The notes beneath the pieces are model-generated. The model did not search any database. It saw only the letters and a list, made by a program, of their open reading frames with translations, and was not told the DNA's origin. A program made the position numbers and the translations under genes. DNA of 64,000 bases from a bacterium (GTDB lineage: Bacteria > Zhuqueibacterota > Zhuqueibacteria > Residuimicrobiales > Krinioviventaceae): the NCBI GenBank assembly GCA_029561455.1, contig JAKQIY010000047.1, positions 250,332 to 314,331 on the forward strand, in the 5' to 3' direction. Positions 1-64,000 of the stretch are shown piece after piece. Numbering within the stretch: the stretch's first letter is position 1; every line of letters begins with the position of its first letter.

Positions 1-1
1 T

Positions 2-88
2 AAAATGTTTATCAAACGGTGTAACTATTACCGAAAGAATCCCGTACCGCATGACTGGGATGGAGTTTTTAATTTAAAATCAAAATAA
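2..88 (+). CDS. Possible 3' end of an upstream gene (partial)
   Basis: One frame is open from the left edge to a TAA at 86-88 and gives 28 residues ending NPVPHDWDGVFNLKSK. The composition is plausible for a protein tail, and the stop lies 28 bases before the next gene. The fragment is too short to assign to a family and could be chance. Confidence 0.35.
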   Translation, partial: KMFIKRCNYYRKNPVPHDWDGVFNLKSK

Positions 89-116
89 CGAATAACAATT
101 TTATTATGGTACTAGT

Positions 117-851
117 ATGATTCAAATCATTTATGGCAGAAACGCGGTGCTGGAGTGGTTTTATTCCGGCCTGTCGGTTACACAAATATTAATGACCGCC
201 GACATGCAAATGCAAACCGCCCAAAAAATGCAGGAAATGGCCCGGCAAAGACAAATTCCGGTCAAGACCATGAACCGCCAACAGCTTACCCAGATCGCCG
301 GTTCTGAAAACCATCAGGGCATTGCCGCCAAAGTTACGACCCCCGATTATGCCGAGCTTGAAGACCTACTGCTGGCTGCTGAAAATAAACAGGAAAAGCC
401 CTTTATTGCCATTCTGGACGGCATTCAAGACCCACATAATTTGGGCGCCATCATCCGCTCAGCGGACGGCGCCGGGGTGCATGGACTTGTTATTCCCAAA
501 GATCAGTCGGTCGATTTGACACCGACCGTTATAAAGGCTTCGGCAGGCGCGGCTGCACACGTACCGGTCGTTAAGGCCACCAATATTGCCAGGCTGATGG
601 ATGAACTTAAAGAAAAGGGTTTCTGGATTACCGGTGTGGATCAGGAGGGAGATAAGAATTATGCCGAAGCCGATTATACCGGCGCTATTGCCCTGGTGTT
701 GGGCAGCGAAGGCCGGGGAATCCGCCGCCTGGTGCGCGAAAAATGCGATTTCCTCGTTTCTATTCCAATGTATGGCAAGGTCAACTCGCTCAACGTGTCG
801 GTAGCGGCAGCGTTGGTTTTCTTTGAAGCCAGAAAACATAAAAAACAGTAA
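117..851 (+). CDS. rlmB: 23S rRNA (guanosine-2'-O-)-methyltransferase RlmB, TrmH/SpoU family
   Basis: This is a SPOUT-class methyltransferase expected to 2'-O-methylate a guanosine in 23S rRNA using S-adenosylmethionine, in the cytoplasm. The N-terminal ~75 residues match the SpoU substrate-binding domain (start IYGRNAVLEW). The three SpoU motifs are present: DGIQDPHNLGAIIRSA at 101-116, LGSEGRGIRR at 195-204 and IPMYGKVNSLNVSVAAA at 216-232. The length of 244 residues is normal for RlmB. No clear Shine-Dalgarno precedes the ATG. The next gene starts 18 bases downstream, so the two are probably co-transcribed. Related TrmH-family enzymes that modify tRNA cannot be excluded from motifs alone, but the N-terminal domain favours RlmB. 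Confidence 0.9.
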   Translation: MIQIIYGRNAVLEWFYSGLSVTQILMTADMQMQTAQKMQEMARQRQIPVKTMNRQQLTQIAGSENHQGIAAKVTTPDYAELEDLLLAAENKQEKPFIAILDGIQDPHNLGAIIRSADGAGVHGLVIPKDQSVDLTPTVIKASAGAAAHVPVVKATNIARLMDELKEKGFWITGVDQEGDKNYAEADYTGAIALVLGSEGRGIRRLVREKCDFLVSIPMYGKVNSLNVSVAAALVFFEARKHKKQ

Positions 852-869
852 CCCGGATAAGGATGTTAT

Positions 870-3800
870 ATGAATACCAGGTTAAACGGTAAAGATTATC
901 GTCTTCTAGTAATGTGCTTGTGTATTTCCATATTATCGGTATTAATTATAAGCCGCTATTTTTATCAGGCCTTTCCGGAAGCTTCCATCGAGTTCCAGGT
1001 TACCGGAAAAGAATCCCGGCTTATCGCCGATAAAGTTTTACAGGCGCAAAATTTGCACCTGGAGGGTTATCACCATTCGGCTATTTTTGATTATGATGAT
1101 AACGCCAAAACCTTTCTGGAAAAAGAACTGGGCGCCGAACAAGCCAACCGCATTATGGGTTCGCGGGTGCGGCTGTGGTACTGGAGCAACCGCTGGTTCA
1201 AACCCATGGAAAAGGAAGAGGTTACCGTCAATATCAGTCCTCAAGGCGAACTGACCGGGTTTGTGCATAAAATAGCGGAAGAAGCCGCCGGCGCCGGGTT
1301 AGCTTCCGATTCCGCCCGCGCCATAGCTCTCAATTTCCTGGCCTTTCAACTTGGCGTTCCCGTTGATTCGTTGGAATTTGTGGAAACAACTGTGCAGCAG
1401 CGTCCCAACCGCATCGATCATGCTTTCACCTGGAAAAACAAAAACTGGTCGGCTCTGGACGCTGAATATCGTTACAGTATTACAATTCAAGGCGACCAGG
1501 TCGGCTCCTGCTCAGAGTACCTGCATATTCCCGATAAATGGCAGCGTGATTATGAAAAGCTGCGCGCTAAAAATGACACCACCGGCTATATTGCGGCTTT
1601 TTTCCTGCTGCTCACCCTGGTTGCCATGCTGGTGACAATGATCCGTTATACCCGCCACCAGGATATAAAATGGAAAACCGCCCTGATTTACGGAATAATC
1701 GCCGCAGCTCTGACCCTACTTTCACAATTAAACTCTCTGCCTTTGGAAAAATTCTATTATATAACCACGGAATCATTTAAAGGATTTATATCACGACAGG
1801 TATTGCTCAGCCTCGTTTATGCCTTGTTAGCCGGGTTGGGCATTTTTTTCCTGACCGCAGCGGCGGAACCACTCTATCGTGAGAAATACCGGCACACACT
1901 TTCTCTGTGTAACATATTTAGCTGGCAAGGTCTGCGCAGCAAGCAGTTTTTTATTGCTGTTATCATCGGCCTGACGATGACCTTTGCTTTCTCCTGTTAC
2001 CAGGTCATTTTTTATATGGTTGCAGAAAAGCTGGGCGGCTGGACGCCGCAGGATATTCCATACAGTAACATGCTGAACACAGTTTTCCCCTGGATTTTTG
2101 TATTATTATCCGGGTTTATGCCGGCGGTCTCAGAGGAATTTATTTCCCGGTTGTTCTCTATTCCCTTTCTGGAGAAATATCTAAAATCGCGTTGGCTGGC
2201 GGTGGTTATTCCTGCTTTTATCTGGGGATTTGCTCATTCCAATTATGCCCAGCAGCCGTTTTATATCCGTGGACTTGAAGTCGGTTTTGCCGGGGTGATT
2301 ATCGGTTTCATCATGTTACGATTTGGTATCGTAGCGGCGCTTATATGGCATTACACGATCGATGCATTTTATACGGCTATGGTGTTGTTCCGGTCCGGGA
2401 ACTCTTATTTTATCATCATGGCGGCAGTGAGTTGCGGTTTGTTGTTATTGCCGTTAATTATTGCTCTTGTCGCTTACATTAAAACCCGTCGGTTTGTCTC
2501 TGATGAACAATTAACAAACGGGGCCGAGGGTATAAACAGATGCGACGAGCCGTTGCCCGGCGTTGAGGACTTGCCTGCCTATCAGCCGTTGACGCGGCGC
2601 CGTCTTGTTGCTGGTTTGGTGATCGGCGTTTTACTGCTGGGTACAGCGCTCATTAAAAGTGAACGCTTTGGTGTATTTGTAAAATACCCCACCTCTCCGG
2701 GCGCAGCCCGCGCCGCTGCCGATACTTTTCTGCGCAGCCGGAGCATAGAGCCGGACTCTTTCCGGGTTGTTACTTATGCTACTAATAAATTTAATCCCCT
2801 GGTCGCAAAATATGTTACCCGGTATGCTTCAATTGCGCGGCTTAATCAATTGTATAGCAAGGAAATCAAAGTCCAGCGCTGGGCGGTGCGTTACTTTAAA
2901 CCGCTGCACAAACAGGAATATCTTGTCCATATCGATCCCGAAACGCTGGCGATCGTTGGCTATCTTCGCACAATCGATGATGATGCGCCGGGCGCCGAAC
3001 CACAGCAGGATCAAGCACAAACGCTGGCAGCCGCTTTTGCGCAGCAACTGGGAATGGATGTTACCCGGTTAGAGTTAAAAGAGGCTGCGTCGGAAAAGAA
3101 AAAAGCCCGGCTCGATCATACGTTTGTCTGGGAATCGGCAGGAAATGACAGCTTGACGATCAGTGAAATGAAGCAGCGGGTTACGGTTGAATTGCAGGGT
3201 GACGTCGTTTCCCGATATTCGGTAAACCCCAAATTACCGGAAGCATGGCAGCGCGACCGCGAAAAGCGCACCCTGATGAGTACCCTGCACCTCGCATTAC
3301 GACTGCTGGTAATAATAACCCTGGCAGCACTGGCGGTCATCCGTTTTATCCGCATAGCCCGGGTTGGTAAAATTGCCTGGAAGAAATCTCTGCTTATTGC
3401 CGGGAGCGTCGGCGTACTGTTCCTGGTTGATGCTATGTTACAATTTCGGCAAACCCTGCAAAGTTACGATACCTCTATCAGTCTGCAGTTGTTTAATGTT
3501 TCGGCGCTGATTGCCGTGCTTATCGGCGGGCTGGGACTATTTATCGGTTTAAGTCTGTGCCTGAGCATGATTTCCGCCTTGTATCCATCGTCGCTGCAAA
3601 CGTTCCACAGTGCGTCGCGGCGGCTGTTTGCCCGCGATGCCCTGGCAGTTACATTGTTAGCATTGGCCGGTTTTATCGGTCTGACCGGAATCGATAACCT
3701 GTTGGTATCCCGGTTTCCCGGCGCGGCACTCTTTTCAGGACTAGCCGTGCCCGGCGCAATCGACTCCCCGGCGCCGTTATTTTCAACCCTGGTGCAGTTA

Positions 3801-4232
3801 ATTTATACCAGCCTGTTCATAGCGGTACTGGCCGGAACCCTGGCGTTTATTCTCAGGGATACATTTAAACGCCCCGTCCTGATTTTATTATTCTGCCTGG
3901 CAGCGTTGATTTCGCTTATTCCTTTGGATGTGCGAACATTGGCAGAGACGGTTTTGGCCGGCGTTCAACTGCTGCTTTATGCCGCAGGGCTGTTTGTACT
4001 TGTCAAGTATTTTTCCCGTAATAATTATATTGCTTATTTTCTGATCCCGCTATGGCTCATCGGTGGGCGCGACGCCTTTTTGTTACTGCGGCAGGGCAAT
4101 AGTTTATTGACGGTACAAGGAATCGCTTTATTATTGATACTGGCGACATTCACAGGGTGGCTGCTGCTTTCTACAGGCAATAAAACATCTGTTAATGAAT
4201 TGCCGGTTGAAAAGAATGTTAAAAATTGCTAA
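870..4232 (+). CDS. Large CPBP-family intramembrane metalloprotease with duplicated extracytoplasmic modules
   Basis: This 1120-residue polytopic membrane protein has the CPBP (CAAX protease and bacteriocin-processing, Abi) signature: EEFISR at 422-427, an FAHS motif with H456, and H494/D498 in HYTIDA. These are the residues that bind metal and catalyse cleavage in the family. Before the catalytic core there is one N-terminal membrane segment, an extracytoplasmic module (about 35-225) and several membrane helices. After the core the same arrangement recurs: a second module (about 605-805) and more helices. The two modules share the features YF/WFKP, an 'E.A.GA.L' stretch, 'R.DH.F.W' and 'P..WQRD.EK', so they look like an internal duplication. 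Most CPBP proteins have only 200-350 residues. The substrate is unknown. A Shine-Dalgarno-like AAGGA lies just before the ATG. Confidence 0.85.
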   Translation: MNTRLNGKDYRLLVMCLCISILSVLIISRYFYQAFPEASIEFQVTGKESRLIADKVLQAQNLHLEGYHHSAIFDYDDNAKTFLEKELGAEQANRIMGSRVRLWYWSNRWFKPMEKEEVTVNISPQGELTGFVHKIAEEAAGAGLASDSARAIALNFLAFQLGVPVDSLEFVETTVQQRPNRIDHAFTWKNKNWSALDAEYRYSITIQGDQVGSCSEYLHIPDKWQRDYEKLRAKNDTTGYIAAFFLLLTLVAMLVTMIRYTRHQDIKWKTALIYGIIAAALTLLSQLNSLPLEKFYYITTESFKGFISRQVLLSLVYALLAGLGIFFLTAAAEPLYREKYRHTLSLCNIFSWQGLRSKQFFIAVIIGLTMTFAFSCYQVIFYMVAEKLGGWTPQDIPYSNMLNTVFPWIFVLLSGFMPAVSEEFISRLFSIPFLEKYLKSRWLAVVIPAFIWGFAHSNYAQQPFYIRGLEVGFAGVIIGFIMLRFGIVAALIWHYTIDAFYTAMVLFRSGNSYFIIMAAVSCGLLLLPLIIALVAYIKTRRFVSDEQLTNGAEGINRCDEPLPGVEDLPAYQPLTRRRLVAGLVIGVLLLGTALIKSERFGVFVKYPTSPGAARAAADTFLRSRSIEPDSFRVVTYATNKFNPLVAKYVTRYASIARLNQLYSKEIKVQRWAVRYFKPLHKQEYLVHIDPETLAIVGYLRTIDDDAPGAEPQQDQAQTLAAAFAQQLGMDVTRLELKEAASEKKKARLDHTFVWESAGNDSLTISEMKQRVTVELQGDVVSRYSVNPKLPEAWQRDREKRTLMSTLHLALRLLVIITLAALAVIRFIRIARVGKIAWKKSLLIAGSVGVLFLVDAMLQFRQTLQSYDTSISLQLFNVSALIAVLIGGLGLFIGLSLCLSMISALYPSSLQTFHSASRRLFARDALAVTLLALAGFIGLTGIDNLLVSRFPGAALFSGLAVPGAIDSPAPLFSTLVQLIYTSLFIAVLAGTLAFILRDTFKRPVLILLFCLAALISLIPLDVRTLAETVLAGVQLLLYAAGLFVLVKYFSRNNYIAYFLIPLWLIGGRDAFLLLRQGNSLLTVQGIALLLILATFTGWLLLSTGNKTSVNELPVEKNVKNC

Positions 4233-4456
4233 ATTAATGCCGATTAATTTAATAATTATGACCAAAGTTTTGTAAATATATGTACGTGAAGGATGCTCAC
4301 AAATGAGGCCCGTACCTGACAGGTTATCCATATAAAAAAAGCAGTGGGCCTGGTGGTAAAAAAATAACAATTGGTCAGCTAATTCAGAATTTCATGAGTG
4401 ATTCACTTTATATATTGTAAATAAAGGGTACTCTCCGCTAACAAGCAGGGAAGGTT

Positions 4457-5674
4457 ATGATCGATCCCAAATCATTTTTTCGCGAGATGGACTCTATTCT
4501 GGCCACGATCAGAATAGATCAAACCGAAGGCGATTTTTTAGTATATATAATTTCCGAGTTGGAACACCGTTTTGGCCCCAGGTTGAACATTAAAGACGGC
4601 AGAATTTATGAGCAACGGGGCAGCGATTTTGTGCTGGTGATGCCTGAAGATGAGGCCGGCCGGCGCAGGTATCGTACGATTGTGCCGTTGAAATCCGAAG
4701 CCATTCAGCTCATTGCCCGAAACCGCAGTTATATTTATGATAATCCGGCTTTTAACAAAACATTCCTCAACCCGGAATTGCCCGAAACGGAAATAGCTGC
4801 TGCTTTGTGGGTACACAGTCCGGATCAGCAATGGCTGCTGGTGTTTAAAATGGCGCACATCTGGGAGCGCGAAGAGATCAGTCTGTTTCTGAACTCGGTG
4901 CGCATTGCCCTGAATTACCGGATCTTTTCCGATAAATTAAAAGACAGTATGGAGCAGGCCGCACAAATCCAGCGCAGTTTACTGCCGGAAAAGCCGCCCG
5001 TTTTTGCCGGTTACGATATTTTTAGCCGTTCCAAGTCCGCAGAATTTGTCGGCGGCGATTTTTACGATTATTTTCAACTGGAAGAAGGCACGCTAGGTAT
5101 TAGTATGGGCGACGCCAGCGGACATGGATTACCGGCGGCGCTGCTGGTGCGCGATGTTGTGATTGGCCTGCGCATGGGCCTGACCAAGGAACTGCGTGTG
5201 GCCCATACCCTGCAAAAACTTAACCAGGTAATTCAGCGCAGTACTTATTCGACCAACTATGTATCGTTGTTTGTGGGTGAAATTGAGAAAGACGGCCACC
5301 TGTTTTACATGAACGCCGGGCATCCGCCGCCCTTTGTGGTCAACGGTGAAACGATTTCCGACCTGGCCGCAACCGGCATAACCCTCGGTTTCTTACCCGA
5401 AATTGATCTGCATCGCTCTTATATACACCTGGAAAAGCATTCCGTGCTGGTGCTGTATAGTGACGGCATTATTGAAAGGGAGTCTGAGGACAATGAGCAA
5501 TTCGGCATTGAGCGGTTGAAAAAGCTGGTGCAGGATAATGTTCATCTATCAGCCAGAGATCTAACGGCTTTGATCTTTCAAACCGTGTTTGATTTTGGCT
5601 ACCGGATCAACTGGGAAGATGATGCCACCATTGTGGTTATAAAAAGAGTGAATGGAGATCAGCAGCCAGCTTAA
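4457..5674 (+). CDS. SpoIIE/RsbU-type PP2C serine phosphatase
   Basis: This cytoplasmic protein phosphatase probably dephosphorylates an anti-sigma-factor antagonist in a partner-switching pathway, as RsbU does. Residues 1 to about 160 look like a GAF-type sensory region without membrane segments. A short helix (DKLKDSMEQAAQIQRSLLP) leads into the PP2C domain. Metal-ligand motifs are visible: GGDFYDYF (D201), GDASGHGLPAALL (D219), LYSDGIIE near 335 and DDATIVVIK near the C-terminus. The length of 405 residues is normal. A GGGAAGG Shine-Dalgarno sits before the ATG. The gene converges on the phosphoesterase gene with only 14 bases between the stop codons. No STAS or anti-sigma partner is nearby, so the pathway is not identified. 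Confidence 0.87.
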   Translation: MIDPKSFFREMDSILATIRIDQTEGDFLVYIISELEHRFGPRLNIKDGRIYEQRGSDFVLVMPEDEAGRRRYRTIVPLKSEAIQLIARNRSYIYDNPAFNKTFLNPELPETEIAAALWVHSPDQQWLLVFKMAHIWEREEISLFLNSVRIALNYRIFSDKLKDSMEQAAQIQRSLLPEKPPVFAGYDIFSRSKSAEFVGGDFYDYFQLEEGTLGISMGDASGHGLPAALLVRDVVIGLRMGLTKELRVAHTLQKLNQVIQRSTYSTNYVSLFVGEIEKDGHLFYMNAGHPPPFVVNGETISDLAATGITLGFLPEIDLHRSYIHLEKHSVLVLYSDGIIERESEDNEQFGIERLKKLVQDNVHLSARDLTALIFQTVFDFGYRINWEDDATIVVIKRVNGDQQPA

Positions 5675-5688
5675 AACCGGGTATACCG

Positions 5689-7173
5689 CTATTCCGGCAA
5701 AATCCGTATACAGGTAATCTCCGGGGGGCAAAATAATCGCAGCGTTGGCCAGGCCGCACCTATGCCCCTGTTTACATACAATGTTGTTCCATCCAGATTA
5801 TGCAAGCCCTGAATGTATTTGCGGGGGGATTTGATATTACTATATAAAGGCCCGATAAACGGCAAACGGATTTGTCCGCCATGTGTGTGGCCGCTTAACA
5901 CCAGGTCAACTTTGCAGGGCTGGGCATAAAAAGCAAAATCGGGGGTGTGCGCCAGCATTATGCTGAATAATTCGGGGGCGGCGTTTTTCATTAAAACCGG
6001 GATGGCCTGGTAGCCGTAATTATAAGCTACCCAGTCCGGCGGGGATTGTTGCATTGGCGCTTGTTCAAAATTTTCATTCACCAATGTATCGCCATTATCA
6101 TTTACAACCAGCAGATCGTCGAATTGGTGTTTACTGCTGCCGCCACTCCACAAGCCCACGGCGCCGCCGACGATCCGGCCAGTTGAGGTATCTATTGCCG
6201 CAGCGCTCCAGCCCAAGGGCTCCGGTTCGCCGTCGTTCCATAGTTTTGCCCGCATTTCCGTGCGGGCCGGGTGAGTAACGCACTGAATTTTAAAGCGCAG
6301 CCATTTTTTAGCGGTAATGGTGATACCGCTATCCAGGCTGTCGCCGGTTACAGCGGCATCATGAGCGGAGAAATAAAAGGCGCCGCCGGTACCCGCCTGA
6401 CGCAGCCGGTAATAGCTGTCGTAACCGCGGTGAAATTGCGAATAAAAGGTGACGCCGATAGCGTTTTGCTCCGTTTCGTTGACGCGCAGGCGTCCGCTAT
6501 AGGTATAATTTTGCCATTGTGCAGTATTATCAATGGCAAAAAAATGCGCATACGAGTTTTTGCGTGAGGGGAAGGACTGGATATATTGGTTGGTTTCACT
6601 GCCGCGGATCTGAAAATCCGCCACATCTGCTTTTTCAAATCCGGCAAAGTCGATGCCGGCCACGTAATAGCTATCGTTATTGATAGATATTATCCGACCC
6701 TGGTTAGCCAGGACGTGTATGCCGTTCTTTTCCAGTTCTTCAGGAAAATAATTGCTGATCTCGCTGTCGTTACTGAAATCGGCATTGCCGCGGCTGACAT
6801 ATATGCCGTGTCGCGCCCGCAGCGATTTTAGAAAGAGAATGATTTGCGCCATTTCCGCACGCATCTTGTCGAGCAGCGATAATTCATGGTATTCGGAATG
6901 TTTGAAAAAATCCCCGGTAATGACGATAATATCCGGGTTGAGGGTATTTACTTTATCGGCTACCTGGGCTTCAAAGGTCCCGAATGTTTCAATATGCAGA
7001 TCGGAGAGGTGAACCACTGTCAACCCGGGACTAGTGGGCGGTAGTTTAGTGGTGTTTAAAGTGATTTCCGAAATTTGCACATTATAGGTATCCCGGAACC
7101 GGGCATGCAGCAGCAGAGCGACAGCCAGCAAAACAGAACCAATAAATGCCAGGGCAAAAATATTTTTTTTCAA
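5689..7173 (-). CDS. Membrane-anchored metallophosphoesterase with an inserted lectin-like domain
   Basis: This calcineurin-like phosphoesterase resembles the YkuE/YaeI class. I prefer the TTG start at 7173, which has GGAG five bases upstream and gives LKKNIFALAFIGSVLLAVALL as a membrane anchor; an ATG at 7230 would add 19 residues with no ribosome-binding site. Metal motifs are HLSDLH, VITGDFF, GNADFS and SGHTHGGQIRLPFIGP. In the third motif the usual GNH(D/E) histidine is replaced by alanine. Between GNAD and the last motifs lies an insertion of roughly 200 residues with the look of a concanavalin/LamG-like or DUF1080-like beta-sandwich (LWSGGSSKHQFDDLLVVN, DTLVNENFEQ). The enzyme is probably periplasmic and tethered to the inner membrane. 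The substrate is unknown; lipid or nucleotide phosphoesters are possible. Confidence 0.8.
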   Translation of the reverse strand: MKKNIFALAFIGSVLLAVALLLHARFRDTYNVQISEITLNTTKLPPTSPGLTVVHLSDLHIETFGTFEAQVADKVNTLNPDIIVITGDFFKHSEYHELSLLDKMRAEMAQIILFLKSLRARHGIYVSRGNADFSNDSEISNYFPEELEKNGIHVLANQGRIISINNDSYYVAGIDFAGFEKADVADFQIRGSETNQYIQSFPSRKNSYAHFFAIDNTAQWQNYTYSGRLRVNETEQNAIGVTFYSQFHRGYDSYYRLRQAGTGGAFYFSAHDAAVTGDSLDSGITITAKKWLRFKIQCVTHPARTEMRAKLWNDGEPEPLGWSAAAIDTSTGRIVGGAVGLWSGGSSKHQFDDLLVVNDNGDTLVNENFEQAPMQQSPPDWVAYNYGYQAIPVLMKNAAPELFSIMLAHTPDFAFYAQPCKVDLVLSGHTHGGQIRLPFIGPLYSNIKSPRKYIQGLHNLDGTTLYVNRGIGAAWPTLRLFCPPEITCIRILPE

Positions 7174-7437
7174 AGCAACTCCGAATAAATACAATGTGAC
7201 GGATACTTTATCAATAATACAAAAAATCATGTATTAATGAAAGAGTTTTCTGATGGTTTACTGATATTCTCTAATGGGAGGAAAATCCTGGTTTTCACAC
7301 CAAATGAATGTAATAATGAATCGTTCTTCAGTTTTTTTCATCTAATTGGGAAATTAAAGCAGTTATGAGAATAAATTTTCAGGATTCGTTGTTGCAATGC
7401 TTTGAAATGAGATAAAGAATGATGAAATGGAGATTAT

Positions 7438-9726
7438 ATGAATAATAAATTTGTAATATCGGTAATTTTGATTATAGCGGTTTTAGGGGCACTGCCCGCA
7501 GGTGTTATAGCTGAAGTAACCGGTAAAATATTCGGCACAGTAACGGATATGACAACCGGAGAGGCATTGCCCGGCGCGAATATCGTGGTGGTCGGAACCC
7601 AATACGGTGCGGCCAGCGATAATGAGGGAAATTTTGTTATTGATAATGTGCCGGCCGGTGTATATTCAGTCCGGGCAACGGTGATCGGTTATACCCCGGT
7701 GATTCATAATGAAGCGGTCGTTAGTCCGGTGAAACCCCATCGGATAGATTTTAAACTCAATGCTACAGTGATCGAGTTTGGCGAGATCACGGTTAAACCG
7801 AATTATTTTGAAGAAGCATCGGATCGGCCCGTCAGCGCCCGCTCCCAGTCCAATGAAGAAATCCGCCGTTTGCCGGGAGGTCTGGAAGATGTGGTGCGCG
7901 CCATTTCCATTTTACCCGGCGTAGCCCAGGTGCAGGCGGGGCGTAATGACCTGATAGTGCGAGGCGGAGCGCCTTCGGAAAACCTGTATGTGGTTGACGG
8001 CATTGAAGTGCCGAACATAAATCACTTTGGCACCCAGGGCGCCAGCGGCGGCCCACTCAGTTATATTAACCTTGATTATGTCGAGAATACCACCTTTTCC
8101 ACCGGCGGTTTTGGCGTCCGTTATGGCGATAAATTGTCATCAGTGTTGACCCTGGAATTACGCGAAGGCCGGCAAGACCGTATTGGCGGCAAGGGAACAA
8201 TTTCTGCAAGCCAGTTTGGCTTTAACCTGGAAGGTCCGGTAAATAATAATGGCAGTTTTGTGTTTTCCGCGCGGCGTAGTTATCTCGATTTTATTTTCAA
8301 AGTGGCGGGTTTTGGTTTTGTACCCGAATACTGGGATTTTTTAGCCAAAATCAATTACAAGCTGGGTCCCAATGATCAACTTAAAATTATTGGCCTTTCC
8401 GCAATCGACCGCACCCGTTTTTTTAACGATACCCCGGAAAAACGATACAATAATTCGCGTATACTAGGCAACAGCCAGGATCAATTTACCGGCGGCATGA
8501 CCTGGCGGCATATTTTCGGCAAAGGTTTTATGGATGTAACCCTGGGCCAGACGTTGGTGCATTATGATTTTTTACAGGCCGATTCTTTACAGCAGCCGAT
8601 ATTTAAAAACAATTCCACTGAAGGTGAAACAATATTAACCAATAACTTTGTTTATTATATTTCACCTGCATGTGAACTGACGGTTGGCGCCCAGGCGAAA
8701 TCTGTCTATTTGCGCTCGGACATGTATTTACCTTCATTTACAGATGATTTTGGACAGCAATATTCCTTGTCTGCCAACAACAATAATAATTCGTGGAAAG
8801 CCGCCGGCTGGGTGCAACTCGCCAGGAATTTTAACCGTCTTAAAATAATTGCCGGTTCGCGCATTGATTATTTCAATATGATTGATAATAAAACTGCCTT
8901 TTCGCCGCGACTGGCTGCCGAATATTCTTTATCTTCTCTCACTACCCTGCATGCCAGCGCCGGACGCTATAGCCAGGCGCCTTCTTTTGTGTGGATTTTA
9001 GCCAATGATGTGAACCGGGCTTTGCACTATGTAACAGTGAACCAGTATATAGCAGGCATAGAACATCTGTTGCGCGAGGACACCAAAGTAAGCATCGAAG
9101 GTTATTATAAAGAATACCTGGATTATCCGGCTAGTTTGTCGCGCCGTTACCTGGTTATGGCCAACACCGGCGCCGGTTTTGGCGGTTCGGAAGAGGGATT
9201 TGCTTCTTTTGGGATAGACCCGCTGATCAGTGGCGGCAGTGGTAAAACCCGTGGCATCGAGTTCTTTGTCCAGAAAAGAAATTCCGGGTTCCCTCTTTTC
9301 GGCACTTTTAGTATCAGTTATAACAAGTCCACCTATACCGCCCTGGATGGTATAGAAAGGCCGGGTAGTTTTGATCAGCGTTGGATTGTTAATCTTGGCG
9401 GCGGATATATCTTTAATAAAGAGTGGGAAGTCGGATTAAAATACCGTTATGCCAGCGGGCGACCGTATACACCCTACAATAGTGATTATAGTAAAACTGA
9501 CTATTTATACAATACCGCCAGGGCAAAAAATAATTACATTGCTGATTTTCGCGTTGACCGGAAATGGTTTCTGGAATCCATGATCCTGATCACTTTTATT
9601 GATGTACAAAATGTGCTGAATAATAAAATTTATGATATTCCCCGTTATAATGCCTTTAAAGGAAAACTGGAGGATGCAGGCGGCATTGGCATTTTGCCTT
9701 CTTTGGGTATTAGTGTGGAATTTTAA
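7438..9726 (+). CDS. TonB-dependent receptor with CarboxypepD_reg-like N-domain
   Basis: This is an outer-membrane beta-barrel receptor for energy-dependent uptake. The signal peptide (residues 1-25, ending GVIAEV) is followed by a carboxypeptidase-regulatory-like beta-sandwich (about 29-115: GKIFGTVTDMTTGEALPGANI). The plug domain (about 130-250) contains ISILPGVAQVQAGRNDLIVRG and LYVVDGIEVPNINHFGTQG. The rest is the barrel, ending in phenylalanine (GISVEF), the usual barrel-assembly signature. The length of 762 residues is normal for a non-SusC receptor. A GGAG Shine-Dalgarno lies before the ATG. No SusD, TonB or ExbBD gene is adjacent and the ligand cannot be read from the sequence. The gene appears monocistronic, flanked by gaps of 207 and 768 bases. 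Confidence 0.88.
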   Translation: MNNKFVISVILIIAVLGALPAGVIAEVTGKIFGTVTDMTTGEALPGANIVVVGTQYGAASDNEGNFVIDNVPAGVYSVRATVIGYTPVIHNEAVVSPVKPHRIDFKLNATVIEFGEITVKPNYFEEASDRPVSARSQSNEEIRRLPGGLEDVVRAISILPGVAQVQAGRNDLIVRGGAPSENLYVVDGIEVPNINHFGTQGASGGPLSYINLDYVENTTFSTGGFGVRYGDKLSSVLTLELREGRQDRIGGKGTISASQFGFNLEGPVNNNGSFVFSARRSYLDFIFKVAGFGFVPEYWDFLAKINYKLGPNDQLKIIGLSAIDRTRFFNDTPEKRYNNSRILGNSQDQFTGGMTWRHIFGKGFMDVTLGQTLVHYDFLQADSLQQPIFKNNSTEGETILTNNFVYYISPACELTVGAQAKSVYLRSDMYLPSFTDDFGQQYSLSANNNNNSWKAAGWVQLARNFNRLKIIAGSRIDYFNMIDNKTAFSPRLAAEYSLSSLTTLHASAGRYSQAPSFVWILANDVNRALHYVTVNQYIAGIEHLLREDTKVSIEGYYKEYLDYPASLSRRYLVMANTGAGFGGSEEGFASFGIDPLISGGSGKTRGIEFFVQKRNSGFPLFGTFSISYNKSTYTALDGIERPGSFDQRWIVNLGGGYIFNKEWEVGLKYRYASGRPYTPYNSDYSKTDYLYNTARAKNNYIADFRVDRKWFLESMILITFIDVQNVLNNKIYDIPRYNAFKGKLEDAGGIGILPSLGISVEF

Positions 9727-9787
9727 TGTAATACGAATTACTCAAGAGAATAATTCAAAATATTTGATTTTTAATAATATAAATGAT

Positions 9788-9881
9788 AGATGGATAGTAT
9801 CCCGCTATAACAAGAACTTGATAAAATATTATTCTTCACAATATCCGGTTAAGCGCTAGTGGAACGCTATCCATCTTTTTC
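9788..9881 (+). terminator. Possible long stem-loop downstream of the receptor gene
   Basis: Ten perfectly complementary bases (9788-9797 with 9868-9877), plus several further pairs inward, enclose about 70 bases. CTTTTTCC follows the right arm. It is not a compact classical terminator, so the assignment is weak. Confidence 0.3.
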
Positions 9882-10343
9882 CTTTATAAAAAAGTCTTTT
9901 TATTTTACTCTCGATTGAAAATTTATTTTTTTGGTCAAGGCACAATAACTTGATCAATGACCCGGGGCGCTATCTGGTCATCTATGATTAATAACTTAAA
10001 AAATAATCTGGATTAAAAATCCTGCTAATTTTGTTTGAAATTATTATTCTTTTATGTATTTTATTATTCGATCATAAGTAAAGGCATTACAATTTTTTAA
10101 TTGTATTATTTTTAACTTGATATTTAGTAAAGTTATTTCTATCTTTTCAATATTAGCCTATGATGTTATATTCTAAAGATTTATAATAAGAGGGTCCAGA
10201 AGCCTGGTAATCTATTCTAAAACAATTGGTGTGAGTAAATATGTATTATTCAGGCAATAGCTGAATTGATATGTTTGGAACAAATGTATTCCTGGTCACA
10301 AAATTTGGAAAAACTTGCAAATATCCGTATTTTAGCAAAAAAG

Positions 10344-10378
10344 TTTGAATAAAATATGGAATCATTTTTGTATATTTG
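10344..10378 (+). promoter_or_regulatory. Candidate Bacteroidota-like promoter for the SH3-cohesin-dockerin cluster
   Basis: TTTG at 10344-10347 and TATATTTG at 10371-10378 resemble the -33 TTTG and -7 TANNTTTG boxes known from Bacteroidota. The spacing of 23 bases is longer than the usual ~19-21, and the region is AT-rich enough to produce such matches by chance. Confidence 0.22.
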
Positions 10379-10494
10379 AAATAGAGAAATCTTGTTTTTA
10401 AAAGCATAATGGGTTTAAATTATTATATTATATATAATTAACAAGATTTTTCGGGGTTTAATCTTTAGCCTTTATTAAAGGAGAAAGGTCCATT

Positions 10495-11334
10495 ATGAGA
10501 CAACTAGTCAAAAATGAAACACTTTTCGTTTTATTATCGGCAATACTCATAACGTCTATTTTAGTGATGCCTTTTATCGGTGATATAAGTCAGGCGCAAA
10601 CGGTTAATACCAATGCATTAATTGTATCACATCAGCCGGTAAAAATCGGCTATAAAGGCCGTCCATTGAGTATTACGGCGCATATCAACGATGAAACTGG
10701 AATACGGAATGTGAGCCTGGTTGTGAATTATGGTGGAAATTCCAAAACCGGCAATATACCAGAGCTTACAGCGGAGGGCATCGTACCGGTTCTTGCCCAG
10801 GTTACCCGCGACACCAAAGTATATTCGGGCGCTTCTACAAGAAACAAAGTCAAGGGCAAAGTGTATGCCGGAGAAATTTTAAATGTTACCAAGGTTAAAG
10901 ACGGATTTTACAGAATTATTACCGATGGCGGCCTGAATGGTTATGTAACCAGCACCGATTTACGCACTCAAAAAACCGGTAAAGCTTTTGGAGTATCGAT
11001 TCCGGCTACTATGACTTCCGAACCGTTCATAACTTACCAGATTGTCGCCACCGATATGACCGGCAACACTGCAAAAACAAAAGTAAATAAAGTTACTCTA
11101 TATACCCAGGAAGAACTGGCAGCCATGCGAACCCCGGGCAACGCCCCAACCCCGACTGCGGTTAGCGGCGATGAAACAGAGGCGGCGCCAGCATCGTCAT
11201 CCAAGCTCTGGTTGTTGGCGGGTTTGGCTGCGGTGGGCGGCGGCGCGTATTATATCATTTCCCAACAATCGGATGATGATGATAAAGACAAAAATCTGCC
11301 TGCTACAGTAGATGTTACAATTGAATGGGAATAA
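10495..11334 (+). CDS. Secreted SH3-domain protein with SH3 nested in an Ig-like fold and C-terminal membrane anchor
   Basis: An N-terminal signal sequence or anchor (about 10-36) is followed by the start of an Ig-like beta-sandwich (PLSITAHINDETGIRNVSLV). A bacterial SH3 domain sits at about 102-160 (VYSGASTRNKVKGKVYAGE, DGFYRIITDGGLNGYV). The Ig-like fold then appears to resume with FGVSIPATMTSEPFITYQIV. A low-complexity linker leads to a membrane helix (LWLLAGLAAVGGGAYYIIS) and an acidic tail (SDDDDKDKN). Such SH3 domains often bind peptidoglycan or envelope proteins. It is the first gene of a probable three-gene unit with the cohesin lipoprotein (49 bases downstream) and the giant protein. 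The Shine-Dalgarno AAAGGAGAAAGG is strong. Confidence 0.75.
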   Translation: MRQLVKNETLFVLLSAILITSILVMPFIGDISQAQTVNTNALIVSHQPVKIGYKGRPLSITAHINDETGIRNVSLVVNYGGNSKTGNIPELTAEGIVPVLAQVTRDTKVYSGASTRNKVKGKVYAGEILNVTKVKDGFYRIITDGGLNGYVTSTDLRTQKTGKAFGVSIPATMTSEPFITYQIVATDMTGNTAKTKVNKVTLYTQEELAAMRTPGNAPTPTAVSGDETEAAPASSSKLWLLAGLAAVGGGAYYIISQQSDDDDKDKNLPATVDVTIEWE

Positions 11335-11383
11335 CAATTAATTTATCGATTTGAATCTCTTTTTAATATCAGGGAGTTGCAAG

Positions 11384-12232
11384 ATGATAATCAATAAAAA
11401 TATCAAGATATTGTTTGTAACCTGCTTTGCAGTTCTTGTCGCAGGGCTATTGTTAAATGACTGTAGCCGTAAACTTCCCACCGCGCCGGATACTACCAAT
11501 AAAGCTGATATTTCTGCGACAGTGAAAATGCCTAACAAGCAACTGGCTTCTATATTGACCAGCATGACCCTTACGGTGACCAATGCGGCAGATAATACAG
11601 TTCTCCAAACAGTAAACCTGGTACTGGACGGAACAAAAGCCCAAGATACACTCTCGGTTCCATCCGCAAAATTATTATATTTTACCGCTTCTGCCTATGA
11701 AGGCTCAACCCTGGTTTTGCAGGGAATAGATAGTTTAAAGGCCAAATCCGGTGAAAAAAGAGCGCTAACAATAAAAATGCAGTTCAAAGTACCGGCAGTC
11801 ATCTTGACGCCTACTGAAAAAACAGTCAACGTCGGCGACAGCCTGTCAGTATATGTGAACGCCCGTAGTGTGCTTAATTTAACGACCATGGGCGTGCAGG
11901 TGGTTTTCGACACTACCCGGTTGGCGGTAGTCAGTTCCAACCTGGAAAAGAATTTTATGGAAAAAAATGGCGGGGCGATGAAGCAACTGGTGCTGCAGGA
12001 AGGCAGCGTTCCGGGAACATTTAATACTATTGTCAGCGTTTTCCCGGCTACCGATGCGGTTTCCGACAGCGGCAGAATCGCCAGAATTCTTTTCAGAGCT
12101 AAAACCGCAGGTCAGACCGATCTGTCCATTTCATTAGATCACACCGTCAACCCCGATTTGGGGTTGTATGACAATCATGCCGCTTTGATCCCCAATGTGT
12201 TGGGACTTGGCAGCCGAGTCATCGTTCAATAG
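11384..12232 (+). CDS. Cohesin-domain lipoprotein
   Basis: The ATG at 11384 has AGGGAG seven bases upstream and gives a short signal sequence ending at LLLNDC, a probable but imperfect lipobox, so the mature protein is likely lipid-anchored. An upstream TTG at 11351 would add 11 residues without better support. After an N-terminal beta-rich region, a cohesin-type domain occupies about the last 140 residues: VNVGDSLSVYVNARSV, MGVQVVFDTTRLAVVS and GRIARILFRAKTAGQTDLSI match the typical cohesin pattern. Cohesins bind dockerins, and the next gene, 54 bases downstream, carries a dockerin-like region, so this protein may tether it to the outer membrane. That pairing is inferred from context only. 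Confidence 0.75.
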   Translation: MIINKNIKILFVTCFAVLVAGLLLNDCSRKLPTAPDTTNKADISATVKMPNKQLASILTSMTLTVTNAADNTVLQTVNLVLDGTKAQDTLSVPSAKLLYFTASAYEGSTLVLQGIDSLKAKSGEKRALTIKMQFKVPAVILTPTEKTVNVGDSLSVYVNARSVLNLTTMGVQVVFDTTRLAVVSSNLEKNFMEKNGGAMKQLVLQEGSVPGTFNTIVSVFPATDAVSDSGRIARILFRAKTAGQTDLSISLDHTVNPDLGLYDNHAALIPNVLGLGSRVIVQ

Positions 12233-12286
12233 TTTTTTTAGACCAGGTATAAGTTGATTTTTTACCGGTATATGAAGGAGCAAAAA

Positions 12287-15200
12287 ATGAAAAAGAATTT
12301 TGTTTTAAAAATTCCTGTATTGCTGATGCTTATTTTCAGTTCTTTATATGCTGTTGATTATACGGAAACAAGAATATGGGCAAATGATGCTGCCGGATCC
12401 GATTATTTTGGACATGCTGTTGCCGGCGATAATTACCGGGTAGTGGTAGGCGCCTGGGGTGAAGATGATCAGGGTAATTCTACCGGTGCAGTTTATCTTT
12501 ATGAAAAAGATGGAAATTTATGGGAGCAAACCAACCGTTTTAAACCGGGCGACGGTAATGGCTATGAAGCTTTTGGAAAAGCCGTAGACATTGAATCAAA
12601 TACTATCATAGTTGGCGCTCCCGATGATATTGATCCGACAACTTCCGGCGCCGCTTATGTATATGAATATATCAGCGGCGGTTGGGAACCGACTAAATTA
12701 ACCCCTCCCGATGGCGCCAATGGCGACAGTTTCGGTAGTTCCGTATCAGTCAGCGGCGAATATATAGCAATAGGCGCGAGCAAGCACGATTTACCCGATT
12801 TTAAAGGCGCCGGTGTTGTGTATATCTATAAAAAGGGAGTTTCCAGCTGGGATCATGAAGCAACTATATCCCTGACCGGGGTAGGCGCCGGACCCTATGC
12901 GGACGATAACTTTGGCTCATGCGTATCCCTGGATGGTAACCGGATTGCAATTGGCGCGCATAAACGCAATGGACCAGAAAATACTGTACAGGATGTCGGC
13001 GCAGTTTTTATTTTTGTGCGCGAGGGAACAACCTGGTCCCTGGAAAAACGGCTTGATCCGCCGCAAGCGGTAGCCAATGCCTGGTTTGGTAAATCTGTTG
13101 CCCTGGATGGCGATGATATAGCTGTGGGCAGCCCAACCAACTCGGCCACCACAGCTGGTGATGTGTATGCATTCAGTTATAATGGTACAAACTGGGTTCT
13201 TGACGCCACGCTGGTTCCGGGTGATTTAACCGGAGATAACTGGTGGGGCAGTTCAGTAGCACTGTATAATAATACTCTAGTTGGCGGTCAATACCTGGAT
13301 GGAGATCATGGTGCTGTGTATGTGTACCAGAAATCCGGAGAAGTATGGGGCGCACCGCAAAAAATAACCCCTGTTGAAGCGCAGGCTGCTGGTGATGATA
13401 AATTTGGTTATGCTGTTGCTCTCAACGGCGCCGATGTGATCGTTGGCGCTGAAGACGGATTTGCCAAAGAAGGAGGAGCAAGTGTTAACCTGGCCGGCGC
13501 TGCTTATATTTATACAGCTCCGCAAACCCTGGAACCACTGGCCGCAGATTTTCAAGCCTCGGTTACCAGCGGCAACTTGCCGTTAACAGTCAATTTTACC
13601 GATCTATCTACCGGTTCGCCGACCACCTGGAAATGGAACTTTGGCGATAGCACAACCAGCGAAGTTCAGAGTCCTTCTCATATTTATAATAAACCGGGAA
13701 TTTTTAATGTAACCCTGCAAATATCCGATGGTACTGCAACCAACAGCATTACCAAAACCGGTTATATTTCCGTACATGTTACCCAGCCGGGGAATAATGT
13801 GTGGACCAGCTATTCAAATGCTTTAATGTTCGGTCAACCGAACCAGTTTGCTGTCAGATCAATGTGCTATGATCCTTTTACCGACCATTTGCTGGTTGGC
13901 ACTACCGGCGGAGTTGCTGAATTCTCCGGGGTTTATTGGTCGAGTTATGCAGTTAGTGAAGATATTGATCACCAGGAAGTACTGGCTGTAGCAGTAGATA
14001 GCAGTGGGAATAAGTGGTTCGGGCTGGAAAACGGTGTGCAGGTTTACCGTGAAAGCGACAGCACTTTTTATAATCCCACCGGCGGCCAGGTCAATGATAT
14101 TTTCGTACAATCCAACGGCTCAATTTGGCTGGCTACCAGCACCGGGCTGGCAACGTTTGATGGCGCTACTTGGACGGTTTATACCGCAGAAAACAGCGAT
14201 CTGCCGGGCAATAACCTGACCCGTATCACTATGGATCCGAGTCATACTACCTTCATTGTCAGTTCCCAGGATGGCGGTATTTATGTGTTTGAAAAGGGCG
14301 TCTGGCAGGTTTATGATACGGAAGATGGTTTGACCGATAATACAGTATATGATGTGGTACTGGACTGGAATTATAATGCCTGGATTGCGCCGGAAACCGG
14401 ATCAATAGTCCGGCTGAACCGGGATGATGTAACTACCTATGAGCCAATGGGCGACAATGAAAGCGAACGTCAATACACATCCGTCGGCGTTGATAGCCTC
14501 GGTAATGTGTGGGCTTCTTCCGCCAATGCGGGTGTTGCCCGGTTTGATGGCGTCGCCTGGACCCATTATGATGAAGAAGGCAGCGATCTGAGCAGCGACC
14601 TGGTGCGCTGTAAAGATATTCTGGTCGATCCTAATGGCGTCGTCTGGTTCGGGACTGAGGATGCCGGGGTCTGCCGTTTTGGCCCGACCGTGGCGCCCGC
14701 GATAGATTTTTATGCCGATGTTATAACCGGTTTTGCGCCTTTGACCGTTAATTTCTTTGGTGTAGCTGCCGGTGGTACCCCAACCTATTGGTTGTGGGAC
14801 TTTGACAATGACGGCGAAACGGATATTTTAAACGATCAAAACCCATCCTGGACTTTTGATGTGCCCGGTTATTATTCGGTAAAATTGTTTGCGCCGATGG
14901 GTGATGAAAATTACCAGGAGATCAAAACCAATTATATTCATGTTCTGGAATCGATCCAAAACAGCGCCAGTTTGAGCGGCAAGGTAACCGATGCCACCAC
15001 CGGGTATCCTGTTGCCGGCGCTACTGTAACGCTTGGCGATTCTACTAAAATTACCGATTCTGAAGGTAATTATGCTTTTATCAATATGCCAATTTCCGAT
15101 CTGGTTGCCGATTTTACCGGTTTACCGCGTTCCGGCGAAGCTCCTTTAACGGTGCAATTTACCGATCTCTCCGCACAGGGACGCCTTTATCTTACGGCTG

Positions 15201-18200
15201 CCAAAACCGGTTATATAAATTATAGCACATTCGTCACTCTACCTCAGGGTAATACGACAATGGATATATCTTTGTCACCCACAATTGCCGAAGGCGGAAT
15301 GCGCGTGGTGCTGAACTGGGGCCAAACTCCGTACGATCTGGATATTTATCTGAAAACACCGGAGATCGAGGGTTCCTTCTACCAGGTTTATTACAGTAAT
15401 AAAGGCAGCGCTACTATAGCACCTTATGCCAACCTGGATGTTGACGACCGCAGTGGTTATGGACCGGAAACCATTACAATACATGATCTGTTTAGCGGGG
15501 TTTACCGGTGCTATATTCATAATTATTCCGGCACGCCTGCTTTAACCCAGTCTGCCGGGGTGGTGCAAATATATAATGATACCGGTCTTTTGGAAACGGT
15601 GAATGTTCCACTAAGCGGTGAGGGACGGTACTGGTATATTGGTGATATCGACGGCGCTACAGGTAACGTTACTATTTATAATACAATTCAGGAAAGCGCT
15701 CCGGGTAGTTCCGCATCGAGTCCCTTAACCCTGCCGGCTAAAGAACCTCTGGATCGTATCGATGCCAGCCCGGTTGCGGTCACCACCTGGGCATGGGATT
15801 TTGATAATGACGGCGATGTTGACGCCACGACTCAAAATCCACAATACACCTATACGGAACCCGGCGTTTACTCTGTTAAATTGACGGTTTCCGACGGCGA
15901 ACAGCAAGATACCAAAACAAGAACCGAATACATTACAGTCGGTACCGGCCAGACTTTTGGCAGTTTAAGCGGCAAGGTAACGAACGCGATCACGGGAATC
16001 GGGATAGAGGGGGCGATAGTAACCGTGGCCGGCTATGCGGATACGACCGATGAAGCGGGGAATTATTCGTTTACGCATATACCTTCAGGGTTGTTGAATG
16101 TTGATTTCAGCGGCGACCCGCGGTCGGGAAACACGCCGTTGACGGTGCAATTTACGGATTTATCGACCTCGGCGCTGCAATTGGTCTCGGCATCGGCGGA
16201 GGGATATTATAGTTACAGTCAGTATGTAATGGTATTGTATGCGGGCTCGACGCTGAACATATCGTTATCGCCGGTTCTGGATGAAGGGAACATGCGGGTG
16301 GTGTTGACGTGGAACACAACGCCTGCCGACATGGATATACATTTATATACCCCGGCAATCGGCGGCAAGACGTACCAGGTTTATTACTCGAACAAGGGTG
16401 ATTCGGATGACGCGCCGTATGCGGTTCTTGATATAGATGACCGGAATGGTACTGGCCCGGAGACGATCACGATCTATGAATTACAGGAAGGCACGTACAA
16501 GTGCTATGTACATAATTATTCCGGTACACCGGGAATAACGGCGTCATCGGGGTTGGTGCAGATCTTTAACACCAGCGGTCTGGTGGAGGCGATCAATGTA
16601 CCGACTACCGGCGAGGGGCAATACTGGTATGTATGCGATATAAACGGCGCCACCGGCGCGGTGACGGTAGTGAATACCTTGCAGACGAGCATGGGCAGTT
16701 CGCTGTCATCGAACAAACTGGCGGCCAAGAGTTACCTGCCGGAAGAAATGACCGATGGTTTTGCGGAAGCCTCCGAGACGATCACCACCTGGGCGTGGGA
16801 CTTTAATAATGACGGTACAGTCGACGCAACCACGAAGAATCCGCAGTATACCTATACCAGCGCAGGTGTATATGACGTTAAACTGACGGTATCGGACGGA
16901 ACCCAAACCAGAAGCCTGGTCAAACAGGAATATATAACAGTAACCGAAGAAGATACGGTTGAATATGGTAATTTAAGCGGCCAGGTGGTCAATGCAATTA
17001 CCGGAGTCGGTATCGAAGGCGCAATTGTAACAATTGCGGGCTATACTACCACCACCAATTCTTCAGGGTATTATGTATTTGAACATATACCGGTTGGAAC
17101 TTTGACAGCGAATTTCGCGGCCAGCCCGGTTAGCGGTTATGCGCCATTGACCGTGTATTTTGCCGATTATTCATCCGCCGGCGCTCAGCTTATCAATGTA
17201 TCTGCAACCGGTTATTATGGATATAACCGTTATGTGTCTATTTCGCCTGCCGGAACGGTGCTGAATATCTCTTTATCGCCGGTAATTGAAAATGGCGATA
17301 TGCGAATTGTTTTGACCTGGAATACGACGCCTGCGGACATGGACCTTCATTTGTTCACGCCAGCCATTGGCGGCAAAACTTATCAGGTTTACTATTCTAA
17401 CAAGGGCTCTGAAAATTCTGCCCCTTATGCAGAACTGGATATCGATGACCGTAACGGTACCGGTCCCGAAACCATAACGCTCTATGATTTGCAGGAAGGT
17501 ACTTATAAATGTTATGTTCATAATTACTCCGGCACACCCGGTATAACTACCTCGGAAGGTTTGATACAGATATTTAACACCAGCGGTCTGGTTGAAGCGA
17601 TCAGCGTACCAACCGGTGGCGAGGGACAATATTGGTACGTGTGCGATATAAACGGTACGACAGGAGCAGTAACAGTAGTGAATACTCTGCAATCCAGTAT
17701 GAACAGCGCTCTTGCCGGTCTGCAACCGTCATTGGGTAAAAATAATCTCTTACCGGAAAAACCAGCGTATGTAGAGTCGGTCGAATCCGCACAATCGACT
17801 TCGGCGGTTGTTTCATGGCAATGGGATTTTAACAATGATGGTGATATTGACGCTACTACTCAAAATCCATTATTTATATATAACGAACCCGGCGTCTATA
17901 CGGTATCGCTGACAGTATCCGATGGCACTAATACGGACAAGGAAACCAAATATAATTATATTACTGTTACCGAAAATACCGAACTGGAAGGATACATTGT
18001 CTCTATCAACGCTATTGATTATGATAATTTCCCCACTGTAAAGTTGTACTCGTCGGTTATGAACGATAATACATTATTGCCGGTTAACGGATTATTATCG
18101 ACGGCATTCAGTCTGGCTGAAGATGGCGCTACCAGTACGATCACTAACATCACGCAGGTAACAACAACCGATAAACTTCCACTGGATATTACCTTTGTAG

Positions 18201-20218
18201 TGGATATTGAAGATAATATGACGGCTCATTTAGCCAAGCTAAAAGCGTATGCGCCAGTATTGACAGATTCACTGGCATTGCTGGGACTCGATTGCCGGTA
18301 TGGTTTGGTAACATTCCGCGATATGGTAGCATCAATTAATGATTTGACGGCGGATGCAGCCCACTTTACCAGTATGTTGAATGATATTCCGTTACCACTG
18401 GCAAGTGAAAATAACAGTTATAATAATCTTTTGGAAGCATTGGCCCGTGCAGCGCAGTTCAGCTATCGTGAAAATGCTATGAGAATGGTTATCGTACTAA
18501 CCGATACAACCTATTATAACAATGATATTACCCATACAACCTATACCCCTGCCGTGATTGGTAATATGTTGCTCAATAACGGCATTACGACATTGATGAT
18601 CTGCACCGATAATGACCAGTTGAAAACTCTGGGGAATGAAGCCAATGCCGGTCGTTTCGATATTACAGAGGATTTAACCGGCACATTGCGCAAATTGGTC
18701 AAGATCATGGGTTCACAGTATATTATAACCTATACATCGCCCCACCCGACGCCTACCGATTACTGGCGTTATGTATTGTTAACGGTCAACGCTAACGATA
18801 TGGGCGGTTACGATGCAGCGCAGTACAAAGTTGGCAGCACCAGAATTGTATTGGGATCGGGTACAATACCGGGTATTGTCAATACCTATTTCACCCTGGA
18901 TATCTATGCACAATCGGTGATCAATCTCAAGCAATGCCTCATCGATGTCGGTTATGATGCAACTGCTTTAGAGTATGTCAGCGGAACCATCGGTTCGTTC
19001 CTGGGCACGGATATTACCGATTTAACGGCGCCCGGAACTAATAAAGTTATCATCAATCTAAACAGAACGGCAACGACGGGCGTGAGCGGCACCGGTGTAT
19101 TGTATTCACTCCGCTTTAAAATACTCAAGGCAACCAGTACTTCGCCATTTACATTTAACCAGGTAACCCTGCAGGATCCGTCCGGCACGAATATTACCTA
19201 TACAACCGAGACTCCGGAACTGGAATCGCCGTATGTTGACGACGGTACCGGCAACCTGGTATCGCGGCTGCGCGGTGATTTTAACAACGATTCCTATATA
19301 TCCCTGGTAGACCTGGCAATGCTTTCTACATATTGGGGCATTGCCGATTCCATCAAGGGTGATATTGGACCGGCCTATGGCGACCTGCCGTTCCTGACCA
19401 CTCTTAACGATAATCTGGTTAACGAACAGGATCTGTTCATATTTGCGTTGATGTGGAACTGGTATCACCAGAATCTTTCCTATATCAGCGGCGGATTGTC
19501 AAAATCAAACAGTGTGATCACCTGGCTGCCGTCGGCAGATAACCAAACCTCCAAAACTGTAGAGGTTAATTTGCAGATCTCTGAAGTCAGGAATATGAAT
19601 ATGGGACATGTACAGTTCAGCTACGATCCGGCGGTGCTACAATTCAAAACCGTACAGGCCGGTGAGTTCTGGATCAAAGACAAAGCCTCGGTAGCATTGT
19701 TTGTCGATAATGATGATAAAGCCGGGGTGGTTAATATTGCATTTGCCCGCCTGGCAGACCGGGAAATGAACGCGGAAGCGGCCGGTTCGGGCGCTTTGTT
19801 TACCGCAGAATTCGAACGCATCAATCTTACAGCAGCCTCGATCCTGGAATTACGCAACCTGGATTTACGAAATTCTGCAAATAAAACCATGTTGAAAACC
19901 TCCGGAGCGAGCATTTCAATTGACGGTATGACGCTGCCCAAGGCGTTTGCCCTGAGTCAGAATTATCCCAATCCATTCAACAGTACCACAACATTGCAGT
20001 TCAGTATGCCGAAAGAAGAGAATGTTACCATTGAAGTATTTAACATTCTCGGTCAGCCGGTGCGCACCCTGATAGATACCCGGTTCGAACCCGGTGTTCA
20101 CAAGGTAATGTGGAACGGCAAGAACGATCAGGATATGGATGTGGTGAGCGGCATTTACTTTGTACGGATGAAATCCGCTTCCTTTAAACAGGTAAAACAA
20201 ATATTACTTTTAAAGTAA
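12287..20218 (+). CDS. Giant multidomain T9SS-exported surface protein (FG-GAP, PKD, propeller, repeats, VWA-like, cohesin, dockerin)
   Basis: The ATG at 12287 has GAAGGAG upstream and starts a clean signal peptide (MKKNFVLKIPVLLMLIFSSL). The module order by DNA position is: FG-GAP-like beta-propeller repeats (12360-13520), an intact PKD domain (13527-13790), two-component-regulator-type propeller repeats (13800-14690), a second intact PKD (14695-14950), three ~330-residue composite repeats (14962-15945, 15959-16945, 16965-17974), a VWA-like domain with a degenerate metal site (about 18000-18760), a cohesin-like domain (18840-19245), a dockerin-like pair of calcium loops (19260-19480; RGDFNNDSYISLVDLAML), a second cohesin-like domain (19500-19920) and a type A T9SS sorting domain (19950-20215; NYPNPFNSTTTLQF). 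Each composite repeat joins a CarboxypepD_reg-like domain, a YfaP/DUF2135-like domain (MRVVLTWNTTPADMDIHLY) and PKD parts. The protein is probably an adhesin or scaffold anchored outside the cell. A strong terminator follows. Confidence 0.85.
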   Translation: MKKNFVLKIPVLLMLIFSSLYAVDYTETRIWANDAAGSDYFGHAVAGDNYRVVVGAWGEDDQGNSTGAVYLYEKDGNLWEQTNRFKPGDGNGYEAFGKAVDIESNTIIVGAPDDIDPTTSGAAYVYEYISGGWEPTKLTPPDGANGDSFGSSVSVSGEYIAIGASKHDLPDFKGAGVVYIYKKGVSSWDHEATISLTGVGAGPYADDNFGSCVSLDGNRIAIGAHKRNGPENTVQDVGAVFIFVREGTTWSLEKRLDPPQAVANAWFGKSVALDGDDIAVGSPTNSATTAGDVYAFSYNGTNWVLDATLVPGDLTGDNWWGSSVALYNNTLVGGQYLDGDHGAVYVYQKSGEVWGAPQKITPVEAQAAGDDKFGYAVALNGADVIVGAEDGFAKEGGASVNLAGAAYIYTAPQTLEPLAADFQASVTSGNLPLTVNFTDLSTGSPTTWKWNFGDSTTSEVQSPSHIYNKPGIFNVTLQISDGTATNSITKTGYISVHVTQPGNNVWTSYSNALMFGQPNQFAVRSMCYDPFTDHLLVGTTGGVAEFSGVYWSSYAVSEDIDHQEVLAVAVDSSGNKWFGLENGVQVYRESDSTFYNPTGGQVNDIFVQSNGSIWLATSTGLATFDGATWTVYTAENSDLPGNNLTRITMDPSHTTFIVSSQDGGIYVFEKGVWQVYDTEDGLTDNTVYDVVLDWNYNAWIAPETGSIVRLNRDDVTTYEPMGDNESERQYTSVGVDSLGNVWASSANAGVARFDGVAWTHYDEEGSDLSSDLVRCKDILVDPNGVVWFGTEDAGVCRFGPTVAPAIDFYADVITGFAPLTVNFFGVAAGGTPTYWLWDFDNDGETDILNDQNPSWTFDVPGYYSVKLFAPMGDENYQEIKTNYIHVLESIQNSASLSGKVTDATTGYPVAGATVTLGDSTKITDSEGNYAFINMPISDLVADFTGLPRSGEAPLTVQFTDLSAQGRLYLTAAKTGYINYSTFVTLPQGNTTMDISLSPTIAEGGMRVVLNWGQTPYDLDIYLKTPEIEGSFYQVYYSNKGSATIAPYANLDVDDRSGYGPETITIHDLFSGVYRCYIHNYSGTPALTQSAGVVQIYNDTGLLETVNVPLSGEGRYWYIGDIDGATGNVTIYNTIQESAPGSSASSPLTLPAKEPLDRIDASPVAVTTWAWDFDNDGDVDATTQNPQYTYTEPGVYSVKLTVSDGEQQDTKTRTEYITVGTGQTFGSLSGKVTNAITGIGIEGAIVTVAGYADTTDEAGNYSFTHIPSGLLNVDFSGDPRSGNTPLTVQFTDLSTSALQLVSASAEGYYSYSQYVMVLYAGSTLNISLSPVLDEGNMRVVLTWNTTPADMDIHLYTPAIGGKTYQVYYSNKGDSDDAPYAVLDIDDRNGTGPETITIYELQEGTYKCYVHNYSGTPGITASSGLVQIFNTSGLVEAINVPTTGEGQYWYVCDINGATGAVTVVNTLQTSMGSSLSSNKLAAKSYLPEEMTDGFAEASETITTWAWDFNNDGTVDATTKNPQYTYTSAGVYDVKLTVSDGTQTRSLVKQEYITVTEEDTVEYGNLSGQVVNAITGVGIEGAIVTIAGYTTTTNSSGYYVFEHIPVGTLTANFAASPVSGYAPLTVYFADYSSAGAQLINVSATGYYGYNRYVSISPAGTVLNISLSPVIENGDMRIVLTWNTTPADMDLHLFTPAIGGKTYQVYYSNKGSENSAPYAELDIDDRNGTGPETITLYDLQEGTYKCYVHNYSGTPGITTSEGLIQIFNTSGLVEAISVPTGGEGQYWYVCDINGTTGAVTVVNTLQSSMNSALAGLQPSLGKNNLLPEKPAYVESVESAQSTSAVVSWQWDFNNDGDIDATTQNPLFIYNEPGVYTVSLTVSDGTNTDKETKYNYITVTENTELEGYIVSINAIDYDNFPTVKLYSSVMNDNTLLPVNGLLSTAFSLAEDGATSTITNITQVTTTDKLPLDITFVVDIEDNMTAHLAKLKAYAPVLTDSLALLGLDCRYGLVTFRDMVASINDLTADAAHFTSMLNDIPLPLASENNSYNNLLEALARAAQFSYRENAMRMVIVLTDTTYYNNDITHTTYTPAVIGNMLLNNGITTLMICTDNDQLKTLGNEANAGRFDITEDLTGTLRKLVKIMGSQYIITYTSPHPTPTDYWRYVLLTVNANDMGGYDAAQYKVGSTRIVLGSGTIPGIVNTYFTLDIYAQSVINLKQCLIDVGYDATALEYVSGTIGSFLGTDITDLTAPGTNKVIINLNRTATTGVSGTGVLYSLRFKILKATSTSPFTFNQVTLQDPSGTNITYTTETPELESPYVDDGTGNLVSRLRGDFNNDSYISLVDLAMLSTYWGIADSIKGDIGPAYGDLPFLTTLNDNLVNEQDLFIFALMWNWYHQNLSYISGGLSKSNSVITWLPSADNQTSKTVEVNLQISEVRNMNMGHVQFSYDPAVLQFKTVQAGEFWIKDKASVALFVDNDDKAGVVNIAFARLADREMNAEAAGSGALFTAEFERINLTAASILELRNLDLRNSANKTMLKTSGASISIDGMTLPKAFALSQNYPNPFNSTTTLQFSMPKEENVTIEVFNILGQPVRTLIDTRFEPGVHKVMWNGKNDQDMDVVSGIYFVRMKSASFKQVKQILLLK
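14962..17974 (+). repeat. Three tandem ~1-kb composite coding repeats inside the giant surface gene
   Basis: The units begin at about 14962, 15959 and 16965, each with an LSGKV/LSGQV-type start. Units 2 and 3 are nearly identical in protein over the YfaP-like part (GPETITxYxLQEGTYKCY, NYSGTPGIT), while their codons differ at many synonymous positions. Unit 1 is more diverged. In each unit the N-terminal strands of a PKD domain (FSGDPRSGNTPLTVQFTDLS in unit 2) sit inside the CarboxypepD_reg-like domain, and the C-terminal strands (TTWAWDFNNDG) follow about 200 residues later. Confidence 0.85.
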
Positions 20219-20241
20219 ATTATCGTATAGTATAAAAATCC

Positions 20242-20279
20242 AACCCCCGGCGGTAGTAAATACTTGCCGGGGGTTTTTT
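20242..20279 (+). terminator. Rho-independent terminator of the giant surface-protein gene
   Basis: A perfect 10-bp GC-rich stem (AACCCCCGGC at 20242-20251 with GCCGGGGGTT at 20266-20275) is followed by a run of six T, 24 bases after the stop codon. Confidence 0.92.
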
Positions 20280-20605
20280 ATTTGGGGGACATTTTATTAT
20301 TGGAAATAATGTCGTTTTCATATTTATTTAAAAACACAAAAACCTGCGCTTTTTATTAACGAAATGGAATTGGTTACAGGGTGGACCGGGCCGACCAGGT
20401 TTTAAAACAAGTGATTGTTTAACCAAGCGAAAGTGGCCATTTTTTTACTATTGACCTCATTGCTGTTTTTGTTTATATTGCTTTGCAGCTAAAAACAGTA
20501 AGCAAACAATATTATCTGCGTTGTCCAAATTGTTCTCAAATTCCCAATTATCCTTGAACCGGGAATGAATTAATAAATGCACTGAAGAGTTGAGGAGGAA
20601 CATGA
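20280..20605. other. Intergenic region upstream of the glycosidase, no gene seen
   Basis: About 325 bases without a coding frame lie between the terminator and the glycosidase ATG. It presumably holds the promoter of the glycosidase-esterase pair. I could not pick out a convincing promoter or operator. The strong AGGAGG at 20593-20598 selects the ATG at 20606 over the out-of-frame ATG four bases earlier. Confidence 0.5.
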
Positions 20606-22612
20606 ATGATTTCCAATCGGGAGAATCGTTTTAGTTTATTGTTTTTATGGATATTGTGCTTATCATTGCCTGTGTGTTTTTTACAAGCCGCTTATGGCCA
20701 GGCCGAATGCGCCGCCTGGGGAAACCTGGCCGGCATCCGCATCGACGGCCAGTTAATGGAATTTGAGACCAGCTTGTGCCTGGTCAATGCGGACTGGACG
20801 CAATTTACTCATACGGCCAAAGAACAGCAACGACCATTTTACCGGCGCGACGGCAACAACCAAATCATCACCACCAAACTCGATGCTATATCTTTTATTG
20901 AAACAGTAACGGACAGTCTGCCCGGTCAGGCTGTGATCACTATTCAAGCGACATCGGCAAAGGATACGATCCTGGCCGGGGTCTTTTTATGTGTCGATTT
21001 ACCCGGTAACGATTATTCCGGCGCAACTGTCGAACTGGTTGGCGCCGCCGCCTCTGCCAGAAACAAGTTTAAATTAAAACCGGCAAAAAAAAACGGCCAA
21101 AATGAGTATGTGCATACAACTGCCGGTGGCGTCCGGATTGAAGCTAAAAAACGGCAACTGGAAATTAGCTTTAACGAGCCGACTGAAATTATAATCCGTA
21201 ACGACCGGCAGCGGAGTAATTCCACTATCCGGGTGTACCTGGCAATAATATCAAGCGAACTCAAAAATGAACAAAAAGCGGCAAAAACCTTTACCTTCAA
21301 TGCCGGCGGAGAAATAGACCGTTCACCCGCTGAGATCATTGTCGACATCAATAAACCCGGTCGGCCGTTTGACGGAATTGGCGGTAACTTTCGCATTCAA
21401 AATCCACAGCTCGATCCGTTAGTTATTGAATATTGCCTGGATAATTTAAATGTAACCTGGGGCCGCGTCGAGTTGCCCTGGGGTATATGGCAGCCACAGG
21501 AAAATGAAGACCCCATAGCTGCGGCTGATGCCGGTATGCTCAATGAGCGTGTCCGACAAGCTATGGAAATGGCGCAAAAATTGTCAAAATTAAATATGCC
21601 GGTAATCGTTAGCGCCTGGTTTCCGCCGCAATGGGCGGTTCTGGGTGAAATGCGGCGTCGTGGCCCGCAGCCCGGCGGCTTGCGCGGCAACCCGCTCAAT
21701 CCCGATAAAATGACAGCCATTTGTAAGTCGCTTGGCGATTACCTGGTGTACCTGAAAGAGCATTATAATACTGAAGCGGTGATGTTTTCCTTTAACGAAT
21801 CCGATCTGGGCATCAATGTCCGGCAAACTGGCGAGGAACATGCCGCGCTGATCAAAACCCTGGGCGCGCACCTAAAAGCGCGCGGCCTGAGTACCAAAAT
21901 GCTGCTTGGCGACAATTCGGACGCCACCACTTTTACTTTTATTGATCCAGCTATGAACGACCCGGAAACGCATCCCTATATCGGCGCGGTGTCTTTTCAT
22001 TCATGGCGCGGCTGCACCGATGAAATATTGACTATCTGGGCCAATGCCGCCAAAAAGCTGAACGTACCGTTATTGGTCGGCGAAGGCAGTACTGATGCTG
22101 CAGCGCATAGCTATCCCGATATTTTTACCGAGCCGTCTTTCTCTCTGGCGGAAATTGATTTGTATATCCGTATTTGCGCTATCAGCCAGCCTATATCGAT
22201 TCTGCAATGGCAACTCACTTCCGATTATTCCGTACTGACCGGGGGTGGAATATTCCGCAAACCCGGACCGATGCTGCCCACACAGCGGTTCTGGAATCTC
22301 AAGCAATTGGGCGCAACATCTAAAGGGTCGTTATCCCTGCCGGTTAAATGCACTCAGCCATTGATACATTGCGCGGCTTTTGGTATTGCCGCCAATAATG
22401 ATTATGCCGTTCATTTAATCAATAACGGAGCCGAGCGCAACGTGACCTTGAAGGGTCTACCGAAAGATATTCAGGAATTGTATATATATGTTACCAACGC
22501 CAAAAAGAATATGCAGAATGAAGGAACGATCCAAGTGGTAAACGGTAAAGCCAGGTTTAATCTTGAATCATCCAGTTATACCACTTGTTTTACTAGCAAG
22601 AAACAGGACTAA
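20606..22612 (+). CDS. Secreted clan GH-A glycosidase, GH30-like
   Basis: A signal peptide (about 1-31) is followed by a beta-rich N-terminal region and, from about residue 245, a (beta/alpha)8 domain beginning DINKPGRPFDGIGGNFRIQN, the typical start of GH30-like enzymes. The likely acid/base is E398 in SFNESDLG, and the likely nucleophile is E493 in LLVGEGSTD; both sit where clan GH-A catalytic glutamates are expected. The C-terminus (about 590-668) resembles the small beta-sandwich typical of GH30. The length of 668 residues allows an extra N-terminal module. It is probably periplasmic or outer-membrane associated and acts on a beta-linked polysaccharide. The esterase gene follows 20 bases downstream and may remove acyl groups from the same glycan. 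Exact specificity is not readable, and related GH-A families are alternatives. Confidence 0.72.
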   Translation: MISNRENRFSLLFLWILCLSLPVCFLQAAYGQAECAAWGNLAGIRIDGQLMEFETSLCLVNADWTQFTHTAKEQQRPFYRRDGNNQIITTKLDAISFIETVTDSLPGQAVITIQATSAKDTILAGVFLCVDLPGNDYSGATVELVGAAASARNKFKLKPAKKNGQNEYVHTTAGGVRIEAKKRQLEISFNEPTEIIIRNDRQRSNSTIRVYLAIISSELKNEQKAAKTFTFNAGGEIDRSPAEIIVDINKPGRPFDGIGGNFRIQNPQLDPLVIEYCLDNLNVTWGRVELPWGIWQPQENEDPIAAADAGMLNERVRQAMEMAQKLSKLNMPVIVSAWFPPQWAVLGEMRRRGPQPGGLRGNPLNPDKMTAICKSLGDYLVYLKEHYNTEAVMFSFNESDLGINVRQTGEEHAALIKTLGAHLKARGLSTKMLLGDNSDATTFTFIDPAMNDPETHPYIGAVSFHSWRGCTDEILTIWANAAKKLNVPLLVGEGSTDAAAHSYPDIFTEPSFSLAEIDLYIRICAISQPISILQWQLTSDYSVLTGGGIFRKPGPMLPTQRFWNLKQLGATSKGSLSLPVKCTQPLIHCAAFGIAANNDYAVHLINNGAERNVTLKGLPKDIQELYIYVTNAKKNMQNEGTIQVVNGKARFNLESSSYTTCFTSKKQD

Positions 22613-22632
22613 TTAACCATACAGGAGGAACA

Positions 22633-23532
22633 ATGTTACAGGCAGTAAAAAAATCATTTTCCGTGAAAACCGTTATCTCGGTTTTGTTGTTGTTAGCGCC
22701 GGCGTTGTTATTTGCCCAAACCGGCAAGGTGTTCGACAACCTTTCCATGCCCAGCAAAATTCTAAAAGGCGAGCGCAAGTTTGCCATCTATCTACCCCCG
22801 GATTACGAAACCTCGCAACGTTCTTACCCGGTGCTGTATCTGCTGCATGGCGGCGGCGATGACCAGACCGGCTGGGTACAATTTGGCGAAGTGCTGCATA
22901 TTGCCGATAAAGCTATCAAAGAAGGCAAAGCCACACCGATGATCATAGCCATGCCGGACGCTGATACCGGGCGGCGCGGCTATTTTAACGACATCAAAAA
23001 CGAATGGCGTTACGAGGATTTTTTCTTCCAGGAATTCATGCCCTATATTGAAAAGACCTACCGGATAAAAGCGGAAAAAACCTATCGCGCTGTAGCCGGT
23101 TTATCGATGGGTGGCAACGGCACTTTTATTTATGCCCTGCATCACCCGGAACTGTTCTCTTCCGCTTGTCCGCTCAGTGCCGGCACCGGCCCCGCTTCGG
23201 TGGAGGATATGAAAAAAAATATGCGGCGTTATACACAAAATGACAATGAAGTACTGCCGGACAGTGTTCTGGAAGCCTATTTCAAGAAAATGAGCGTTAT
23301 CTATTTGCTGGAAAATATGGCGGAAGATCAGAAAAAAGCGGTGCGCTGGTATATGGACTGCGGCGACGACGATTTTCTGTATGAAGGCAATTGCCTGGCG
23401 CATATTGCGATGCGGAAAAAAGAAATCCCCCACGAATTCCGCATTCGTGATGGCGCCCATAACTGGACCTATTGGCGGGATTCTTTGCCGGTGGTGTTAC
23501 AGTTTGTCTCCGATGCGTTCCATCAGTATTAA
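22633..23532 (+). CDS. Secreted esterase of the esterase D/feruloyl esterase (PF00756) family
   Basis: The signal peptide ends near residue 32 (ALLFAQ). The alpha/beta-hydrolase domain shows the oxyanion region LYLLHGGGDDQTGW, the nucleophile elbow GLSMGG with S158, an acidic region DCGDDDFLYEGN (D246 or D247) and the catalytic H276 in RDGAHNWTYWRDSLP. This spacing is standard for the putative-esterase family that includes feruloyl and acetyl-xylan esterases. The Shine-Dalgarno AGGAGG precedes the ATG by six bases, and only 20 bases separate it from the glycosidase, so the two probably form an operon for degrading a decorated polysaccharide. The exact acyl group is unknown. Confidence 0.87.
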   Translation: MLQAVKKSFSVKTVISVLLLLAPALLFAQTGKVFDNLSMPSKILKGERKFAIYLPPDYETSQRSYPVLYLLHGGGDDQTGWVQFGEVLHIADKAIKEGKATPMIIAMPDADTGRRGYFNDIKNEWRYEDFFFQEFMPYIEKTYRIKAEKTYRAVAGLSMGGNGTFIYALHHPELFSSACPLSAGTGPASVEDMKKNMRRYTQNDNEVLPDSVLEAYFKKMSVIYLLENMAEDQKKAVRWYMDCGDDDFLYEGNCLAHIAMRKKEIPHEFRIRDGAHNWTYWRDSLPVVLQFVSDAFHQY

Positions 23533-23587
23533 TGGCTGTATGCGCTTTTTCTTATCAGTCAATTTTGTTTATCATAAATCGTATTGG

Positions 23588-23628
23588 TCGACTAGTCCGG
23601 TCTCGCCTGTCTCGACCGGACTAGTCGA
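23588..23628. repeat. Perfect 15-bp inverted repeat
   Basis: TCGACTAGTCCGGTC at 23588-23602 is exactly complementary to GACCGGACTAGTCGA at 23614-23628, with an 11-base loop. It lies 56 bases after the esterase stop and could end that transcript, although no T-run follows. Confidence 0.85.
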
Positions 23629-23862
23629 GACGAACCGGAAAACACGCTGCACGATTGCAGCCCGACATGGGGATGTTCCCCATACCGGATGTTAATGCCG
23701 GACATGTTGTCCGCCAAATAAAAATTTTCAACAACCACTTGTTTCAGAAATTTTCAATGCACCCCGGCAGGATAATATGTCCTGTTTTATTGTGCTGACC
23801 GGGGAGTATTTCCGATAGAAGCAGTTCTACGACCCTGTCCGAGCAGGAAAACACCACCATTG

Positions 23863-24050
23863 CCACGACCTTCAGGTCGTGGAACAAATAAAACCAAACC
23901 GGGCTTTAGCCTAAATCTTGATTAGACTAAAGTCAATTTTATATAGTTTGAGTTATCCACATCATAAATGACGTGGCAATGAATGAAAAGATTAGTTTGT
24001 AACCCAGGTCTAATCGTCGAGAAGTCCGTCCCGCTTAACGAGATGGACTA
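23863..24050. repeat. Palindrome-cluster repeat, copy A
   Basis: In order it shows CCACGACCTTCAGGTCGTGG, a GGGCTTTAGCCTAAA segment, GACTAAAGTC, CCACATCATAAATGACGTGG, and a diverged GTCCGTCCCGCTTAACG segment. The order matches copies B and C, but the sequence is more diverged. Confidence 0.75.
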
Positions 24051-24207
24051 GGCTTAAATAAAATACTCTAAATCTCAGCTTTTTACTGCAAATTAAATTG
24101 TTACTATTAATGTGAAACTATTAAATAACTGTCAAGTACAATAATCTACAACAGGAGCAGTTATTAAAATCATCAACCGGAATAAATATGTAAAACCTCG
24201 TTTATTC

Positions 24208-27200
24208 ATGATCATACAACCTGGAACCAAGAATGTGCGAAAAATAATATTGATTTTGCTGTTATGGGTAACTCTCGCATCCGCATGGGAACTGTGCCTT
24301 AACGAGGTCATGTCCCTGAATGTAACCACCCTGGAAGATGAAGACGGCGAATACCCCGACTGGATTGAACTGTACAACCCCGGCAGCGTTGCCATCGATC
24401 TGCACAATTATGGCTTGTCCGATACGGAGGATGACCTGTTTAAATACAAATTGCCCACCTGTATTGTGCAACCCGGTAAATTTTTGGTTATTTTCGCTTC
24501 GGACAAAAACCGCACCCAGACCGGTAAACCACTGCATACCAATTTCAAGATTAAATCCAAAGGCGAAACCCTTTACCTGACCAACCCGGCCGGTTCTGTA
24601 ATCGACCACCTTGATCTGCCGCCGCTGGCGGTTGATGTCTCCTGCGGACGCTATCCTGATGGAGGCGCAGAGATCGCCTGCTTTTCCTCGCCAACCCCGG
24701 GCGCTACCAACAGTACCGAACCGTTACAGGGCGTTACCGCCGCCCCGGTTTTTTCGCAGTCCGGCGGATTTTATAACAATTCTATCCAGGTAAAACTTTC
24801 CCACTCCGCCCCGGATGCGGAAATCCGTTTTACTACCAACGGCGGCGATCCGGCCCGTAATTCCAAATTATATACTATTCCCATTTCCATTACAAAAACG
24901 ACCGTCCTCAAAGCCCGCGCTTTTCGCAGTGGTGAACTGCCGGGACTGGTAGTTACCCATACTTTTTTCATTAATGAGCCGCACCACTTGCCGGTTATTT
25001 CCATGTCCACACATCCCGATAACCTGTTTGACGACGATATCGGCATTTATGTTGAAGGCAACGGCACGGCGCTGGGCGGCTACCCGGACAATCCTATCGG
25101 TCCCCCGGCCAATTACTGGGAAGAGTGGGAACGTCCGGTCAACCTGGAATTGTATACCCCCGGCGGACAATGCGGATTTAATGTTCAGGCCGGAATTAAA
25201 ATGTCCGGCAAAACCACCCGTAATTTACCGCAAAAATCCTTTGCAGTTTTTATGCGTAATCAATATGGTCAAGATGAACTGGATTACCCCTTGTTCCGCA
25301 ACAATCCGGTTACCTCCTTTCATTCTTTTGTGCTGCGTAACGCCGGCACGGACAATACGGTGAACCAGGGCGGGGTACAGTTCCGCGACGGCCTGACTTC
25401 CCGGCTGGTGCAGAAGCTCGATCTCGATTGCCAGGCGTATCAACCGTGTGTACTCTATATCAATGGCGAATACTGGGGAATTTACAGCATTCGCGAAAAA
25501 CTGAATGAGGAATACCTGGCCGCTCATTATGGAATCGATGCCGACAAGGTCGATCTGCTCGATGATTATCACTCGCTTTATCCCCTGGTGATAGAAGGTG
25601 ATAACAGCCATTTTAATGCCCTGGTCGATTACCTGCTGGAGCATGATTTAAGCAATAACACCGGCGCCGCCTGGGTAGAAACGCAAATGAATGTGGATAA
25701 TTACCTGACCTATATGGCAACACAAATCTTTCTTGCCAACCACGATGGCCCCGGCCATAACTGTAAATTCTGGCGATCCCAGGAACAAGGCAGCCGTTAC
25801 CGTTGGTTGTTGTACGATACCGATCATTCCCTGAGTATGCGCCTGTTCCTTCCCGGCTACCATTACGCCCCGGATGCTTACCTGGACAATACCATTGCCT
25901 ATTATCGTGAAGAAAACGGCCCCTCGTGGCCGAATCCCCCGGAATCGACTTTTCTGTTTCGCAAGATACTGGAAAATGAAAATTTCTGTAACCGGTTCAT
26001 AAACATTGTTGCGGATTATCTCAATACTGAATTTAATCCACAAGCGACCTTGCCCAGATTACAGGCAGTCAAAAAAGAGATCGAACCGGAGATCGGCAGA
26101 CACCTGGAACGCTGGGGTGGTTCAGTGGCGGAATGGCATGAAAATGTTGACGTAGTGCAGGAATTCCTCAACAAACGCGGGGATTGCCTGGTTGAATTAA
26201 TGATCGATGAATTTAACCTGGATGAGACAGTACAACTGCAACTGCATATTACTCCACCACAAGCCGGAATGGTGCATCTCAACTCCCTGTACTTAAAGGA
26301 AGCAACCTGGACCGGCCGCTATTTTGCCAATGTCCCGTTCCGGTTGACAGCGATGGCGGCTGCCGGGTACCGCTTTGCCGGCTGGGAAGGGATACCCGGT
26401 AGCGATGCAGCACAGGCCGAACTGGTAATTACTCCCGGAGAGGATATGAACCTCACCGCACGGTTTGCAGAGACAGATAACGGCGAACCGATCGTCATTA
26501 ACGAGATCAATTACAATTCAGCCGCCGGTTTTAATTGCGGCGACTGGATTGAATTGTATAATCCCCTGGCCGTTCAGGTGAACCTTGCCGGCTGGCGGCT
26601 GAACGATGTCGATAATAATACAGGCTTGTATTTCCAAGCCGGAACTTTTGTACCGGCCCTGGGGTACCTGGTAGTGTGCAGGGATAGCAGCGCCTTTCAT
26701 CACTTTTGGCCGGATGTGGCAACTTTAAACAGCGAGTTTACTTTTGGGCTGAATAATGCCGGCGAGCATCTCTCCCTGTTCAATTCAGCAGGTATGTTGA
26801 TCGACTCGCTTACCTACAGTAACCGGACGCCCTGGCCCTGGCAGCCGGACGGGCATGGCGCTTCCCTGGCCCTGCGCGATCCGATCCTCGATAACAGTCT
26901 GCCCCAAAATTGGATGCCCTCATATAGTCATGGCACTCCCGGCGCGGCTAATGTTATGATGAGCAGGGTTGCACAAGCCAGCCATACACCGCGTTCTTGC
27001 GGATTGGATGTTTACCCCAATCCTTTCAATATGGCTGCGACTATTGCAGTTCAGGTTAAAGAAGCCGGGCGGGTTCGGGTGGCGGTTTATGATATTATGG
27101 GCAGATGTTTAACAGTTTTATTTGACGACAAATGTAATTCCAATAGTTTTATGCTGCGTTGGGACGGCCGCGACTTAAACGGCAACCCGGCGGCCAGCGG

Positions 27201-27267
27201 GGTGTACCTGGTGGTTCTGCAAAGTGATCGGGAAAAAAGGGTGAACAAGATTTTACTGCTCAGGTAA
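24208..27267 (+). CDS. CotH kinase-family surface protein with lamin-tail domains and T9SS sorting signal
   Basis: A signal sequence (about 10-27) is followed by a lamin-tail domain (about 28-135; NEVMSLNVTTLEDEDGEYPD), a chitobiase C-terminal/Fn3-associated domain (about 178-255; EIRFTTNGGDPARNSKLY), a CotH domain (about 310-600; MSGKTTRNLPQKSF, INGEYWGIYSIREKLNEEYL, WLLYDTDHSL), a short InlB-repeat-like segment (PFRLTAMAAAGYRFAGWEGI), a second lamin-tail domain (about 755-860) and a T9SS sorting domain (last ~75; LDVYPNPFNMAAT). CotH proteins are atypical protein kinases; whether this one is active is not known. The ATG at 24208 has no Shine-Dalgarno. An in-frame ATT at 24163 has AGGAG five bases upstream and would add 15 residues before the same signal sequence. 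Confidence 0.83.
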   Translation: MIIQPGTKNVRKIILILLLWVTLASAWELCLNEVMSLNVTTLEDEDGEYPDWIELYNPGSVAIDLHNYGLSDTEDDLFKYKLPTCIVQPGKFLVIFASDKNRTQTGKPLHTNFKIKSKGETLYLTNPAGSVIDHLDLPPLAVDVSCGRYPDGGAEIACFSSPTPGATNSTEPLQGVTAAPVFSQSGGFYNNSIQVKLSHSAPDAEIRFTTNGGDPARNSKLYTIPISITKTTVLKARAFRSGELPGLVVTHTFFINEPHHLPVISMSTHPDNLFDDDIGIYVEGNGTALGGYPDNPIGPPANYWEEWERPVNLELYTPGGQCGFNVQAGIKMSGKTTRNLPQKSFAVFMRNQYGQDELDYPLFRNNPVTSFHSFVLRNAGTDNTVNQGGVQFRDGLTSRLVQKLDLDCQAYQPCVLYINGEYWGIYSIREKLNEEYLAAHYGIDADKVDLLDDYHSLYPLVIEGDNSHFNALVDYLLEHDLSNNTGAAWVETQMNVDNYLTYMATQIFLANHDGPGHNCKFWRSQEQGSRYRWLLYDTDHSLSMRLFLPGYHYAPDAYLDNTIAYYREENGPSWPNPPESTFLFRKILENENFCNRFINIVADYLNTEFNPQATLPRLQAVKKEIEPEIGRHLERWGGSVAEWHENVDVVQEFLNKRGDCLVELMIDEFNLDETVQLQLHITPPQAGMVHLNSLYLKEATWTGRYFANVPFRLTAMAAAGYRFAGWEGIPGSDAAQAELVITPGEDMNLTARFAETDNGEPIVINEINYNSAAGFNCGDWIELYNPLAVQVNLAGWRLNDVDNNTGLYFQAGTFVPALGYLVVCRDSSAFHHFWPDVATLNSEFTFGLNNAGEHLSLFNSAGMLIDSLTYSNRTPWPWQPDGHGASLALRDPILDNSLPQNWMPSYSHGTPGAANVMMSRVAQASHTPRSCGLDVYPNPFNMAATIAVQVKEAGRVRVAVYDIMGRCLTVLFDDKCNSNSFMLRWDGRDLNGNPAASGVYLVVLQSDREKRVNKILLLR

Positions 27268-27283
27268 CCACCGGTTATTTTAA

Positions 27284-27386
27284 AGTGTGGTCCACCTGGG
27301 ACACTGGGCTGCTACAAAGAAAAACCTATGAATTCGAACCTGACCAAATATACACCGGATTTGCGGCGAGGTGGGCTACACTTTTT
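27284..27386. repeat. MITE-like ~103-bp repeat with inverted termini, copy 1
   Basis: It starts AGTGTGGTCCACCT and ends AGGTGGGCTACACT, which are imperfect inverted complements. Two further copies lie at 45721-45820 and 45987-46088. The interior (CTATGAATTCGAACCTG, GGATTTGCGGCG) is also shared. Confidence 0.82.
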
Positions 27387-27391
27387 TGTGC

Positions 27392-27623
27392 CCGAGCTGG
27401 GAAACCCCATCATTACCACGACTTTCAGGTCGTGGAACAAATAAAGGGAAAACCGGGCTTTAGCCTAAAGAAGAATGTGACTAAAGTCAATTCAATATAA
27501 TAATATTAACCACGTCATAAATGACGTGGCAATGAATAAAAAGACTAGTTCGCAATCCAGGTCAAGTCGTCTCGATACGTCCGTCCCGCTAAGCGGGTCG
27601 GACTACTCGACGACCGTACTTTT
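27392..27623. repeat. Palindrome-cluster repeat, copy B (232 bp)
   Basis: It matches copy C base for base with no gaps at an offset of exactly 480, with nine substitutions counted by eye. It contains four short palindromes (including CCACGTCATAAATGACGTGG) and a GTCCGTCCCGC/GCGGGTCGGAC hairpin. Confidence 0.9.
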
Positions 27624-27635
27624 CTAAATCTGTAC

Positions 27636-27688
27636 CGGTCATCGAGTAGTCCCGTTGCTTCACCTTTCGGGATGTATAGAAATGACCG
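27636..27688. repeat. 53-bp repeat with CGGTCAT/ATGACCG ends, copy 1
   Basis: The ends are perfect inverted 7-mers and the interior has CCCG/CGGG. A second copy is at 45912-45963 with a few substitutions. Confidence 0.78.
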
Positions 27689-27871
27689 ATGATTGTTCCT
27701 TAGGTTCCACCCCTAACGGGGTTAGGAGTTTTTTATTTATTTTGCAATAAACATTTCACCCCTGACGGGGTTTAATTTGTGGAACGGGCCTGTGGCCCGG
27801 CAGGATAATGGGTGCTGTTTTATTGTGCGGACCGGGGAATCTCTCCGCCAGAAGCGGATCTACGATCCTGT

Positions 27872-28103
27872 CCGAGCTGGGAAACCCCATCATTGCCACG
27901 ACCTTCAGGTCGTGGAACAAATAAAGGGAAAACAGGGCTTTAGCCTAAAGAAGAATGTTACTAAAGTCAATTCAATATAATAATATTAACCACGTCATAA
28001 ATGACGTGGCAATGAATAAAAAGACTAGTTTGTAACCCAGGTAAAGTCGTCTTGATACGTCCGTCCCGCTAAGCGGGTCGGACTACTCGACGACCGTACT
28101 TTT
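27872..28103. repeat. Palindrome-cluster repeat, copy C (232 bp)
   Basis: This is the near-identical partner of copy B. Homology begins at CCGAGCTGG and ends at GTACTTTT on both sides, with unrelated sequence beyond. Confidence 0.9.
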
Positions 28104-28181
28104 ACGATAAGCCTACCCGGTAATTGAATAACCTGTAGGTCGGGGGCGAAGCCCGGCAGGAAAAGATGTCCTGTATAATTT

Positions 28182-28209
28182 TCGCCCTGGATTATGAAAT
28201 CCAGGGCGA
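28182..28209 (-). terminator. Stem-loop just beyond the 3' end of the GEVED gene
   Basis: A perfect 12-bp stem (TCGCCCTGGATT with AATCCAGGGCGA) has a 4-base loop, 14 bases beyond the stop codon of the minus-strand gene. The bases after it in the minus direction are A-rich, not T-rich, so it may be a 3' stabilising hairpin instead of an intrinsic terminator. Confidence 0.5.
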
Positions 28210-28223
28210 TCTGGAAGGCGATC

Positions 28224-31200
28224 CTATCTGATCAACGCCATTTTTCTTACCGCATGAAAATCGCCCATAGTAATAGAATAAAAATATATACCCGATGGCA
28301 AAGACGCTGCATTAAATGTAACCTGGTATTGTCCTGCAGTATAATGTCTCTGCGCCAGAATCGCTACCTGGCGGCCCAGCAGATCGACTATTTCCAGTTT
28401 AACCAGGCATGGATTTTTCACGTCAAAGCGGATCGTGGTTTCCGGGTTGAACGGGTTCGGGTAATTGGCATATAGATTAAATGTGGCAGGAACAACCTTG
28501 CCAACCTCTTTTTCCTCCACAGCGGTGTTGTTTACCGGCACAAGGTAATCTTCCACTTCGCCGTCGGCAGCAGGACCGGCAAAGAACAGGCTGCCGGCGC
28601 TGTTGTAGCGGAACCGGGCATAGACTTGCTCCCCTGTCAGGCCGGAATCGGGAACGGTAAACGTTAATACATTACTTCCCGAGGTTACCGGTTGATCCAG
28701 GAATATCTGTTCCATTCTATCCAGCCAGTCGCCGTCATTGTTGAAATCGATCCAGGCGTTGATGAACCCGGCGGCGGATGCGGTTATAGTCACTGTTGCC
28801 GGAATGCCGGGTTGCAGGGAAGAATTAAATTTAACGCCATCATCATCATCGCTGTTATGCGCATCATCGCCGGTGGCGGTGGAATTGGGTTGCCCGTCAT
28901 TTTCGGCATCGACCAGGTTGCCCAGTCGCATTCCGGAATTGATGACATGATAAGCGCCGCTTCTTGCCAGTAAGGTGGGATACGCAGGATCGGGATTATC
29001 GCCAAAATCATACTGCACATCTACAGCAGCAATCAACACCGTGTAATCTTCAACTTCACCGACAACCGGTCTGTGATTCTCATCCGGTAAATCGGTGAAA
29101 TGATTTTTGTCCATAGGCGACAGGTCGGGAACATCGCTGAATCGGAAGCGGGCAAACGTAACTCCCGGCTTGGCTGAGGTGGGGACGGTGAATAAAATTT
29201 CATTCAATCCTTTAACCAGGTGAGAATTATCAACCGGTTGTTCGCCCTGTTCGTCCCAGGTAGAATCACCGTCAAAATCGATCCAGCCGCTTAAAATACC
29301 GGCAGTGAAAGCTTTGACCAGAATTCGCGCCTGTTGACCGGGAACCAGGGGCGTAATAAAAGTAACGCCATCGTCATCATCGGCGCCATCATAATCATCG
29401 CCAAAACCGCCGGGACCAGGTTGGCCGTCCGGATCGGTATCCACAGTATCTCCCAGGAAGAAATCAGCCCTCACCGTATGCAGAGCGCTGAATGTGCCAT
29501 GCAGCGACCCCAGCGAGCGACAGGGGAGGTCGCCAAAATCATACATAAAGCTGAAATTAGAAACCCGCAGTAAATAGTCTTCGGATTCGCCATCCGGGTA
29601 ATCGCCATGTCCTACCCAGGGTTCCGGAGTTGGTACGTCGGTTAAAGAAAACCTGGCCCACACATAACCGGGTTGGGAACCGATCTCAAAGTCGGGCAGA
29701 CCCAGTTCTGAAATATAGTTATGGAAAGGAGCCTCGCCGGCCGGAATAAGGTAATTTTGTATAGTATACTCACTGGTGTGCCAATGACCGTCCTGATCCC
29801 AGTCGAAAACGGCATTGAAATAGGTATCGCCGGCGTCGGGTAATATGTTAATATAAAAATCAATATTTTCTCCCCAAACCGCCATTTGTCCGGCGCTGCC
29901 AAGCGAGCGGTTGAGTTCGCCCTCTTCACCTTCGGCATAGGCAGGTGATATGGTTTCTGAACCGGGATTGCCAATGATCGTATACGGCATTAATTTTCGC
30001 AAGCCGGTATCGCGGAAACCGCTCATCACAAACTCGTTGTTATAATACTCATCAGCGTTATATTCCCAGGGGGTAATGAACGCCAATCCGGCATTTCCGG
30101 CCCATTCATAGTCTACGCAATCGCCAAAATAACGCAATCCTTCCGGGTCATGCAGAATAGCGCCGCCGGGATCGAGCCGGTTATCGGTGCCGAAATAACC
30201 CAGTGTTGATGGGGGATAAGCAAGCGCCTGCTGCGGTGCATCGCCAAACTCGTAAAAACCGTTGAAGCTGACTGCCAACAGGTAATCTTCGGTTTCCCCA
30301 TCACTAAAGTTACCGGAGCCCTCCCAGCCGGGATCGATCATTTCCGGAGTCAGAGTCCAGCGGGTCCAGACATAGCCGCTAATGTCATCGGGTAGTACAA
30401 ATTGATCAGGATAAAGATCGCTGACCCTGCCGAACCCCGTTTCACCAAACCCCTGCGGAATATAAAAATTCTGAATAATATGTTCGGGAGTAAAGTTTTC
30501 ATTAAAACCATCAATCCAACGGTAGTGCCCACCCCATTCGCCATCCTGGTTCCAGTCGATCAGCACGTTCAGATAAGCGCCTTTTTCGGCGATAACATGA
30601 TAGACCATGTCCAGTTTATCGTCTCCCCATTCCACAGGTTCGCCGGGTTCTCCCAAAACCCCCCGGGTTTTTGTGATGCTGTTGGGCCAATAACGCTCAG
30701 CGCCTTCGTCGCCAATTATGGTATATATAACCGGGTCGGTCATGCCAACATCTGTATAAATAACAACATCGGCGCGGCGGTCGTTCAGGCCTTCATCGGT
30801 ATCCCAGGGATCGTCATCCGGCGCGGCGTCGCCTTCATTACCATCGGTTTCATAATCAATTTCATAGCCAAGGAACATTTCTCCGGCAGAACCATGCCGG
30901 ATGTACCCGGCCGGCCCGGCGCTCCGCAGGGTTGGGAATTGACCGATTATTCCCAAATCGGGATATGCCATTACTCCTTCCGGGGCATCGCCATATTCAT
31001 AAGGCAAAGGGGCTCTTTCATAAACTTCTACCGCATAATCTTCGACTTCGCCGATGGCTATTTCACCATCATAGTCTTCAAACATCACATTGCTATACCG
31101 AAACCGGGCAAATGTGATTCCCGGTTCAGCCGTATCCGGGATTATGAGCGGATACGGATTTGTACCAGGAGTGGCTTGGTATGCCGGTAAAGCTTCCCCT

Positions 31201-32093
31201 TCGTCATCCCAGTCGCCATCGCGGTTGAAATCGATCCAGCCCCGCAGGAACCCGGCTGCCGAAACGGTAGCCAGGGCGGTTCCAACGCTGCCCGCCACCA
31301 GTGATCCCTGAAAAATGACGCCGTCATCGTCATCGTTGCCATCATTATCATCGCCCAGGGCGTCATCATCGGGCATACCTTCATTATCGCTGTCGATTTT
31401 TTCACCGAGGCGGTAACCGGCGTCTACTCCATGCCGGGCGCCGTTATCCGCGAGTAATGTCGGGTAGGGCGCTGGGGCATCGCCAAAATCCCAGGTCGTT
31501 TCCGGAGTTTCTTTTTGAATTTCCACTTTATAATCTTCAACCTCGCCATTAGAAGCCAGACCGGTATACGATAACCCACCGCCTATTGAAAACCGAAAAC
31601 GACTGTAGGTATCGCCGATATACGCATCCGCCGGGACATTAAAAGTTAGATCGGCAACATTGTAAACGCTGCGATCATCAAAAATTTGTTCTCCCTTATC
31701 CGCCCAGTCCCCGTCTTTGTTAAAATCAATCCAGGCGTTCAACCGGCCGGGAGTAGATACGGTAACTTTAACTGTAGCGGTATTGCCGGGATATAGTGAA
31801 GAAGTAAAGGTTACACCGTCTTCATCAGCGCTGCCTGCATTATCATCGCCGGTGGCGGCATTGTTCGGCTGGCCATTGGCTTCTTTATCTGCCAGCGCGC
31901 CAAGAAAAACTTTACCATCAACCGTATGCCGTGCGCCGTTTCTCGCCAGCAAGGTAGGGTAAGGGGAGTCCGGAGCGTCACCATAATCGTATTGCACGAC
32001 CTGGCTGTTTACGCTGTCCGGTAACATAAAAACACAAAGCAACAGTAAAATCCTTAAAAGTTGCAGGACATTCGACAACTCTTTAAAGTTCAT
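28224..32093 (-). CDS. Secreted protein with six GEVED domains and T9SS sorting signal
   Basis: The ATG has AAGGAG seven bases upstream. A signal peptide ends near residue 31 (DSVNSQ). Six repeated units each start with a YDYGDAP..PTLLA.NGA.H-type segment, pass through Asp-rich stretches (DTDPDGQPGPGGFGDD, DDNDGNDDDDGV) and end in GEVEDY, GETEDY or GESEDY: the GEVED domain found in secreted proteins of Bacteroidota and Planctomycetes. The Asp-rich stretches resemble calcium-binding loops. Units 3 and 4 are longer and more diverged than 1, 2, 5 and 6. The last ~80 residues are a T9SS type A sorting domain (LYANYPNPFNPETTIRFDV, SGIYFYSITMGD). It is probably displayed on or released from the cell surface; its function is unknown. 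Neighbours give no operon partner. Confidence 0.87.
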   Translation of the reverse strand: MNFKELSNVLQLLRILLLLCVFMLPDSVNSQVVQYDYGDAPDSPYPTLLARNGARHTVDGKVFLGALADKEANGQPNNAATGDDNAGSADEDGVTFTSSLYPGNTATVKVTVSTPGRLNAWIDFNKDGDWADKGEQIFDDRSVYNVADLTFNVPADAYIGDTYSRFRFSIGGGLSYTGLASNGEVEDYKVEIQKETPETTWDFGDAPAPYPTLLADNGARHGVDAGYRLGEKIDSDNEGMPDDDALGDDNDGNDDDDGVIFQGSLVAGSVGTALATVSAAGFLRGWIDFNRDGDWDDEGEALPAYQATPGTNPYPLIIPDTAEPGITFARFRYSNVMFEDYDGEIAIGEVEDYAVEVYERAPLPYEYGDAPEGVMAYPDLGIIGQFPTLRSAGPAGYIRHGSAGEMFLGYEIDYETDGNEGDAAPDDDPWDTDEGLNDRRADVVIYTDVGMTDPVIYTIIGDEGAERYWPNSITKTRGVLGEPGEPVEWGDDKLDMVYHVIAEKGAYLNVLIDWNQDGEWGGHYRWIDGFNENFTPEHIIQNFYIPQGFGETGFGRVSDLYPDQFVLPDDISGYVWTRWTLTPEMIDPGWEGSGNFSDGETEDYLLAVSFNGFYEFGDAPQQALAYPPSTLGYFGTDNRLDPGGAILHDPEGLRYFGDCVDYEWAGNAGLAFITPWEYNADEYYNNEFVMSGFRDTGLRKLMPYTIIGNPGSETISPAYAEGEEGELNRSLGSAGQMAVWGENIDFYINILPDAGDTYFNAVFDWDQDGHWHTSEYTIQNYLIPAGEAPFHNYISELGLPDFEIGSQPGYVWARFSLTDVPTPEPWVGHGDYPDGESEDYLLRVSNFSFMYDFGDLPCRSLGSLHGTFSALHTVRADFFLGDTVDTDPDGQPGPGGFGDDYDGADDDDGVTFITPLVPGQQARILVKAFTAGILSGWIDFDGDSTWDEQGEQPVDNSHLVKGLNEILFTVPTSAKPGVTFARFRFSDVPDLSPMDKNHFTDLPDENHRPVVGEVEDYTVLIAAVDVQYDFGDNPDPAYPTLLARSGAYHVINSGMRLGNLVDAENDGQPNSTATGDDAHNSDDDDGVKFNSSLQPGIPATVTITASAAGFINAWIDFNNDGDWLDRMEQIFLDQPVTSGSNVLTFTVPDSGLTGEQVYARFRYNSAGSLFFAGPAADGEVEDYLVPVNNTAVEEKEVGKVVPATFNLYANYPNPFNPETTIRFDVKNPCLVKLEIVDLLGRQVAILAQRHYTAGQYQVTFNAASLPSGIYFYSITMGDFHAVRKMALIR

Positions 32094-32683
32094 TTTAGCT
32101 CCTTTTTATAATATTGTTTACACCTGATGCAAATCAGATAATGTATGAAAACAACCTGTAAAAGATAGCAAAGAACCGGACCCTGTTATGCGAATGAATG
32201 ATGATCGTCGGAATAATCAATTGGTCGGACGGACGGTTATATTAAAATTATTACCAGATCAAAATGATGACCGGTTTAAAGATAGAGCACTGGTAACACT
32301 TTTAATATCCAATACTCTATAATACAAAAGGATATTTATTTTGCTGAAAAATATACATTTTAAACATTTTCCCCGGTATATAAAATTTCTGTTTCTTTTC
32401 ACAAGCGTGATCTGAAGCACATTTATTTATTACGAATAGATCTTTTAATATAAACGATATTATTTGTAAATGAATTATTTTCAGGAACTTTTTTATCCGG
32501 TACTCGTTTGAGAGGTGATTTATATTGTTTGATAACTTGACCACTGTACATTATTTATACCGGTTTTTTGCAGGGAAATAATTTTAAAATTTTGTTGTTA
32601 TATAAGTTACTTGCAACATTATTTTATTAATAAGCAATTATATGTTTTTAATCAGGTTAGTTCACTATTTACAGGAGGTTGTA
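32094..32683. other. AT-rich divergent intergenic region
   Basis: About 590 bases lie between the divergently transcribed GEVED and DUF2911 genes. It must hold promoters for both. No coding frame or repeat is evident. The AGGAGG at 32671-32676 marks the ATG of the next gene at 32684. Confidence 0.5.
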
Positions 32684-33268
32684 ATGAAAAGTCTATATGT
32701 ATGTGTTGCTCTGTTATTTGCATTAACAATGCTGTTCAACACGCCGGCAACTACCTATGCCCAACCGGACAAGATTCGCGCCAGTTTAAAAGCTGGCGTT
32801 TCACAAACTCTGGGTTTAGATACCGAGGTGAAGATTGTGTATTCCCGACCCGGTGTTAAGGGCCGGGTTGTTTGGGGAGAACTGGTGCCTTTTGGATTGA
32901 ATCCTGGTAATCAATATTCCAACAATAATGCTTATCCCTGGAGAGCCGGCGCCAATGAAAATACGACAATTGAATTCAACAAAGATCTGCTGGTTGAAGG
33001 GCAGAAATTACCTGCTGGTAAGTATGGAATTCATATGATCCCGTCGCAAAAGGAGTGGATCGTTATATTCAGCAAAAACAACAGTTCCTGGGGCAGTTAT
33101 GGTTATAAACAGGAAGAAGACGCACTACGGGTAACCGTTATGCCCGTAGAGGCCCCCTTCAATGAATGGCTGTCCTTTGGTTTTGACGACCTGGCCGGAA
33201 CCTCGGCAACAGCTTATTTATGGTGGGAAAAAATTAAAGTTCCATTTAAAATCAAACTGGCTGAATAG
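32684..33268 (+). CDS. Secreted DUF2911 protein
   Basis: The ATG at 32684 is preferred over one at 32642 because AGGAGG lies seven bases before it and it begins a clean signal peptide (MKSLYVCVALLFALTML, cleavage near TTYAQ). The remaining ~165 residues match DUF2911: KIVYSRPGVKGRVVWG, PWRAGANENTTIEF, LPAGKYGIHMIPSQKEW and a C-terminal LWWEKIKVPFKI. DUF2911 proteins are widespread exported beta-rich proteins of unknown role in Bacteroidota and relatives. The length of 194 residues is typical. A hairpin terminator follows at 33367, so it is probably a single-gene transcript. Confidence 0.88.
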   Translation: MKSLYVCVALLFALTMLFNTPATTYAQPDKIRASLKAGVSQTLGLDTEVKIVYSRPGVKGRVVWGELVPFGLNPGNQYSNNNAYPWRAGANENTTIEFNKDLLVEGQKLPAGKYGIHMIPSQKEWIVIFSKNNSSWGSYGYKQEEDALRVTVMPVEAPFNEWLSFGFDDLAGTSATAYLWWEKIKVPFKIKLAE

Positions 33269-33366
33269 TCGAAACTACTGAAACTTTGCTGCCGGCGGTC
33301 GCCTGACAGTGTAACCTTGGCCGGCGATGATTTGATCAGTTAACAGCTACATACTATGCCTTTATC

Positions 33367-33405
33367 AGGCTGAATCCTGGTTATTCATGATTCAGCCTGT
33401 TTAAG
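33367..33405 (+). terminator. Hairpin terminator after the DUF2911 gene
   Basis: AGGCTGAATC at 33367-33376 pairs perfectly with GATTCAGCCT at 33389-33398 around a 12-base loop, followed by GTTTAAGT. The T-tract is short. Confidence 0.65.
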
Positions 33406-33462
33406 TCGTTATTTTGACTTGACGCACACACCCGACAACGACAATACTGTATAAAAATTAAA

Positions 33463-35973
33463 TTGGTTGAACTGGTAATGAGAAGAGGAATACGCATAAA
33501 GACACAACTCGCGTTGATCGAGCTTTTATTTTTGATGTTTTATGTGCCCGCGCTTGTTTTAGCGCAGCCAGAAGAAATTTATAACGCTGCCGAACTGGAA
33601 ATTGCTTTACAAAAGGTAAATGTTGTTGGCAGCGTTCTATACATTGCCGCCCATCCTGATGATGAGAACACCGGTTTGCTGGCGTATCTATCCAAAGGTA
33701 GAAAATACCGCACCGCTTATCTCTCGCTCACCCGCGGCGACGGCGGCCAAAACCTGATTGGTCCGGAAAAAGGCGCAGAAATTGGTTTGATACGCACTCA
33801 GGAATTGTTACAAGCCCGCAGATTTGACGGCGCCGAACAGTATTTTACCCGCGCCATCGACTTTGGCTATTCAAAAACTGCCACCGAAACCTTTTCAATT
33901 TGGGGTAAGGAGGAAATCCTGGCTGATATTGTGTGGGTAATCCGCAAGTTCAGGCCGGATGTGATCATTACCCGTTTTACCCCGGATCAAGACAGCGGGC
34001 ACGGTCATCACACCGCCTCGGCAATTCTGGCGCAGGAAGCATTCCTGGCAGCCGCCGACCCAAACAGGTTCACGGAACAATTAAAATATGTACAACCCTG
34101 GCAAACCAAAAGAGTGTTTTGGAATAGCTGGCGGCCCGGCCCGGATGAAGCTAAAAAACTCGTCCGGGTTGATATTGGCGTATATATTCCCCTGTTAGGT
34201 AAATCTTTTACTGAAATTGCTGCCGAAAGCCGGTCGATGCATAAAAGCCAGGGCTTTGGTGCGGCGGGACGACGCGGCGAATCCCTGGAATATTTTGCCC
34301 TTCTCAACGGGGCCCCTGCAGCTACCGATATTATGGACGGAATAAATACCACCTGGGAACGTATTCCCGGCGGGAAACAGGTTGAACAAAAACTGCAAAA
34401 TATCATTTCCGTTTTTGATCCTAAAAACCCATCTGCCTCTATACCGGCTTTGGTCGATGTTTATGCGGAAATGGATAAACTGAATAATGATTATGTAGCT
34501 ATAAAAAAGCAGGAATTACTGCACATAATTCAATCCTGCGCCGGTTTGTGGATGGAAGTCATGGCGGATGATTATGCCGTATCCCCAGGTGATTCAATAC
34601 GCGTTCAGTTTACTATTGTTAACCGCTCAACGCAGCCTTTTTACCTGGATACGATCAACGCTGCATCTGTGGCAGTTAATCTGAAAGTAGATACTCCTTT
34701 ATTAAATAACAAGCCTGCTGTGGTAAAGCAGTTCATAACTATACCGGCAGATTTTCCCATTTCCCAACCTTACTGGCTGCAGGCCCCGGCCGGTAAAGGA
34801 TTATTTAAAGTTAATAATATGGAATTAACCGGCCTGGCGGAAAATCCGGTCAACATTCCGGTGCAGATCACCATCAGATGCAATGGCCGGCCGTTGACAT
34901 TTAGTGTACCGGTATTGTATAGGTGGACAGATCGGGCCGATGGCGAACTGTACCGTCCCCTGGAAGTGCGGCCACCGGTAACAATGAACCTTGAAGACAA
35001 GGTAAGTATTTTCACCGGGAACGAAGCTAAAGAAATAACTGTAAAGATTAAAAGCCATACTCGTAATAAAGGTGGCGTGTTAACTCTATCCGGCGCTGGC
35101 AACTGGCAGGTGATGCCAGCGAGTATCCCTTTTGTTTTAACCGATAAATACGAAGAAAAGAAATTTATCTTTACAGTAACGCCCCCAAAAGCAGAGAGTG
35201 TAACCACCCTGCAAGTCCACGCAGATATCAATGGGTCAGGTTATACGCATTCCCTGGTAGAGATTTCACATCCCCACATTAAATTGCAAACCTGGTTGCC
35301 GCTTTGCCAGGTTCAGGCTGTTAAACTGAACGTTGAAAAACAGCATGGCAACATTGGCTATATCATGGGTTCGGGCGATGAAGTTCCACAGGTGTTGAAA
35401 AATTTGGGGTATGATGTAACCTTGCTTGAGGATGCCCAACTGGATAATGGTAGTCTTGACCGGTTCGATGCAATTATTGCCGGTATAAGAGCTTATAACA
35501 CAAGAGAGCGGTTAAAATATGTACAACCCCAATTATTAGAATATGTAAAAAACGGCGGTACTTTAATTGTACAGTACAATGTCGCCTTTGGTCTGTTAAC
35601 CGACAACCTTGGCCCATATCCGTTAACGCTTGGTCAGGATCGGGTGAGTGTAGAAGAAGCGCCCGTTACCTTTCTAAAACCTGATCATCAACTGCTCAAT
35701 TACCCCAACAAGATAACCCGGCACGATTTTGACAACTGGGTGCAGGAACGCGGGTTGTATTTTGCCACCCAGTGGGATCAGCGTTATACTCCCGTTCTGG
35801 CTTGTAACGATCCCGGCGAGCCGGAAAAGCCGGGCGGCATGTTATTTACACGTTATGGCAAGGGAGTGTACATTTATAGCGGGTATGCCTGGTTCCGGCA
35901 ATTACCGGCCGGTTCGCCCGGCGCCTGTCGTTTATTTATAAATATGCTCGAGGCAGGAAAATACCATGATTGA
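33463..35973 (+). CDS. Secreted PIG-L/LmbE-type deacetylase with C-terminal amidotransferase-like domain
   Basis: PIG-L enzymes are zinc hydrolases that remove acetyl groups from N-acetylglucosamine conjugates. The signature AHPDDE is at about 63-68 and HGHH at about 180-183, with RGDGGQNLIG between. A signal sequence (about 14-35, ending VLAQ) suggests a periplasmic protein. The middle part (about 350-610) is beta-rich and may bind sugars. The C-terminal ~200 residues (GYIMGSGDEVPQVLKNLGYD, FDAIIAGIRAYNTRE, GGTLIVQYN) resemble a class I glutamine-amidotransferase-like fold without an obvious catalytic cysteine. The start is uncertain: TTG at 33463 or ATG at 33478, neither with a good Shine-Dalgarno. 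Its stop overlaps the start of a small membrane-protein gene, and a symporter gene follows, suggesting deacetylation and import of a sugar conjugate. Confidence 0.84.
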   Translation: MVELVMRRGIRIKTQLALIELLFLMFYVPALVLAQPEEIYNAAELEIALQKVNVVGSVLYIAAHPDDENTGLLAYLSKGRKYRTAYLSLTRGDGGQNLIGPEKGAEIGLIRTQELLQARRFDGAEQYFTRAIDFGYSKTATETFSIWGKEEILADIVWVIRKFRPDVIITRFTPDQDSGHGHHTASAILAQEAFLAAADPNRFTEQLKYVQPWQTKRVFWNSWRPGPDEAKKLVRVDIGVYIPLLGKSFTEIAAESRSMHKSQGFGAAGRRGESLEYFALLNGAPAATDIMDGINTTWERIPGGKQVEQKLQNIISVFDPKNPSASIPALVDVYAEMDKLNNDYVAIKKQELLHIIQSCAGLWMEVMADDYAVSPGDSIRVQFTIVNRSTQPFYLDTINAASVAVNLKVDTPLLNNKPAVVKQFITIPADFPISQPYWLQAPAGKGLFKVNNMELTGLAENPVNIPVQITIRCNGRPLTFSVPVLYRWTDRADGELYRPLEVRPPVTMNLEDKVSIFTGNEAKEITVKIKSHTRNKGGVLTLSGAGNWQVMPASIPFVLTDKYEEKKFIFTVTPPKAESVTTLQVHADINGSGYTHSLVEISHPHIKLQTWLPLCQVQAVKLNVEKQHGNIGYIMGSGDEVPQVLKNLGYDVTLLEDAQLDNGSLDRFDAIIAGIRAYNTRERLKYVQPQLLEYVKNGGTLIVQYNVAFGLLTDNLGPYPLTLGQDRVSVEEAPVTFLKPDHQLLNYPNKITRHDFDNWVQERGLYFATQWDQRYTPVLACNDPGEPEKPGGMLFTRYGKGVYIYSGYAWFRQLPAGSPGACRLFINMLEAGKYHD

Positions 35974-36112
35974 CCAGCAGGAAAAAAAAAGCAGTAATGA
36001 TATTGAAAAACCGCCGCTATTGTCATCCTGGCCTAAACTGTATCTTGTGGTTTTCCTGAACCTGGTATTACTGGTGGTATTGTTTTACATTTTTACAAAA
36101 TATTTTAGTTAA
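35966..36112 (+). CDS. Small single-pass membrane protein (48 residues)
   Basis: The ATG at 35966 overlaps the end of the deacetylase gene by eight bases and has AGGAAA upstream, a typical coupled-translation arrangement. The protein begins with a charged cytoplasmic stretch (MIDQQEKKSSNDIEKPP) followed by one hydrophobic segment (LYLVVFLNLVLLVVLFYIF) and ends TKYFS. Its position between the deacetylase and the sodium:solute symporter suggests a small accessory subunit of the transporter. I do not recognise a named family. Confidence 0.72.
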   Translation: MIDQQEKKSSNDIEKPPLLSSWPKLYLVVFLNLVLLVVLFYIFTKYFS

Positions 36113-36190
36113 CCCGGTGCAGATTTGTTCGCCGGTTATTAAAATACAGGTAGTGGACGGTATGGACAAAACAGACATGGAAAAGTTTAT

Positions 36191-37885
36191 ATGAGTCTAC
36201 CGGACTGGATTGTGCTTATAGGCTTTCTTGCCTTTGTGGTCATATACGGGGTTTGGAAGACGCGCGGTAAAAATAATATACAGGATTATCTTTTGGCTAG
36301 CCGGGCAACGCCCTGGTATATGGTCACGCTATCAATAATGGCAACGCAGGCCAGCGCCATTACTTTTCTTTCCACCCCCGGGCAGGCCTATAGCGACGGA
36401 ATGCGGTTTGTGCAATTTTATTTGGGTTTACCGATTGCTATGATCATTTTGTCCGTAACTGCCGTGCCTATATTTCACCGTTTACGGGTTTTTACGGCTT
36501 ATGAATACCTGGAACAACGGTTCGACCTTAAAAACCGTATTCTGGGGAGCGTGTTGTTTTTAATCCAGCGCGGCCTGGCCGCGGGATTCACAATTCTTGC
36601 CCCGGCCCTTATACTTTCCGTGATTTTAGGCTGGGATATACGTTTTACGGTATGTATTATCGGCGGTTTGGTTATAGTTTATACCACAACGGGCGGCAGC
36701 GATGCCGTGAACAAGACCCACTTGCTGCAAATGATCATAATAACTGCCGGCATGTTTGCTGCATTTTGGGTTATTTTACGGTTATTGCCACCCGATGTAT
36801 CGTTCCTGGACGCTACGCATATCGCGGGTAAAATGGGGAAACTGAATGCGATCACCTTTGATTTTGACTGGAAGGATCGGTATAACTTTTGGTCCGGGCT
36901 GCTCGGCGGGACTTTTTTAGCTTTATCCTATTTTGGCACCGACCAGTCCCAGGTGCAGCGATACCTCTCCGGTAAATCCATAGCGCAAAGTCGTATGGGT
37001 TTGTTGGCCAATGGTGTCGTCAAAATTCCCATGCAGTTTTCCATATTATTTGCCGGGGCCATGATCTTTGTGGTGTACCAGTTTGTAACCCCGCCGTTGT
37101 TTTTCAACCCGGTTGAAACGCAAAATGTTAAAAACAGCGCTTTTGCGGCAGATTATAATAATCTGGAATACAAGTTCACTCTTTTACATGAGCAAAAACA
37201 GGGCACAATACGGGACATGCTGGCGGCGCTGCATAATCAAGATCAGGGCGGTTTGCAGACTAGTGTTGAACAACTCCAGGCCTTGAGCGGGGAAGAGAAA
37301 ACAATAATAAAATCGGCCGGAGAACTGATCATAAAGGCCAACCCCAAAGCGGACGGCAACGATACCAATTATATCTTTTTAAGTTTTGTCATCCGGTTTT
37401 TACCAACCGGGCTGGTTGGTTTGGTGCTTGCCGCTATTCTTTCGGCTTCAATGTCTTCCACTGCTGCGGAATTGAATGCTCTGGCGTCTACAACTGTGGT
37501 TGATATATATAAAAGAATGATCAAAAAAAGCGGTTCCGACCATCATTACCTGCTGGTCTCCAGGCTGGCAACCATTTTTTGGGGATTATACGCTGTCGCC
37601 TTTGCCTGGTTTGCCAATCGTTTGGGCACGTTGATCGAAGCGGTGAATATATTGGGGTCTCTGTTTTATGGCGCTATTTTAGGAATATTTTTAATAGCTT
37701 TTTATTTTAAACGCATTGGTGGCGTCGAAACTTTTTGGGCGGCTATCATTGCCGAAATTTTAGTAATCGCCTGTTTTTTATTCACCGATATCCCTTATTT
37801 GTGGTACAATGTCATCGGCTGCCTGGCTCTCTTGTTCATCGCTCATTTAGTTAAGATGTGCCGGTCACTGCTCCTGGCCAGGTAA
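36191..37885 (+). CDS. Sodium:solute symporter (SSS family)
   Basis: This 564-residue inner-membrane transporter has the SSS features YLLASRATPWYMVTLSIMAT near the N-terminus, FLALSYFGTDQSQVQRYLSG in the middle and LAAILSASMSSTAAELNALA toward the C-terminus, the last carrying the serines associated with sodium binding. About 13 hydrophobic helices are visible. A soluble insertion of ~90 residues (about 310-395) separates two membrane blocks. The upstream deacetylase and small membrane protein are on the same strand with gaps below 80 bases, so the three probably form an operon for importing a sodium-coupled, possibly deacetylated amino-sugar compound. The substrate is not readable. Its 3' end faces the sensor-kinase gene. 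Confidence 0.86.
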   Translation: MSLPDWIVLIGFLAFVVIYGVWKTRGKNNIQDYLLASRATPWYMVTLSIMATQASAITFLSTPGQAYSDGMRFVQFYLGLPIAMIILSVTAVPIFHRLRVFTAYEYLEQRFDLKNRILGSVLFLIQRGLAAGFTILAPALILSVILGWDIRFTVCIIGGLVIVYTTTGGSDAVNKTHLLQMIIITAGMFAAFWVILRLLPPDVSFLDATHIAGKMGKLNAITFDFDWKDRYNFWSGLLGGTFLALSYFGTDQSQVQRYLSGKSIAQSRMGLLANGVVKIPMQFSILFAGAMIFVVYQFVTPPLFFNPVETQNVKNSAFAADYNNLEYKFTLLHEQKQGTIRDMLAALHNQDQGGLQTSVEQLQALSGEEKTIIKSAGELIIKANPKADGNDTNYIFLSFVIRFLPTGLVGLVLAAILSASMSSTAAELNALASTTVVDIYKRMIKKSGSDHHYLLVSRLATIFWGLYAVAFAWFANRLGTLIEAVNILGSLFYGAILGIFLIAFYFKRIGGVETFWAAIIAEILVIACFLFTDIPYLWYNVIGCLALLFIAHLVKMCRSLLLAR

Positions 37886-38006
37886 ACAAAATCTTCTCTC
37901 AGCATTACCAACAGGCGATATGGGGATAATCACTGCCTGCCTTACCCCCTTGGGGTGTAAAACCGGGCAGCGACTGGACGGGTCGGTTTATTAGAATTCC
38001 ATGTGC

Positions 38007-39515
38007 TCAACTATCGATCTCCTGTTTGTTTTTAGCGTTATATTTTGAAGGGATAAATATAATGTTAAAAATGGTTCCTCCGTCACGAAGCATCTGCACT
38101 GTACCGTTCAATTGATTAGTGAGATTATAAACAAGCTGCAGACCCAGCGACGGCGTGTTGTGAAAATCAATGTTTTCTGCAATACCGTCGCCATTATCAC
38201 GTACCGAAAAGATAAAATGATCGAGTTTGTTGTTGTTGGTGGAACAAGGCAGCTTTTTCAGGTTGATCCAAATTGTCCCGGTCTTTTTAATTCGGAAAGC
38301 ATATTTTAATGAATTTGAAACCAGTTCATTGACGATGAGCCCGCAGCAGATCGCTTGTTCGATAGAGAGAGTAACATCGTCAATATCGGTTAACAGGTCA
38401 ATATGTTTGTTGCCGGTATTATAGGTATGGAAAAGGTAAACAGACAGGCTTTGGATATAATCCGCGAAATTGATATTGGCCAGACTTTTTGATTGATATA
38501 ATTTTTCATGGATCAATGCCATTGAACGTATACGGTTTTGACTCTCCTGGAATTGGGTTAATAAATAGTCATCCTTGATATTACGCGATTGCAGGTAAAG
38601 CAAGCTGGAGACAATTTGCAGGTTGTTCTTAACCCGGTGATGGATTTCGCTCAGCAGTATTTCCTTTTCTTGCAATGACGCCTTGATGGTCTTTTCCGCT
38701 TCTTTACGTTCGGCAATTTCCTTTTTGAGTCGTGAATTTGCCCGCGCCAGTTCCATGGTTCGTTCCATAACCCGGTGTTCCAGCTCGTCATGCGATAACT
38801 GCAATGCATCAGCCATGAGGTTAAAGGAATCTGCCAGATTTTGCAGTTCATTACCGGTATCCAGTTGGATACGCCTCTGCAAATTGCCGGCGGCAAAATC
38901 AATAGTAAACGACTCTAACTTTCGTATTGGCGAGACCAGGTTCCTGGCAAATATGATGGATATACCCATACCAATAATAATACAAATTACTGCTAATAAC
39001 AATGAGCGTAGATAAAGATCAGATAATTCTTTGTTAAACTGGGTGACCTCCAAACCAATATGGATCCAACCCCATTGGATGCCGGAATATTCAAACCGAT
39101 ACGGATAATGAAAAACCGTAGAATTGGTTTCCTGATCGGTTAAAAACATTTTGTTATCTAATTCGGGATTTACCCAGAATCCCCCAAGGGTGTCGGTTTT
39201 CCATTGATTTAACCTGTGCGAAAGGGAAAACCCGTCTTTTTTAGTGATTACAATATAAACTACCGAGGGGTTTTCATTGATTATGCGCATACAATGATCG
39301 ACAGTGAACGAATAGTCCTCAAGTAATATAGCATTGGCAGTTACCTCACTGATCGAGGACGCTATTCCCTGCGCATGTAGTTTCATCCGGTTTATGGCGC
39401 TTTGACGCTGGTAAGGCACTGTAAAAACAATGTATAATCCCAGTATGATGAATATCAGCAACCAGATCATAAAAACGGTTCTGTATAAAATGCTTTTACC
39501 GTGCAAAAACCGCAT
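38007..39515 (-). CDS. Membrane sensor histidine kinase, HAMP-HisKA_2
   Basis: Two membrane segments flank a periplasmic sensor region of ~150 residues. A HAMP domain follows (SPIRKLESFTIDFAAGNLQR), then a coiled coil (RANSRLKKEIAERKEAEKT) and a HisKA_2 dimerisation domain with the phospho-acceptor in LLSEIHHRVKNNLQIVSSLL. The ATPase domain shows NELVSNSLKYAF, DNGDGIAEN and SLGLQLV. I prefer the ATG at 39515, which has GGGGA seven bases upstream; an ATG at 39572 would add 19 residues and lacks a ribosome-binding site. It is the last gene of a minus-strand group with TolC and two periplasmic binding proteins. No response regulator is adjacent. HisKA_2 kinases often signal through unlinked regulators. 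Confidence 0.87.
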   Translation of the reverse strand: MRFLHGKSILYRTVFMIWLLIFIILGLYIVFTVPYQRQSAINRMKLHAQGIASSISEVTANAILLEDYSFTVDHCMRIINENPSVVYIVITKKDGFSLSHRLNQWKTDTLGGFWVNPELDNKMFLTDQETNSTVFHYPYRFEYSGIQWGWIHIGLEVTQFNKELSDLYLRSLLLAVICIIIGMGISIIFARNLVSPIRKLESFTIDFAAGNLQRRIQLDTGNELQNLADSFNLMADALQLSHDELEHRVMERTMELARANSRLKKEIAERKEAEKTIKASLQEKEILLSEIHHRVKNNLQIVSSLLYLQSRNIKDDYLLTQFQESQNRIRSMALIHEKLYQSKSLANINFADYIQSLSVYLFHTYNTGNKHIDLLTDIDDVTLSIEQAICCGLIVNELVSNSLKYAFRIKKTGTIWINLKKLPCSTNNNKLDHFIFSVRDNGDGIAENIDFHNTPSLGLQLVYNLTNQLNGTVQMLRDGGTIFNIIFIPSKYNAKNKQEIDS

Positions 39516-39602
39516 TTTAAATTCCCCGCTAGTGATTTTGTAAATTCGTTTTCCAATATTCATTATTAACATTCAGGCTTTTGTTTAACTATCCTTAGCG
39601 TA

Positions 39603-40493
39603 TTATTTTATAGAGTTATAATCAGAAACAAGTTTTTCAATGTTTTTGATGTTTTCATCACTAATTGGTAAAACCTTGTCGAACCGAAACAAGGTTTGAA
39701 ATTGTTTACCATAACTATAACTATCCAGTCGTAAGGCGGAATTTATGATTATGTTTCTGTCCCGCGGATCAATCTTTTTTGTCAGGCATATAATTGACCG
39801 TACCAGTTCGGGCGAGTTTTCAATAATCACCAGGCTTTTCCCAACCTGGGGATTAAGTTTTTTCATGGTTTCAAAAACGGATTTGTAAACCACACAAGCG
39901 TCGTTTTGTTTAAAGAAAACGGTTAAAACCAGTTGTGATTCCTTACCGCTATATTTTATTTCCTTAAAGTATTGGTCACTTACCGGCAGGTTATTTTTAT
40001 CTAGTTCAGTATCCAGCCACATTTTAAACATTACGCCGGTACTTGATGTGGGTATAACAATAATTTTGTTACGCAGATCGGCGAGGGAATGAATGGAATT
40101 ATCTTTATGAACTAAAAGTACCAACTGGTTGAGACTATCAATACCGGAGCCAACAGTTAATTCAGCACTCAGTGGAACTTGTTCCCGAATGGAGATATAA
40201 TCGATTGAACTCATACTTGATAAATGGATTTGCTGTTTATTAATCGCCTCTACCATTTCCTGATAATTTTCAAAAATTTTTGAGTCGGTTTGGTAATTCA
40301 AGCCCATAAGTTTATTTAATTCTCCGGCCCATAATTTCAGGGATACCTGAACGTCAAGCATATTCGCTTCCGGGATAATATCTTTGTAAAAACCAACACC
40401 AATAAATACTTTATCGTTCTGTTTTTGACTGTATACCAGTGAAACTGTAAAAAGTATTAAAGTGACCAAAAAATAATATATTCTTGTTTTCAT
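39603..40493 (-). CDS. PhnD-like periplasmic binding protein, copy 2
   Basis: The ATG at 40493, seven bases beyond the stop of the upstream gene, begins a clear signal peptide (MKTRIYYFLVTLILFTVSLV). The mature part matches the PhnD/transferrin-like periplasmic binding fold: VFIGVGFYKDI, WAGELNKLMG, LRNKIIVIPTSSTGVMFKMW and DACVVYKSVFETMKKLNPQV. It is a diverged paralogue of the neighbouring binding protein, with KNNLP and the KLNP(Q)(V/I) region conserved. No ABC permease or ATPase is present, so it probably presents a ligand to the downstream sensor kinase instead of a transporter; this is inference. The ligand is unknown, and phosphonate specificity should not be assumed. Confidence 0.78.
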   Translation of the reverse strand: MKTRIYYFLVTLILFTVSLVYSQKQNDKVFIGVGFYKDIIPEANMLDVQVSLKLWAGELNKLMGLNYQTDSKIFENYQEMVEAINKQQIHLSSMSSIDYISIREQVPLSAELTVGSGIDSLNQLVLLVHKDNSIHSLADLRNKIIVIPTSSTGVMFKMWLDTELDKNNLPVSDQYFKEIKYSGKESQLVLTVFFKQNDACVVYKSVFETMKKLNPQVGKSLVIIENSPELVRSIICLTKKIDPRDRNIIINSALRLDSYSYGKQFQTLFRFDKVLPISDENIKNIEKLVSDYNSIK

Positions 40494-40500
40494 ATCGAAT

Positions 40501-41409
40501 TTATCTGGGGGGCAATTGTAATTTTTTATAGTCCTGTAGTAATGTTTCAACATTATATATGTATTCCGGTTTATATGGTAAAATTGTTTGGCGTTTAAAT
40601 AGTAATAAAATTTGTTTACCAGCCGCATCTTTATCAATTGTCATAATAATATCACTTATCAAGTCACGGTTTTTACTGGTGATAGCGCTATTTATGCAAA
40701 AAACGTCACGGATATAAAGAGGTGACTCGATAATAATAAACAATTTTTCCTGAATTTGCGGATTTAACTTATTCAGAGTTGTGTAGATATTCCTTTTAAT
40801 TAAACAAGCAGTTTTTTGATTGAAAAAGACTGGCAATAATGCCTGGTTCCCCTTGTTAACATGAGTCGTTTTATTGAAAAATGATGTCATTGCCGGTAAA
40901 TTATTTTTCCTTAATTGTACTTCCAGCCAGTAATTCATCAATTCATCACTTCCATCCGCAGAAATGATCAATTCTTTATTTTGTAATTCAGCCAGATTGG
41001 TAATTCCACTTGCTTTATTAACCACTAATAGAAAAGAGTCACCGTATTCCTGATCCCATCCACCGCAGACCACCGGTTCAATTGCAATTTTATTTTTTAT
41101 TTTTAAATAATCAAGTACCGGTAAAAATAGCAAATCAATTTTATCATGCCTGTAAATTTCTTCCAGGTTCTGTAAATCTGAGAACAGTATAGTCTGCAAA
41201 TAAAAACGGGTTGGTTTTAGTAATGTAAGATTATTGCCCCATACTTCTATTGCAGCGCGGGCGTCGCGTATATCGAGATCGTTAAAGTAATTTTCCGGAA
41301 AACCGACAATGACCGGTGTTTTTTCTTCCTGGGGCAGGGCGGCCCGATAAGCAGAAAAAAGCAATAATACCATCATAGCAATGCTGATTATAAAGAGGTC
41401 GTTTTTCAT
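40501..41409 (-). CDS. PhnD-like periplasmic binding protein, copy 1
   Basis: A signal peptide (about 1-26, ALPQ) leads a 302-residue protein with the two-lobed binding-protein pattern: VIVGFPENYFND, YLQTILFSDLQNLEEIYRHD, LAELQNKELIISADGSDELM and TACLIKRNIYTTLNKLNPQI. It lies 30 bases after the TolC-like gene and seven bases before its paralogue, all on the minus strand, indicating one transcription unit. The pair probably arose by tandem duplication followed by strong divergence. Partners for transport are missing in the window. Confidence 0.77.
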   Translation of the reverse strand: MKNDLFIISIAMMVLLLFSAYRAALPQEEKTPVIVGFPENYFNDLDIRDARAAIEVWGNNLTLLKPTRFYLQTILFSDLQNLEEIYRHDKIDLLFLPVLDYLKIKNKIAIEPVVCGGWDQEYGDSFLLVVNKASGITNLAELQNKELIISADGSDELMNYWLEVQLRKNNLPAMTSFFNKTTHVNKGNQALLPVFFNQKTACLIKRNIYTTLNKLNPQIQEKLFIIIESPLYIRDVFCINSAITSKNRDLISDIIMTIDKDAAGKQILLLFKRQTILPYKPEYIYNVETLLQDYKKLQLPPR

Positions 41410-41439
41410 GTTATTCTAGAATAAATATTATTATCTGGC

Positions 41440-42873
41440 TCAATCATTAATTGCTTTATCAACAGCGCAACCAATAACCAGTTCAAGTTCCGATTGTGCA
41501 AGGAAATATTCAAGAAGAACGGCCAGGTAACGCGCCTGTGAAAAAGAAGCCATGATCTGCGATTCTATCAGGTCTTGTTCATCGACCATTTCGATCTGGT
41601 ATGCGCTTTCGGTCAATTGCTGGTTTTCCACTGCGGCTTCCCTGCCCAGTAATAAAGAGGTTTCTTTTTGTCTGGCCGTGGCGAGTTTTAGAAACAGGTA
41701 ATGGATTTGTAATGCCAAACCCTGCTCAAGTTCAATTTGCCGGTATTGCAGCTTTTCGTAATTTGCTTTGGCTTCTTTAATTTTATTGGCGGTGCGAAAG
41801 CCGTTGAAAAGCGGCACTTGCAAACCCAAACCAATGCTCCAGGTCTCATTGGTGGCGTTGTTAACAATGCCGTAATCGTAATCATTAATAATATAGTTCA
41901 GGCTGCCGGTTATTGCCAGTTTGGGAAGATAACCGCTTTGAGCCTCCTGAATTTGCGCCTGGTTGATTACTAGCGCCGCTTTCACCAGCGCCCAATCGGG
42001 ATTGTGAGCATAGACCTGTGCAATGTAATTTTGTAAATCCATTTCCAGCGGCATAAAGGGAATTTCTTTTTCAGTAATAATAACCGGTTGGTTCCACGGC
42101 AAGCCGATGGCATGAACCAGCGCCGCTAATGCAAGGGTCGATTGGGATTGAATATCTGTAACCAGGGCGCGAACATTTTCTACGATTACTTTAGATTTTA
42201 AATAGTCGGTCTTTTTTACCCGGCCGGAACCTTTTTGGTAAAGGTTTTCCGTCAACGACAAGGTTACTTCCAGTCGGGTCAACGCTTCCTGACCTATAGA
42301 TAAAATTTCCCTGGCCAGCAGCGCGCTATAGTAATATTTTTTAACATTGTGAATGACCTCCAACTCGGTTTTACGCTGTTTTTGCCGGTTGATCTCGATA
42401 TTGTATTTGGCTTGCTGGCGAAGCGAACTCAACAAACCGCCGGTATAGACCGGGTAGGATAGATTTACCGATGTCAGCAGGTTTTCCTGATCCATCAGCT
42501 TGATCTTTTGTTCCGGAACTGGAAACGAGGGAAGACGAAAAACAAATCCACCCATATCCATTGGCGGGATCACCATTTTAGAAGCAGGATATATCATGAC
42601 CGGATCTTCATCCAGCCAGGAATATAGACCGGTGGCATTGAGCGAAGGCCAGTAAGTGGATAATGCTTGTTTATGCTGTGCCTGTGCGGCTTCTACTGCT
42701 TTTTCGGAAGCCATTAACGCCGGTTGGTTTTGCAGCGCCAGGTCTATTGCCTCAGCCAGAGTAAGAGGCAGGGGCGCTAAATCCTGAGCATCATTATCTG
42801 CAAAACAAAAACTGCCGGACAGAACCAGAACCAGTGTGATCAGAATCATTACATAAATACTTGAACTTTTCAT
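41440..42873 (-). CDS. TolC-family outer-membrane protein
   Basis: A signal peptide (about 1-25, SFCFADND) is followed by two related halves of long alpha-helical hairpins with beta segments, as in TolC/OMF proteins: LTLAEAIDLALQNQPALMAS opens the first repeat, and VNLSYPVYTGGLLSSLRQQA and LGLQVPLFNGFRTANKIKEA mark the barrel strands and following helices of the two halves. The length of 477 residues is normal. It would form the outer-membrane channel of an export or efflux system, but no membrane-fusion protein or inner-membrane pump is adjacent. It is the first gene of the unit with two binding proteins and a sensor kinase. Confidence 0.88.
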   Translation of the reverse strand: MKSSSIYVMILITLVLVLSGSFCFADNDAQDLAPLPLTLAEAIDLALQNQPALMASEKAVEAAQAQHKQALSTYWPSLNATGLYSWLDEDPVMIYPASKMVIPPMDMGGFVFRLPSFPVPEQKIKLMDQENLLTSVNLSYPVYTGGLLSSLRQQAKYNIEINRQKQRKTELEVIHNVKKYYYSALLAREILSIGQEALTRLEVTLSLTENLYQKGSGRVKKTDYLKSKVIVENVRALVTDIQSQSTLALAALVHAIGLPWNQPVIITEKEIPFMPLEMDLQNYIAQVYAHNPDWALVKAALVINQAQIQEAQSGYLPKLAITGSLNYIINDYDYGIVNNATNETWSIGLGLQVPLFNGFRTANKIKEAKANYEKLQYRQIELEQGLALQIHYLFLKLATARQKETSLLLGREAAVENQQLTESAYQIEMVDEQDLIESQIMASFSQARYLAVLLEYFLAQSELELVIGCAVDKAIND

Positions 42874-43208
42874 AATTTCCTTAAATAATAATGATACAGT
42901 TTTAGTGAATAAAGGACAGCAATTATATTGCCAATAAATACTGGTTTGAAAATTTTATCAGATAACCATAACATTATTTTATCGGCAGGTATTATGAGTA
43001 ACTGAGAAAATTTTTATCGTTCTTGTAACGCCGGTATCTTTACAAGTATATAAAATTATTGTTGTAAAAATTGAGCAGGGAAAAATGATATAGAAAAAGT
43101 TTATAACTGTGAAAATAAAAAGGTGCGGAAGAAAGGAGCTTGTTTACCCTGGTAAAAGCTTTTCATTATTGTACCCCGGTTGGTATACCGAACCGGACAA
43201 ATACCTGT
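42874..43208. other. Intergenic region upstream of the TolC-binding protein-kinase unit
   Basis: About 335 AT-rich bases without a gene. It should contain the promoter of the minus-strand unit near 42900-43000. No confident promoter was identified. A small imperfect palindrome (CCGGTTGGTATACCGAACCGG-like) lies near 43177-43197. Confidence 0.45.
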
Positions 43209-43839
43209 TTATAGCCGCTTCCACCAGGTTTTGTATCCCTGGTTTTTAACGACAGCATTCACCGGAACCTGTTTTAGTATCAGGTAAAAGCCGATTATGT
43301 CACCGGAGGAAAGCAGGCTGCTGGTGAGGGCAATCATCGCCAGTTGACCCCAAAACCGGCGATTCCAGTTCCGGCATAAAAATACGACAGGCGGCAATGA
43401 TCAACACCGGCAGTACTGTAAGGCCTAACCAGGGCGCCGCAAAGACCAGTAAAAAGCGGTTGCGGCTGAGTTCTCCCAAGTAGTGGGCATAGAACAGCAT
43501 TTTTTCCGGCCAGACGCCAATGATCGTCTCCCTGCTAAAGCCAAATTGCGGATGGCACAGGGCGTGTAATAATTCGTGCACCGGTATCATAACGATTATG
43601 GCCGCCAGAAAAATGAAGGTTTTGGTAAATAGTTTAAAGCCGTGTAGCAACTCCTGCAAAGGTATTACGGTCAGTAAAGCCAAAATCGTGACCAGTATCA
43701 ATGCTAGTCCACCGGGTATGGCAATGAATTGCAGCGTATTCACATCAGGTTCTTTCAAACTCGTCCAGCCCTGTTGCTCCGGGAAAAAATCGGGACTGAG
43801 GGGCGTTTCACCTTTGACCAGGCGCATTGGGGTTTCCAT
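43209..43839 (-). pseudogene. DUF3267 putative zincin membrane peptidase, frameshifted
   Basis: The first frame (from 43839) encodes membrane segments and the zinc-site motif HELLHALCHPQFG, then LFYAHYLGELSRNRFLLVFAAPWLGL as expected for DUF3267, and runs off into unrelated sequence (TGDDCPHQQPAFLR). The expected C-terminus, SSGDIIGFYLILKQVPVNAVVKNQGYKTWWK, continues in another frame ending at 43209. The switch lies around 43340-43370, near a TTTTGGGG run, and requires skipping one base. A sequencing error in the homopolymer, a real inactivating mutation or a programmed shift are all possible. Restored length would be about 210 residues, normal for the family. Confidence 0.78.
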
Positions 43840-44083
43840 TTGAATTAAATTGTGGCGTTTTTAACTCGTTCATTGTGTTACCATTTTACTGAAAAATTTG
43901 AATAAAGTTTCAACAGAAAAACAATTATTCCAGGGGGAGATTAATTTGAATTAACGCCTGTAATGATCAGCGAACCGGCGAAACCGCCATGGTTCCTTGC
44001 TGATCAGGAAAACATCATTCCGGTTATTGACAATCTTGAATTATTGTTTTAAATTAACAAAAAACCCCAATTCAGGATATATT

Positions 44084-45496
44084 ATGAAAAGCACAGGACT
44101 CTGTATTTTGTTGCTGGCAGCCCTGGTTGTTGCCGGGCAGGCCAAAGTGGATTATGACACCTGGTTTACCGATAAAACCATGCGGGTGGATTATTATCAT
44201 ACGGGAACCGCCCGTAATGAGTTTTTCAGTCTGGATCAGGTTTACCAGGAAGGCGAATGGCCCGGCAGCCGCGTTAATCTTGCCGATACGCTCAACCTTG
44301 GCAAATACCTGGTCAAAGTGTTTGATGAAGCAACCGGGCGTTTGGTGTATTCACGGGGGTATTGTACCGTGTTTGGCGAGTGGCAAACCACAGTAGAGGC
44401 GCTCAGCGGCAGCGTTTACAGAACCATGCACGAAACCGTGCGGTTTCCCTTTCCTAAATATCCTATCAAACTGGTGATCGCTGTTCGCAACCGGCAGAAT
44501 GAATTTATCGATACATTCAGCGCCGGCATCGAACCGGGCTCCCGTTCCATCAATCTGGAAAAGCGTGACCTGCCCTGGAAAACGGAACAGTATCTGGATA
44601 ACGGGTCTCCCAAAAAAAAGGTGGATATTGTCATTATGGGTGACGGCTATACGCATAAAGAGATGGGTAAATTCCGTCAGGATGTTAAACATTATACAGA
44701 ACAACTTTTTAACAGCCAACCGTTCAGTTCCAGAAAAAATGACTTTAATATCCGGTTGGTATTGGTAGAATCGGCGGAATCGGGCATCGATGAACCGCAC
44801 CTGGGCAACTGGCGGCAGACGGCGCTGGGGGCCAGCTATAATTCGCTGGACTCGCCGCGTTATGTTTTAACCCTGGCCAATAAAGAGGTTCGCGATATTG
44901 CGGCGCTGGTCCCCTATGACCAGCTCTATATCCTGGTTAATTCGACCCGCTATGGCGGCGGTGGAATTTTTAACTGGTATGCCACCAGTTTTACGGGGCA
45001 TGCTGAAGGACAGCCGGACTGGTGGGCCGATTATGTGTTTACCCATGAATTCGGGCATTCCTTTGCCGGGCTGGCGGATGAGTATTATACCTCCGACACG
45101 GCGTATGAGGAATTTTATGCAGAGGGAATCGAGCCCTGGGACCCGAACATAACCCGGCTGCTGAATCCGGCGCAACCTAAATGGGCCGATTTGATCACCC
45201 CCGGTACGCCTGTTCCAACTCCCTGGGGTAAAGCGGCTTATGACTCCCTGGGGGTTACGCTGCGTTCTTGGCAGCGGGAGACGCCGGAATATATCATGAT
45301 CGAGCAACAAATGCAGCGACTGTTGGCCGATGCAAACTCTCTGGCGCAAACCGGGTGTTATGAAGGCGCCGGTTATATGGCTACCGGCATGTTCCGTTCC
45401 GCGCCGGATTGCCGGATGTTCTCCAAAAGCCTCACGCCTTTTTGTCTGGTGTGTCAGAGAGCGATCAATAGGATGATTGATTTTTATACCAGATAG
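44084..45496 (+). CDS. Secreted M64-family (IgA-peptidase-like) metalloprotease
   Basis: The ATG at 44084 begins a good signal peptide (MKSTGLCILLLAALVVAGQA) with AGGA upstream; a start at 43997 would put 29 unlikely residues in front of it. An N-terminal beta-sandwich typical of M64 proteins (about 22-150) is followed by the catalytic domain starting near KKVDIVIMGDGYTHKEMGKF. The zinc motif is HEFGHSFAGLADEYY with H321, E322 and H325. The length of 470 residues is normal. M64 members include IgA-cleaving peptidases, but most environmental homologues have unknown substrates. It is probably exported. The gene stands alone, with a repeat-rich gap downstream. Confidence 0.87.
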   Translation: MKSTGLCILLLAALVVAGQAKVDYDTWFTDKTMRVDYYHTGTARNEFFSLDQVYQEGEWPGSRVNLADTLNLGKYLVKVFDEATGRLVYSRGYCTVFGEWQTTVEALSGSVYRTMHETVRFPFPKYPIKLVIAVRNRQNEFIDTFSAGIEPGSRSINLEKRDLPWKTEQYLDNGSPKKKVDIVIMGDGYTHKEMGKFRQDVKHYTEQLFNSQPFSSRKNDFNIRLVLVESAESGIDEPHLGNWRQTALGASYNSLDSPRYVLTLANKEVRDIAALVPYDQLYILVNSTRYGGGGIFNWYATSFTGHAEGQPDWWADYVFTHEFGHSFAGLADEYYTSDTAYEEFYAEGIEPWDPNITRLLNPAQPKWADLITPGTPVPTPWGKAAYDSLGVTLRSWQRETPEYIMIEQQMQRLLADANSLAQTGCYEGAGYMATGMFRSAPDCRMFSKSLTPFCLVCQRAINRMIDFYTR

Positions 45497-45720
45497 AGAG
45501 TATCCTGCCGGGACAATGTGCTATGCTATGCACCTGGGTGGTGTGCAGCACATTGTTTGTAGCCGCATGTTAATGCCGGACATGTTGTCCGGCAAAGATA
45601 ATTGGCAACAGCCCCTTGTTCCAGGGCTGGAAACCCTACCTCTGCTTGCTTCTGGACAAGGGCATCCGCGAGGGATGCCCCTACAGTTGCTACTTGGGAT
45701 GTGAACCCCTGCAGGTTTTC

Positions 45721-45820
45721 AGTGTGGTCCACCTGGGGTACGAGTCTGCTATAAAGAAAATTCTATGAATTCGAGCCTGTTCATACTTTTACTGGATTTG
45801 CGGCGAGGTGGCTACACTTT
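45721..45820. repeat. MITE-like repeat with inverted termini, copy 2
   Basis: It starts AGTGTGGTCCACCTGGGG and ends GCGAGGTGGCTACACT. Interior CTATGAATTCGAGCCTG matches copy 1. Confidence 0.82.
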
Positions 45821-45842
45821 GTTACGTACTGTCCAGAAAATA

Positions 45843-45892
45843 TCGTCTCGATACGTCCGTCCTGCTTGGCGGGACGGACTACTCGACGACCG
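45843..45892. repeat. TCGTCTCGATACGTCCGTCC hairpin repeat
   Basis: It matches the right ends of palindrome clusters B and C (27566-27615 and 28046-28095). Here the inner stem is changed on both sides (GTCCGTCC with GGACGGAC), so pairing is kept. A partial copy starts near 46110. Confidence 0.75.
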
Positions 45893-45911
45893 GTTATTCT
45901 AAAATATATTA

Positions 45912-45963
45912 CGGTCATCGGGTAGTCCCGTTGCTTTACCTTTCGGGATGTATTGAGATGACC
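45912..45963. repeat. CGGTCAT/ATGACC element, copy 2
   Basis: It is nearly identical to 27636-27688, sharing TAGTCCCGTTGCTT and ACCTTTCGGGATGTAT. Confidence 0.78.
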
Positions 45964-45986
45964 AAAAAGCGGCTCGGCAGGTTCTC

Positions 45987-46088
45987 AGTGTGGTCCACCT
46001 GGGGCGCAGGGCTGCTATAAAGATAAGGCTATGACTACGAACCTGTTCATACTTTTGCTGGATTTGCGGCGAGGTGGGCTACACTTTG
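45987..46088. repeat. MITE-like repeat with inverted termini, copy 3
   Basis: It starts AGTGTGGTCCACCTGGGG and ends AGGTGGGCTACACTTTG, with the same interior as the other two copies. Confidence 0.82.
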
Positions 46089-46141
46089 TTGCGTACTGAC
46101 CAGGAATGTCGTCTCGATACGTCCGGCATTGTTATTAAACC

Positions 46142-46205
46142 GGGCGAAGCATCTTTGTTGGGACCGGTTGACTTGAATAATTAGTCCGGAACAGATGCTT
46201 CGCCC
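46142..46205. repeat. Long imperfect hairpin with GGGCGAAGCATCT arms
   Basis: GGGCGAAGCATCT at 46142-46154 is the exact complement of AGATGCTTCGCCC at 46193-46205, and pairing continues imperfectly inward. The remaining loop is about 20 bases. Confidence 0.8.
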
Positions 46206-46777
46206 CTACCAATAAATTGTTTCCCCAGTGCGATCCTGGTAGTTTGAGGATTGGTCTGCGACCCGGCAGTATTACCTGTCGCAACCCAAAACAATAACCG
46301 GGTGTGCCTTGCTGAAAAACAGGTGAAAATAGATTATCTGGCCATAATAACCAGGTTTGTCGCACCGGATATTAAATTTTAGCGATAGATGATTATATTA
46401 CTGTACAAAATAAATGTTACTGTTTAAACCATATCTGTAATTAATATGGCAAAAATTTGCTTTGTTTACGGCAAATTATAAACGAAAAAAAAAAAAAAAA
46501 CACGAAAAAATAAAATTTATCTTGACTTTTAAAAAAGAATACACTATTTTCAGCATACATACTCCCACGCTAAAATTGCCAGGGTTTAGTTAAAAGCGTT
46601 GGGAATATGGGTTATATGTGACGGGCGATTGTATATAATATATTATTTTACGAGCTTATATTATATTGCTCCGACACGGACTGATTTTGGGGCCCGGGGC
46701 GGAATGAACTTTAAATTGTGATTACATATATAATTGTCTTTTAGATATTAATTTTTAAAAATAATATAGGAGCTGCA

Positions 46778-47914
46778 ATGGTTATTAAACAAATTCCTAC
46801 CTGGAAAACCAAAACATATAGTCTATTTTCCCTGATAACAGTTATTCTTCTTTTAATGTTAAATTGTCACCGAGACCTGGGTATAACCGACCCCATAAAG
46901 TTACCGCCCGAACCGGACTGGCCGGTGGGTGAATGGATTTTAACCGGGCTTGAAAATGATGATATCGTATCTGTTGGCGTTCACCCGCAAAAACATAATA
47001 TAATACTAGCCGGCAGCTATTTTAATTATAGCTCTCAAAAACCGGCTCGACTATACCGTAGTGAAGATTATGGCGCTACCTGGGATACCCTGGCTGTTGG
47101 TGAGACCAAGGGGTATAGAAATTTTATCTTTAATCCCTTTAACCCGGATATAGTTTATGCCGTTGGCGGTGAACGCCTCTTGCAAAGCGATAACATTGGT
47201 AAAAGCTGGCAGGATATTACCGGCTCAATTGTTACCAATTGGGAGACATTTACATGCTGCATGGCTTTTAATCCATTAGATCCAAATGAAGTATATGTAG
47301 GAACCAGTGGTTTTATGGGTGGGGAATTATATAAAAGTAATAATATAGGAAAAAGCTGGGAATGTATAACCCAAAATATTACAAATAACAGCATTACCGA
47401 TATAGCTATCAACCCGAAAAAAACAAATGTACTGTATTTTAGCACAGATATGGATGGCAATGTCTGGAAAAGTGAAAATTCAGGTAAAAGTTGGGTACTA
47501 ACTGGATTACACGGGACAGCCACTGCAACGATGGATTTAATGATTGATAATAATAATACAAATATAATGTATGCCGCAAGTGAAGAAATTGAAATTAAAG
47601 ATATAAAAATAGAGTATGGGGTTATGAAATCAACAAATGGTGGTAATACCTGGAAACAATTTAACAATGGCTTACCGAATTGGTATAAATCCATCCAAAT
47701 TGAAAAAAATTACCGCACCGGAGATTTGTATGTTATTACTACCTATAGTAATAACGGTGAGATATACAAGTATAACAACAACCTTGAAAGATGGGAAAAA
47801 TTCGGTATAGAAAATGTAATAACAAGCTTTTATAAAAGTCATTTTACTTTTTCTCCTGATTATCGTTACCTGTACCTGGCTTGCAAAGGGGTTTATGTAA
47901 TAAAATTATACTAA
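46778..47914 (+). CDS. Lipoprotein with Asp-box (BNR/sortilin-like) propeller repeats
   Basis: The ATG has GGAGCT upstream. A signal peptide ending LLLMLNC is a lipoprotein signal. The body is a beta-propeller with five visible Asp-box motifs of the S.D.G..W type: SEDYGATW, SDNIGKSW, SNNIGKSW, SENSGKSW and STNGGNTW. Such propellers occur in sialidases, sortilin-like and Ycf48-like proteins; here no catalytic residues of a sialidase are evident, so a binding or assembly role is more likely. The gene is clearly more AT-rich than most of the window and lies 72 bases upstream of the equally AT-rich 5' part of the subtilase, suggesting they came together. Confidence 0.75.
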   Translation: MVIKQIPTWKTKTYSLFSLITVILLLMLNCHRDLGITDPIKLPPEPDWPVGEWILTGLENDDIVSVGVHPQKHNIILAGSYFNYSSQKPARLYRSEDYGATWDTLAVGETKGYRNFIFNPFNPDIVYAVGGERLLQSDNIGKSWQDITGSIVTNWETFTCCMAFNPLDPNEVYVGTSGFMGGELYKSNNIGKSWECITQNITNNSITDIAINPKKTNVLYFSTDMDGNVWKSENSGKSWVLTGLHGTATATMDLMIDNNNTNIMYAASEEIEIKDIKIEYGVMKSTNGGNTWKQFNNGLPNWYKSIQIEKNYRTGDLYVITTYSNNGEIYKYNNNLERWEKFGIENVITSFYKSHFTFSPDYRYLYLACKGVYVIKLY

Positions 47915-47986
47915 AAGAAAGGAGGTACTAACAACACATGCATTAATAATTCATATAAAAGTTATAACAAAAAGAAAGGAAATAAC

Positions 47987-50900
47987 ATGAGAAAAGCATT
48001 GTATTTGTTAATTTTTATGTTTGCCTTGAATTTACAACTAGCTTTTAGTTTTGAAAAAACTAAAATGGAGTGGCAAGGTAAAGAGATTGAGGTGGCAAAA
48101 AATGAGGTGTTGGTTACCTTAACAGACCAGAAAAAAATTGATGAGGTTAACAATTATTTATCAACACAGAAATTTAAAATAATTCATGGACCGGATAAAT
48201 TAGGGGTAATGTTAATATCAATTCCTCAAGAGAAAACTTCTCAAACTGCAATAGAAAACTTGAAAAAAAACGAAATGTTAAAAAATATTGAGCCAAATAT
48301 CATAACACATATTTCTACAACACCCAATGACTCATATTTTGGAAATCAATGGGGGCATACAAAAATCAGTTCGCCTTCAGGGTGGAATATTGAAACAGGA
48401 TCTCCGGCTGTTATGGTTGGTGTGTTGGATTCCGGTATTCCAATGCAAAATGGCGTTTTATCGCATCCGGATTTAAATGACAATCGCATAGAACTTGGTT
48501 ATGATTATGTATATTATGATAATGAACCACGTGATTTATGCGGACATGGAACTCATGTTGCAGGCATAATTGGCGCAGAAACAAATAACTCAGCCGGTGT
48601 AGCCGGTACAAGTTGGGGTACGCAATTATATATTGTTCAAGCTTTTGGCGATGATGGAATAGGTACTCTTGCAGCTTTTTATTATGGAGTTATTGATGCC
48701 GTTGACGAAGGTGCAAAAATAATTAATTATAGTGGTGGGGGTACTGTTTCATCAACTTATTATACAGATGCAATTGTTTATGCCCTTAATAGGAATTGCT
48801 TAATAGTAGCTGCTGCCGGGAATGAAGCTGCTTCAGTAATTTATCCGGCAAAATATTCGCCATCATATAATAACGTTATGGCTGTATCCGCTACCAATTA
48901 TAATGATACTTATGCCTCTTATACAAACAGAGGGGTAGAAATATGTGTGGCAGCACCTGGCGGAACTGGCCTTCCATTTGGGGTAGATGATATTTTTTCT
49001 ACAACACCGAATTATTATTTTGCTTTACAGAGTGAAGGGGTAACCCAAAATTACGGTTATATGTCTGGAACATCAATGGCGGCTCCTTTTGTTTCCGGGC
49101 TTGCTGCATTAATTCAATCAACGAATTTAGATCTTTCGCCGGAGCAAATTAGACAGACTATTCAATTATCAGTTGACGATTTGGGTGCTTCCGGGTTTGA
49201 TAATTATTATGGCTATGGCCGGATTAATGTAAACAAGGCTTTACATAATTTATATGTACCGGAAATCTATTCAACTATACAAACCGCTCTAGATGCCGCA
49301 GCAACAGGACAAAATATTATTTTACATTCAGGTTCACAAACACTTGCCAGTAATTTAGTGATCCCGGATAATATCGCCCTTGTAGTACAATCCGGTACAA
49401 CTCTTAATTTGAATAATTTTTGTATTGAAACAGAATCCGGTGAAATTATTGTGGAATCCGGAGCTACAATTTTGCCTAAAAAAATAATGCGTGAAGATCA
49501 TTATACTGATGACATTAAAGGCCTGTACCCAATTATCGAGGCTGCAATGGATTCATCTGAAACTGATGAAAACATAGTACTAGGTGCTGGGACTTTTACA
49601 GAAAATGTTGTTATGAAAGATCATCGTTATTTTGAAGGCAAATCAAAAACTCAGACTATAATAAACGGTACCTTTATTTTTGCCGATATTGAATTTGGTG
49701 AGCTTGACAAAGTAAAAGTCAATAATGATATTGTTATTGATGATTGTTCTGATATTACTTTATCCAATGTCATAGCAAAAGATATTGTCGAAATAGAAAA
49801 CACTGCAACTGTTTATATTGGTGATTCCGAATTTACTAATAATGGCTTTCTTGATACATATCAAACCTATAATGTAGAAACAGAATACACGGATTTCCTA
49901 TATAGTACAAATTATGGAATTATTACCGGCGATACGGACCTTGATATTTGGTACAATACCATAATGAGCAAAAACAGAGGTCTCCATTGTGCTATTGGTA
50001 ACAATGTTGATATTTATTACACAGATTTCTGTAGCAATACTTATGATATATTTAATACTTCCAGTCTGTACATTGATATTTGGCAAATGGGTTCCATGTC
50101 TTCCTGTCCACCGCCATTATCCGGTTCAAATATTACACTGCATTATCCTTGTGAGGTTTGCGATTTAGGCAAGTCGAACCCGGATGAAATACTTCCTGAA
50201 TATTCTCAATCATGGGAAGGTATTGATGATTCACCCGAGGGATTGGAATTCGCTGAACTACGAGACCTGTATCGCGCCCTCAAAGTTGATAGACGCCAGG
50301 CTCGTAAAGATAGCATCCGCTACGACATTAGCAAATATGCGCCAAAATACAACCAAGTGATTGACGGCATGAAGCAATTTGTAGGGAAATATCCTGATAG
50401 CGAAGAAGCAAAACATGCAATAAAATTAATCGATTTCTGCTATCGCGCTTTAAAACAAAGAGATACTTTTGCCGCATACCTCGTCGCTCTCGGCAAGGAT
50501 GCAAAATACAAATCCCTGCAATCTGCCATCAAAAGCCAGTTCATTCCTTATTACCTGGGCAAAGGCGAGTATCAAACTGCGCTGACCCTGACCGACGAGG
50601 TGATGAAGGCGCAAACCGATCCTGAAAATGCTTTGTATTACCTGTACCGCAAAGGCGTTATTTATCACAAGTATTTAAAAGACGCCGCCAAAGCGGAAGC
50701 GATCTACAAACAGGTGATCGATACCGATCCCAATTCGGCCATGGCGTTTTCCGCCGGGGTGCGTTTGGGCAAACTCGGTAAAGTGTACGAAGGTGAAAAC
50801 AAGCCGTCTGCCGACGAACCGGAAGTAAAATTTGCGATTCGCAACCATCCCAATCCGTTCAACCCGGTTACCAACATCCAGTTCGACCTGCCGGCGGCGG

Positions 50901-51100
50901 ATCATGTTACCTTAAAAGTCTATGATGTAACGGGCCGCGAGGTGGTTACCCTGGTCGATGCGCTGCAAGGCTCTGGCTCGCACACCATCGCCTGGAACAG
51001 TCAGGATAAATTCGGCCAACGCGTCGCCAGCGGCATGTATTTCTATCGCATCGAGTACCGGGGCCAGGTTCTCACCAACAAGATGATCTTAATGAGGTAA
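47987..51100 (+). CDS. Subtilisin-like (S8) serine protease with TPR-like region and T9SS sorting signal
   Basis: A signal peptide (about 1-22) and a propeptide-like region precede the S8 domain. The triad lies in VLDSGIPM (Asp, about 147), CGHGTHVAGIIG (His, about 188) and MSGTSMAAPFVSG (Ser, about 362). Residues ~425-720 form a repetitive beta-strand-rich region of beta-helix type. From about residue 755 an alpha-helical region with TPR-like spacing (ALYYLYRKGVIYHKYLKDAA) leads to a sorting domain (NHPNPFNPVTNIQFDLPAAD, SGMYFYRIEYRG). The Shine-Dalgarno AAAGGAAA precedes the ATG. Base composition shifts sharply near 50250: the line at 48001-48060 has 14 G or C of 60, while 50941-51000 has 38 of 60. 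A strong terminator follows. Confidence 0.87.
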   Translation: MRKALYLLIFMFALNLQLAFSFEKTKMEWQGKEIEVAKNEVLVTLTDQKKIDEVNNYLSTQKFKIIHGPDKLGVMLISIPQEKTSQTAIENLKKNEMLKNIEPNIITHISTTPNDSYFGNQWGHTKISSPSGWNIETGSPAVMVGVLDSGIPMQNGVLSHPDLNDNRIELGYDYVYYDNEPRDLCGHGTHVAGIIGAETNNSAGVAGTSWGTQLYIVQAFGDDGIGTLAAFYYGVIDAVDEGAKIINYSGGGTVSSTYYTDAIVYALNRNCLIVAAAGNEAASVIYPAKYSPSYNNVMAVSATNYNDTYASYTNRGVEICVAAPGGTGLPFGVDDIFSTTPNYYFALQSEGVTQNYGYMSGTSMAAPFVSGLAALIQSTNLDLSPEQIRQTIQLSVDDLGASGFDNYYGYGRINVNKALHNLYVPEIYSTIQTALDAAATGQNIILHSGSQTLASNLVIPDNIALVVQSGTTLNLNNFCIETESGEIIVESGATILPKKIMREDHYTDDIKGLYPIIEAAMDSSETDENIVLGAGTFTENVVMKDHRYFEGKSKTQTIINGTFIFADIEFGELDKVKVNNDIVIDDCSDITLSNVIAKDIVEIENTATVYIGDSEFTNNGFLDTYQTYNVETEYTDFLYSTNYGIITGDTDLDIWYNTIMSKNRGLHCAIGNNVDIYYTDFCSNTYDIFNTSSLYIDIWQMGSMSSCPPPLSGSNITLHYPCEVCDLGKSNPDEILPEYSQSWEGIDDSPEGLEFAELRDLYRALKVDRRQARKDSIRYDISKYAPKYNQVIDGMKQFVGKYPDSEEAKHAIKLIDFCYRALKQRDTFAAYLVALGKDAKYKSLQSAIKSQFIPYYLGKGEYQTALTLTDEVMKAQTDPENALYYLYRKGVIYHKYLKDAAKAEAIYKQVIDTDPNSAMAFSAGVRLGKLGKVYEGENKPSADEPEVKFAIRNHPNPFNPVTNIQFDLPAADHVTLKVYDVTGREVVTLVDALQGSGSHTIAWNSQDKFGQRVASGMYFYRIEYRGQVLTNKMILMR

Positions 51101-51186
51101 GTTATGTGTATTTCTGTTTTATCCCCAATAAAAAACCGGACAAATAGCTGATGTAAAAGCTCTTTGCCCGGCCTGAGTAAAACCAA

Positions 51187-51214
51187 AACCCGGCGCTGTC
51201 ACGCCGGGTTTTTT
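51187..51214 (+). terminator. Rho-independent terminator after the subtilase gene
   Basis: AACCCGGCG at 51187-51195 pairs perfectly with CGCCGGGTT at 51202-51210 around a six-base loop and is followed by TTTT. Confidence 0.9.
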
Positions 51215-51450
51215 AATATAAGCAATAACCTGGAACGGAACAACAGTTTTTAAGAAATTTTACTACATCCCCGCCGCTATGAACAAACTACCAAATTGTG
51301 GTTAAAAAGTACCTTTATGTAATTACCCGTCACATACCTTGTTTAACTTGACTGTAAAAGTGGCCATAACCCTTTGTTTTTCAATAGCTGTACGCCTGTT
51401 CATCACCGGCAAACAGACGCTTTACCGGTATAAATTTTGCAACAACCGGT
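51215..51450. other. Leader region of the hybrid kinase gene
   Basis: About 235 bases without a gene lie between the terminator and the kinase ATG; no clear Shine-Dalgarno or promoter is seen, and the kinase start at 51451 is therefore less certain than most. Confidence 0.4.
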
Positions 51451-54396
51451 ATGGAGTTTTATATATGTACAGATTTTACAGGAAAAAATTTGATCGATAT
51501 TACTAAAAAGCTGCAGGATCTGATTGAACCGGCGATTCTGGAAGAAATTCAGAATGCCTGCGCTTTAAAATATAATATTGGCCTGGCTTTGTTCGATGAA
51601 AGCAATATTCAGCTTACCGCCTCGAACCGCAATTTTATTAATGATGAATTCGACCATAACCTGGAATTTCTGGATGTATTGTTTCATCCCCAGTTCAAAG
51701 ACAGCCGCCTGGAGAGCAAACTGGCAAGCGGCAAAACTGTCTATACCAGCTTTTGTAACGGCGAATTGCTGCGCGCCGTTATTCCGGTTAACTTTCGGGA
51801 ACAGCTTTTTCTGAAAATTTGCCTCATTCAGCGGGCGTCAAGGGAAAGTGACGCCGGGGAGTTGGTTGAACGGCTTAAACAAGCCTTTGCCGGCGTTGAA
51901 ATACCCGAATATATTTTTGAACATACCCTGACCGAACCGGACAGCGAACTGGCGTTTGTGGCGGAAAACCTGAAAAATCAACTGCTGCATTTTCTGGAAG
52001 CGGCTTTTGAACGCTCCAAAGTATTACAATTGAATGAAGATTTGCTGCCCGAACTGGCGGTCGATGACCTGGATAAAGATGAAAATAACCTGGTCTTTAC
52101 CTCCCCGGCGCATGTCATACTCGACGCGACCCCGGGAATAACTTCCTTGTTGGGGTTTGCAAATACTTTTGAACTGACGGGATTGAATTTTATTACAAGC
52201 CTGGTATTGTTGCAGGAAGAGCAACAAACAATTATCAAGCAGTTACAGCAGGCCGGCAAGCTGAACTGGTATTCTACAATATTAAAATGCTGTAATGAGC
52301 AAACCCTGCACGCCAAAATTAAAATTTCTCCGCAGACCCTGGATAAACTGGTGATCGGTTATGAATATACCATACTCGCCCACAGCGCTTCAACCGGCGA
52401 AAATATAACGAATATCACCGCAGCTGAAAATGCAGGGATTGATAATGAACCGGCAGTAGTGAAAGAAGAAACACTCACTGATATTAAGCCGGATCAGACT
52501 CCTGAAAATCCTTTTCTGCTGCCGGAGACGCATATTGCGGAAATGTTCGACGCCCTGCCTAATCCGGTAATGGTTTTGGATGACAAGAACCGCATTTCAG
52601 TATGGAACCGGGCGCTGGAAAATATTTTCAATATACCCGCCAAATCAGTCATCGGCACCGATATTTCCGAACTGTTGTTGAACGAGTGCCGCATGCAATG
52701 GCAGGAAATGCGCGTCAAATATAAAAACGGCGACGCCAATAAAAAACAACAGCAAAACCAATCCTTATGCTTCCTTACCCGCGAAGGCGACACGGTTATG
52801 GCAACCCTGTCCCTCGGCAGTTCTATAATTTTACACAAAGAGTATACCACGCTGATTTTTAAAGAGTGGCAATATCAAACCCAATGTAATACATCATTGC
52901 AACAACATCTACATTCGATTATCAATTCAAAAGCAGCGTTGCTGATAACTGATGAAAATGGGGTGATAACTACAATCAATAATGCCGCTTTAGCCTGGCT
53001 GGAAATGACCGGCGAGGCGGTGTTGAATAAAAATATTCAGTTATTATTTCAGGAAGATACCGCACAAATCATCAGTCAGATCCTGCAATATAAAGGAACC
53101 GGGCCCCGGAATTACATTGCCCAGTTACGGCCCGAAATACTGGAAGGAAAGATCACCAACCTCAAAGTCGCCCGACTGGAAAATCCCGACATCAAGCAAA
53201 TTTTTTTATTGTGGGAACTACAGGAGCAGGACGGCGAGCAAAACAACAGTGCCCCCAAACCCGCAATGAACAAAACTCAAAAGCTGGAATACTTGCTCAC
53301 CATCTTTCCCAAAATCGCCCGGCATTTTGATAAAATTTCCACCGACCTTTACCACAACACCTCATCATTACTGCTGCATGAAAATATGGACGATGAGATC
53401 AGGGAGCATATTGTCAAAATCAAAAAAATCGCCCAGCGCACAGCATCCTTAAAACAAGAGTTACAGTATTTTAGCCGGGTAGAAAAACCGGCCCTGGAAG
53501 AAATTGACCTGAATGTCAAGTTACAACAATGGATAGACAGTTTACGCCAGCCGTTGCCCAAACACCTTACATTGGAACTGAATCTCAAAAATACTGCCGC
53601 AGTTATTCAGGCAAACAGCCGTCAGATCAAACACATACTTAAAACATTGATCAAGAACGCCGCCGAGTCTTATTCCACAACCGGAAAAATATTTATTCAT
53701 ACCCGTTTGCACACGGTCAAGGCGGATGAAACGGCCGACTTGAATGGCCAAAAAGACAAAACCTTTGTTGTTCTTGAAGTGATAGATTCCGGCAGGGGAA
53801 TACCGCTCAATGTACGCGAACAACTATTCGAACCATTTGTTACCACCAAGACATTTGAATTGGGACGTGGAGTGGGACTCGCTTCCGTTTATGGCATAGT
53901 CAAAAATCATAATGGCTATATTGCGGTAAAAACCCTTGAGGGACAGGGGACGATCTTTTCATTGTTTTTCCCGCTGCTGGAAATTGTAAAAACTACCGAA
54001 ACCCGGACGGAGAAAGAAGCCGGAGATCTAATACTGTTGATCGATGACGACCCTGGCATTGTCGAGGTCAATTCCATAACCTTGAAACATTTCGGTTTTA
54101 ATACCAAAGCTGCCAATACCGCAGAAAAGGGAATTGAAATATTCAGTGAAAATTTCAGGGACATCAACCTGGTTATTCTTGATATATCCCTGCCAGATAT
54201 GCCGGGAACCGAATGCGCAGAAAAATTGTTGACGATAGCGGCTGACGTGCCCATTATCCTGTCCAGCGGTTATCATTGCGATGAGAATTATTATAAGTTT
54301 ATGCAAAAAACCGGCGCGGTGTGGCTGCAAAAACCCTATACATCCAACAAACTCTACCAGGTTATTCAGGATTTACTTTCCAAAAAAGGAAAGTAA
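51451..54396 (+). CDS. Soluble hybrid histidine kinase with PocR-like sensor, PAS domains and receiver
   Basis: The N-terminal ~150 residues (LIDITKKLQDLIEPAILEEI, IGLALFDESNIQLTAS) resemble the PocR sensory domain. PAS-like regions follow at about 215-315, 360-480 (MFDALPNPVMVLDDKNRISV) and 485-600 (ALLITDENGVITTINNAALA). The dimerisation helix region (FPKIARHFDKISTDLYHNTS) is atypical: the usual 'AHDFNN' histidine position is arginine, with a histidine one residue later. The ATPase domain is intact (IKNAAES, DSGRGIP, GRGVGLASVYGIVKNHNG). The C-terminal receiver (about 855-980) keeps its acidic cluster LLIDDDP, phospho-acceptor region VILDISLPDMPG, LSSGY and the lysine in QKPY. No membrane segment is visible, so it senses a cytoplasmic signal. 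It is a single gene. Confidence 0.82.
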   Translation: MEFYICTDFTGKNLIDITKKLQDLIEPAILEEIQNACALKYNIGLALFDESNIQLTASNRNFINDEFDHNLEFLDVLFHPQFKDSRLESKLASGKTVYTSFCNGELLRAVIPVNFREQLFLKICLIQRASRESDAGELVERLKQAFAGVEIPEYIFEHTLTEPDSELAFVAENLKNQLLHFLEAAFERSKVLQLNEDLLPELAVDDLDKDENNLVFTSPAHVILDATPGITSLLGFANTFELTGLNFITSLVLLQEEQQTIIKQLQQAGKLNWYSTILKCCNEQTLHAKIKISPQTLDKLVIGYEYTILAHSASTGENITNITAAENAGIDNEPAVVKEETLTDIKPDQTPENPFLLPETHIAEMFDALPNPVMVLDDKNRISVWNRALENIFNIPAKSVIGTDISELLLNECRMQWQEMRVKYKNGDANKKQQQNQSLCFLTREGDTVMATLSLGSSIILHKEYTTLIFKEWQYQTQCNTSLQQHLHSIINSKAALLITDENGVITTINNAALAWLEMTGEAVLNKNIQLLFQEDTAQIISQILQYKGTGPRNYIAQLRPEILEGKITNLKVARLENPDIKQIFLLWELQEQDGEQNNSAPKPAMNKTQKLEYLLTIFPKIARHFDKISTDLYHNTSSLLLHENMDDEIREHIVKIKKIAQRTASLKQELQYFSRVEKPALEEIDLNVKLQQWIDSLRQPLPKHLTLELNLKNTAAVIQANSRQIKHILKTLIKNAAESYSTTGKIFIHTRLHTVKADETADLNGQKDKTFVVLEVIDSGRGIPLNVREQLFEPFVTTKTFELGRGVGLASVYGIVKNHNGYIAVKTLEGQGTIFSLFFPLLEIVKTTETRTEKEAGDLILLIDDDPGIVEVNSITLKHFGFNTKAANTAEKGIEIFSENFRDINLVILDISLPDMPGTECAEKLLTIAADVPIILSSGYHCDENYYKFMQKTGAVWLQKPYTSNKLYQVIQDLLSKKGK

Positions 54397-54413
54397 ATCC
54401 ATCCATGTTTTAA

Positions 54414-55505
54414 TCAGATAGCAAACCGGAAATTGATAATATCCCCGTCTTTAACAATATATTCTTTACCTTCCAGGCGCACCAGGCCATCAGCCTTGCA
54501 TTTGACCATGTTTTCGTATTTCATAAAATCATTATAATGGACAATCTCGGCGCGGATAAAGCCGCGTTCGAAATCGGTGTGAATGGCTCCGGCTGCCTGC
54601 GGGGCGGCGGTATTCTTGCGGATCGTCCAGGCTCTCACCTCATCGCTGCCGACAGTAAAAAATGATACCAGGCCCAGCAGGTCATACGATGTCCGGATCA
54701 ATACATCCATAGCCGATTGTTTGATGCCCAGATCCTGACGAAAAGTGGCGGCTTCTTCTTCAGCAAGCTGGGAAATTTCCATTTCAATTTGCGCCGATAT
54801 AGCCAATATCGTGGTCAGCGCCTGGTTCTGCCGTTCCCGGAATGGCTCCAGCAGGCTGGTATTGTTAGCAATATCGCTTTCACTGATATTAACAACAATA
54901 ATGAGCGGCTTTAACGTCAGGAACTGGTAGCCGCGTACCATAAATTCTTCTTCCGGGGCAATGTGCAGTAACCGCAGCGGTTGTTCATTTTCCAGCGAGG
55001 CTTTGCATTTTTCCAGCAGGGCATATTCGCGCACATCCTGATCCAGCTTTTTGGATTTCATTTGCTTTTGCAGTTTTTGCATACGATTTTCAACAATCGA
55101 CAAATCGCTGATGATAAAATCGGCTTCAATCGTATCCAGGTCCCGCTTGGGGTCGATGGTTTCTTGCGGATGGGGCACATTATCATCCTTAAATGCCCGA
55201 ACTACGGCCAGAAGGGCATCCACGGTTCGCACTTGCCCTAAAAAGCTGTCGCTAAAGCCGCCTTTTTTCTGCTCGGCTGGATTTAATCCCGCCAGATCGA
55301 TATAGTCGATTATTGCCGGGGTTTTCTTTTTCGGCACAAAGATAGTATTCAGTTTTTCCAGCCGGTCATCGGGCACTTGTACAATAGACTGGTGCGCATC
55401 GGTTTTCCCGGTCATAAAAGCCCCTGTATCTACATTAGAGCCGGTGAGAGCATTAAATAAAGTGGATTTGCCTGAAAGCGGCAATCCTACTATTCCAATT
55501 TTCAT
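54414..55505 (-). CDS. ychF: Ribosome-binding ATPase YchF
   Basis: This is an OBG-family P-loop NTPase that binds ribosomes and prefers ATP. The Walker A motif GLPLSGKST is at residues 7-15, and the DYIDLAGL switch region follows near 66. The central coiled-coil insertion (about 125-180) and C-terminal TGS domain (SDEVRAWTIRKNTAAPQAAG, EYIVKDGDIINFRF) are complete. The length of 363 residues is normal. The ATG has GGGAAAA upstream. It converges on the hybrid kinase gene with 17 bases between the stops and is divergent from the rhomboid gene. Confidence 0.96.
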   Translation of the reverse strand: MKIGIVGLPLSGKSTLFNALTGSNVDTGAFMTGKTDAHQSIVQVPDDRLEKLNTIFVPKKKTPAIIDYIDLAGLNPAEQKKGGFSDSFLGQVRTVDALLAVVRAFKDDNVPHPQETIDPKRDLDTIEADFIISDLSIVENRMQKLQKQMKSKKLDQDVREYALLEKCKASLENEQPLRLLHIAPEEEFMVRGYQFLTLKPLIIVVNISESDIANNTSLLEPFRERQNQALTTILAISAQIEMEISQLAEEEAATFRQDLGIKQSAMDVLIRTSYDLLGLVSFFTVGSDEVRAWTIRKNTAAPQAAGAIHTDFERGFIRAEIVHYNDFMKYENMVKCKADGLVRLEGKEYIVKDGDIINFRFAI

Positions 55506-55711
55506 GATTTTCCCTGTATTTTTTAGTAATAATACACTTTATTGTTTTTGTAACTCTGGCGGTGTAAATATAGGTTAAAGGTAGTCTTTATGCAAGTGAA
55601 ATATGATGAATAATATTTGCTGAACAAGTGTAGAGGTAAATTAGTACTTTTAAATATTGAAAAAAATCTCTAATTTTAATAAAGCTTAACCAGTCATAAC
55701 AGGAAAAATTA

Positions 55712-56536
55712 ATGATACAACGAAAAACAACCGGATCGATGGTATGTCCGGGCTGCGGGCGGTTGATCTCGGTAAATGCACAAGAGTGCATTCATTGCGG
55801 CCGCAAAAATCCCGGTTTGTGGGGGTATAGCCCGGCAATAAAAAAACTACTGGGTGGCGCCCCAGGGGTTATAACCCTGCTCACCGGAGCGTGTATAATT
55901 CTGTATGTCATCAGCATTTTATTAGATGTCTCGGCCTTGCTGCAACCGCGCGGTCTTTTTGGTCTGCTGGCGCCCGACGATCAGGCCCTGTACCGTATGG
56001 GTATGACCGGACGCTATATGATTGCACAGGGTAAATGGTGGACGTTGATCACCGCGATCTATTTACACGGCGGGGTGCTGCACATCCTTTTTAATGTGTT
56101 GTGGCTGCGGCAGCTTGGTTATATGGTTCAGGAACTGTTTGGATCGTCCCGTACATTTTTATTATTTACACTGACGGGGGTGGCGGGTTTTGTCGCTTCG
56201 ACGCTGCTGAGTCCGTATCCTACTATTGGCGCATCGGGTTCGATTTTCGGCTTACTGGGCGCACTGGTGTATTATGGCAGAAAGCGCGGCGGTCAGTTTG
56301 GAACGGCCATATACCGGCAAGTGGGCAGTTGGGCGCTGGTGATGTTCCTGTTCGGTTTTATGATGCCGGCAGTAAATAATCTCGCCCATGCCGGTGGATT
56401 TATCGGCGGGTACCTGTTTGCAGGCTTGCTGGGATATCAGGAACGATCCCGTGAAACTGCCGGGCACCGTTTTATGGCGATGATTGCCCTGGGCGTTACG
56501 ATCGGCAGTTTTTTGCTATCCTTTTTAGGTAAATAG
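55712..56536 (+). CDS. Rhomboid intramembrane serine protease with N-terminal zinc ribbon
   Basis: Residues 12-29 form a CxxC...CxxC zinc ribbon (C12, C15, C26, C29). The rhomboid core follows with HGGVLHILFNVLWLRQLG, the catalytic serine S175 in GASGSIFGLLGALVYYG, and the catalytic histidine H226 in NNLAHAGGFIGGYLFAG. Six to seven membrane helices are visible in 274 residues, as expected. The enzyme cleaves membrane-protein helices; the substrate is unknown. AGGAAAA lies upstream of the ATG. Zinc-ribbon rhomboids are common in this part of the bacterial tree. Confidence 0.92.
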   Translation: MIQRKTTGSMVCPGCGRLISVNAQECIHCGRKNPGLWGYSPAIKKLLGGAPGVITLLTGACIILYVISILLDVSALLQPRGLFGLLAPDDQALYRMGMTGRYMIAQGKWWTLITAIYLHGGVLHILFNVLWLRQLGYMVQELFGSSRTFLLFTLTGVAGFVASTLLSPYPTIGASGSIFGLLGALVYYGRKRGGQFGTAIYRQVGSWALVMFLFGFMMPAVNNLAHAGGFIGGYLFAGLLGYQERSRETAGHRFMAMIALGVTIGSFLLSFLGK

Positions 56537-56679
56537 ATCGCTGACCAGCCCGGTCCGGATGAGCGTTTTTTATTACAGGAACCGGACTGATGTTGATTAC
56601 TAATAAATATTCGGTAGAGTACAAATCCCTGAAAAACACATAACCATTACAAATGATGGATTGCTGAAAGGAAATGACC

Positions 56680-57123
56680 ATGAAAAAAGTTTTACTCGTA
56701 ATATTGGCGTTAAATATTACCCTGTTGGCTTTTTGCAGTAAACCTGTAGTACAAACGGCAGAACAGGAACAAGAAGTAAAAAATGTAATTAATGATTTTT
56801 ATAAAAGTTTCGATTTAAAAGACATTCCCGCTTTGATGACTTTTTTTCGTGATGATTTTATGTGGTACACAGCCAATGGTATGATATTGACAAACAACAA
56901 GTTTGCAGCTTTTTTTTCACCAATCTTTGAAAACTGGAAATATGTTACAACAGAAGTCAATGTTTTTGATATCCGTATTGAAGGCACTATGGCGGTAGCC
57001 CGGTTCAGCACTAAAATGCAGACTGATATAAAAACAACATCGATCAAGAACCTGCATACCATGGTTTTAATCTATCAGTTCGGAGAATGGAAAATGTGGC
57101 ATCACCAGGAGTCGATGCAATAA
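56680..57123 (+). CDS. SnoaL/NTF2-like lipoprotein
   Basis: The ATG at 56680 is preferred to 56674 because the AAAGGA ribosome-binding site is then about eight bases away. The signal peptide ends LLAFCS, a lipoprotein signal. The remaining ~125 residues fit the NTF2-like/SnoaL_3 cone fold: VKNVINDFYKSFDLKDIPAL, FFRDDFMWYTANG, MAVARFSTKMQTD and YQFGEWKMWHHQE. Members bind small ligands or act as isomerases or hydrolases; no catalytic assignment is possible. It may be co-transcribed with the GH13 gene 45 bases downstream. Confidence 0.83.
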   Translation: MKKVLLVILALNITLLAFCSKPVVQTAEQEQEVKNVINDFYKSFDLKDIPALMTFFRDDFMWYTANGMILTNNKFAAFFSPIFENWKYVTTEVNVFDIRIEGTMAVARFSTKMQTDIKTTSIKNLHTMVLIYQFGEWKMWHHQESMQ

Positions 57124-57168
57124 CCGGGTAAAAACCTGCACCCCCTGTAATTACAAAGGAGGTATCGT

Positions 57169-58953
57169 ATGAACGGGAATAAAAAAGCGCCGCTCTTTGC
57201 GCTGGTTTTACTGCTCTCATGTCATTCCGGACAAAGAATAGAATGGCGGCCCGGGCAGTGGCTGTTGCAGCCGGATACCTTGAATACCGGCATACAGGAG
57301 CGGTGGTTCGATACCGGTTATACCCCGCGAGACTCTGTAATTATTGAAAACTTGTCCGCCGATCATTTGCCGTCAACATGGAATGATTCGGGGCTGGTCT
57401 GGTATTTTAACGATTTTACTATTGACGATAAACACAATATTGCCCTGGCGATCCCCGCGCTGCACGATTCCGGCACAATCTGGATCAACGGGCAGCTTGT
57501 GGGCGCGCAATCAGGAGAACTCACCGAACAATTCGATTTAAGCACATTTTTAAATTCCGGGCACAACCGGATGGCCATCAGAGTCCGCTATCATAACCGG
57601 CCGGCAGGAATTACAGGAGAAGTAACTATGTTCAGGTTTTTTCACAAAAAAGAATTGACCAAAAGCAAACTGGCGTTACAACAAGCCCCGCAGCCCCCGG
57701 ATTGGGCAAAAAATGCAATTATTTATGAAGTTAATGTGCGTCAATATACCCAGGAGGGCACTTTTAACGCCTTTGCCGACCATTTATCGACACTCAAAGA
57801 AATGGGAGTAAATATCCTGTGGTTTATGCCCATTCATCCGATTGGAGAAAAGAACCGCAAAGGCACGTTGGGCAGCTATTATTCAATCTCGGATTATTAT
57901 GGCGTCAATCCGGAATTCGGTTCTCTAGATGATTTTAAACGCCTGGTGCAAAAAATTCACGATATGGGAATGTATACGATCATCGACCTGGTGATTAATC
58001 ATACCGCCTGGGATAACCCGATGATCACGGAGCATCCTGAATGGTACTCGCAAAACCATAAAAATGAAATTCTTGCCCCGGTGGATGATTGGACCGATGT
58101 GGCCGATTTGAATTATGACAACCCTGAATTACGCCGCTATATGACCGATATGATGACCTGGTGGGTTAAAGAGATCGGCATCGACGGCTATCGCTGCGAT
58201 GTGGCGGAGATGGTGCCGGGCGATTTCTGGAAAGCGGCCATTGCGGAAGTGGAAAAGGTTCGGCCCATCTTTATGCTGGCCGAAGGCGAGGCGCCGGATT
58301 TGCATGTCAATGGCTTCCACATGACCTATGCCAGCCAGATGTACCGGCTTTTTAATGCGATTGCCCGTGGTGAAAAGAAAATATCCGAGATCGACCTGTA
58401 TTTGCAACGCGAACAGTTCCAGTATCCGCAAGGCGCCATGCGTATGCGCTTTACCAGCAACCATGACCAGAATTCCTGGGACGCTACGGCAGTGACGCGG
58501 TTGGGCGAACAAGGCGCCAAAGCCTTTGCGGTGCTGACGTTTACCCTGCCCGGCAATCCCCTTATTTATAGCGGACAAGAAGTCGGTTCAACAAAAAAAT
58601 TGGATTTCTTTGAAAAAGACTTGATCGACTGGCGGGATAGCGAATTCCGGTCATTATACACAACCTTGGCCGATACTTATAAAAAGCATCCGGCGTTGTA
58701 TAACGGCAGCATGACTCGCCTGAAAAGTAAGCAGAGCTATGCGTTTAGTCGTGAAAAGGGCCAGGATCGCGTACTGGTTCTGGTTAACCTGACCGGCAAA
58801 ACCTGTCGTGAAAAGATAGAGTTCAAAGACCTAAACGGCAATTTCACCGAGTTGTTCAAAGGCACAACCCTTACCCTGCACAACAGCGCTGTGGATATCG
58901 AGATGCAGCCCTGGGAATACCGGGTTTATATCGCAGAGCGTATCACCCGCTAA
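57169..58953 (+). CDS. GH13 alpha-amylase-family lipoprotein with N-terminal jelly-roll domain
   Basis: The start has AAAGGAGG upstream and a lipoprotein signal peptide (FALVLLLSC). A galactose-binding-like beta-sandwich occupies about 50-150 (SGTIWINGQLVGAQSGE, HNRMAIRVRYHNRPAG). The GH13 barrel runs from about 180: VNVRQYTQEGTF, FMPIHPIG, then IIDLVINHTAWDNP (region I), DGYRCDVAEM with nucleophile D344 (II), LAEGE with acid/base E372 (III) and SNHDQNSWD with D433 (IV). The C-terminal beta-domain is short. It is probably a periplasmic or surface enzyme on alpha-glucans. The dehydrogenase gene begins 11 bases downstream, indicating an operon. Confidence 0.9.
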   Translation: MNGNKKAPLFALVLLLSCHSGQRIEWRPGQWLLQPDTLNTGIQERWFDTGYTPRDSVIIENLSADHLPSTWNDSGLVWYFNDFTIDDKHNIALAIPALHDSGTIWINGQLVGAQSGELTEQFDLSTFLNSGHNRMAIRVRYHNRPAGITGEVTMFRFFHKKELTKSKLALQQAPQPPDWAKNAIIYEVNVRQYTQEGTFNAFADHLSTLKEMGVNILWFMPIHPIGEKNRKGTLGSYYSISDYYGVNPEFGSLDDFKRLVQKIHDMGMYTIIDLVINHTAWDNPMITEHPEWYSQNHKNEILAPVDDWTDVADLNYDNPELRRYMTDMMTWWVKEIGIDGYRCDVAEMVPGDFWKAAIAEVEKVRPIFMLAEGEAPDLHVNGFHMTYASQMYRLFNAIARGEKKISEIDLYLQREQFQYPQGAMRMRFTSNHDQNSWDATAVTRLGEQGAKAFAVLTFTLPGNPLIYSGQEVGSTKKLDFFEKDLIDWRDSEFRSLYTTLADTYKKHPALYNGSMTRLKSKQSYAFSREKGQDRVLVLVNLTGKTCREKIEFKDLNGNFTELFKGTTLTLHNSAVDIEMQPWEYRVYIAERITR

Positions 58954-58964
58954 AAGGAGTTTAT

Positions 58965-59840
58965 ATGCAAAAAATCGGCTTTATCGGCCTGGGCATTATG
59001 GGAAACTCGATGTGTTTGAACCTGCTCAAAGCCGGGTTCCCGGTCACCGCCTGGAATCGCACCCGCGTTAAAATGCAGTCGGTTATCGACGCCGGGGCGC
59101 AGGCGGCCGCATCCCCGCAGCAAGTTGCGGAAAATGCGGAAATCATCATCACCATGGTATCCGATTCCCCGGATGTGCAAGAGGTTATTCTTGGCGACGC
59201 CGGTGTGATTAAAGGCGTTAAATCCGGAAGTGTAGTCATCGATATGAGCACTATTTCTCCTGCGGTTACCCGCGATATTGCCGCCGAACTAGGCAAAAAA
59301 GGCGTGGCTATGCTGGATGCGCCAGTCAGCGGCGGGGATAGCGGCGCGCGCAATGCCACCCTGGCGATCATGGTCGGCGGCGAGGCAAAGGTGTTGGAAC
59401 GCTGTATGCCGGTGTTTATGGCGATGGGCAAAACCGTCACCCATGTCGGCGTTAACGGCATGGGACAAACAGTGAAGCTCTGCAACCAAATCCTGGTATC
59501 TGTGACCAACATGGCGGTGTGCGAGGCCATCCTGTTTGCGCGCAAATCCGGTGTAGAGCCGCAGGTGATGATCGAAGCGGTAAAGAACGGCGCGGCCGGC
59601 TCGTGGCAGCTCTCCAACCTGGGACCCAAAATGGTCGCGGGGGATTTTAATCCCGGCTTTATGATCGACTTGCAGCAAAAGGATTTGCGGCTGGCGCTGG
59701 AAACCGCCCTGGTAACCTGCACGCCGTTACCCGCCACCGACCTGGTGCACCAGTTATTCGACGATTGCCAGGCGCACGACGAAGGCCGCCTCGGCTCCCA
59801 GGCGTTGTTCAAAGCGTTGCTGCGGCTGGCGGGGGAATAA
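58965..59840 (+). CDS. NAD(P)-dependent beta-hydroxyacid dehydrogenase (HIBADH/GarR/GLYR family)
   Basis: This cytoplasmic oxidoreductase has the Rossmann motif IGFIGLGIMGNSMCLNL, an NADP-favouring WNRTR at the end of strand 2, the substrate motif DAPVSGGDSGARNATLAIMV, and the catalytic lysine in GQTVKLCNQILV. Length (291) is normal. The family reduces or oxidises 3-hydroxyisobutyrate, tartronate semialdehyde, glyoxylate or succinic semialdehyde; the exact substrate cannot be told. An AAAAGGAG ribosome-binding site lies right after the GH13 stop codon. A palindromic repeat begins three bases after its stop. Confidence 0.9.
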   Translation: MQKIGFIGLGIMGNSMCLNLLKAGFPVTAWNRTRVKMQSVIDAGAQAAASPQQVAENAEIIITMVSDSPDVQEVILGDAGVIKGVKSGSVVIDMSTISPAVTRDIAAELGKKGVAMLDAPVSGGDSGARNATLAIMVGGEAKVLERCMPVFMAMGKTVTHVGVNGMGQTVKLCNQILVSVTNMAVCEAILFARKSGVEPQVMIEAVKNGAAGSWQLSNLGPKMVAGDFNPGFMIDLQQKDLRLALETALVTCTPLPATDLVHQLFDDCQAHDEGRLGSQALFKALLRLAGE

Positions 59841-59843
59841 TGT

Positions 59844-59967
59844 TTTGCAGGATGGGGGATTGCCCTTTGAGTTTGACGGTGTTTTAATTGTTACAAAATG
59901 TTTGAAATTGACTGAAGAGTAAAATAAAAACCATAATTAAGGAAATCCTCCATCCTGTTACTGATAG
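59844..59967. repeat. Palindromic ~124-bp element, copy 1
   Basis: Left arm CAGGATGGGGGATT and right arm AAATCCTCCATCCTG are nearly complementary and enclose about 90 diverged AT-rich bases. It starts three bases after the dehydrogenase stop codon. Copy 2 is at 61375-61496. Confidence 0.8.
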
Positions 59968-60002
59968 TTTACTGGAATTACTTGTTTTCTTTAAAATAAT
60001 GG

Positions 60003-60674
60003 TTAGCGGGTTCGACCTGTGAAAATCATGTTAGTGGAAGAAGACTGAAATAATGGAGTACTCGATTGAAGAACATAAGCACCGATTTGCAGCTTGGGCG
60101 GCCGGTAGAGCTGCAAGTGTGAACGGTTGCCGCTTTCCCGTGGAAGAGGGTAAGACCATCTTAGAAAAAGCGGGAATGAAAGAGCTGATATACGGTCCTG
60201 ATCGTTTGCCATTGCCCAAGGATATTGACATAATGCACCGAGAGTGGCGATCAAGGATCATAAAAGCCGCCGCTAACTACCCTTTTACTCATGGCGTGGC
60301 CGCTAAACTTATCAACATCTATCTCAAGGCTTGTTTTGTCTGCGCAGGTTACGACGAGCACGAACGAGTCCGCGCGCTACATCCTCCAATTGACAGCCTT
60401 CTTCTGAAAGAGCTTTCTGAACGGCACATTGGAGGACGTAGAGCCATTTGGGACGAAGCAATAGGAATAAGATGGTCAAAATTTAGTTCAGACCAATACG
60501 AGAAGGTTATTACCAACATTCGGCAAGCTATGGGAGACGCACCGCTTTGGGAGGTCGAGAAGTATTGGAGGGGCTATCAAAAAAGAGTCCGCTAACAAAT
60601 GCGATAACCCGAGGCGGTAAAATATCGGGCTATTTTACCGAAAGGTAGTCACGCCCGCGCGGATTACGCTGGTG
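60003..60674 (+). mobile_element. Integron-type gene cassette
   Basis: The cassette runs from TTAGCGG at 60003 to the G at 60674 within the attC right core GTTAGCC. Its first seven bases, with the preceding G, are the exact complement of the left core CCGCTAAC at 60589-60596, as expected when a circular cassette with its own attC has been inserted. It contains one gene in the usual orientation, whose stop codon lies inside the left core. No integrase gene is present in the window. Confidence 0.75.
60053..60595 (+). CDS. Hypothetical cassette-borne protein
   Basis: This soluble 180-residue protein begins MEYSIEEHKHRFAAWAAGRA and has no membrane segment or signal peptide. I do not recognise an enzyme motif. 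From memory, similar proteins beginning this way are frequent passengers of integron gene cassettes, but I could not search. The start lacks a strong Shine-Dalgarno, as is usual for cassette genes. The gene is richer in G and C (31 of 60 bases at 60361-60420) than the AT-rich DNA to its right. Its TAA lies inside the attC left core. Confidence 0.8.
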   Translation: MEYSIEEHKHRFAAWAAGRAASVNGCRFPVEEGKTILEKAGMKELIYGPDRLPLPKDIDIMHREWRSRIIKAAANYPFTHGVAAKLINIYLKACFVCAGYDEHERVRALHPPIDSLLLKELSERHIGGRRAIWDEAIGIRWSKFSSDQYEKVITNIRQAMGDAPLWEVEKYWRGYQKRVR

Positions 60675-60681
60675 TTAGCCT
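60589..60681 (+). other. attC recombination site
   Basis: Outer cores are CGCTAAC and GTTAGCC. The inner boxes pair as GCGATAACCC with GGATTACGC, with one unpaired extra base, the usual extrahelical base of attC sites. The middle holds a hairpin CGGTAAAATA/TATTTTACCG. The total of about 93 bases is within the normal attC range. Confidence 0.82.
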
Positions 60682-60735
60682 TGAATATTTATAAGAGAGT
60701 GTTACGTTGTTTAAACCTGCAAAGAAAGGAAAAAA

Positions 60736-61371
60736 ATGAGCAAGATTGCATATCTTTATGTATTTGATACGATGGCAGATTGGGAACCAGGTTATGTTAT
60801 AGCCGAACTAAATTCAGGACGGTATTTTAAGGATAAAACGTTGAAATATGACGTAAAGACCGTTAGTTTAACACAGGAGCCGATTACGACAATGGGTGGC
60901 ATCACAATACTCCCGGATTTGACTATTCACCAATTGACGGCTCATGAGGCTGGCGTATTGATCTTACCTGGCGGCGATACCTGGTTAGAATCTCTCCATG
61001 CTCCTCTTTTTAACCGCGTGAGCGAGTTTTTACAGGCGCACATTCCTGTTGCTGCGATTTGTGGGGCAACGTTCGGTTTAGCGGCACATGGGTTTCTAAA
61101 CAATCGTCAACACACCAGTAATAATCTTGACTATCTCAAAGCAATCTGTCCAACTTATAAAGGAGAGCCATTCTATCGCCACGAACCGGCAGTCATTGAC
61201 GGGGAGCTGATTACTGCGTCAGGAATTGCGCCGCTTGATTTTGCCTGTACGATCCTGGACAAGCTTGAGGTCTTTTCCCCGGCGACCCTTGAGGCATGGT
61301 ATAAATTATACCAGACGCACGAAGACAGGTATTTTTTTGCTCTGATGGCATCTTTACCACAGGTTCCATAA
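60736..61371 (+). CDS. DJ-1/PfpI-family type 1 glutamine amidotransferase-like protein
   Basis: The protein (211 residues) has the DJ-1/PfpI fold: YLYVFDTMADWEPGYVIAEL, AGVLILPGGDTWLE and the nucleophile elbow VAAICGATFGLAAHGFLN with the likely catalytic cysteine in ICGA. A histidine (HTSNNLDYLK) follows. Close relatives are annotated as YdeA-like proteases or glutamine amidotransferase-like proteins; the true activity could be a glyoxalase, deglycase or stress function. The AAAGGAAA ribosome-binding site is good. It lies just right of the attC site but no second attC follows its stop, so it is not clearly a cassette gene. A palindromic element begins three bases after its stop codon. Confidence 0.88.
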   Translation: MSKIAYLYVFDTMADWEPGYVIAELNSGRYFKDKTLKYDVKTVSLTQEPITTMGGITILPDLTIHQLTAHEAGVLILPGGDTWLESLHAPLFNRVSEFLQAHIPVAAICGATFGLAAHGFLNNRQHTSNNLDYLKAICPTYKGEPFYRHEPAVIDGELITASGIAPLDFACTILDKLEVFSPATLEAWYKLYQTHEDRYFFALMASLPQVP

Positions 61372-61374
61372 GAG

Positions 61375-61496
61375 TTTGTAGGACGGGGGATTTCCCTTTG
61401 TGAAAGAGTATTTGTAATAGTTATATGATGATATTGATAAATGGGATTGATTTAAATACTTCAATAATTGATAAATTCCCCATCCTATCAGATAGC
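61375..61496. repeat. Palindromic ~122-bp element, copy 2
   Basis: The arms TAGGACGGGGGATTT and AAATTCCCCATCCTA are imperfect complements. The outer stem differs from copy 1 on both sides (CAG/CTG becomes TAG/CTA), so pairing is preserved. The middle ~70 bases are diverged. Confidence 0.78.
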
Positions 61497-61866
61497 TTTT
61501 ATAAAATATTTCTTGCATTTTTCCATAAAGTTCATTTAATTTTATCGACATTTGATATAAACTATGTTACACAGGCGGCGGATTTTTTGTATGTTGTATA
61601 ATATACGATTTTTTAATAGTTAAGAAAAAAGTTTGCTGTTTTTTAAAAAGAGAAACATAATATTAAAGCCAAAATTATTAGACCCAGTTCGGGTTACGAT
61701 TTAGTTTGGGTATTTCTATTTTCGAACTGATGATACTTGTTATTATAAAAATTCAAATAGTTTATTTTCCAATAGACAAAACATTTCTTCTTATTTAATA
61801 ATTATTATTTGAATTTGGAAAATAAATTATCTTAGGTGTATACTTTCTCATTGTAAGGTCTACTAT
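61497..61866. other. Very AT-rich intergenic region at the left edge of the terminal island
   Basis: About 370 bases without a gene. It marks the change to the AT-rich composition that continues to the window end and should contain the promoter of the following cluster. No tRNA or attachment site was recognised here. Confidence 0.5.
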
Positions 61867-62682
61867 ATGTTAAAAAGTTTATTGATAACCGTAACAGATT
61901 ACAAAAAAGCAAATCATAACGCATTGAAGTTCATGATTGCTAGTTACAAAGCTCAATTGAACGTTCTATCATTTGATAATATAGTAGTTCTGTATCCAGA
62001 AAAAAACTTCCCTCAAGATTTTAGAGAATACCTTATTGCACAACAGATTGAAACTTATTCATTTGATATAGATATTTTAGAAGATACTTACAAAGTCAAA
62101 TTATTATTAATAGACTTTGTAAGGAATCATTCTGACTGCTACGATTCCATATTCTATATAGATCCTGATCATTTGTTCATAAAACCATTAACAGTCAAGT
62201 CAATTATACCGGTATCCGGTTCTCTATACGTAAGCTCAGAAGTTGTGTTTGTAGATAAAAATATTGAATTAACAACTAATTACTTTATGGATAGGTATTA
62301 TAATACATCTATCATATTTGGTTCTTCAGCTTCATGGTTAAGTATAATCGATAACTACAGTAAAACCTACGAAGAATTATTTTTTTTATCTAGCTACAGA
62401 CATAGAGAGGAAATTGCTTTTACAATTGCTTCTAAATTGTCATCTATAGCATTAATACCTGTTCCAGAATTATTTCAATCAAACTTTAAGTTATTCAATA
62501 AGAACTGTATCGTCTTTCATTACGGTGGCGAATCAGATGATGCACATATGGTTAAGAAATGTATGTCCTATGCAAATATTGAACTTATATATGAATCCTT
62601 AATTGATCTTTCAAAAAACACATCATTTATAAAAGGGCAATGGGTAGCAAAGATTATAGTTGAGCTATTGAAAGATAAGTAG
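61867..62682 (+). CDS. Glycosyltransferase-like protein (GT-A type, tentative)
   Basis: This soluble 271-residue protein has an N-terminal Rossmann-like segment (MLKSLLITVTDYKKANHNAL) and a DxD-type motif in SIFYIDPDHLFIKPL near residues 97-111, where GT-A glycosyltransferases bind the metal and nucleotide sugar. A histidine near the end (CIVFHYGGESDD) matches the late metal-binding His seen in GT8-like families. AAGG precedes the ATG. The next gene starts 20 bases downstream, so the two are probably co-transcribed. The DNA is strongly AT-rich, unlike most of the window. The donor and acceptor are unknown, and the family call rests on motif placement only. Confidence 0.55.
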   Translation: MLKSLLITVTDYKKANHNALKFMIASYKAQLNVLSFDNIVVLYPEKNFPQDFREYLIAQQIETYSFDIDILEDTYKVKLLLIDFVRNHSDCYDSIFYIDPDHLFIKPLTVKSIIPVSGSLYVSSEVVFVDKNIELTTNYFMDRYYNTSIIFGSSASWLSIIDNYSKTYEELFFLSSYRHREEIAFTIASKLSSIALIPVPELFQSNFKLFNKNCIVFHYGGESDDAHMVKKCMSYANIELIYESLIDLSKNTSFIKGQWVAKIIVELLKDK

Positions 62683-62702
62683 AAAAATAAGGATCAATTT
62701 TA

Positions 62703-63353
62703 TTGTCATCAATAAATCATATAGGTCTAATACCTGACGGAAACCGACGTTGGGCGTTAAAGAATTCTTTAGATTATAAAACAGCTTACATGAAATCTAT
62801 GGTGCATATTGTAAATTGTATTGGCTGGATATTTGATATGAATTTTGAAAGTATAAGCATCTATTTGTTAAGCAATGAAAACCTTAAACGTGAGCGTGAG
62901 GACATAGACTCTGTGATTTATGCGGAAGAATACCTCTTATCTGATATACTTTACCCAGTTTGTCAACAATATTCTTGTAAAGTTATTCATGCAGGTAATA
63001 GGGACTTACTACCTTATTCTATGAAAATCAAGATTGACTATCTATGCAGCATTACTAGAGATTATAAAGAAAGGACGCTATTTCTTTTGATAGGCTACAA
63101 TCCAATTGATGAAATAAATACTACAATTAACCAAAATGGTTTTATTGAAATGAGTTTATTAAGTGTTCCTAAAAAGGTTGATGTAGTAATCAGAACGGCA
63201 GGAGGAGCTTCACTTCTGAGTAACTTTTTGCCAATCCAGTGTGGTTATGCACAGATATATATGGTAGATGCATTATTCAACGATCTAACAAGGCAAGAAA
63301 TAGAGGCAATATTAAATACTGCATCACAGGTTAAAATGCAGTATGGCAAATAA
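62703..63353 (+). CDS. Cis-prenyltransferase (UppS)-like protein with altered active-site residues
   Basis: It resembles undecaprenyl diphosphate synthase: IGLIPDGNRRWA matches the conserved xMDGNGRWA motif with the catalytic Asp at residue 12, SNENLKRERED matches the SSENWxRP region, and VDVVIRTAGGASLLSNFLPI matches the RTGGExRxSNFLxWQ motif. Compared with E. coli UppS (from memory), E198 and R200 of the latter motif are lost, and E213 of YAELY is replaced by Gln (YAQIY). The length of 216 residues is somewhat short. The start is TTG with AAGGA about ten bases upstream. A housekeeping role is unlikely given its island setting; it might make or bind a different prenyl carrier. Confidence 0.75.
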   Translation: MSSINHIGLIPDGNRRWALKNSLDYKTAYMKSMVHIVNCIGWIFDMNFESISIYLLSNENLKREREDIDSVIYAEEYLLSDILYPVCQQYSCKVIHAGNRDLLPYSMKIKIDYLCSITRDYKERTLFLLIGYNPIDEINTTINQNGFIEMSLLSVPKKVDVVIRTAGGASLLSNFLPIQCGYAQIYMVDALFNDLTRQEIEAILNTASQVKMQYGK

Positions 63354-63384
63354 TTCGAACTTTTAACTTTAATGAGGTGTGATA

Positions 63385-63570
63385 ATGTTATCATGGTTTA
63401 TCAATAACAAAGAATGGATATTTAGTGGTATAGGCATCTTTATTCTTGGTTTATTTATAAGAAGGGCATTTAAAAATAAGGTACAAAGATCTGGGAAGAA
63501 CAGTATAAATTTAATGGCCGATAGAGATATAAATTATAACTCAGCTACTAAGAAAAAAAAGGATGATTGA
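63385..63570 (+). CDS. Small membrane protein with a C-terminal SGxNSIN motif
   Basis: The ATG at 63385 is five bases after GAGGTG and gives 61 residues: one membrane helix (EWIFSGIGIFILGLFI), a basic stretch, then QRSGKNSINLMADRDINY and a lysine/aspartate tail. The motif recurs at the N-terminus of the next protein. The next gene overlaps its end by eight bases, so translation is coupled. No family is recognised. A membrane-anchored partner or effector of the downstream protein is plausible from layout alone. Confidence 0.68.
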   Translation: MLSWFINNKEWIFSGIGIFILGLFIRRAFKNKVQRSGKNSINLMADRDINYNSATKKKKDD

Positions 63571-64000
63571 TAAAAACAAAATACAAATCTCTGGGTCGAA
63601 TTCAATAAATATTATCGGGAAAAGAGTTCAGTTTAATCTGGGCGTTACAAATGAAGAAGCAATTTTTATTATTAACAACTTATTGAACTCTCCAAAAATA
63701 GATACTGAGAAGATACTGGTAAATATCGATCAAAGAGAAAATTCTTTATATATTGATGATATTGACTTTCTCTTGGGTCAAGCTCGCATATATAAAGAGA
63801 AGTCCCTATATAAGGAAGCCTCACAATATTATAAGGTTGTGTATCATCTTGTTAACAAACGATTAAGCTCAATAGATATGAATATGTTGAAAGCTTCAAT
63901 CATTTTTGATTTTGCATCTTTGCAAATGAATCAAGGGATTATCATACATCCCTTGCATAACCCGATCAATTTGTTTAATATGGCATTTAAGATTTACGAG
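63563..64000 (+). CDS. Partial protein with N-terminal SGxNSIN motif and helical (TPR-like) region
   Basis: An ATG at 63563 with AAAAAAGG before it opens a frame that runs without a stop to the window edge (146 codons visible). The N-terminus reads MIDKNKIQISGSNSINIIGKRV; Q, SG, NSIN and R are spaced as in the preceding small protein. After about residue 70 the sequence becomes helical with TPR-like spacing (LLGQARIYKEKSLYKEASQY, ASLQMNQGI). The rest lies outside the window, so the function, including any effector or NTPase domain, cannot be read. Confidence 0.7.
   Translation, partial: MIDKNKIQISGSNSINIIGKRVQFNLGVTNEEAIFIINNLLNSPKIDTEKILVNIDQRENSLYIDDIDFLLGQARIYKEKSLYKEASQYYKVVYHLVNKRLSSIDMNMLKASIIFDFASLQMNQGIIIHPLHNPINLFNMAFKIYE

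Follow-up and report, generated by a model that had tools for sequence, protein, structure and literature searches.

The locus raises the question whether a gene for a protein of 180 amino acids, found in the 64,000-nucleotide stretch of DNA analysed here (the window), belongs to a genuine integron gene cassette, and how such a cassette came to stand there. The original prediction had described a true cassette with a well-formed attC, either inserted alone at a secondary site or left over from a larger array. The features that we assigned to the locus are as follows.

59850-59959, no strand: REP-like imperfect palindrome to the left of the array, a neighbour
60003-60674, forward strand: gene cassette A, from the T after the left crossover G through the G of R', with start core and R'' complementary at 8 of 8 positions
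60053-60595, forward strand: cassette A gene, 180 aa, whose TAA stop (60593-60595) lies inside R''
60589-60680, forward strand: attC of cassette A, with R'' at 60589-60596, L'' at 60601-60611, a central hairpin, L' at 60660-60669 and R' at 60674-60680
60675-61374, forward strand: cassette B, truncated at its 3' end, with R'' and attC missing; 92% DNA identity to locus L283 of another genome over 60674-61374, from the crossover G
60736-61371, forward strand: cassette B gene, 211 aa, DJ-1/PfpI family (PF01965, E 7.5e-29)
61381-61489, no strand: REP-like imperfect palindrome to the right of truncated cassette B, a neighbour

Anatomy and gene of cassette A

The left boundary of cassette A, as read from the sequence, is G60002^TTAGCGG, with the core at 60003-60009. 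This start core (GTTAGCGG) is complementary to R'' (CCGCTAAC, 60589-60596) at every one of its eight positions, and the stop codon of the gene falls within R'', both as the original prediction had claimed. The remaining boxes of the attC read GCG[A]TAA for L'' (60601-60607), TTACGC for L' (60664-60669) and G60674^TTAGCC for R', and the extrahelical base is A60604, a T on the bottom strand. Folding of the bottom strand as DNA gave an R stem, a 3-base spacer, an L stem (3+7 pairs, a single T bulging out) and a hairpin in the centre; the L stem reaches this length because C60608/A60663, read on the bottom strand, is G.T. Both stems and the extrahelical base are thus present, and the fold bears out the paired inner boxes, single extrahelical base and central hairpin that had been predicted. 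Cassette A is a genuine integron gene cassette with the complete anatomy of a mobile cassette, and the folding model shows that the bottom strand of its attC can adopt a hairpin of the kind that integron integrases recognise. An Rfam search of the window gave no match.

The protein encoded by cassette A matched no family in Pfam, PADLOC or PHROGs and no solved structure, and a single-sequence fold of it reached a pLDDT of 42, too poor for use. Its conserved residues include an HPPID motif. Homologues of the gene with 27-54% identity lie on plasmids of Vibrio, Microvirga, Rhizobium, Haliscomenobacter and others, and the plasmid copies in these four named genera are without the cassette signature. 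No match to the gene was found in 147 genomes, in the other 81 genomes of the phylum, in the genome contig collection, or among viral contigs and phages.

Cassette-level statistics and the covariance model

We assembled reference attCs as chains in which the R' of one site matches the R'' of the next, using 80 integron-integrase loci from public genomes and 20 loci from relatives of the organism. Links of this kind numbered 239, against 23 in shuffles. Our first attC pattern scanners were too loose and were abandoned. The signature that we used at the level of the whole cassette combined three features: a core match of 8 or more, an L stem with a bulge, and an ORF whose end lies at R''. Applied to about 2.02 Mb of the genome, a total of 2.09 Mb less about 74.5 kb of N, it picked out two places only, cassette A and a cassette of an integron on contig C27, and both are real. 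Shuffled DNA amounting to 143.8 Mb yielded 8 matches, from which about 0.004 are expected by chance per 64 kb; one of the 8 had an R-box match of 6 or more, and in all of them the fold probability stayed below 0.40. The real-genome control is the safer of the two, because shuffles hold fewer long ORFs than real DNA. For the attC of cassette A the recombinogenic bottom-strand fold had a probability of 0.40; among 74 array-linked attCs the median was 0.35, and 12 chance look-alikes had a 95th percentile of 0.28. The rarity of the signature upheld the claim of a true cassette.

The description of the attC as well formed was right only in part: its fold is canonical, its sequence divergent. A home-made covariance model, built from 49 array-linked attCs in a set dominated by other phyla, scored the site at 8.9 bits, with an E value of 0.033 in 301 bases that becomes about 7 when scaled to 64 kb and is too weak for a genome-wide call. 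Run over the window, the same model did not report the site, so that the covariance check proposed with the original prediction came out half against it: unreported in the window, and 8.9 bits on the 301 bases. Held-out attCs linked to integrons mostly scored 26-49 bits with this model, and a few 14-20. With default filters it also omitted the second attC of the resident array on C27, which scored 17.4 bits unfiltered. A genome-wide attC search, in which 150 of 1002 candidates were scored with a narrow covariance model, returned nothing. We take the attC of cassette A to be real but divergent in sequence. Divergent attCs of this lineage can score below the threshold of a covariance model, and integron remnants may therefore be under-counted there; signs at the level of the cassette, namely matching cores, an ORF ending in R'' and homology that begins at the crossover base, recover such remnants.

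The second cassette and the integrase of the genome

The DJ-1/PfpI protein encoded behind cassette A is 90% and 87% identical to two copies in one genome (G010) from another family of the same order; no homologue of its gene was found in the family to which the window's own genome belongs. The alignment of L283, on contig C152 of G010, to the window begins at G60674, which is the crossover base, and at position 1437 of L283, which is the G of GTTAGCTC. In L283 the DJ-1 block is flanked by GTTAGCTC and by an R'' (GAGCTAAC, at 2284), and these cores are complementary at 8 of 8 positions. The block lies between complementary cores and its homology starts at the crossover G; it is therefore a gene cassette in L283, and in the window it forms cassette B directly behind cassette A. 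Cassette B opens with a cassette core, right at the crossover G. We call it truncated rather than complete because the R'' that would pair with this core is lost in the window but present in the L283 homologue. The second copy in G010 (L285) is without a core.

The surroundings of the block in L283 are also cassette-like. Beyond its R'' lies an apparent attC remnant with the hairpin deleted (GAGCTAACACTGAGCATCAAGCGCGTTGGCC), and upstream there are a Phd/ParE toxin-antitoxin pair encoded on the opposite strand and an attC-like hairpin, without a recognisable R'', that ends just before the crossover G. The run at L283 653-2310 thus consists of the Phd/ParE pair, the attC-like hairpin and a DJ-1 cassette from whose attC the hairpin seems to have been lost.

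Only the cassette B block, and none of its neighbours, is common to L283 and the window. In the neighbouring chromosomal genes, DNA identity to relatives from the same genus or family is no more than about 64-71%, and against this the 92% identity of the DJ-1 block between families speaks for lateral exchange. The cassette boundary that both hosts share would then record, at base-pair resolution, an exchange of cassettes between families in a phylum that has been little studied.

A search with an integron-integrase HMM gave no IntI match on C36, the contig of cassettes A and B, and the locus is thus not a complete integron, in which intI and attI adjoin the array. The window also holds no second attC, and in both respects the original prediction was right. 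It had further suggested looking for intI elsewhere, and one was found: the sole IntI of the genome, an HMM match across the middle of the model, lies on C27 and comprises the C-terminal half only, in two frames. Judging from these frames it is a truncated, frameshifted pseudogene. In the other tyrosine recombinases of the genome, the stretch from about residue 183 to 243 of the IntI model, which we take to be IntI-specific, is left unmatched.

The decayed integron on C27 (L009 14789-18029) has two cassettes in the same orientation after the pseudogene, the first with an LpoB-like gene, and their attCs lie at L009 16811-16937 and 17901-18029 (127 and 129 nt). In the usual integron layout, intI and the cassettes are divergent. 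Across several genomes of the phylum, cassettes are oriented the same way as intI at L062, L063, L065 and L009, and divergently at L060 and others. Comparison gave no support to the idea that the left flank of cassette A is a copy of the resident attI. Besides the array remnant at the locus, the genome keeps one dead integron on a different contig.

Flanks and origin of the locus

The cassettes are bracketed by REP-like palindromes of about 110 bp (GGAYGGGGGATTNCCCTTTG...AAATCCCCCATCC), of which more copies lie beyond the window at C36:315252, 316384 and 317126. A genome-wide search found this palindrome family essentially confined to 7 kb of C36, and a gene for a Y1_Tnp (IS200/RAYT-like) transposase adjoins the cluster (L201 2189-2749). 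Only about 43 bp separate the left palindrome from cassette A, and the homology of cassette B stops 6 nt short of the right one. Synteny with relatives breaks off directly behind the HIBADH-like gene on the left (58965-59840), and the syntenic regions of the relatives yielded no empty chromosomal site. To the right, 61867-63353 holds a 271-aa gene of low GC content (0.29) with no Pfam family above the cut-off and an UppS-like gene (62703), neither with homologues in those syntenic regions; by these sequence features the two genes are probably foreign.

The reading that we prefer, with a probability of about 0.83, is that the locus is a decayed array of two cassettes without a local integrase, made by IntI and later trimmed. 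Both cassettes would have been inserted by an IntI recombinase acting between the folded bottom strand of an attC and a double-stranded G^TT site, and cassette A would have been placed in front of cassette B. Later trimming would have removed the R'' and attC of cassette B beyond 61374, just before the REP-like palindrome, and a local intI would have been lost or would never have been present. The cassettes would now be fixed, unless an outside IntI acts on the attC of cassette A. We counted against this reading the 8.9 bits of the attC, the attC of cassette B, which is absent in the window and damaged in L283, the attC-like hairpin in front of cassette B in L283, in which no R'' can be recognised, and the failure to find an empty site. 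The start of cassette B at the crossover G supports the part of the original prediction that spoke of a remnant of a larger array.

Beside founding at the attI of a local integron that was later deleted, the decayed array has two variants, whose probabilities overlap with that just given and which differ in where IntI acted. A local intI may never have existed: an IntI from the resident integron, now dead, or one from another cell may have put cassette B and then cassette A at a secondary GG^TT (attG) site. We hold this variant to be possible but somewhat short of an even chance. It agrees with the lack of any IntI trace on C36, with a left flank unlike the resident attI and with documented insertion at secondary sites; against it, two cassettes side by side are commoner in arrays than at one off-target site, and the left flank is so short before the palindrome that a lost intI is still conceivable. 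It is unlikely, on the other hand, that the array was assembled in another host and imported within a larger island, with no IntI action at this place in this genome. The genes at 61867-63353, which have no homologues in the relatives' syntenic regions and the first of which has a GC content of 0.29, and the 92% identity of DJ-1 in another family would fit such an import, but L283 and the window have the cassette B block alone in common, without its neighbours.

The remaining readings do without a cassette array or without IntI. Insertion of one cassette alone at a secondary site was the other half of the original prediction; DJ-1 would then be an ordinary gene of the resident chromosome. This reading has in its favour that the window holds one attC only. 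We gave it up as the leading one when the right flank turned out to be where a second cassette starts, and now consider it quite improbable, since in both genomes the DJ-1 block has its start on the crossover G and in one of them it sits in a cassette. We find it very improbable that the REP-like elements and the Y1 (RAYT-like) transposase helped to excise, move or trim the array and that, as a result, cassettes can pass from one family to another in blocks bracketed by REP elements, with no need of IntI. The palindromes do resemble REP/BIME elements with a RAYT in clustering around the cassettes near a Y1_Tnp gene, but at this locus they are mere neighbours with no sign of having moved cassettes. 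A chance look-alike, in which a laterally acquired gene happens to lie between inverted core-like sequences, is hardly credible: the low covariance score and an L'' that departs from the usual TCAAGC-like sequence speak for it, but about 0.004 such matches are expected per 64 kb, none has this fold, and the homology of the neighbouring block begins at the exact crossover base.

Whether the array was founded at an attI, at an attG site or in another host, the event would be of a familiar kind, because there is good documentation of cassettes inserting off target (PMC10127599). The locus itself belongs to a known type and is a clear, though ordinary, vestige of earlier gene exchange. Formally it is a SALIN, a single attC site lacking integron-integrase in the term used for Shewanella (PMC9229058), with one attC, one complete cassette and no intI nearby, but with the difference that a second cassette without attC stands directly behind cassette A. 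It resembles a CALIN in having more than one cassette without an integrase; the CALIN rule, however, asks for at least two attC sites without intI (IntegronFinder, PMC9024848), and only one attC is left here. Insertion at attG sites, described by Loot et al. (2024) as far as the citing passages in PMC12901181 and PMC12444791 convey, is comparable in that a G^TT insertion away from attI is possible at the locus, but the right side is another cassette instead of an anonymous site and no empty site is known.
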